From positions 1 through 23,851 of IMG/VR virus record IMGVR_UViG_3300046822_000057: 23,851 bases of DNA. One strand, given 5' to 3'. Source of the DNA: a virus. This document shows positions 1 through 23,851 of this stretch, piece by piece; the first letter of the stretch is position 1, and every line of letters begins with the position of its first letter. The position numbers were made by a program, and so were the translations under genes. Under the pieces are notes generated by a model. The model saw nothing but the letters and a program-made list of their open reading frames with translations. It was not told where the DNA came from and made no database searches.

Positions 1-1
1 G

Positions 2-442
2 ACGCTGGGTTTCTTTAACCAGCTGGTGACGGAAATGGAGAAAAAGGTTCACGCCACAATTTATATCGTGGAGAAAGACGGCACCATCGTCGGCACCAGC
101 CATTCCACGGATGAAAAGCTACCGAAACTGGCGTCTCTGGGGGAAAACTCACCGCTGGCCATGCAAATCCGCAAAGGTCTGGATCAGATTAACGACCAGT
201 CAGGCCTGGTGGCGGATTACGACAATGACGGCACGTCGCATACCTTGTTCATGAGTAAAATTCAGGGCCCGTGGTATATCGCGACCGATATGCCGACTAC
301 TCAGTTGCTGGCGCTTAGCCATAGCGTTCTGACGAGCCTCGGGCTGGTGCAAATCCCAATGGTTCTGTTACTGCTGATTGTGCTGATTTGTAGCGCGGCG
401 AAATTTTCTGGACTGTTTCGCGGTCAATTCTGGACTGACTAA
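2..442 (+). pseudogene. Host sensor-domain membrane protein, 5'-partial, cut by the prophage
   Basis: The reading frame is open from base 2 with no start in the window, so the gene begins upstream. The visible part looks like the distal half of a periplasmic Cache/PAS-like sensor domain, with a YIVEKDGTIVGTS strand pair near the start and a GPWYIATDMP strand near the end. A hydrophobic transmembrane segment follows (about 312-400, IPMVLLLLIVLI). Such proteins continue into a cytoplasmic HAMP, GGDEF, kinase or chemotaxis domain. Here the frame instead enters the phage-end repeats at about 404 and stops at 440-442 after a short foreign tail (SGLFRGQFWTD). I infer that Mu-type insertion truncated it and that its 3' part lies beyond the other phage end. 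The output domain cannot be told from this piece. The codons from about 404 onward are phage DNA. Confidence 0.7.
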
Positions 443-480
443 GCCCCTAAAAAATGGCGATTTTGGACAGTCCAGAATTG
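404..480. repeat. Phage right end with three TTCTGGACTG motifs (putative transposase binding sites)
   Basis: TTCTGGACTG occurs at 406-415 and 428-437, 22 bp apart, and inverted at 468-477. The last two form a perfect 13-bp inverted repeat, CAATTCTGGACTG (425-437) and CAGTCCAGAATTG (468-480). Mu-family ends carry several roughly 22-bp transposase sites close to the terminus, and this cluster lies where the right end must be, between the last tail gene and host DNA. The exact terminal TG cannot be fixed without the other end or an empty site; it should lie within about 404-416. Confidence 0.6.
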
Positions 481-527
481 ATTGCAAAGATAATAAAGTC
501 CGCTGCATTAAATACCCCCTCAAAATA

Positions 528-566
528 GATTGATCGGTGTTAACGATCAATCCTAAGAATCTGATC
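528..566. promoter_or_regulatory. GATC-rich dyad upstream of the end gene (putative operator/promoter region)
   Basis: A perfect 9-bp inverted repeat, GATTGATCG (528-536) and CGATCAATC (544-552), has a 7-bp spacer. A related TGATCGAT follows at 562-569. Three GATC (Dam) sites fall within 35 bp, at 532-535, 545-548 and 563-566. Possible promoter elements are TTGATC (530-535) with TAAGAA (554-559), or a GATAAT -10 at 567-572; neither is strong. The site is well placed to control the plus-strand gene at 629. The rest of 443-628 shows no other gene. Confidence 0.4.
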
Positions 567-605
567 GATAATAACCATTATCTTCAAAGGGATTAACTGA
601 GTAAG

Positions 606-627
606 GTCTCCCAAAAAAGGGGGAGAC
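606..627 (+). promoter_or_regulatory. Hairpin covering the ribosome-binding site of the small end gene
   Basis: GTCTCCC (606-612) pairs perfectly with GGGAGAC (621-627) across an A-rich 8-nt loop. The 3' arm contains the purine-rich Shine-Dalgarno sequence (GGGGGAG) of the ATG at 629, so folding of the mRNA would hide the ribosome-binding site. It may act as a translational switch, or as a weak attenuator, since a T-rich stretch follows inside the gene. Confidence 0.45.
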
Positions 628-628
628 A

Positions 629-751
629 ATGATTTTTGAAGGTATATTGTGCTTAATCGTGCTGTGGCTGGTGGTTGGTTGGGTCGTTAATCGATGCTTC
701 CACCAGGACGAATTAAAAGAAGATGAAAACAACGAATGCCCCTACGAATAG
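629..751 (+). CDS. Small single-pass membrane peptide (40 aa), phage end gene of unknown function
   Basis: The ATG at 629 is preceded by a GGGGGAG ribosome-binding site. The 40-residue product has one hydrophobic segment (about residues 5-20, rich in L, V, I and W) followed by an acidic, charged tail (HQDELKEDENNE) with three cysteines overall (8, 23, 37). It is probably inserted in the inner membrane. It lies at the far right end of the phage, opposite in direction to the late genes, where accessory genes such as Mu com-mom are found. It has no resemblance to Mom that I can see. Its stop codon lies inside the stem of the terminator it shares with the fibre gene. Placement suggests an accessory gene expressed independently of the late operon, possibly in the lysogen. 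I do not recognise the family. Confidence 0.6.
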   Translation: MIFEGILCLIVLWLVVGWVVNRCFHQDELKEDENNECPYE

Positions 752-764
752 GGGCATTTTTTTT
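735..764. terminator. Bidirectional rho-independent terminator between end gene and tail-fibre gene
   Basis: AATGCCCCTA (735-744) pairs with TAGGGGCATT (749-758) around a CGAA tetraloop. A run of eight T (757-764) follows on the plus strand, a strong terminator for the small end gene. On the minus strand the same hairpin is followed by a weaker T-rich stretch and can end the late transcript just past the fibre stop. Confidence 0.85.
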
Positions 765-1698
765 AGGCTGTACGTTCCCAGACCATGACAAGTTTAGATT
801 TTGATACGACAGAGATGGCCGCACCAGAGCCGACACTGCCCGTGTCGGCTGGTAAGGTGTGGCTATGTCCTGGGACTGTCACCGTGTGACTATGTGCACC
901 GATAGGAACTGAGTGAGCATGTGCGCCGATCCCGACAGTATGGCTATGCGCACCGATAGGAACTGAGTGAGCATGGTCCCCGGCTGCCACTGTATAAGAA
1001 CTGTTATCTTCGTATCCTGCCTTTGTGAAAGTGTTGCGATCAATGTAGGTATTACTTCCGCCCCCTCCATCTCTCCAGGCCCTCTGTGCGTGGCTATGAC
1101 CGCCACCCGTGCTTGTCGCCGGTGAGCCATAATCGAACGATGAGGTCGAAGGCGAGCCTAAATCCGTCTGGCTGGTTGCTGGTGAACCATAGTCATAAGA
1201 GCTTGTATTAGCACTAACGTCTGTCGAACCGCCTGTGCTGCCTCCGATGCTATGGGTGTGTGCAGGAAGATTATCAGCAGACAAGGTGACACTGTCAGCC
1301 CCGATATCCGTCCCCACATCGGAACCATCAGCCTTGCCCGTTCTCAGGGTCAGCCCCTCGCCGAGATAGGCCCACGTGGTCCCTGGATATTTGGTATTGG
1401 GGTCGACATTCTTGGTCGATATGAATAATTCGCCCACTTCGGGGACGTATTTGGCCGCGCTCACTGCCTTAGTAATAAGCGCCTGAATCGCGGTTAAAAG
1501 CTGGTCGTGCTTTGTCGGATCTGGCTCCAGCTCCGCTGCCTCCAGAACGGCGATGTTCTCGGTCTGCGTGTCCTGTATAGCGCCCTGAACATCGTTTAAA
1601 AACTCAGCGGTAACGATGGTTCCTTCGACGCCTGTTGTCGGGTTGCCATCGTGGAACAGGTTGTCCGGTGTGTCGACCGGTGGCATCAGGTTCTGCAT
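763..1698 (-). CDS. Short tail fibre protein with HxH metal-binding repeats
   Basis: This 311-residue protein is the last gene of the late operon, where Mu has its fibre gene S. The N-terminal part (1-90) contains helical linker sequence. Residues 88-150 resemble tail-collar/short-fibre domains (GELFIS, then LPAHTHS). A low-complexity region (167-196) repeats YGSPATS-like units. The C-terminal part carries HxH motifs at 147, 201, 242, 251, 260, 269 and 278, and ends in a hydrophobic VVSKSKLVMVWE strand. HxH motifs in the trimeric T4 gp12 and gp37 fibres bind metal ions. I infer a trimeric receptor-binding fibre with a metal-stabilised tip. No fibre-assembly chaperone (Mu U) or DNA invertase follows, unlike in Mu. 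The start codon directly follows the gp48 stop (TAATG). Confidence 0.85.
   Translation of the reverse strand: MQNLMPPVDTPDNLFHDGNPTTGVEGTIVTAEFLNDVQGAIQDTQTENIAVLEAAELEPDPTKHDQLLTAIQALITKAVSAAKYVPEVGELFISTKNVDPNTKYPGTTWAYLGEGLTLRTGKADGSDVGTDIGADSVTLSADNLPAHTHSIGGSTGGSTDVSANTSSYDYGSPATSQTDLGSPSTSSFDYGSPATSTGGGHSHAQRAWRDGGGGSNTYIDRNTFTKAGYEDNSSYTVAAGDHAHSVPIGAHSHTVGIGAHAHSVPIGAHSHTVTVPGHSHTLPADTGSVGSGAAISVVSKSKLVMVWERTA
896..975 (-). repeat. Direct repeat within the fibre gene (26 nt, 54-nt period)
   Basis: An identical 26-nt sequence occurs at 896-921 and 950-975. The 54-nt period encodes an 18-residue unit holding two HxH motifs. Such repeats allow unit gain or loss by recombination. Confidence 0.8.
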
Positions 1699-2270
1699 TA
1701 TTCATCATCCTCATACGTGAAATAACAGTCCGTAAACGCAGGTTTAAGGTCTTTAAAAGTGGTTTCTAATACGGATTCACCGAACGCCAGCAGCGGCTCG
1801 CCTGCTGCTGAGGCTCCGGCCCTGAATCGGTATTTAGGCGTCTGGGAGCCAATAACATTGACCTGCCAGACCCAGCGCATCCCCTCCACCCAGAGCGTGT
1901 CGCCGCAACGGTTTACACCGGCCTGGAACGCTCGCGGCTCGGTGATGGTTATCGTGTAACCCAGACTGGCGGCCAGGTTGGTGAAGTAAGGAATGGACAG
2001 CCCGCCCGTGGCGGCCATCTTGACCAGTACGTTCTGGCGGCGTTCCTGCTGCGTGGCTCCTTCACGGGGTACAACGTCATAGACCCTTTCCCAGTCCGAA
2101 AGCGTCGCCGATGAATAGAACGGCGTAATCGAGGCCAGAACGCGGGCCGCTGAGGCCCGGACCGCGTCCATCAAATTGGCTTCAGCCTTTAATTCTGCGG
2201 AAAGATATTTCCCGTTAGGGTCATAACTAACGGGCGGTAATAAAGAGCGAAATAAATCCACCGTATTCAT
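1698..2270 (-). CDS. Mu gp48-like baseplate/tail protein (DUF2313)
   Basis: The 190-residue protein matches the Mu gp48 (YmfQ, DUF2313) pattern: an N-terminal LLPPVSYD motif, the central SDWERVYDV and QERRQNVLVKM segments, and a C-terminal FKDLKPAFTDCYFTY ending. In Mu-like phages it is a wedge or baseplate-periphery protein encoded between the gp47 baseplate J protein and the fibre, which is its place here. The start ATG overlaps the gp47 stop (ATGA), with GGAG upstream. Length is usual for the family. Confidence 0.9.
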   Translation of the reverse strand: MNTVDLFRSLLPPVSYDPNGKYLSAELKAEANLMDAVRASAARVLASITPFYSSATLSDWERVYDVVPREGATQQERRQNVLVKMAATGGLSIPYFTNLAASLGYTITITEPRAFQAGVNRCGDTLWVEGMRWVWQVNVIGSQTPKYRFRAGASAAGEPLLAFGESVLETTFKDLKPAFTDCYFTYEDDE

Positions 2271-3337
2271 GCCAGTGGCTCCACATCAATATTCCCCGGC
2301 CTTAACCATTCCCAGGTGGTTTCGTCAATTACTGCCGTAACGTTTCCGGCGGGCGTTATTATTTTTCGGTCCGTTATTCCCGGTATTAATGAAATTTCGG
2401 TTTCGAGCTGAGAAATAATTAGCGACTGGCCCGGCTCCAGGCGGTCCATAAAATCAGTAATGGTCGACTGAACCAGTGGGGTGGCCTGTGCAATCGTCAG
2501 ACCGCTGACCGCTATCTGAACCACAAAATCGACGCTCTTTTTCGTTGGGGCCAGTACCAGCGTGTCCTTCGCTGTTACCGGGCGAACGTCTTCAATGTGT
2601 GCCAGAACGGCGTCTATGAGGTCCTGCGGTGGCAGATCGTTATTCGATGTTATGGCCACATCAACGGTCCCAAGTCCCCGCCGTAGCGGCTCAACATAAG
2701 CCGATGTTACGCCGTCAATTTCCAGCGCCCAGCGCTTATAGTCGTATTTATTCCCGCCCGCTGGCGGCTTACGCAGAATATCCAGGTAACGCGCCAGCAG
2801 GCTGGCATCCGATTCTGCATCGGTGCCGCCCGTCAGCGGGTTAACCGTGACGGCGCTGTTAATGCCTTCAGGGGGGCTGACCAGCGTCGCCGACTGTGCG
2901 GCGCTGCTGTTAGTTGTCGCCCCGGTTCCTGTACTTTTTACGGCGACCTGCGCTGTGCCGTCCTCGCCGATGGTGCAGGCTTCGGTGGTGGCCACGCTGA
3001 CGCCTTCACCCCGGATTTGTGCGCCGCTTGCCAGTACCTTTCCGGCGGTGCCGGTGACGCTGGCCGTCCCTGACGAACTGGTGGCCTTCTTGCGGTAAAC
3101 GTTGCGCTGTTTACATTGCAGTTCCAGATTTTCAGAGTCGGCGGTATCAGGGAAAATCTGACGAACTATCCAGCCCTGATAGGCATAGAGACCATCAGCC
3201 ACGCCCGACACGGCAGCAGCACGGACGCCATAATCGCTGTCTGTGCTGGTGTCGACGTTTTCATCCGGTAGCGCGTTTTTAATATCACGCAGCTGGCGGT
3301 CTGTGCTTTCCGCGACGGTTGGGACCGGAAAAGTCAT
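2267..3337 (-). CDS. Baseplate J-like wedge protein (Mu gp47)
   Basis: This 356-residue protein has the baseplate_J layout: an N-terminal VPTVAESTDRQLRDIKNAL segment, a central valine- and alanine-rich beta region (about 95-170), the family signature GGTDAESDASLLARYLDILR (about 170-189), then GGNKYDYKRWALEIDGVTSAYV. It corresponds to Mu gp47 and is analogous to T4 gp6 and P2 gpJ, joining the wedge around the hub. The start has an AAGGA ribosome-binding site, and its ATG shares one base with the gp46 stop. Confidence 0.92.
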   Translation of the reverse strand: MTFPVPTVAESTDRQLRDIKNALPDENVDTSTDSDYGVRAAAVSGVADGLYAYQGWIVRQIFPDTADSENLELQCKQRNVYRKKATSSSGTASVTGTAGKVLASGAQIRGEGVSVATTEACTIGEDGTAQVAVKSTGTGATTNSSAAQSATLVSPPEGINSAVTVNPLTGGTDAESDASLLARYLDILRKPPAGGNKYDYKRWALEIDGVTSAYVEPLRRGLGTVDVAITSNNDLPPQDLIDAVLAHIEDVRPVTAKDTLVLAPTKKSVDFVVQIAVSGLTIAQATPLVQSTITDFMDRLEPGQSLIISQLETEISLIPGITDRKIITPAGNVTAVIDETTWEWLRPGNIDVEPLA

Positions 3338-3687
3338 TACGTGATCCTTACGGGGTGTTTAAATTTGTGGGGAGTGCCTGAGCTGTCCACGACCGTAATC
3401 AACAAATACAGCCAGCCCGTCGGGCCTTGCTGGGTTTCAACGGTAACGGACTGCGCCCGCCCGTCGTCCAGGAGCGGCTGAAGCGCCTGCTCGGAATACT
3501 GACCCGCCAGCAGCCTTACGCGTGGGACGTCTTTTTCCCGCTTCAGCTCATAGAGACGCGACCCCAGCGCGGGGTCGGCCCAGTAGCTCCCGAGCGGGGT
3601 CTCAAGGCGCAGATAAACCGCGTTCTGAAGGGAATAAATCCGGTTGCTGGTGTAATCGCCGGTAGTGGTAGAGATATTCTGATCCAT
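3337..3687 (-). CDS. Mu gp46-like baseplate/sheath-initiator protein (GP46 family)
   Basis: The 116-residue protein has the GP46 family pattern, with LRLETPLGSYWADPALGSRLYEL-type sequence in the N-terminal half, and lies between the gp45 spike and gp47 genes as in Mu. The family is related to T4 gp25 and P2 gpW, which start sheath assembly on the baseplate. The start is unusual: no Shine-Dalgarno sequence is visible, the upstream stretch is C-rich, and the ATG (3687-3685) lies in the 3' arm of an 11-bp perfect hairpin. I see no better in-frame start. A 53-nt gap separates it from gp45, wide for this operon. Confidence 0.88.
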   Translation of the reverse strand: MDQNISTTTGDYTSNRIYSLQNAVYLRLETPLGSYWADPALGSRLYELKREKDVPRVRLLAGQYSEQALQPLLDDGRAQSVTVETQQGPTGWLYLLITVVDSSGTPHKFKHPVRIT

Positions 3688-3708
3688 GCTGCCAGTGTGG
3701 CAGCATGG
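3684..3708 (-). promoter_or_regulatory. 11-bp perfect hairpin enclosing the gp46 start codon
   Basis: CCATGCTGCCA (3684-3694) and TGGCAGCATGG (3698-3708) form an 11-bp perfect inverted repeat with a 3-nt loop. On the minus strand the gp46 ATG lies in the downstream arm, so mRNA folding would block initiation. No T-run follows, so it is not a typical terminator. Confidence 0.6.
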
Positions 3709-3717
3709 CCAGGGGGT

Positions 3718-3741
3718 TAGCGGCTGAGGGGGTTCAGCGCT
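3718..3741 (-). repeat. 24-nt hairpin repeat, copy 1 (before gp46)
   Basis: The 24 bases 3718-3741 are identical to 15739-15762. On the minus strand they form a hairpin, AGCGCTGA pairing with TCAGCCGCT (one bulged C) around a C-rich loop. This copy starts at the gp45 stop codon and ends 30 nt before the gp46 ATG. Two further degenerate 16-nt versions of AGGGGGTTxxxCGCT flank it at 3711-3726 and 3743-3756. Confidence 0.75.
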
Positions 3742-4403
3742 CAGGGTGTTGGCGCTCCGGTTGGGTTGCCGTCGTTGCCGTTCGGGTGTTGGTGGCCCGT
3801 CAGTGAAATGGTCCCGGCTTTAACATCGCCGTCGGTCTGATAACTGCCGCCGGTCTGCTGGATTGTACCCTCGAACTCAGCAGTCGCGCCACCGTCACCG
3901 CCTTTGATGGCCATGCCACCGTTACCGCTGATTTTTCCCGTCGCGATGACCTCCTGGCTGGCCGTTAGCGTCGGTGTCGTAAAGTCTGCGCTCTCCTCGG
4001 CCTGCACCTCATAGGTCTTACATTTAACGCGGTAGACGTCACAGGTCGCTTCAATGATTTTCCCACGTTTCAAAACCACGCTAGCGCCTTCGTCGGTGTA
4101 CAGAGCCACTTCCCCGGGGCTGAGTTCTTTAAGTCGATAGGTGCCGTGTTCAGTGGCCACAATGACGGTGTGGGACGTCGCCCCGTTCAGCGGGACCGCT
4201 ATCCCCATACAACCGGCGGGCGGGTTTGAGGTGAGGCCGTAGTGCTGAAAATACTCCGCGCCGTCGAGCTTTTCCCCGGCCAGTCCGCTGAGCTGAAGCA
4301 TCTGGACCTTCGTCGTGCTGTCGGTGGAGCTGGTGACGACACGAAATGCCTGGCGAATATTCTGGAGCGCCTGCGAAATGCGCTGGTTTACTTTTTGCCA
4401 CAT
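3741..4403 (-). CDS. Baseplate spike protein (Mu gp45)
   Basis: This 220-residue protein is the membrane-piercing central spike. The N-terminal half forms an OB-fold-type domain (about 30-115, including NPPAGCMGIAVPLNG). The C-terminal half (about 120-200) is a repetitive beta region, as in trimeric beta-helix spikes. The tail ends TGHQHPNG, where H204-Q-H206 is the HxH motif that binds iron at the spike tip in Mu gp45 and P2 gpV. It follows the hub gene gp44 by 10 nt with a GAGGG ribosome-binding site. Length agrees with Mu gp45. Confidence 0.92.
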   Translation of the reverse strand: MWQKVNQRISQALQNIRQAFRVVTSSTDSTTKVQMLQLSGLAGEKLDGAEYFQHYGLTSNPPAGCMGIAVPLNGATSHTVIVATEHGTYRLKELSPGEVALYTDEGASVVLKRGKIIEATCDVYRVKCKTYEVQAEESADFTTPTLTASQEVIATGKISGNGGMAIKGGDGGATAEFEGTIQQTGGSYQTDGDVKAGTISLTGHQHPNGNDGNPTGAPTP

Positions 4404-4413
4404 CGTAATGCCC

Positions 4414-5613
4414 TCATACGTCCACTATTGCCACGTCGTTCTTCGCTTTTTTGCCACGGTGGTGGCGTTTTTTCTCACGCGGGAAGGCGTCGGGGATCCA
4501 CACGCCATCCTCTTTAAACCGGAGGCCGGTCGTCTGGCCATTGCGTCCGCCACTGAACTGGCGGCCCATCAGGAAAAAAATGGCGTCCAGCCCGTGGGGT
4601 TCGCTAACAATGCGGACCCGCTGACCCGGTTCCCACAGAATGCCATCGGCGGTCCTGTGGCCCTTTACCTCGGCGCTGATATCCCAGCCAGAAAGACGGG
4701 CGTCGCTCATCTCCTTTTTGGCCCTGTAGTTAACCTGTTCCATGTTGTTGGTGTCGCCGATGGTGACTATCTGCGGGCGGTAATAGCCCACTGTGGGGTC
4801 GGTGGCCACGGCTTTCATGTTATGCGAACCGGTCTGGCTGTCGTTGGTGCTTTCGCCGCTGGCCTTCAGCACTACGCCGCCATTCTCGTCCCAGATATCC
4901 ATCGGAAGCGGTGCCGTGCTGCTCTTGCTGTCAGCGGCCCGGGCATGGCCCTGAGCCAGTGCCGTCAGCTCTGAAAAACAGCCATTGATGGACCGGTTAT
5001 CCTCCAGAGATAAGACGTTATTTCCGGTGCCGTCGTTCTTCAGCACCAGCGTGGCCACTGGGCTGGCCGAATAGTCCGGACCGCCGACGATTAACGTCCC
5101 GTCAGCCGCCTGCCACGGCCACAGGCCACGACCAGCGGCGGCCTTCTCCAGCGCATCCCATGCCCGGGTTCCTGGCTCAATCGTGACTTTATCATTACGC
5201 GGGGCGCTGGCGGCCTGTATGCGTATATTTCTGATCCCCAGCGGGCGGACTATCTTCTCGATGACTTCGTCCAGGGTCAGCTGATTGGCACTGAATACCG
5301 GCGCGGCGCAGTCGACCAGGATGGCCGCGTCATCGCGCCCGGTCAGCGCCAGCGAATATGTCTGGCGGGAGACAATGCGGCGGACAGAGTCAATCCGGCC
5401 ACTGAGAACGGTCTCGCCGCCGACCTGTAGCTTGATGACTGCACCGCGAACAATGTCAGCGGGAAAGGTCTTATCCGGCAGGCCGAGCGATAATTGCCAG
5501 GCGTCCGCAGGCTTCAGAAAATCACTGTCGATACGGTAGTTCGTCCAGTCCGAATGAGACCGACCGGCGATAACCAGGCTGATAACGTCCTGTTGGTTAT
5601 TTTGCGTAGGCAT
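4414..5613 (-). CDS. Baseplate hub protein (Mu gp44/gpP, T4 gp27-like)
   Basis: The 399-residue protein shows the Mu gp44 pattern: an N-terminal beta domain (SLVIAGRSHSDWTNYRI), a VGGETVLSGRIDSV strand pair near 68-82, and a central LTGRDDAAILVDCAAP segment. The C-terminal half contains the GHRTADGILWEPGQRVRI strand. It forms the hub ring onto which the gp45 spike docks, analogous to T4 gp27. The lysine/arginine-rich tail (EKKRHHRGKKAK) is notable. The start overlaps the gp43 gene by 17 nt. Confidence 0.9.
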   Translation of the reverse strand: MPTQNNQQDVISLVIAGRSHSDWTNYRIDSDFLKPADAWQLSLGLPDKTFPADIVRGAVIKLQVGGETVLSGRIDSVRRIVSRQTYSLALTGRDDAAILVDCAAPVFSANQLTLDEVIEKIVRPLGIRNIRIQAASAPRNDKVTIEPGTRAWDALEKAAAGRGLWPWQAADGTLIVGGPDYSASPVATLVLKNDGTGNNVLSLEDNRSINGCFSELTALAQGHARAADSKSSTAPLPMDIWDENGGVVLKASGESTNDSQTGSHNMKAVATDPTVGYYRPQIVTIGDTNNMEQVNYRAKKEMSDARLSGWDISAEVKGHRTADGILWEPGQRVRIVSEPHGLDAIFFLMGRQFSGGRNGQTTGLRFKEDGVWIPDAFPREKKRHHRGKKAKNDVAIVDV

Positions 5614-6949
5614 TGAGAACCATCCCGGCTGTGATGAGGTTCGGATCCCGAACCAGTGGATTCAGGCGCAGAAGCTCCGCCGCCCGGCTGTGGTCTGCAT
5701 ACCAGTAATGAGCCAGAAGGCGCAGACAGCTGTCGGCCTGTACGCGTTTACGGGTCAGTGGTGGACGACGGGACAGAACCAGCAGACCTAAGTCCTGGAC
5801 GGCCAGCCCTGCGGTCTCCAGTCTTTCGACCAGTTGGATCCACATTATTCCCACCGGGGACGCGGTCTCGGTTATCTGCGCCCGGGCGGGTTCATAGCGC
5901 GAACGTAAGAACGTGATGGAAGACTGGATCCGGGTGCGCACGTCGTCGACCAGTTTTTCGATATCGTCCGGGGTGAGCAAGGCCGTCTGCACGTCATCGG
6001 ACAAAATCGCGCTGGCCGCGCTGGCCAGCTCCGTCACAGCGGAAACAGAATAGGCCGCTTTGACGTCCTGCACGTCCGAAGCAGACGCGCCAGACGGCAG
6101 CGGGATGACCGGTGTCACATCGCCGTTAATAAAGGACTCCGGCAGCTCGACCAGGCTGTCCATGTCGCTGACGACCTCATTCCAGCTGGAGATAACGGTC
6201 GGCGGCGTGGCAACGTCTGGCGCGGCTGAAGCCATGCCGATGGTCGTTACGGGAGCCGACACGGCAAGGGAAGGAACAGCGCTGGCCACGTTGGCGGTGT
6301 GAACCTCCAGAACGTTGCTGAGTTCCTGGATAAATTCATCAGGCGCAGTGGCCAGACCGACCAGTTGCTCGGTGGTATAGCTCACATCATCTTTAAAGGT
6401 TAGCAGCGTGTTTATCAGCGTAGACTCCACCGTTTTACCACGTTTAATAAGGCTGTTAACGGTATCTAAAGGGGCTGTTATCGCTGCGAAGAAGTCGGCC
6501 AGCTCGCTGGTGAGTTTGTCCAGTTCATCGAATAACGCGCTGCCGAACATTTCCGGTAATGCCGTGCTGAATAGCGTCGTGCCGGTGCGATTTTCCAGAA
6601 ACGTCAGCTCCACCGTGCAGCTGTCCGGGTTCTCGGCATCGTGCCGGATATCGTAGCCAGGAACGATGACCGAGGGGAAGGAACCATAAACCGGATGGAT
6701 CAGCTCCCCGTCGCCGGGTTCGTCAAGGACGGCTATCAGGCGCTGTAACTGGTATTCGTATGTGTCACCCCACAAAAAAGCCGTGAGGCGGAAGTTACGC
6801 GGCTTGCGTCCCAGGTCTTTCACGTCCGCGCCGTCGACGTTCGGGTACTCATACTGAGCATGGTCGCGGCTGATTTGTTCGTTCGTGGCGGTGACGTCAA
6901 ACGTCACGCCCCTGAAGGATGCTATTTGTAGATTTTCGGCCCATCCCAT
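5597..6949 (-). CDS. Mu gp43-like DNA circularisation N-terminus family tail protein
   Basis: This 450-residue protein carries the DNA_circ_N domain of Mu gpN/gp43 at residues 1-130: WAENLQIASFRGVTF at the start, and PRNFRLTAFLWGDTYEYQ and GELIHPVYGSFPSVIVPGYD further on. The rest is helix-rich. In Mu it is a tail/baseplate component encoded between the tape measure and hub genes, exactly as here; the family name reflects an old annotation rather than a proven role in DNA circularisation. The ATG overlaps the tape-measure stop as TAATG, indicating translational coupling. Confidence 0.9.
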   Translation of the reverse strand: MGWAENLQIASFRGVTFDVTATNEQISRDHAQYEYPNVDGADVKDLGRKPRNFRLTAFLWGDTYEYQLQRLIAVLDEPGDGELIHPVYGSFPSVIVPGYDIRHDAENPDSCTVELTFLENRTGTTLFSTALPEMFGSALFDELDKLTSELADFFAAITAPLDTVNSLIKRGKTVESTLINTLLTFKDDVSYTTEQLVGLATAPDEFIQELSNVLEVHTANVASAVPSLAVSAPVTTIGMASAAPDVATPPTVISSWNEVVSDMDSLVELPESFINGDVTPVIPLPSGASASDVQDVKAAYSVSAVTELASAASAILSDDVQTALLTPDDIEKLVDDVRTRIQSSITFLRSRYEPARAQITETASPVGIMWIQLVERLETAGLAVQDLGLLVLSRRPPLTRKRVQADSCLRLLAHYWYADHSRAAELLRLNPLVRDPNLITAGMVLNAYAK

Positions 6950-9180
6950 TATTTTGGTCCTCCTGTGCCTCGGTTGCCGTCCTGGACGTTGTAATTGTTC
7001 AGCGCTTCCGCCAGAACGTGACCATCAACGACCAGCTGTGTGGTCACGTTTACCGGCTGTGATGGCTGCGCTCCACTCTGTGCCTGTTGCGGGGTGGCGT
7101 TGTTCTGTGGTCCCGGGGTCGCGCTGCCACCTGCGCCCGGTGCCGCACCTGGTAGAACCTGCTCAGGGCTTATGCTGGCTCCCCGTGCGCTGTTCTGCTC
7201 GTCGGCCAGGTACTGCTGGATCCATTGCTCGTTTTCGGTGGAATAGCCTTCCCCGAACTGATACCAGGGCTGGTATTTTTTGCGGGCGGCGTCGATGGTG
7301 GTCTGTGGGTATTTGGCGCGGATCTGTTTCCAGCGCTCATCGCTGCCAGTAACGGCGGCGTCTTCCTCCGGGCTGGTTGCGGTTGCAAACGACGTCACAA
7401 TTCCCGCACCTCCGGCCAGCTTGCCGAGTGCGCCCCACAGGGAGCCGCTTTTTGCCGCTGAGGCTGCCGCAGCGGTAGCCGCACTTGTTGCCCCAGTGGC
7501 TCCGGCAGCAGCTCCCGCCGCTCCGCCTGTGAGGAACTTCAGACCGGCGAACGCCACTGCCGCTGCGGTCATTGACTGGATAGCCGTCGTGGCCCCAGCC
7601 ACGGCAGTGGTCAGCCCGGGAAACTCCTGGCCCAGCTTGCTGACTTCTTCCGCCGCTGAACCTGCCATATCTGCCAGTTTCTTGACGCTGTCCATCTGCG
7701 CAAAATCAGCCGTGTTTTTTGCCTGCTCCACTTTGAAATCATTAGTACCGGCAATAAAGGCGAAGTCCTCATCTCCGGCGCGTTTGCCTTCGGGAAGGGT
7801 CCGCTGCTGGTTAATTTGTGCCTCGACCTGCTTCCGGTATTCCGGGTTATTTCGGTATGCCAGCAAGCCCATCAGGGCCTGACGGTCCGCCACGACCTTC
7901 CCGACGCCGCTCCCCTCCAGAAGCGTGGCCATCGATTCCAGCGTGGCCGCACGTTCGCCGCCATCCTTTGCACCGGCTAACTGTTTCTGGAGCTGCTGAT
8001 ACCGCTTGTCGCTGCCGACAACCTTGTCCACGACCCGAGAGAACGCCTCGACAGGATCGATCCCTTTTTCGCGGGCGTTGGCTAGCGTCCCCGGAAGGTC
8101 AATCCCGTGGCCGTTAATTTTGATTTTTGCAGCAGCGTTGGCGGCGTCCTGGCTGGTGATTTTGGCCAGCAGGTTGACGACGTTATTCCCGGCCTCGTCA
8201 CTGCTCCCGGCTGTTACTCCGGCTGCTTCGTTCAGGGTCAGCAGTTTGGCGAAGTCGTCCATGCCTTTCATCCCCGCAGAACCAGCGGCGGCCATCTGCG
8301 GCGCAAGATAACGGGCCATGTCCTTCAGCTCAACGTTACCCGCTTTACCGGCAGCGATTGACATATTCAACATGGCCGGAATGTCTTCGTCCTTCATGCC
8401 AAAAGACTGCTTTCCCTTGATGGCTATCATGGCAAGGTCAGACGCCGACGCGCCGGAAGCGGTGGCGTTCTTCATGATTTCGGGAAGCAGCTTGTTCGCG
8501 GAGTCATAGGACACGACGCCACTGGCCAGCATCTGATTCATGGCGTCGGAGGCGTCTTCTTTGGTGCCGCCGCCGTAGCTGACCGCTGACCGGATGCTGG
8601 TCTTCAGCTTGTTGCGTCCGGCCAGTCGTCCAGCCTGACCGCCTTCGCTAAACGCGGTATTGGCCATCATGCTGAGGTTACGCTCATAGGCCATCTGGCG
8701 ACCGACAGGCTGAGCGGCAACCGCCGCACCTGCAGCCAGTCCTCCGGCGATACTCAGGACATTTCCACCCATGCGTTTGGCTTCGCCCATCCGACTGAAG
8801 CCCCTCATCTCCTGACGCAGCTCCTTGACCTGGCTTTTCATCGAACGGAAGGCCCGCTCCTGTTCACGGGCTGAAGCGACGCCCGAACGTGCCAGGCGGT
8901 TATAGCTGGAAATGGTCTGCGCGATTTCGCGCTGGATGCTGCGCTCAGAACGAACGCCGAGATTTTCCCGGGCGGCAGCTGCACGGCGAGATTCTTCCGC
9001 CGCCGTTCTGCCGCTTCTGGCGTTCTGCTGGGTGGTTTTCTGCTGGGCCTGGCCAACATTCTCGACGGCAGCTTCCGCGTCGGTGGCGGCCTTTGTGGTG
9101 AGTTTCAGACCTTTGACCAGGACAGCGGTCGCGTCGTCCTTTGCGGTCAGGGTCATGCCTACTTTGAAATTACCGGCCAT
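6949..9180 (-). CDS. Tail tape measure protein (Mu gp42-like)
   Basis: The longest gene of the window (743 residues) sets tail length, placed as usual after the tail chaperones. I chose the ATG at 9180 (MAGNFKVGMTLTAKDDA); upstream in-frame codons belong to the chaperone region. Residues 40-140 are Q/A/E/R-rich and likely coiled coil. The central core (about 140-400) has the GERxL-type pattern of tape measures, with ERNLSMMANTAF and GGGTKEDASDAMNQMLASG. An alanine/glycine-rich hydrophobic stretch (about 510-570) can form membrane helices, as in proteins that follow DNA into the cell. The C-terminus is P/Q-rich and ends with a beta motif (VTTQLVVDGHVLAEALN). Confidence 0.9.
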   Translation of the reverse strand: MAGNFKVGMTLTAKDDATAVLVKGLKLTTKAATDAEAAVENVGQAQQKTTQQNARSGRTAAEESRRAAAARENLGVRSERSIQREIAQTISSYNRLARSGVASAREQERAFRSMKSQVKELRQEMRGFSRMGEAKRMGGNVLSIAGGLAAGAAVAAQPVGRQMAYERNLSMMANTAFSEGGQAGRLAGRNKLKTSIRSAVSYGGGTKEDASDAMNQMLASGVVSYDSANKLLPEIMKNATASGASASDLAMIAIKGKQSFGMKDEDIPAMLNMSIAAGKAGNVELKDMARYLAPQMAAAGSAGMKGMDDFAKLLTLNEAAGVTAGSSDEAGNNVVNLLAKITSQDAANAAAKIKINGHGIDLPGTLANAREKGIDPVEAFSRVVDKVVGSDKRYQQLQKQLAGAKDGGERAATLESMATLLEGSGVGKVVADRQALMGLLAYRNNPEYRKQVEAQINQQRTLPEGKRAGDEDFAFIAGTNDFKVEQAKNTADFAQMDSVKKLADMAGSAAEEVSKLGQEFPGLTTAVAGATTAIQSMTAAAVAFAGLKFLTGGAAGAAAGATGATSAATAAAASAAKSGSLWGALGKLAGGAGIVTSFATATSPEEDAAVTGSDERWKQIRAKYPQTTIDAARKKYQPWYQFGEGYSTENEQWIQQYLADEQNSARGASISPEQVLPGAAPGAGGSATPGPQNNATPQQAQSGAQPSQPVNVTTQLVVDGHVLAEALNNYNVQDGNRGTGGPK

Positions 9181-9409
9181 TGCGGGTTTTCCCTTTTTTA
9201 CGTTTCTTTCTGAGGGATTTAAATTTCTGGTGGGTGGCGGCGGTGTCTTTTTTGCCTGGTTTGTTGCCGTTAAGTCTGCCGAGTGCAGCAATAAAGCCGT
9301 CCAGTTCCGGACGGCTCATTTGCATTATGCGTTCTTCGCTGACTCCGCAACGTCCGAGGGCAAGGACGGTGAGGCGGAGTCCGGCGAGCCGGGATTCCCG
9401 CCGCTCCGC
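9170..9409 (-). CDS. Tail chaperone C-terminal extension, -1 frame (gp41-gp42-type frameshift product)
   Basis: In the -1 frame relative to the upstream chaperone gene, the sequence is open from 9451 to a stop at 9172-9170, inside the tape-measure start. It encodes a protein-like segment (SRLAGLRLTVLALGRCGVSEE, then MSRPELDGFIAAL and a lysine-rich tail), resembling the second part of tail assembly chaperones made by programmed frameshifting. A candidate slip site is the AAAG of GGCAAAG (9415-9409), with a GGGAG Shine-Dalgarno-like element 11 nt upstream (9428-9424) and an imperfect GC-rich hairpin downstream (9403-9382). The fusion would be about 182 residues. Alternatively a 51-residue protein starts at the ATG at 9325, which overlaps the chaperone stop (TAATG). 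Confidence 0.6.
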   Translation of the reverse strand, partial: AERRESRLAGLRLTVLALGRCGVSEERIMQMSRPELDGFIAALGRLNGNKPGKKDTAATHQKFKSLRKKRKKGKTRNGR

Positions 9410-9717
9410 TTTGCCTTCAGCTTCTCCCGTGCCTGTTGCAGAACGTCGTAATCATCGCTGGTCAGGTTGCCGTACAGCAGCTCAGCGGTCAGTTCGTCTT
9501 TCGGAATATCGCCCAGACTAACGAGCGCACTGGACATCACCGCAGCGCGATAGAACGCATCCGCCGCGAACCCTTCCACCGTCCCGAAACGGTCCTCAGC
9601 ATCGTCCAGCGCCTGACCGGTATCGGCAAGTACCGGCAGGCGGAGTTCAAATTCCCGATGAAGGACATCCCCAAAGGGAATCCCGTCCAGTAGCTGTCCT
9701 TTTTCCGTCCTGATCAT
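9325..9717 (-). CDS. Tail assembly chaperone (Mu gp41-like)
   Basis: The 130-residue protein lies between the tail tube and tape measure genes, where Mu gp41 and the lambda gpG-type chaperones are encoded. It has an acidic, helix-forming body with RLPVLADTGQALDDAEDRF, FYRAAVMSSALVSLG and LTSDDYDVLQQAREKLK, typical of the group. The ATG at 9717 overlaps the tube stop (TGATG); a GTG one codon upstream is possible. The last 26 or so residues (RSGGNPGSPDSAS onward) are low-complexity, as expected where most ribosomes read past a frameshift site. Chaperones of this class coat the tape measure and recruit tube protein. Confidence 0.85.
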   Translation of the reverse strand: MIRTEKGQLLDGIPFGDVLHREFELRLPVLADTGQALDDAEDRFGTVEGFAADAFYRAAVMSSALVSLGDIPKDELTAELLYGNLTSDDYDVLQQAREKLKAKRSGGNPGSPDSASPSLPSDVAESAKNA

Positions 9718-10091
9718 CACGCGTCAACCTTGCTCAGTGCTGCCAGTTTAATATCGACTTTAGCTTCGTTGTCGACCGTGTATTTCTCGCCCACTTCCGT
9801 GACAAAACAATCAAGGTATGAGGTCCGTTTGCCGCTGTTATTCAGCGGGTAAGTGGAGACTTTCACGCCCTCCAGATTCTCCCAGTCCGGTTCGTCGGTG
9901 TCGGGAATAACCGCAGACACAGACAGCTCATAAGTGGCAATCCCACGAGAGAAACCTTTCGCCTTACCGGTCTTGTTCATGGTCTTTACGAGCTTTCGAC
10001 CCGTTACAATCTGAACATCAAGGTCGGTGATTTCGATTTCCTGGCTGTCAATCTCCATGACAATCGAACCGACGTATTCTTCTAGCGCCAT
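9717..10091 (-). CDS. Tail tube protein (Mu gpM)
   Basis: This 124-residue protein follows the sheath gene directly, as gpM does in Mu. It has the beta-rich tube pattern: SIVMEIDSQEIEITDLDVQ near the N-terminus, GRKLVKTMNKTGKAKGFSRG, and ATYELSVSAVIP. It polymerises into the inner tube of the contractile tail. A strong AAGGAGGG ribosome-binding site precedes the ATG, fitting a protein needed in many copies. Length agrees with Mu gpM (about 118 residues). Confidence 0.92.
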   Translation of the reverse strand: MALEEYVGSIVMEIDSQEIEITDLDVQIVTGRKLVKTMNKTGKAKGFSRGIATYELSVSAVIPDTDEPDWENLEGVKVSTYPLNNSGKRTSYLDCFVTEVGEKYTVDNEAKVDIKLAALSKVDA

Positions 10092-10104
10092 GCGGTAACC
10101 CTCC

Positions 10105-11526
10105 TTACAAAATCATATCGATACGGCCTGCGAAAACGTGCAGACCATTGACCACGTCGGCGGGAATAACCGAATCGCAGCGGTTAGGGTCGGTGCCACT
10201 TTTCTGGACAATCAGCTTGTCTTTATTGGCGGCCACATTTTCGATAATTTCCGACTCCTCCAGCTTGGTCAGCACGTCGTAAAGCTCGCTCTGAATCTTT
10301 GGCGGTGTGCGGGTGCTGAGTTTTTCACGCGGGAAACGCTGGCTGATACGGTCACGGCAGGCTTTGCGGACATAATCCAGCGTGCGGATGGATGTAATAT
10401 CCAGCAGCGCCGGGTCCTCTACGCCTTGCTGATTGACCATGTAGCTGCTGATAGCTCGGACGATTTGCACCGTGTTACCCGGACCGACCTCAATCGGGGT
10501 CAGGCCGTTATACAGGGCGCTTTCCTGCTCGTTGCGGCCTTCGCGCTGCGTCATGGCCACAACGTCCATCCCGTTCAGTGCGAGAGTATTCAACGGGCGG
10601 GCGGGGTCTTCTTCGCTGGCCATCACAGCGCCATAAGTCGCCGCCAGAATGGCGGGTAACTTCTGCGAACCGCGATACCAGGGAATTGAGAGCCGCCCGT
10701 CGTTCACGTTGCTGGCCAGCGTTGTTCCGGTGCCGAGACTGCCGACCCAGCCCGCACAACCGACCGCGCCGCGCTGCTCAATCGAGCTACCGGTGCTGGT
10801 CAAATGCTCACTGAGCGCCGCCAGGGCGTCATCGGTGCTGAACGGACAAATAAGAATGTTATGGCCTGCGGCAAAAACCGCATCCAGCGCGGGCTGGATA
10901 TCCGGATCCATTTCGCCGCCTGCCATTGGCGTGAGGGTCAGCGTCAGCCCGGTGGCGGTGGTGCTGGCCTGTAGGGTGATGCCGTTCCCCCATTCCCCAA
11001 AGGTGCGGGTGGAGACGGTTAGTTGGCTGTTTTCCGTGTCATAGGCTCCGTTAACCAGCAGCGTCGGATCCTGCGCCATTGCGGCCACCAGAGCCGGGAT
11101 AATGGTTTGCGGTTTGTCACCACTGGCCACGTTGACAGCGACCTGCGTCCCTGCAATCCACACGGACAGAGTTCCGGCCTTTGTGGCCGTGCCTGTAATC
11201 TTCAGCGACCCGCCAGCAGCCACCCCGGCTTCGCCGTCTTCAATGCCGATAACATCCAGCTGGAGATAACTGTTCGCAGTGATGGCCGCTGCGGCCATGT
11301 TTGCCGCAAGTGACCCCGCGCCGAAATACTGCGCCGCTTCGTCATCGGAGAAGACAGAGACAGCGGTCAGGGGTTCGGCGGTGCCGGTGGATAACATCGG
11401 ACCGATGACCAGAACGCGCTGGGGGTTCCCGGGCAGCGTGTTGACCGCCAGACGGGTGTTAAATTCGATGTACGTCCCCGGCTTACGGATGCTGTTCGGG
11501 ATGGTGTCAAACTGGATTTCACTCAT
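10105..11526 (-). CDS. Tail sheath protein (Mu gpL)
   Basis: The 473-residue contractile sheath starts at the ATG at 11526 (MSEIQFDTIPNSIRKPGTYIEF). The N-terminal motif PNSIRKPGTYIEFN is characteristic of Mu-type sheaths, followed by NPQRVLVIGPML. The C-terminal part carries the conserved sheath domain: GPGNTVQIVRAISSY, DITSIRTLDYVRKACRDRI and a terminal VNGLHVFAGRIDMIL strand that interlocks neighbouring subunits. The gene overlaps the DUF2635 gene by 8 nt and is followed by the tube gene after 13 nt. Upstream in-frame codons (to 11613) belong to the shadow of the preceding gene. Confidence 0.94.
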   Translation of the reverse strand: MSEIQFDTIPNSIRKPGTYIEFNTRLAVNTLPGNPQRVLVIGPMLSTGTAEPLTAVSVFSDDEAAQYFGAGSLAANMAAAAITANSYLQLDVIGIEDGEAGVAAGGSLKITGTATKAGTLSVWIAGTQVAVNVASGDKPQTIIPALVAAMAQDPTLLVNGAYDTENSQLTVSTRTFGEWGNGITLQASTTATGLTLTLTPMAGGEMDPDIQPALDAVFAAGHNILICPFSTDDALAALSEHLTSTGSSIEQRGAVGCAGWVGSLGTGTTLASNVNDGRLSIPWYRGSQKLPAILAATYGAVMASEEDPARPLNTLALNGMDVVAMTQREGRNEQESALYNGLTPIEVGPGNTVQIVRAISSYMVNQQGVEDPALLDITSIRTLDYVRKACRDRISQRFPREKLSTRTPPKIQSELYDVLTKLEESEIIENVAANKDKLIVQKSGTDPNRCDSVIPADVVNGLHVFAGRIDMIL

Positions 11527-11767
11527 TCTCGGACGCCTTCTTGTTTGCTTTATCCTGAGTGGTTTCGGCTTTGATGGCCTTAACCTGCCCGCTGGAAGTG
11601 ACTGGCGGTGCATCGATGACCCGCTGCAAATCGCCGTCTTTGAGGGCGCGGCGGTAGTAGGCGGAACTTTCCACCTCGACCGGCTCCCGGGTGATGTAGT
11701 TTTTAACGTCGCGTTCCTTCGGGAACTTGTTCACTCCCGGGGCCGCTTTAACTTTAATCAGTGCCAT
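11519..11767 (-). CDS. DUF2635 small protein (Mu gp38)
   Basis: The 82-residue protein has the DUF2635 pattern, VKAAPGVNKFPKERDVKNYI followed by VEVESSAYYRRALKDGDLQRV. It lies between the gp37 and sheath genes, as gp38 does in Mu. Its role is not known; location suggests a tail-neck or sheath-associated function. The C-terminal 25 residues are lysine-, glutamate- and serine-rich and probably disordered. It overlaps both neighbours (14 nt with gp37 and 8 nt with the sheath). Confidence 0.85.
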   Translation of the reverse strand: MALIKVKAAPGVNKFPKERDVKNYITREPVEVESSAYYRRALKDGDLQRVIDAPPVTSSGQVKAIKAETTQDKANKKASENE

Positions 11768-12416
11768 TGTTTTCTTTCCTCAGTTCGACCAGGTCTTCGG
11801 GGTCATCTTCTGGAGCCGTTCCGGGCTGGTGATAGCGCATCCCGATACGCAGCAAATCAGGATCAGGATCGGACAGCTCGCCCCGGTAGGTATTAAACGC
11901 GGCGTCCGGTGCGTTCGGGTTGTTCGACCGTTCCGGCCACTTGCCGTTTTCCAGAGCCAGTTCCATCCATTTCGTATCGAACTCACACGCAAAGACGGAA
12001 GCCGCTTTATCCTCTGTTTTCGAGTTAAACAGGGTGCGGACCCGGCCCGGTTCGAAGTAGTCGATTTTCATCCCTAGGTCCTGCCCGGTGATGAGTCGGC
12101 GAACCGACTCCACCAGGAGGTTCGTCCCGACCTCATTCAGATTTACGCCACCTTGACGGGTGGTTTCTTCGTCGCGGGTGTTGTAGTCGCCGACCACAAC
12201 CACAAAACGGCCCGTCACTTTCCGCTTTTGGCGGGAAGTACTGTAACGCTCGGTTTTCTGGATGCCGCCGAACGTCACCCAGACGCCCGGGAGCCGGTGG
12301 AGAATTTTCCCCAGGTCGTCGTCCAGTTCGCCGGCGTAAGTGACTACGTCCCAGACCATCTGGCCGAGACCACGACGCAGCCGGTCCACTAACGCCCGCT
12401 CGATATCGGTAATCAA
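11754..12416 (-). CDS. Mu gp37-like tail protein (DUF1834, putative tail terminator)
   Basis: This 220-residue protein matches the Gp37/DUF1834 family of Mu (gene K): MITDIERALVDRLRRGLG at the N-terminus, LPGVWVTFGGIQKTER, and the central strand-rich RFVVVVGDYNTRDEE. Its position between gp36 and the sheath gene suits a tail-terminator or neck protein. The start overlaps the gp36 stop by 4 nt (ATGA). The C-terminal tail is proline- and acid-rich. Confidence 0.88.
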   Translation of the reverse strand: MITDIERALVDRLRRGLGQMVWDVVTYAGELDDDLGKILHRLPGVWVTFGGIQKTERYSTSRQKRKVTGRFVVVVGDYNTRDEETTRQGGVNLNEVGTNLLVESVRRLITGQDLGMKIDYFEPGRVRTLFNSKTEDKAASVFACEFDTKWMELALENGKWPERSNNPNAPDAAFNTYRGELSDPDPDLLRIGMRYHQPGTAPEDDPEDLVELRKENNGTD

Positions 12417-12844
12417 AACGCTCCCCCGCGTGTGGACTCACGACCGAACTGGCGAACGCCGGAGAAAATGCGCATCTGGGATGAGGACTGGATCACGCCG
12501 CCGGAGCTGTCGCGTCCGAGGTTAATCTTGCCCTCTGAAACTTTGGTCAGGAACTTGATCGCATCGTCATAGCGCAGGCGGATTTCCTCAGACAGCAGGC
12601 GGAAATCGCTCGCCAGCTGATAGCGGGTAATGTCGCAGCAGTAGCCGACCAGAATCCCCGGCGAGTCGGGCCAAGGGGTTTTGTAACGCCCCACCAGATA
12701 GCCGTCGATGACCGCGCTGGCCCGGGACAGGGCAAAGGTCAGCTTGTCGTTGTCCACCTGACCGGTGCGTTTTTCATCGGTCAGGGAAATGGCCTCGCGC
12801 TCGCTGAAGGTTTTAACGAACTGGTCTGGTGTGGCGTAGCTCAT
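12413..12844 (-). CDS. Mu gp36-like head-tail connector protein (DUF1320)
   Basis: The 143-residue protein has the DUF1320 pattern: YATPDQFVKTFSEREAISLTD, then ALSRASAVIDGYLVGRYKTP and CCDITRYQLASDF. The family resembles the helical adaptor proteins (gp6/gp15 type) that bind under the portal. It corresponds to Mu J (gp36). A purine-rich AAGGGAAG precedes the ATG, and only 2 nt separate it from the upstream gp35 stop. Confidence 0.9.
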   Translation of the reverse strand: MSYATPDQFVKTFSEREAISLTDEKRTGQVDNDKLTFALSRASAVIDGYLVGRYKTPWPDSPGILVGYCCDITRYQLASDFRLLSEEIRLRYDDAIKFLTKVSEGKINLGRDSSGGVIQSSSQMRIFSGVRQFGRESTRGGAF

Positions 12845-12846
12845 GA

Positions 12847-13296
12847 TTACTTCCCTTTCTTGGTGGCGGCTTCCAGCTGCGCGGTCAGGTCTGCGACCTT
12901 CTGACGTTCGCCGTCCAGTTCGGTGGCCAGCTCGCTGGTCTTCTGGCGCTCATCTTCCAGCTGTTGAGTGGCTTCGGTGCGAACATCCTCATGTAAATCG
13001 AGAATGCTTTTATTTTTCGCCTGTTCGTCAGCCAGTTGACCGGTCAGCGTTTTAATCTGGCCACTTGCGGCGTCCAGTTGTTCGGTGAGCGTTTTCACTT
13101 GAGACGAATTATCTGGACCAGCGGGCTGGTCGTCCGCGTTACGGATAGCCACGACAAGCATCGGCTCGGCCTGAAGTTCTTTAATCTGCTTAGACGTGAA
13201 CTTATCCAGTGGCCATGTCTGGGTAGTGTCACTGTGCTGCATACCTGCACGGCGGAACCCGTCGCGTTTGGCGGTAATATCAATAACCTTTTCCAT
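12847..13296 (-). CDS. Mu gp35-like protein (HI1506-related) with coiled coil
   Basis: The 149-residue protein starts with a conserved FluMu gp35/HI1506-like segment (DGFRRAGMQHSDTTQTWPLD, then FTSKQIKELQAEPMLVV) that may be a small structural domain. The C-terminal two thirds (about 60-149) is a heptad-rich coiled coil (QVKTLTEQLDAASGQIKTL and similar repeats). It lies just after the major capsid gene, as in Mu, and may help head assembly or connect to the neck. The precise role is unknown. The coil is internally repetitive (LTEQL, LTGQL, LTAQL). Confidence 0.8.
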   Translation of the reverse strand: MEKVIDITAKRDGFRRAGMQHSDTTQTWPLDKFTSKQIKELQAEPMLVVAIRNADDQPAGPDNSSQVKTLTEQLDAASGQIKTLTGQLADEQAKNKSILDLHEDVRTEATQQLEDERQKTSELATELDGERQKVADLTAQLEAATKKGK

Positions 13297-13299
13297 GTC

Positions 13300-14208
13300 T
13301 TACGCCTCCGTTCCTGTGGAACCATAGCCCAACTGCCACAGGCCGAAGCCTGCCGCGCCACGAGCTTCCGCGCCGAATTTGAATTTTTTACGGTTGAAAA
13401 CATCGTCCGCGTTCAGGTCGGTTTGTTCGACCGGGTGCGGGGCTTCGCGCTCCTGATAGAAGAACGGCGTGATGGCTTTGGAGGTATCCAGCAGGAACCA
13501 GGCGGTGTCGCTGGTCAGACGCGGTTCGGACACGACTTCGGCGGTCCCCTTGTAAATATTGACTTTGCCATCTTCCAGGCGGTCCGCCGTCATCAAAGTG
13601 CGGGCGGTATCTTCCAGGGCAACCGGGACCAACAGAATGTTAGGGTTTACATTCAGCGGGCGATTATCATCGTCCTTGACCTTGCGCATTTGAGTACGCG
13701 CCACGCCATACGATGCCTGAGCCGCAGCCAGTGAGGCGCAGGACAGCGCCTTTGTCCCTTTGTTGGAAAATACGCCATCGCCCATAGGGTGATCGCTGTC
13801 AAAATAATATTGGCCGTCGTAGCAAGGCGAGGAAAACGACTCATTAACCAGCCCAAAGACCAGATCGTCCGGCAACTGTGCGCCTGACTCCCCGGCGGAC
13901 TTCGCCTGGATGGCATAAATCCCGGTCTGATCGTCTGACAGGTCGTTACGGTCGACCTCGATGGTGGCTTCCCAGTCATCGTTAATGACGGTGTATTTAA
14001 AGGCTGCCAGTGATTTGATGACTTTGTCACCAATCCATTTACGCATACCAGGGAAGCTGGACAGCCATCCGTAATCATTGGCGCGACTTGTGGACTGGAT
14101 TTTCATCGCCACCTTTTGCCACTGAGTCGGAGCAGCTTTTAACGCCCCGTTAAACGTGGTTTTAAGGTTGACGAAAAACAGCTGAATATTCGCTTTGTTA
14201 ACAATCAT
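13300..14208 (-). CDS. Major capsid protein (Mu gpT)
   Basis: The 302-residue protein is the Mu gpT-type major head protein: an N-terminal VNKANIQLFFVNLKTTFNGAL segment, the conserved STSRANDYGWLSSFPGMRKWIG, TIEVDRNDLSDDQTGIY, and the DGQYYFDSDHPMGD motif near the centre. It forms the HK97-fold shell. A strong AAGGAG precedes the ATG, fitting high expression. Length (about 300) agrees with Mu gpT. It follows the putative cement gene by 16 nt. Confidence 0.95.
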   Translation of the reverse strand: MIVNKANIQLFFVNLKTTFNGALKAAPTQWQKVAMKIQSTSRANDYGWLSSFPGMRKWIGDKVIKSLAAFKYTVINDDWEATIEVDRNDLSDDQTGIYAIQAKSAGESGAQLPDDLVFGLVNESFSSPCYDGQYYFDSDHPMGDGVFSNKGTKALSCASLAAAQASYGVARTQMRKVKDDDNRPLNVNPNILLVPVALEDTARTLMTADRLEDGKVNIYKGTAEVVSEPRLTSDTAWFLLDTSKAITPFFYQEREAPHPVEQTDLNADDVFNRKKFKFGAEARGAAGFGLWQLGYGSTGTEA

Positions 14209-14224
14209 TTTTTACTCCTTTAAG

Positions 14225-14608
14225 TTAAGAGATGTAAACCCATATTCCGTCACTATTGACTTCAAGTACTTTTCCGACTGCGGGCGCAGTACTGTCAGCA
14301 GTGAGCGTTGTCTGATTTTTTGCATAACACATTTTCCCGACCAAGGCTTGTGTGACTGGTGCTGTTGTGTCGTTTGGGAGGCAGTAACATTCATTCCTGC
14401 GAACAAGAACTGATTTCAAGCTTTGTGCTCCGCCAGTATTATCTACAGATTCATCTGCAATTCCGACTACAGTCATTGTCCCGTTGATTGCCCCGCCAGT
14501 TGCATATCCGCTTGATAATATTACTAAATTACCCATGTAAATTTTTGTTCCGGCGTTTAGCGGGACACTAAAAAGCTGCCCTTCTTTGATCATTGTTTTT
14601 AGTTCCAT
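14225..14608 (-). CDS. Putative capsid cement/decoration protein
   Basis: The 127-residue protein starts at the ATG at 14608 (MELKTMIKEGQLF), with GAGGAA about 9 nt upstream inside the end of the protease gene. Its sequence (VPLNAGTKIYMGNLVILSSGYA, then GTMTVVGIADESVDNTGG and AVGKVLEVNSDGIWVYIS) is beta-rich and resembles small capsid cement proteins (DUF2190-like). Position between the protease/scaffold and major capsid genes supports a head-decorating role. The gene is visibly more AT-rich than its neighbours, suggesting recent module exchange. Mu itself has no such gene here. The family assignment is inference. Confidence 0.6.
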   Translation of the reverse strand: MELKTMIKEGQLFSVPLNAGTKIYMGNLVILSSGYATGGAINGTMTVVGIADESVDNTGGAQSLKSVLVRRNECYCLPNDTTAPVTQALVGKMCYAKNQTTLTADSTAPAVGKVLEVNSDGIWVYIS

Positions 14609-14612
14609 TGCT

Positions 14613-15707
14613 TTATTCCTCGAGTAATTTAGCCATTTCTGCCGGGTCGTTGCCGAACTGGTTACATATCGCGATTTGCTCTGCTGACAATTGCGCAAGA
14701 TTGAGTTTGTCCTCAGGCTTCGGTGGAATAATTGTGTCGCTCTGCTTATGGCTCAGGGCTGCAATTTTCGGGGCGCTGCCCAGCCAGGTTTTGAATGCGG
14801 CCACGTCTTTTTTTCCGTAGTCCTTCGCCCAGTTCTCCTGAACCGGCAGCAGGCGGCCATCGGACAGCGCTGCCTGAACCAGGGTGTCGACCTCCGCCGA
14901 GCTGGAGGTCTGCGACAGAGCCGCCAGGCGGCTTTGTAAATCGGTGACGACCTCTATCGGGGAGTGTTTCGCCGGGTCATAGGCATTGGCAGACAGGCTG
15001 GCGATTTGTTCATCCTTCTGGGCCAGAAGCGCGGACAGACCGACCGAAGCCGCCGCCGTACCCTGACTGCCGGATACGCCATCGATAATCTTTTTCAATT
15101 CTGCGCAGACTTCTTCCGGGGTCGACGTCTCCGGCAGGTTCAGCAGCCAACGCAAATTGGCCAGTAACATGGCAAGTTGTTCTTCATCCACAATGGTGGT
15201 CTCCGTTTCGGTTGATAAGCTGGCAAGACGGCTGGCAGCGGCAAGCATCACCGCGTCCATCCCGTCCAGCGCAGGGGTGTTAGTGAGTGCCGCGTGCAGC
15301 AATTGGCAGACTTCGCCGCGCTTGTTGTAGGTAAACACGGGCGAGATAAAACGATATTCACCGGCAGCAATCATGGCCGCCGCCTTTTCGGTCCATTCCA
15401 CGCCGACGGCGTAGAGACCCACGCCTTCGCGCCATTCCACCTTGCTGAACCAGCCAGACGCCGGGGCGGGCTGGCCATTCTCTGTGGTGCGCAGGGTCTG
15501 ATGTTCGTAGTCGATGACCAGCGGGGTGTTTGCTGCGTCAACCTGTGCCACAAGAGCTGTGGCCAGCTCGGCGTTAATTATCCATTTGCCACCGTCGACG
15601 TCCTGCGGACGACCGTCTACGCCAGCAAATTCCCCGGCGGGGAATAACTGGATCTCGTTTGTGGCTGTATTGATTGCGAGGGCTAAAGCCGCGATACGTG
15701 TTTTCAT
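14613..15707 (-). CDS. Prohead protease with C-terminal scaffold (Mu gpI/Z)
   Basis: I chose the ATG at 15707 (MKTRIAALALAINTATNEIQLFPAGEF), which matches the usual N-terminus of the family, giving 364 residues; an ATG at 15716 and a TTG at 15731 are alternatives. None has a clear ribosome-binding site. The protease part (about 1-155) includes PAGEFAGVDGRP, the conserved LVIDYEHQTL and YRFISPVF motifs. The remainder (about 160-364) is alanine-rich and helical, as expected for the scaffold, which in Mu is also made separately from an internal start (gene Z); a good internal start is not obvious here. The protease cleaves scaffold during head maturation. The 5' region contains a promoter-like element. 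Confidence 0.9.
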   Translation of the reverse strand: MKTRIAALALAINTATNEIQLFPAGEFAGVDGRPQDVDGGKWIINAELATALVAQVDAANTPLVIDYEHQTLRTTENGQPAPASGWFSKVEWREGVGLYAVGVEWTEKAAAMIAAGEYRFISPVFTYNKRGEVCQLLHAALTNTPALDGMDAVMLAAASRLASLSTETETTIVDEEQLAMLLANLRWLLNLPETSTPEEVCAELKKIIDGVSGSQGTAAASVGLSALLAQKDEQIASLSANAYDPAKHSPIEVVTDLQSRLAALSQTSSSAEVDTLVQAALSDGRLLPVQENWAKDYGKKDVAAFKTWLGSAPKIAALSHKQSDTIIPPKPEDKLNLAQLSAEQIAICNQFGNDPAEMAKLLEE

Positions 15708-15738
15708 GGCCAGCATGATGACGCGGTTCAAAACGTGG

Positions 15739-15762
15739 TAGCGGCTGAGGGGGTTCAGCGCT
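15739..15762 (-). repeat. 24-nt hairpin repeat, copy 2 (before the protease gene)
   Basis: Identical to 3718-3741. On the minus strand it is a hairpin (AGCGCTGA with TCAGCCGCT, one bulged C). It begins close to the start point predicted for the promoter just upstream and ends 31 nt before the protease ATG at 15707, nearly the same distance as the first copy from the gp46 ATG (30 nt). Confidence 0.75.
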
Positions 15763-15766
15763 TAGG

Positions 15767-15824
15767 AATATAAAACTGGGGGGAGGACAGAGGCCGAACC
15801 GTTTTTAAACCCTTTTTAAAAACG
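15767..15824 (-). promoter_or_regulatory. Putative activator-dependent late promoter (Mu PI-like)
   Basis: The 15732-15915 gap is the largest between late genes. On the minus strand it holds TATATT (15772-15767), a good -10 box, with no recognisable -35 (GGCCTC at 17-bp spacing). A perfect 10-bp dyad, CGTTTTTAAA (15800-15809) and TTTAAAAACG (15815-15824), is centred about 52 bp upstream of the predicted start (near 15760). Mu has a late promoter, PI, just before gene I that needs activator C bound to a dyad upstream of a weak -35. An outer imperfect inverted repeat (15757-15769 and 15825-15836, AGCGCTTAG-like) encloses the element. Confidence 0.5.
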
Positions 15825-15915
15825 ATTCTAAGCGCTTTTAACCGGGTAAGTGTCACCAGACTGCAATCGAGGGGACTGGAATGCATAGCGGGGATTACAG
15901 CGCGTTTGTGTGTGC

Positions 15916-16467
15916 TTAGTCAATGACGCTGGCGAAATAGCGTTTTGCGGTTTCTTCCAGGTCGACAATGTCACTGTCAATCAGCTGGAGGAACGGACGC
16001 GCAGGCATCTTCACCGTATACGCCCCGACCGTCGCACTTTGCACAAAGTTACTGTTACGCTTTTTGACGAACTGGCGGCTGACGCTGCCGTTTTTGTACT
16101 GCTTAAAATAGAGATTCTGGCTTCGGGCTTCGTGTTTAATTTCGCCCCCTTCATTGTGGATCCTTGCGTATCTGACATTGGTCCCGACCGTGGCGTCGTT
16201 GTTGGTGATGGCGGCGCGAATACTCGCCGCCAGTCGCCCGGACTTCTGAAGTATCTGGCCGGAGCCGCGTCGTTTCGCATAGGCCGGACTCCATCCCATC
16301 CACTTCGGGCGGCCTTCGTGCTGGAAGTTGGTCTCGACCGCGTCCAGCATCGTCCCCGCCAGCGCCGTCATCAGGTCGTGCCGGTCTTTGGTTGCACGAA
16401 TGAGCTTCAGCAACGTGGCGTCATACGCGCTGAGGTCGACTTTTAAATTCAGTGAGTCCTTAGCCAT
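15916..16467 (-). CDS. Virion morphogenesis protein (Mu gpG)
   Basis: The 183-residue protein has the phage virion morphogenesis family pattern: HEGRPKWMGWSPAYAKRR near residue 50-67, ILQKSGRLAASI, VGTNVRYARIHNEGGEI, and MPARPFLQL near the C-terminus. The family includes Mu gpG and P2 gpS, proteins needed for tail completion or head-tail joining. The ATG shares a base with the gpF stop (TAATG). It is the last gene before the gap holding the putative late promoter. Confidence 0.9.
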   Translation of the reverse strand: MAKDSLNLKVDLSAYDATLLKLIRATKDRHDLMTALAGTMLDAVETNFQHEGRPKWMGWSPAYAKRRGSGQILQKSGRLAASIRAAITNNDATVGTNVRYARIHNEGGEIKHEARSQNLYFKQYKNGSVSRQFVKKRNSNFVQSATVGAYTVKMPARPFLQLIDSDIVDLEETAKRYFASVID

Positions 16468-17630
16468 TATTCCCCCGGGGTGTCCTGCATGGTCCAGGCC
16501 GTCAGCTCGTCGCCTTCTACGGTGGCCACAGACCAGCGGTCGCCGTACTGCATGGAATAGCGCCAGGCTGTGCCGTCCTGCGTCAGCTGTCCGGCGTTTT
16601 CGATAGTCTGCTGCATCAGTACATAATCCGACAGCGCGGGCGGTGTCTCGCGGGTGGCCAGCTGCTGCATCACCGGAGCTGTCACGTTCACAGTCTGGCC
16701 ACTGGCCGCCACTTTGCTGACTTGTGACGGGGATAGGATGGCCAGCGGATAGCGTTGCTGTTTGTCCAGATGAGTGACGTTCTGCACGCCGAGTGCAAAA
16801 TCGGGACCTGTGAGGGAGCCAGTAACGTACTGACGCGCCGACTGATAATAATACTTGTCCAGCGTCGGCTGAAACGCCACGCGGCCCGGGTTGAACCCGA
16901 ACCCGGGGTCGGCGGTGTAGATGGTCCCGTTCGGCATTTTGAGGCCCATCGTCTTGACGAGGTTCCCCGGCTGGCCGTACTCCTGTTCCACTTCGACCAG
17001 ACGACCCTCGCTGCTCTGCACCGTCAGGCCGTACTTCTCAACGTCAGACTGTGACCGGGCGCGAATACGGCAGCGGCAGCCGTAGCCGTCCGGGGTGTAG
17101 AAGTATTCCCAGACAGGATCGTCCGCTGGTGCGGTGAAGCCATTAAGCGCGGCATGTTTCGGGCGCGTGTGTGTGTCCATGACGGCCACGCGCTCAAAAT
17201 AGGGCCGGTCGGCCACGTTGGCCATCTGCTGCTGATAGCGGCCCGCGTTGTAGCTCGATTGAATGTTGGTATCAAATATCGTCTGTAACCGGCGCGGCGT
17301 CAGCTGTTTGCCCTGAAGCTCGCCGGTCTCCGGGTCGGCAACCAGACCCTTACCCATCCAGCCTTTCGCCTCCAGTACCGGCTGCAGCTGCTTGACGAAC
17401 TCGGCATAAGTGTTGCCGTTGGCCAGCGCGTCGGTCAGGCTGCTGCGGATATCGTTCAGAACGTCGAGCTTCAGCACGCCCGCCACGGTGAAGGCCCGGG
17501 CGTGCGCGACCGTCTGGACGTCGTGCCAGTTGAAGCCGATGGCGTAGCCTTTCGACTCGAAATAATTGAGCGCTTCCTCCGGGGCCAGCGAGTAGGCGAA
17601 CCCCAGATCAACATCGTCAGCTGTCGGCAT
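16467..17630 (-). CDS. Minor head protein (Mu gpF, SPP1 gp7-like)
   Basis: This 387-residue protein carries the Phage_Mu_F domain: RRLQTIFDTNIQSSYNAGRY (about 113-132), MDTHTRPKHAALNG (151-164) and the cysteine motif GYGCRCRIR (182-190). In Mu (gp30) and SPP1 (gp7) such proteins bind the portal and enter the procapsid, with a role in head assembly and DNA ejection. The N-terminal 100 residues are helical. The start overlaps the portal gene by 14 nt. Length is within the family range. Confidence 0.93.
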   Translation of the reverse strand: MPTADDVDLGFAYSLAPEEALNYFESKGYAIGFNWHDVQTVAHARAFTVAGVLKLDVLNDIRSSLTDALANGNTYAEFVKQLQPVLEAKGWMGKGLVADPETGELQGKQLTPRRLQTIFDTNIQSSYNAGRYQQQMANVADRPYFERVAVMDTHTRPKHAALNGFTAPADDPVWEYFYTPDGYGCRCRIRARSQSDVEKYGLTVQSSEGRLVEVEQEYGQPGNLVKTMGLKMPNGTIYTADPGFGFNPGRVAFQPTLDKYYYQSARQYVTGSLTGPDFALGVQNVTHLDKQQRYPLAILSPSQVSKVAASGQTVNVTAPVMQQLATRETPPALSDYVLMQQTIENAGQLTQDGTAWRYSMQYGDRWSVATVEGDELTAWTMQDTPGE

Positions 17631-19212
17631 TCAGACGCCCCCAGATATCGCCCACAAAGATGGCCTGCTCCAGCAGCTGGCGCAGCTCTGCATCGGGCAA
17701 GGTTGGCCAGGCTTCCGCCAGTATGTTCATCGCCTCGTCTGCGCTCTGCCCCTGCTGGAGCGCCTGAACCAACGGGGCCAGCAGCTCAGCCATCCCCTGA
17801 TTGATATCATCGGCGGGCAGCTCCGCCCGGTCGATGGCGAGCTGGGTGGGGTCGTCATCTTCCGTCGTCTGGTTGCTGAGCGCGGCCAGCCGCAATTGCT
17901 GACGGATGCGGCTCAGACTCGCGGTCCCGCCGCCGGTCGGCAACTGCGGCAGCGCCAGCACTTCCTCGCCATCTTTCGGCGTCGGAATACCGGCTTTCTT
18001 ACGGACCCACGCGGTCGGGATATTCGGCAGGCGGACCTCATTCACCAGCGTGGCGATGGCGTCGGCCCAGTCGCTAATGTCGGTTTCTTCCTGCGTATCG
18101 AAGACCAGACGCGGCAGGCGGCGCGGATGAATGTCGCTGTAACCGTTTAGCGCGGCCAGCATCTGGATCAGGCTGCTGAACATCCCCTCAATCTGGCGGG
18201 CGTCCGCCGTCATCAGGTCGTGGCGGACCTCGTTGTGAACATTCCCCAGCGCGTTGGTCGACGATTTGCCATCGGCCTGACTGGTCAGCGTGCTTCCCAG
18301 TATGGCTTTTGATGTCGTGCGCTCCGCCCAGTCAATCATGGCCATGAATGCGTCAGCGCCACCGCTGGCCGCTTCCTCGAATTTGATTTCATTCCCCTGC
18401 GGAATAGCCGCCACAGCCTCATGGCCGAGGTGGACCAGCGCCTCCAGAATCTTATCGCGGTCCTCGTCGCTGGTTCCCTGTGCGTAGTACGCGATACGGG
18501 CCGGGAGGCCGTAAATTTCCAGGAACTCCGCAAGGTCGCGCAGTGCAAAGTTCTTGAACAGATACGGCCAGACCAGCACACGGTAGAGGCCAGAGGACCC
18601 CACGAACCCGGAGCGGGCGTTATGACGATGAACCAGCCAGCCAAACGGCCACAGTTCTGATCCGCTCTTGCCGTCCTGATAGCTGCCATCGTCCAGACGT
18701 ATCTCGTCGCCCTGGTCTGGCAGCGTGTTAAACCAGTAGTGTGGTCGCAAGTTAATCGACGATGGAAGCCAGACTTTATCCGTCAGTTCCCAGGCAATTT
18801 CCTGGCAGCTGAAGCCGTAACCGACGGCGCTCATCCCGTTGAGGACCACGTCCTCCATGTTCGGAATACCACGCAGCCAGTCATCGATAGCAGCGGTTAA
18901 TTTAAGTTCCTCAGCGCTGGCATTGCGCGGTGGCTCGATTGACCAGTCCAGCGTTAAAAGCGCGTTGCGACGCTTCTCCATCTCCGCGAACAGGTGTCCA
19001 TCGCGTTCTTCCATGTCACCGAATAAACACGCCTGAGCCGACAGGCTCCCCTGTTCTGCGGCCTGGAGAATGCGCGGTAACTTGCGGATATTAAGCCCGC
19101 GTGACGGGTGGTCCGGGTAAATTCGCAGACGGTCCGCGACCTTTACTGTCTGTTCAGTCTTCAGCGTCTCACGCTGGAGCGGTCGACCATATACATCAAC
19201 AATCTGAGCCAT
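17617..19212 (-). CDS. Portal protein (Mu gp29-like, DUF935)
   Basis: The 531-residue protein has the DUF935 portal pattern: LPRILQAAEQGSLSAQACLF (about 45-64), EKRRNALLTLDWSIEPP (79-95), GYGFSCQEIAWEL, and a conserved KAILGSTLTSQADGKSS (302-318) leading to VHNEVRHDLMTAD. It forms the dodecameric ring at the head vertex through which DNA is pumped. The acidic and glutamine-rich C-terminus (after about 430) resembles the portal crown. Its ATG shares a base with the terminase stop (TAATG), and the downstream gpF gene overlaps it. Confidence 0.94.
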   Translation of the reverse strand: MAQIVDVYGRPLQRETLKTEQTVKVADRLRIYPDHPSRGLNIRKLPRILQAAEQGSLSAQACLFGDMEERDGHLFAEMEKRRNALLTLDWSIEPPRNASAEELKLTAAIDDWLRGIPNMEDVVLNGMSAVGYGFSCQEIAWELTDKVWLPSSINLRPHYWFNTLPDQGDEIRLDDGSYQDGKSGSELWPFGWLVHRHNARSGFVGSSGLYRVLVWPYLFKNFALRDLAEFLEIYGLPARIAYYAQGTSDEDRDKILEALVHLGHEAVAAIPQGNEIKFEEAASGGADAFMAMIDWAERTTSKAILGSTLTSQADGKSSTNALGNVHNEVRHDLMTADARQIEGMFSSLIQMLAALNGYSDIHPRRLPRLVFDTQEETDISDWADAIATLVNEVRLPNIPTAWVRKKAGIPTPKDGEEVLALPQLPTGGGTASLSRIRQQLRLAALSNQTTEDDDPTQLAIDRAELPADDINQGMAELLAPLVQALQQGQSADEAMNILAEAWPTLPDAELRQLLEQAIFVGDIWGRLNADS

Positions 19213-20852
19213 TACCAGCCCCCCTGACCAAAGCGACCATCACGGTCGCGCCCGCCATTACGCGGTGTGTGTACCTGGAATTTAGCACTACGGGAGACGG
19301 CCAGCGTCCAGAGCATGTGAAGACAGTCCGGGCCGTCGTCGTGGTCTGCCTTCGGATAGTGTCTGAGCTGGTCTATTAGCGTCTGGTGGGTCGGGCTGAC
19401 ACGGATCAGACCGTTGACCATATGCGGCTGCAACGACTCGATACGCAGGGCCTTATCTTCCAGAGGAATGACCGGCAGCGCCGGAACAGGAACGCCGAGC
19501 TGGGCAGAACGTTGAATTAACACGGTGCGTAAAAACTCCTGGAACTGGACAGCCTCAATAGACCAGCAAAGGCAGTGCCATTCGCGCTGGTATTTGATGG
19601 TGTCTTCAATGATTTTATCGGGTAAACGGCGGCGGATATCGGCTTCCACGACGTCCAGAATTCCGGTGTAACGGTTAAAACCCCCGACCAGAATGGCCGA
19701 CGGGTCGCGCTTCTTGTTCTTCTTGCCGAGGCTTGGATCAACTGCACCATAGAAAACCCACTCGCTGAGGCGGTTCACCCAAAAATTGACACAGCCCACG
19801 AACAGCGCATCTTCACCACTGACCGGGTCGTTCTGATATTCACTGTCGAAGGTGTCGTGACCGTCACGAACGCGGATTTTCATCAGTGCCAGAAGCGGAC
19901 GCGCCGCCCAGGACACGACTGACCCGGCGAGCATTTCGAAGGCGTTATTCATGTAGAAGACTTCGGCGGCCTCCACCTGTTTATTGCGGATGAGTTCTTC
20001 CCATTCGTCCCACAGTTTCATGTTGGCGGGCCACTGGATCACGGCCTTAAAGCGGGCCGTTTTCCACATCGGGTTATCCAGGGTACGGGAAAGAACGGAA
20101 TCGTAGTGAAGGATAGTCCCGATATAGACGATATCGGTTTTCCCGCCAGCCTCGCCCAGGGGCATGACGGTTTTCGTCAGCCAGCCGTGGAGCTTGTCGC
20201 GTTGCTCATGGTTGCGAACCATCTCGTCGTTCTCGATATCATCCAGAATGACAAGGTCAGGACGGTAAGGACCATGACGCAGGCCGCGCAGCTTTTTACC
20301 GCTGCCCGCGACCGTCACTTTGATATTGTTAACGGTGACGATGGTCCCCATTCGCCAGACGCGCCCCTGGCCGCAGACCGCCGGGAAGTCATTTTTTAAA
20401 CGCGGATTAAACTCCAGCTCCGCCTTAATAGCCTCCAGCATTGGATACGCCTGGTCGATGCTGTCCATAATGATGACCGGATAATGTTTGAGCGCCAGGA
20501 TAATGGTCCACAGAACGAACAGCTGGCTGACAAGGGTCGACTTTGCTTCACCACGGGGGGCCGCGATGGCGTCGTTCTCGCCGTCAGGGCTGGCGATAAT
20601 CTGCGGCAGCCGTTTAAATAAATATTTATGTAACTCGCTCTTTGCCGGGTTGCGGACGTAGTGCGGGAAATAGGTCTGAACAAAAAGGTCATATCCCGTG
20701 ACCGGGTCGGCCACGGCTGCGAGCCGTTCTTCTTTCGCCTTCGGATCGACAGTAAAACCGTCGCACTCCGCTTCAATGGTCTGGCGAAGGTTGGCGATAT
20801 ACTCCTGTAATTCCTTCTGAAATTCCTTATGCGATATTTTCCGTTTAGCCAC
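19212..20852 (-). CDS. Terminase large subunit (Mu gp28-like)
   Basis: I chose the GTG at 20852 (M-AKRKISHKEFQKELQ), one base after the methyltransferase stop with AGGTG upstream; earlier in-frame codons lie inside the methyltransferase gene. The 546-residue motor has an N-terminal ATPase with Walker A PRGEAKST (about 99-106), Walker B LVILDD (200-205) and a coupling TIL (246-248). The C-terminal RNase H-like nuclease has GAVDPSLG (D372), SIEAVQ (E433) and DHDDGPDCLH (503-512). It packages DNA by cutting host-flanked phage DNA. The gene is GTG-started, unusual for its neighbours. Confidence 0.94.
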   Translation of the reverse strand: MAKRKISHKEFQKELQEYIANLRQTIEAECDGFTVDPKAKEERLAAVADPVTGYDLFVQTYFPHYVRNPAKSELHKYLFKRLPQIIASPDGENDAIAAPRGEAKSTLVSQLFVLWTIILALKHYPVIIMDSIDQAYPMLEAIKAELEFNPRLKNDFPAVCGQGRVWRMGTIVTVNNIKVTVAGSGKKLRGLRHGPYRPDLVILDDIENDEMVRNHEQRDKLHGWLTKTVMPLGEAGGKTDIVYIGTILHYDSVLSRTLDNPMWKTARFKAVIQWPANMKLWDEWEELIRNKQVEAAEVFYMNNAFEMLAGSVVSWAARPLLALMKIRVRDGHDTFDSEYQNDPVSGEDALFVGCVNFWVNRLSEWVFYGAVDPSLGKKNKKRDPSAILVGGFNRYTGILDVVEADIRRRLPDKIIEDTIKYQREWHCLCWSIEAVQFQEFLRTVLIQRSAQLGVPVPALPVIPLEDKALRIESLQPHMVNGLIRVSPTHQTLIDQLRHYPKADHDDGPDCLHMLWTLAVSRSAKFQVHTPRNGGRDRDGRFGQGGW

Positions 20853-20853
20853 G

Positions 20854-21594
20854 TTACACCTGATCCATTTCTGCCACGGCCTTCTCGATACGGGCGCAGG
20901 CAATATCAAAATATTCTTGTGAGAGTTCAATCCCAGTGAAGCTGTCACCCCTGACCAGCACGGGGATGGCCGTCGACGCGGACCCCATAAACGGATCCAG
21001 AACATGCGACCCCGGGGCCAGTGGTTTGATGAGTTGCTCCATTACCCGGACCGGCTTCGCCGTCATGTGCAGCTTTTCCGCCGGGTTGACCCGCTCAACG
21101 ATGACGCCCGGGAACGGGCCACCGTGCTGGCACTGGGCCAGTTTGCCGAGGCTACCCCAGACCACATACTCAGCCTGGTGGCGAAAATAGCCGGTGTGGG
21201 GAGCGCGGGAGGATAAGGTCTTGTCCCAGACGACGAGGCCACGCCACAGAACGCCACCGGCCTGAATGACATCGGTTAGCGTAGGCAGTTGCCGCCAGTC
21301 AGAGAAAATCATGAAGTAAGCGCCCGGGCGGGCCAGTCTGGTTGTCATGCCGAGCCAGTGAGAACACCAGAACGCCCAGCTGCGCTGGTCCCGGTTGTCG
21401 CCGCTGAACTCGGGGTGATTGTTATTCCCGGTGTATTTTTCGGATGGTGCGACCGCCCGCTGGCCTTTGTGCAGGCCACCGGAACTGTACGGCGGGTCAG
21501 TAATAACGGCATCGAATCCGGGGGAGAGCGTTGGCAGCACCTCCAGAACATCACCACAGTAAAGCGTTGCATTCCCGATAATTTGCTTTTGCAT
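20854..21594 (-). CDS. DNA methyltransferase (amino-group, beta-class order)
   Basis: The 246-residue enzyme has the catalytic motif DPPY (33-36) near the N-terminus and the AdoMet-binding motif DPFMGSAST (200-208) near the C-terminus, followed by GIELSQEYFDIA. This order indicates a beta-class N6-adenine or N4-cytosine methyltransferase; the two cannot be told apart by motif alone. HMTAKPVRVMEQLI (176-189) precedes motif I, as usual. It is an orphan enzyme with no restriction gene nearby, and probably protects phage DNA from host restriction or marks it. It lies between the small and large terminase genes, where Mu has none. A strong GGGGGAG ribosome-binding site precedes the ATG. Confidence 0.92.
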   Translation of the reverse strand: MQKQIIGNATLYCGDVLEVLPTLSPGFDAVITDPPYSSGGLHKGQRAVAPSEKYTGNNNHPEFSGDNRDQRSWAFWCSHWLGMTTRLARPGAYFMIFSDWRQLPTLTDVIQAGGVLWRGLVVWDKTLSSRAPHTGYFRHQAEYVVWGSLGKLAQCQHGGPFPGVIVERVNPAEKLHMTAKPVRVMEQLIKPLAPGSHVLDPFMGSASTAIPVLVRGDSFTGIELSQEYFDIACARIEKAVAEMDQV

Positions 21595-21614
21595 GTCTCC
21601 CCCAAAGAGTAAAG

Positions 21615-21632
21615 GCCCGGATTGTTCCGGGC
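21615..21632 (-). terminator. Intergenic hairpin, possible attenuator before the methyltransferase gene
   Basis: GCCCGGA (21615-21621) and TCCGGGC (21626-21632) form a 7-bp perfect stem with a 4-nt loop. On the minus strand it is followed by CTTTACTCTTT, an imperfect T-run. It lies in the 44-nt gap between the lipoprotein stop and the methyltransferase start, so it could partly end transcription inside the operon. Confidence 0.55.
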
Positions 21633-21638
21633 TGGTTG

Positions 21639-21938
21639 TTATGGCTGGACCGACTCTGCGGGCTGCGCCGCCTGATATAGCGATTCAAACGCAGCGTGGG
21701 CCTGTTCCTGCTTTTGTTTTGCCACGACCAGCGAAGCATTCGCAGTGGCCAGCGCTGCGGCGGCAACCTTCACCGCTTGTTCGCTTCGAACCACATCACG
21801 ATCGGACTGGTTGGCATCACGCAGCGCGGAGACCAGCTGACGCTCCTGCGCAATATCCTCCTTGCTGACCGCGCAGGCAGACAGCACCAGAACGGCCAGA
21901 CAGACACAGATTTTCTTAACCATTTTTTTCATCTTCAT
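21639..21938 (-). CDS. Small lipoprotein with coiled coil, function unknown
   Basis: The 99-residue protein starts with a basic region and a hydrophobic signal ending in the lipobox LSAC (19-22), so Cys22 should be lipidated; alanine at +2 suggests outer-membrane sorting. The mature part (about 25-90) is an alanine-, glutamine- and glutamate-rich helix (EQAVKVAAAALATANASLV), likely a coiled coil. An ATG at 21932, two codons in, has better spacing from the AGGTGA ribosome-binding site. It lies between the two terminase genes together with the methyltransferase, outside the lysis cassette, which already has an Rz1 lipoprotein. Superinfection exclusion or an envelope role is possible; I do not recognise the family. 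Confidence 0.75.
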   Translation of the reverse strand: MKMKKMVKKICVCLAVLVLSACAVSKEDIAQERQLVSALRDANQSDRDVVRSEQAVKVAAAALATANASLVVAKQKQEQAHAAFESLYQAAQPAESVQP

Positions 21939-21962
21939 TCACCTTTAAAGTGTTGTTAAACC

Positions 21963-22463
21963 CTAACTAAAATCAGACTCCAGCTCTTTGGCGAAGCCCT
22001 CCAGCACCTCCAGAAACGGGGCGTACAGCGTCTGGTGCTTATTATTGATAAACGCGCCCAGCATCTGGACAACTTCCAGCGCGGTGGCGAGGCGGTCCGT
22101 TTCCGGGAGAATTTTCTTACTACTCGATACCGCTTTGCTCAGGCTGTCGGCGAGGCTGGCCAGCAGCTCGACGGCCATCTTCGGGGGAACGTCCGGGTTC
22201 TGGTTCAACTGGTCCATCGTGGTCTGGCATTTGATAACCAGGCTAATCAGAACCGTTCTGGCGACGTTCTCCAGACCATCCCCGGCCAGCGTGTGGGCGA
22301 CCCGCAGTTTGTCCCAGTCGTCGCCATCTTTGGCGGCCTGCATTTTCCAGCGTCGTGCTGTGTCATACGGGACGGAATACTTCAGCGCGACCATCTCAAG
22401 CGTGAGCTGGTCGAAGATGTATCCGGTGCGGACTTTGTCCCGTGTTTCCTTTGGCCAGGCCAT
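21963..22463 (-). CDS. Terminase small subunit-like protein (DUF1804, Mu gp27)
   Basis: This 166-residue protein has an N-terminal helix-turn-helix (about 1-50: KETRDKVRTGYIFDQLTLEMVALKYSV, then PYDTARRWKMQA) and a helical body, as in the DUF1804 family of Mu-like phages, whose gene lies next to the large terminase in Mu. It is believed to recognise the phage end for packaging and to stimulate the large subunit. It has an AAGGA ribosome-binding site and follows Rz1 by 3 nt. Confidence 0.85.
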   Translation of the reverse strand: MAWPKETRDKVRTGYIFDQLTLEMVALKYSVPYDTARRWKMQAAKDGDDWDKLRVAHTLAGDGLENVARTVLISLVIKCQTTMDQLNQNPDVPPKMAVELLASLADSLSKAVSSSKKILPETDRLATALEVVQMLGAFINNKHQTLYAPFLEVLEGFAKELESDFS

Positions 22464-22466
22464 TGC

Positions 22467-22790
22467 TTAATCCTTATTTAACAAACTGCATTCGACGGGC
22501 TGCGGGAGCGGCCAGACCGTGGCGACACTGGCCATCCTGGCCAGCTCAATCTGGCGAATTAATGCCTTATCACAGTTGCTCTGTCGCAGCAGTTCCAGTA
22601 AGGCCGTACTCCAGAGCAGGGCCTCGCCGTAGGTCAGCCGTCCGGGTTTATCGCCCGGAAGTGGTGGGACCCGGGAGGCGGTCAGGTTGGCTGGCATCGG
22701 CTGGTAAGACGACAATTCTGGCCCGACGGGTGAGTTGCCACACGCGGCCAGCGACGTCGTCAGGCACAAACTGATTAGCGCCCGGCTCAT
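22467..22790 (-). CDS. Rz1: Outer-membrane spanin lipoprotein (Rz1, P2 LysC-like)
   Basis: The predicted start is the ATG at 22790 (MSRALISLCLTTSLAAC); an ATG at 22814 is also possible. The signal ends in the lipobox LAAC, so the protein is lipidated. The mature part is proline-rich at its start (PMPANLTASRVPPLPG) and then has LTYGEALLWSTALLELLRQSNCDKALIRQIE, the P2 LysC-type pattern. Its 5' portion overlaps the Rz gene in another frame, the standard overlapping spanin arrangement. It spans the periplasm with Rz to fuse the membranes in the last lysis step. Length (about 107) is within the LysC range. Confidence 0.88.
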   Translation of the reverse strand: MSRALISLCLTTSLAACGNSPVGPELSSYQPMPANLTASRVPPLPGDKPGRLTYGEALLWSTALLELLRQSNCDKALIRQIELARMASVATVWPLPQPVECSLLNKD

Positions 22791-23043
22791 GAATGATTTT
22801 TTCCCTAATCTCAATTCGCGTTTTCTCCTGCTCTGCGTTGCCTTGCTGGCTGCTGGTCTGCCCGTTCTGGCCGATGGATTGTTCCGTGCGGCCCTGATTT
22901 TTCTGGCGATCCAACTGCATGGACAGATTGTCCCGTTCGGTAGTCAGGCGAGCCACGTCCACCTGCGCGGCATCCAGTCGGGACCACAGAAACAACACGG
23001 CACCGGCTAACACTGCACACAGGGCCATGACTCGCCAGTTCAT
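22648..23043 (-). CDS. Rz: Inner-membrane spanin (Rz, P2 LysB-like)
   Basis: The 131-residue protein has an N-terminal signal-anchor helix (about 5-20, VMALCAVLAGAVLFLW) followed by a periplasmic coiled coil (VDVARLTTERDNLSMQLDRQ) and a Q/G-rich stretch. The C-terminal part (EPGANQFVPDDVAGRVWQL) fits LysB-type spanins. The Rz1 gene starts inside this gene in a different frame and runs past its end. It follows the lysozyme gene with 4 nt between stop and start. Confidence 0.85.
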   Translation of the reverse strand: MNWRVMALCAVLAGAVLFLWSRLDAAQVDVARLTTERDNLSMQLDRQKNQGRTEQSIGQNGQTSSQQGNAEQEKTRIEIREKIIHEPGANQFVPDDVAGRVWQLTRRARIVVLPADASQPDRLPGPTTSGR

Positions 23044-23047
23044 CGGC

Positions 23048-23515
23048 TCAGCCCTTTTTCAGGAACAAATCGCGCTCAGCGTTGCGGCGCTTCGTCAGCC
23101 CGGCCATCACTTTCCCGCCCGCTCGGTTCCATTTTGGAAACTCGTCCGCTGCGCCGTTGTAGTCTCCGGCGTTGAGCTTTTTAAGCAACGTACTGTCGCC
23201 CAGCCCCTCAGCCACGTCGTCAGAGTCGATATCGCTCCCGACGTTAAAAGCGAAGCTGACCAGCGCGTCGAACTGGTTCTGATTAATCTGGACTTTGACG
23301 AGTGACGTCACGTCCTGCTCAAACTGCGCCACGTCCTGGCTCAGCGCCTTATCGACCTGCGTGTTTGTCCAGACGAGTCCCTTACAGACTTCAGGGCCAG
23401 TGTGGCCGTATCCGATTGTCCAGGGTGCGCCACCTGTTCCCGGGTCCGGGTAGGCTTCAAGCTCCAGACCTTCAAACGATTTGATAAGGCTCAGGCCGTT
23501 ATTACTGATTTTCAT
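23048..23515 (-). CDS. Endolysin, T4-type lysozyme (GH24)
   Basis: I chose the ATG at 23515 (MKISNNGLSLIKSFEG), with AGGAAGGG upstream, giving 155 residues. The GH24 triad is visible: E15 in KSFEG, D24 in AYPDPG and T33 in WTIGYGHTG. It cleaves the glycosidic bond between MurNAc and GlcNAc of peptidoglycan. No signal-anchor or signal peptide is present, so it should be released by holin holes rather than exported. The end matches the phage lysozyme family (LTKRRNAERDLFLKKG). It overlaps the holin gene by 14 nt. Confidence 0.93.
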   Translation of the reverse strand: MKISNNGLSLIKSFEGLELEAYPDPGTGGAPWTIGYGHTGPEVCKGLVWTNTQVDKALSQDVAQFEQDVTSLVKVQINQNQFDALVSFAFNVGSDIDSDDVAEGLGDSTLLKKLNAGDYNGAADEFPKWNRAGGKVMAGLTKRRNAERDLFLKKG

Positions 23516-23843
23516 TTTTCCCTTCCTGCGTTTCAGAGCCGCTAACGCGGCGATTAACCATCGCGGTGGCAATGTCACGCAGCTTGTCCGCCCCTATAAA
23601 TCCCACAATCCCGCCGACCAGGGCTGAAGCGTTCGCAGGTAAACCGACATGAGTCATCAGACCGGACAGACTCATGCCGATGATCCCGCAGACGATAGAG
23701 CTGGTGATGGTGTATTTCTTCGGCTTACCGTCCTTGATGTTCATCATCGAAGACACTCCTACCGCTGCCAGTCCGGCATAAATAGCGGGTGCATTCTCAG
23801 CAATCCATTTCAATGAAGCTCCCCAAAATCCCTGATCGTTCAT
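23502..23843 (-). CDS. Holin
   Basis: The 113-residue protein has three hydrophobic segments (about 16-34, 47-64 and 70-86) and a charged, hydrophilic C-terminus (RRVSGSETQEGKNENQ), and directly precedes the lysozyme gene. This fits a class I-type phage holin that opens the inner membrane to release the endolysin. The ATG at 23843 is only 8 nt from the window edge, so its ribosome-binding site and the promoter of the lysis operon (Mu Plys-like) lie mainly outside. Which holin superfamily it belongs to cannot be settled from sequence alone. Confidence 0.85.
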   Translation of the reverse strand: MNDQGFWGASLKWIAENAPAIYAGLAAVGVSSMMNIKDGKPKKYTITSSIVCGIIGMSLSGLMTHVGLPANASALVGGIVGFIGADKLRDIATAMVNRRVSGSETQEGKNENQ

Positions 23844-23851
23844 GCGTTTCT

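Follow-up and report, generated by a model that had tools for sequence, protein, structure and literature searches.

The DNA analyzed here (the window) is a 23,851-base virus fragment covering the late region of a Mu-like enterobacterial phage, which is transcribed from the minus strand. Read along that strand, the genes follow the Mu order of holin, endolysin, Rz, terminase genes, portal, F, G, and I and then continue to the baseplate and tail fiber. Gene I, encoding the head maturation protease (14613 to 15707, minus strand; PHROG 328, E = 3.1e-112), begins with ATG AAA ACA CGT, a start that is aligned across relatives, and its relatives come from enterobacterial and Xenorhabdus prophages. 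A W-type baseplate wedge gene (3337 to 3687, minus strand) comes after the spike gene, as does Mu gp46. A DNA methyltransferase gene (PHROG 67; 20854 to 21594) separates the genes for the small and large terminase subunits. At the left end of the window (1 to 442, plus strand), an open frame resembles, on reading of its translation, the sensor part of a bacterial protein and may represent host DNA flanking the phage.

A gap of about 200 bases separates G (stop at 15916) from I. Alignment of this gap in ten sequences from different lineages revealed three conserved islands: AATCGTTTTTAAAA.GG.TTTAAAA.CGGTT; GCTGAAC.CCCTCA; and, at the start of I, CGTCATCATGC.G...ATGAA. A BLASTn search of the gap against phage records gave no match, nor did a search of Rfam, and an exact 25-mer of the 24-nt element described below had 0 occurrences in viral contigs. 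Terminator-like hairpins (e.g., AACGCGCTG..CAGCGCGTTTTT) are found just after G in the related records L003, L053, L054, L024, and L026 and look degenerate in the window.

The initial annotation had placed a late promoter of the Mu PI type in this gap, in which an A/T dyad would bind the C-type activator, TATATT would serve as the -10 element, and the mRNA would start near 15760 with a hairpin at its 5' end. All of these features exist. The dyad has 14-nt arms (15796 to 15809 and 15815 to 15828) that are 93% complementary, the inner 10 bp without a mismatch, and that enclose a 5-nt center; its midpoint, 15812, lies about 52 nt upstream of the start proposed near 15760. The 23.8-kb window contains no other inverted repeat of this quality, and 8 first-order Markov shuffles gave none. 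TATATT is present as letters at 15772 to 15767 on the minus strand, no sigma-70 -35/-10 pair is found at that site, and the 24-nt hairpin (15740 to 15762) has a computed RNA fold of -9.7 kcal/mol. A perfect 9-bp inverted repeat, CTAAGCGCT / AGCGCTTAG (15757 to 15765 and 15828 to 15836, arms 62 nt apart), flanks the stretch from the A/T tract to the hairpin core and is not kept in relatives.

The initial annotation overlooked that the hairpin sequence, unlike the A/T dyad, occurs twice in the window, the other copy standing 12 kb downstream in the interval from the spike gene to W. In a blastn comparison of the record with itself, the hairpin sequence matched a 28-nt repeat at 3718 to 3745, which overlaps the spike gene stop codon (96%, E = 2.5e-8). 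The core of both copies is CTGA-ACCCCC-TCAG, at 15745 to 15758 before I (PI) and at 3724 to 3737 before W (PW), both on the minus strand, and is the predicted operator for a Mor/C-family activator. In relatives, the motif is also found upstream of W (in the same place in L059, L060, L061, L062, and L065) and at the lysis promoter, Plys (L004, L007, L024, L028, L030, L031, L053, and L054; L027 has a Plys with the different operator described below), where it stands directly upstream of the holin gene in L004, L007, L028, L030, L053, and L054. Motif matches with 2 mismatches inside coding sequence (window, L004, L028, and L007) were taken as chance, because no -10 lies at the right distance from them. 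In a Xenorhabdus-type clade with two Mor-family genes, the C gene, too, has a late-type operator upstream, followed by N24 and AATACT (L030, 1513 to 1526; L024, 1981 to 1994; L031, 1448 to 1461). The arrangement of these sequences suggests that C activates itself in this clade or that one operator serves both Mor and C.

The operator is tied to a -10 hexamer by a fixed distance. Among 26 non-redundant motif copies, which were found without a -10 criterion, NAnnnT stood exactly 25 nt after TCA in 77%, and the other top-ranked offsets reached 15% or less. The order right half-site, N24, -10 was found at 21 of 21 sites from different lineages and promoters, three Mu late promoters included (no offset exceeded 8 sites in 5000 shuffles); since some of these sites came from a scan in which the -10 counted toward the score, the unbiased figure is the 77% of 26. 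In the window, the -10 hexamers exactly 24 nt after the operators are CATCAT at PI (15715 to 15720, minus strand), which is kept in relatives, and CACACT at PW (3694 to 3699, minus strand). The TATATT hexamer at 15767 to 15772, proposed earlier as the -10, is seen only in the window and in 0 of 14 relatives and is probably fortuitous; CATCAT fits the role instead. With ATAA as the right half-site, the -10 hexamers of Mu are TAGACT at Plys, CAAACT at PI, and TATCCT at PP, by our own reading of the annotated promoter stretches (AF083977). An alignment of Mu ATAACCCC with TGAACCCC was rejected; the letters are alike, but the register is wrong, since the -10 would then lie at 33 nt and not at 24. 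On these sequence patterns, the operator and -10 are very likely to be as assigned.

The 24-nt element might instead act as an RNA hairpin (an attenuator or mRNA stability element) or be a REP-type dispersed repeat, as its stable fold in the window and its two intergenic copies could imply. The fold is lost in several clades that keep the linear motif, however, which is why an RNA hairpin was rejected as the conserved entity, and the fixed spacing to the downstream -10 would put the element outside the transcript. A REP-type origin was dropped because the copies of the exact motif sit at late promoters. We consider this alternative to the DNA operator extremely unlikely.

In Mu, Plys, PI, PP, and Pmom all require C (PMC4461284), which binds a dyad at its promoters (PMC4287176). 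Matches to the Mor family (PF08765) were found in 17 of 22 related records, 14 of them over the cutoff, and the Mor/C-family gene lies upstream of the lysis genes. Each of the five C-like proteins tested matches PF08765 as well and, remotely, the solved structures of Mu C and Mor (E = 0.014 to 0.5); phmmer with Mu C as the query found no C-like protein. The C-like activator gene foreseen by the initial annotation is thus present in relatives but not visible in the window, which ends before it. Since the C-type gene stands just upstream of the lysis genes in relatives, the C gene of this phage is placed beyond the end of the contig, as is its Plys.

The distant clade represented by L027 provides a natural comparison. 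Its PI operator reads CTAC-GCCCCC-GCAG and its Plys operator CTAC-GCCCCC-GTTA, and both retain the N24 spacing. The helix-turn-helix region of the L027 C-like protein (SITMALTRICPKYGIASTRAWEL) differs from that of the CTGA/TCAG phages (e.g., SIRQAMAVLCPQFGISDRQGWKL in L004). This joint change of operator and helix-turn-helix is as expected if the C-like protein reads the operator. The earlier proposal of an activator diverged from Mu C likewise gains support from the half-sites, which are CTGA/TCAG here and TTAT/ATAA in Mu.

The PI -10 adjoins the start codon of I. CATCAT (15720 to 15715) is followed by GCTGGCC and the ATG at 15707, a distance of 7 nt; at PW, CACACT is followed by GGCAGC and the ATG at 3687, a distance of 6 nt. 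This distance is 6 to 7 nt in 14 of 15 PI sequences, including those of Klebsiella phage ST405-OXA48phi1.1 and Pseudomonas phage MP38, and the L027 type alone differs. Among the 19 window genes, pairing with the anti-Shine-Dalgarno sequence is weakest for I (-0.9 kcal/mol) and W (-1.5 kcal/mol), with the other 17 ranging from -4.1 to -12.6 kcal/mol. Because the -10 adjoins the ATG and these Shine-Dalgarno sequences are the weakest of the 19, the I and W mRNAs are predicted to be leaderless, a reading of the sequence that we consider probable. Transcription of I would begin at the A of its ATG or 1 nt before (15707 to 15708, minus strand), and the W transcript would be a second leaderless late mRNA. 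The earlier placement of the start at the hairpin conflicts with the presence of the shared operator inside that hairpin.

A short leader or another start codon at the same promoter is an unlikely variant. It would accord with Mu and a related (70%-identical) Escherichia coli prophage, which have leaders of about 30 to 40 nt before I, and with an in-frame upstream ATG (MLA-MKTR) in the window. That upstream ATG overlaps the -10, however, and L024 and L028 have it in another reading frame; no Shine-Dalgarno sequence precedes the ATG, and the distance of 6 to 7 nt in 14 of 15 PI sequences recurs at PW. No late start sites were found in the phage Fc02 RNA-seq paper (PMC9936078) or the JBD30 paper (PMC11445458). 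A near-perfect inverted repeat, CCATGCTGCC-ACACT-GGCAGCATGG (3684 to 3708, minus strand), spans the PW -10 and the W start codon, folds strongly, and is kept in relatives L059 to L062; it may be a further operator or a start codon hairpin.

The A/T dyad has a different distribution from the operator. In relatives, it was seen at G-I alone; the Plys and PW promoters all lack it. Its absence from the other late promoters, which the initial annotation had itself named as counting against its model, means by that test that it is not the late activator site. The dyad and TATATT are indeed present, and the dyad is strongly conserved at G-I. Against a role for them as activator site and -10 stand the absence of TATATT from the 14 relatives, the broken symmetry of the dyad in L054 and L028, its varying distance to the promoter, and the loss of the RNA hairpin in L024, L031, L066, and L027. 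We therefore regard the model of the initial annotation as very unlikely in its details. A C-dependent late promoter of the Mu PI type between G and I is nevertheless supported by the motif regulon, the spacing, and the position; the type of promoter was right, and real features had been assigned the wrong roles.

The A/T dyad, together with a TT/AAAA step upstream, forms a phased T/A tract (15796 to 15841, minus strand) that resembles the right arm of the strong gyrase site (SGS) of Mu. The Mu SGS is required at the genome center, and bending motifs recur along its right arm (PMC10052514, PMC12393610). In the G-I gap of Mu, the annotated gyrase cut site (17879/17880) is followed by ATTTTTTAAAACGCGCCACGGGATTTTTAAACCGGTATTTAACGG. 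The T/A steps are 22 and 11 bp apart in the window and 21 and 11 to 12 bp apart in Mu, and 11-bp steps recur in the E. coli relative, ST405, VW-6B, L024, and L027. The tract is at G-I in all relatives, at a relative genome position of 0.488 in Mu, 0.51 in ST405, and 0.50 in VW-6B. In L054 and L028, the symmetry of the dyad is broken yet the phasing is kept, which favors a wrapping tract over a dyad operator. By analogy with Mu, we lean toward an SGS-type tract with a gyrase-wrapping arm; this is the weakest part of the overall reading. A Fourier phasing score ranked the G-I gap second in the window, but it did not single out the SGS of Mu itself and was therefore not used as proof of an SGS.

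At the same promoter, the A/T dyad could alternatively be a second regulatory site of PI (for a repressor or nucleoid protein or as an UP-like element) and not a gyrase site. The distance from dyad to operator, which ranges from about 67 to 114 nt, is nearly constant at 67 to 71 nt in most enterobacterial lineages, and the strong conservation would also suit such a role. On the other hand, the distance is 91 and 114 nt in other clades, the tract lies far upstream of the start, and Mu has the same phased pattern at a mapped gyrase site. We see this alternative as possible but doubtful. In Ab30, the reported candidate SGS occupies another part of the G-I gap, and the insertion-free segment of that phage was for this reason not counted as support for the tract. 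Two palindromes, GGCACATTGTGCC and TTAGGCACAATGTGCCTAA (LN610590, 18758 to 18770 and 18780 to 18798; L073, 459 to 471 and 481 to 499), precede an Ab30 accessory gene, in or adjoining the published insertion-free segment (18736 to 18772). A repressor at these palindromes, rather than gyrase, could explain that segment.

Taken together, the locus is likely to be a C-activated PI promoter with a diverged operator, giving rise to a leaderless mRNA and lying beside an SGS-like tract. The motif regulon, its spacing and conservation, the missing Shine-Dalgarno sequence, and the Mor-family gene in relatives are established here. For activator binding, activation, the transcription start, and gyrase binding, we infer the following course. 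A dimer of a Mor/C-family activator would bind CTGA-N6-TCAG and help sigma-70 RNA polymerase to start at CATCAT, exactly 24 nt after the right half-site, so that transcription would begin at the AUG of I and yield a leaderless mRNA. Besides PI, this activator would also switch on Plys and a third promoter before W. The A/T dyad would stand apart from the promoter and most likely act as the arm wrapped by GyrA in a centrally placed, Mu-like strong gyrase site.

These results give a simple late-promoter rule for Mu-like phages, consisting of a half-site dyad, 24 nt, and a -10, at promoters where programs tuned to -35/-10 pairs fail. They also yield pairs of C proteins and operators for the study of changes in activator specificity, predict leaderless mRNAs of late structural genes that can be tested by phage RNA-seq, and nominate strong gyrase sites in many phages.

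The late promoters of Mu (Plys, PI, and PP; PMC4461284, AF083977) are the closest known counterpart. Like them, the promoters described here stand before I and the lysis genes, have a weak -10 and no -35, carry a dyad with a 6-nt center, and place the -10 exactly 24 nt from the right half-site (ATAA-N24 in Mu); a Mor/C-family gene just before the lysis genes is likewise shared, here in relatives. In contrast to the TTAT/ATAA of Mu, the half-sites are CTGA/TCAG (CTAC/GCAG in L027) and the dyad encloses a C-rich center. We treat the half-site difference as one of specificity and thus class the promoter as a variant of the C-activated late promoter. The third late promoter is before W here and inside N in Mu, and the I and W mRNAs are predicted to be leaderless, whereas Mu has a leader at I. 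The Mu middle promoter Pm with its activator Mor (PMC4287176) is similar in that an activator dimer on a dyad just upstream of the -10 (predicted here) serves a promoter with no usable -35, but PI is a late promoter. As in the Mu SGS (PMC10052514, PMC3820752), the A/T tract lies in the G-I gap at the genome center, with T/A steps phased at about 21 to 22 and 11 bp; its sequence is different, and it forms a near-perfect dyad in most lineages. We slightly favor the view that in several groups of Mu-like phages (enterobacterial, Xenorhabdus, Klebsiella, and Pseudomonas D3112-like) a C-type promoter gives the late head operon a leaderless mRNA, that the operator code of this promoter has changed together with the helix-turn-helix of its activator, and that a conserved SGS-type tract adjoins it, with Mu and its leader as the exception.
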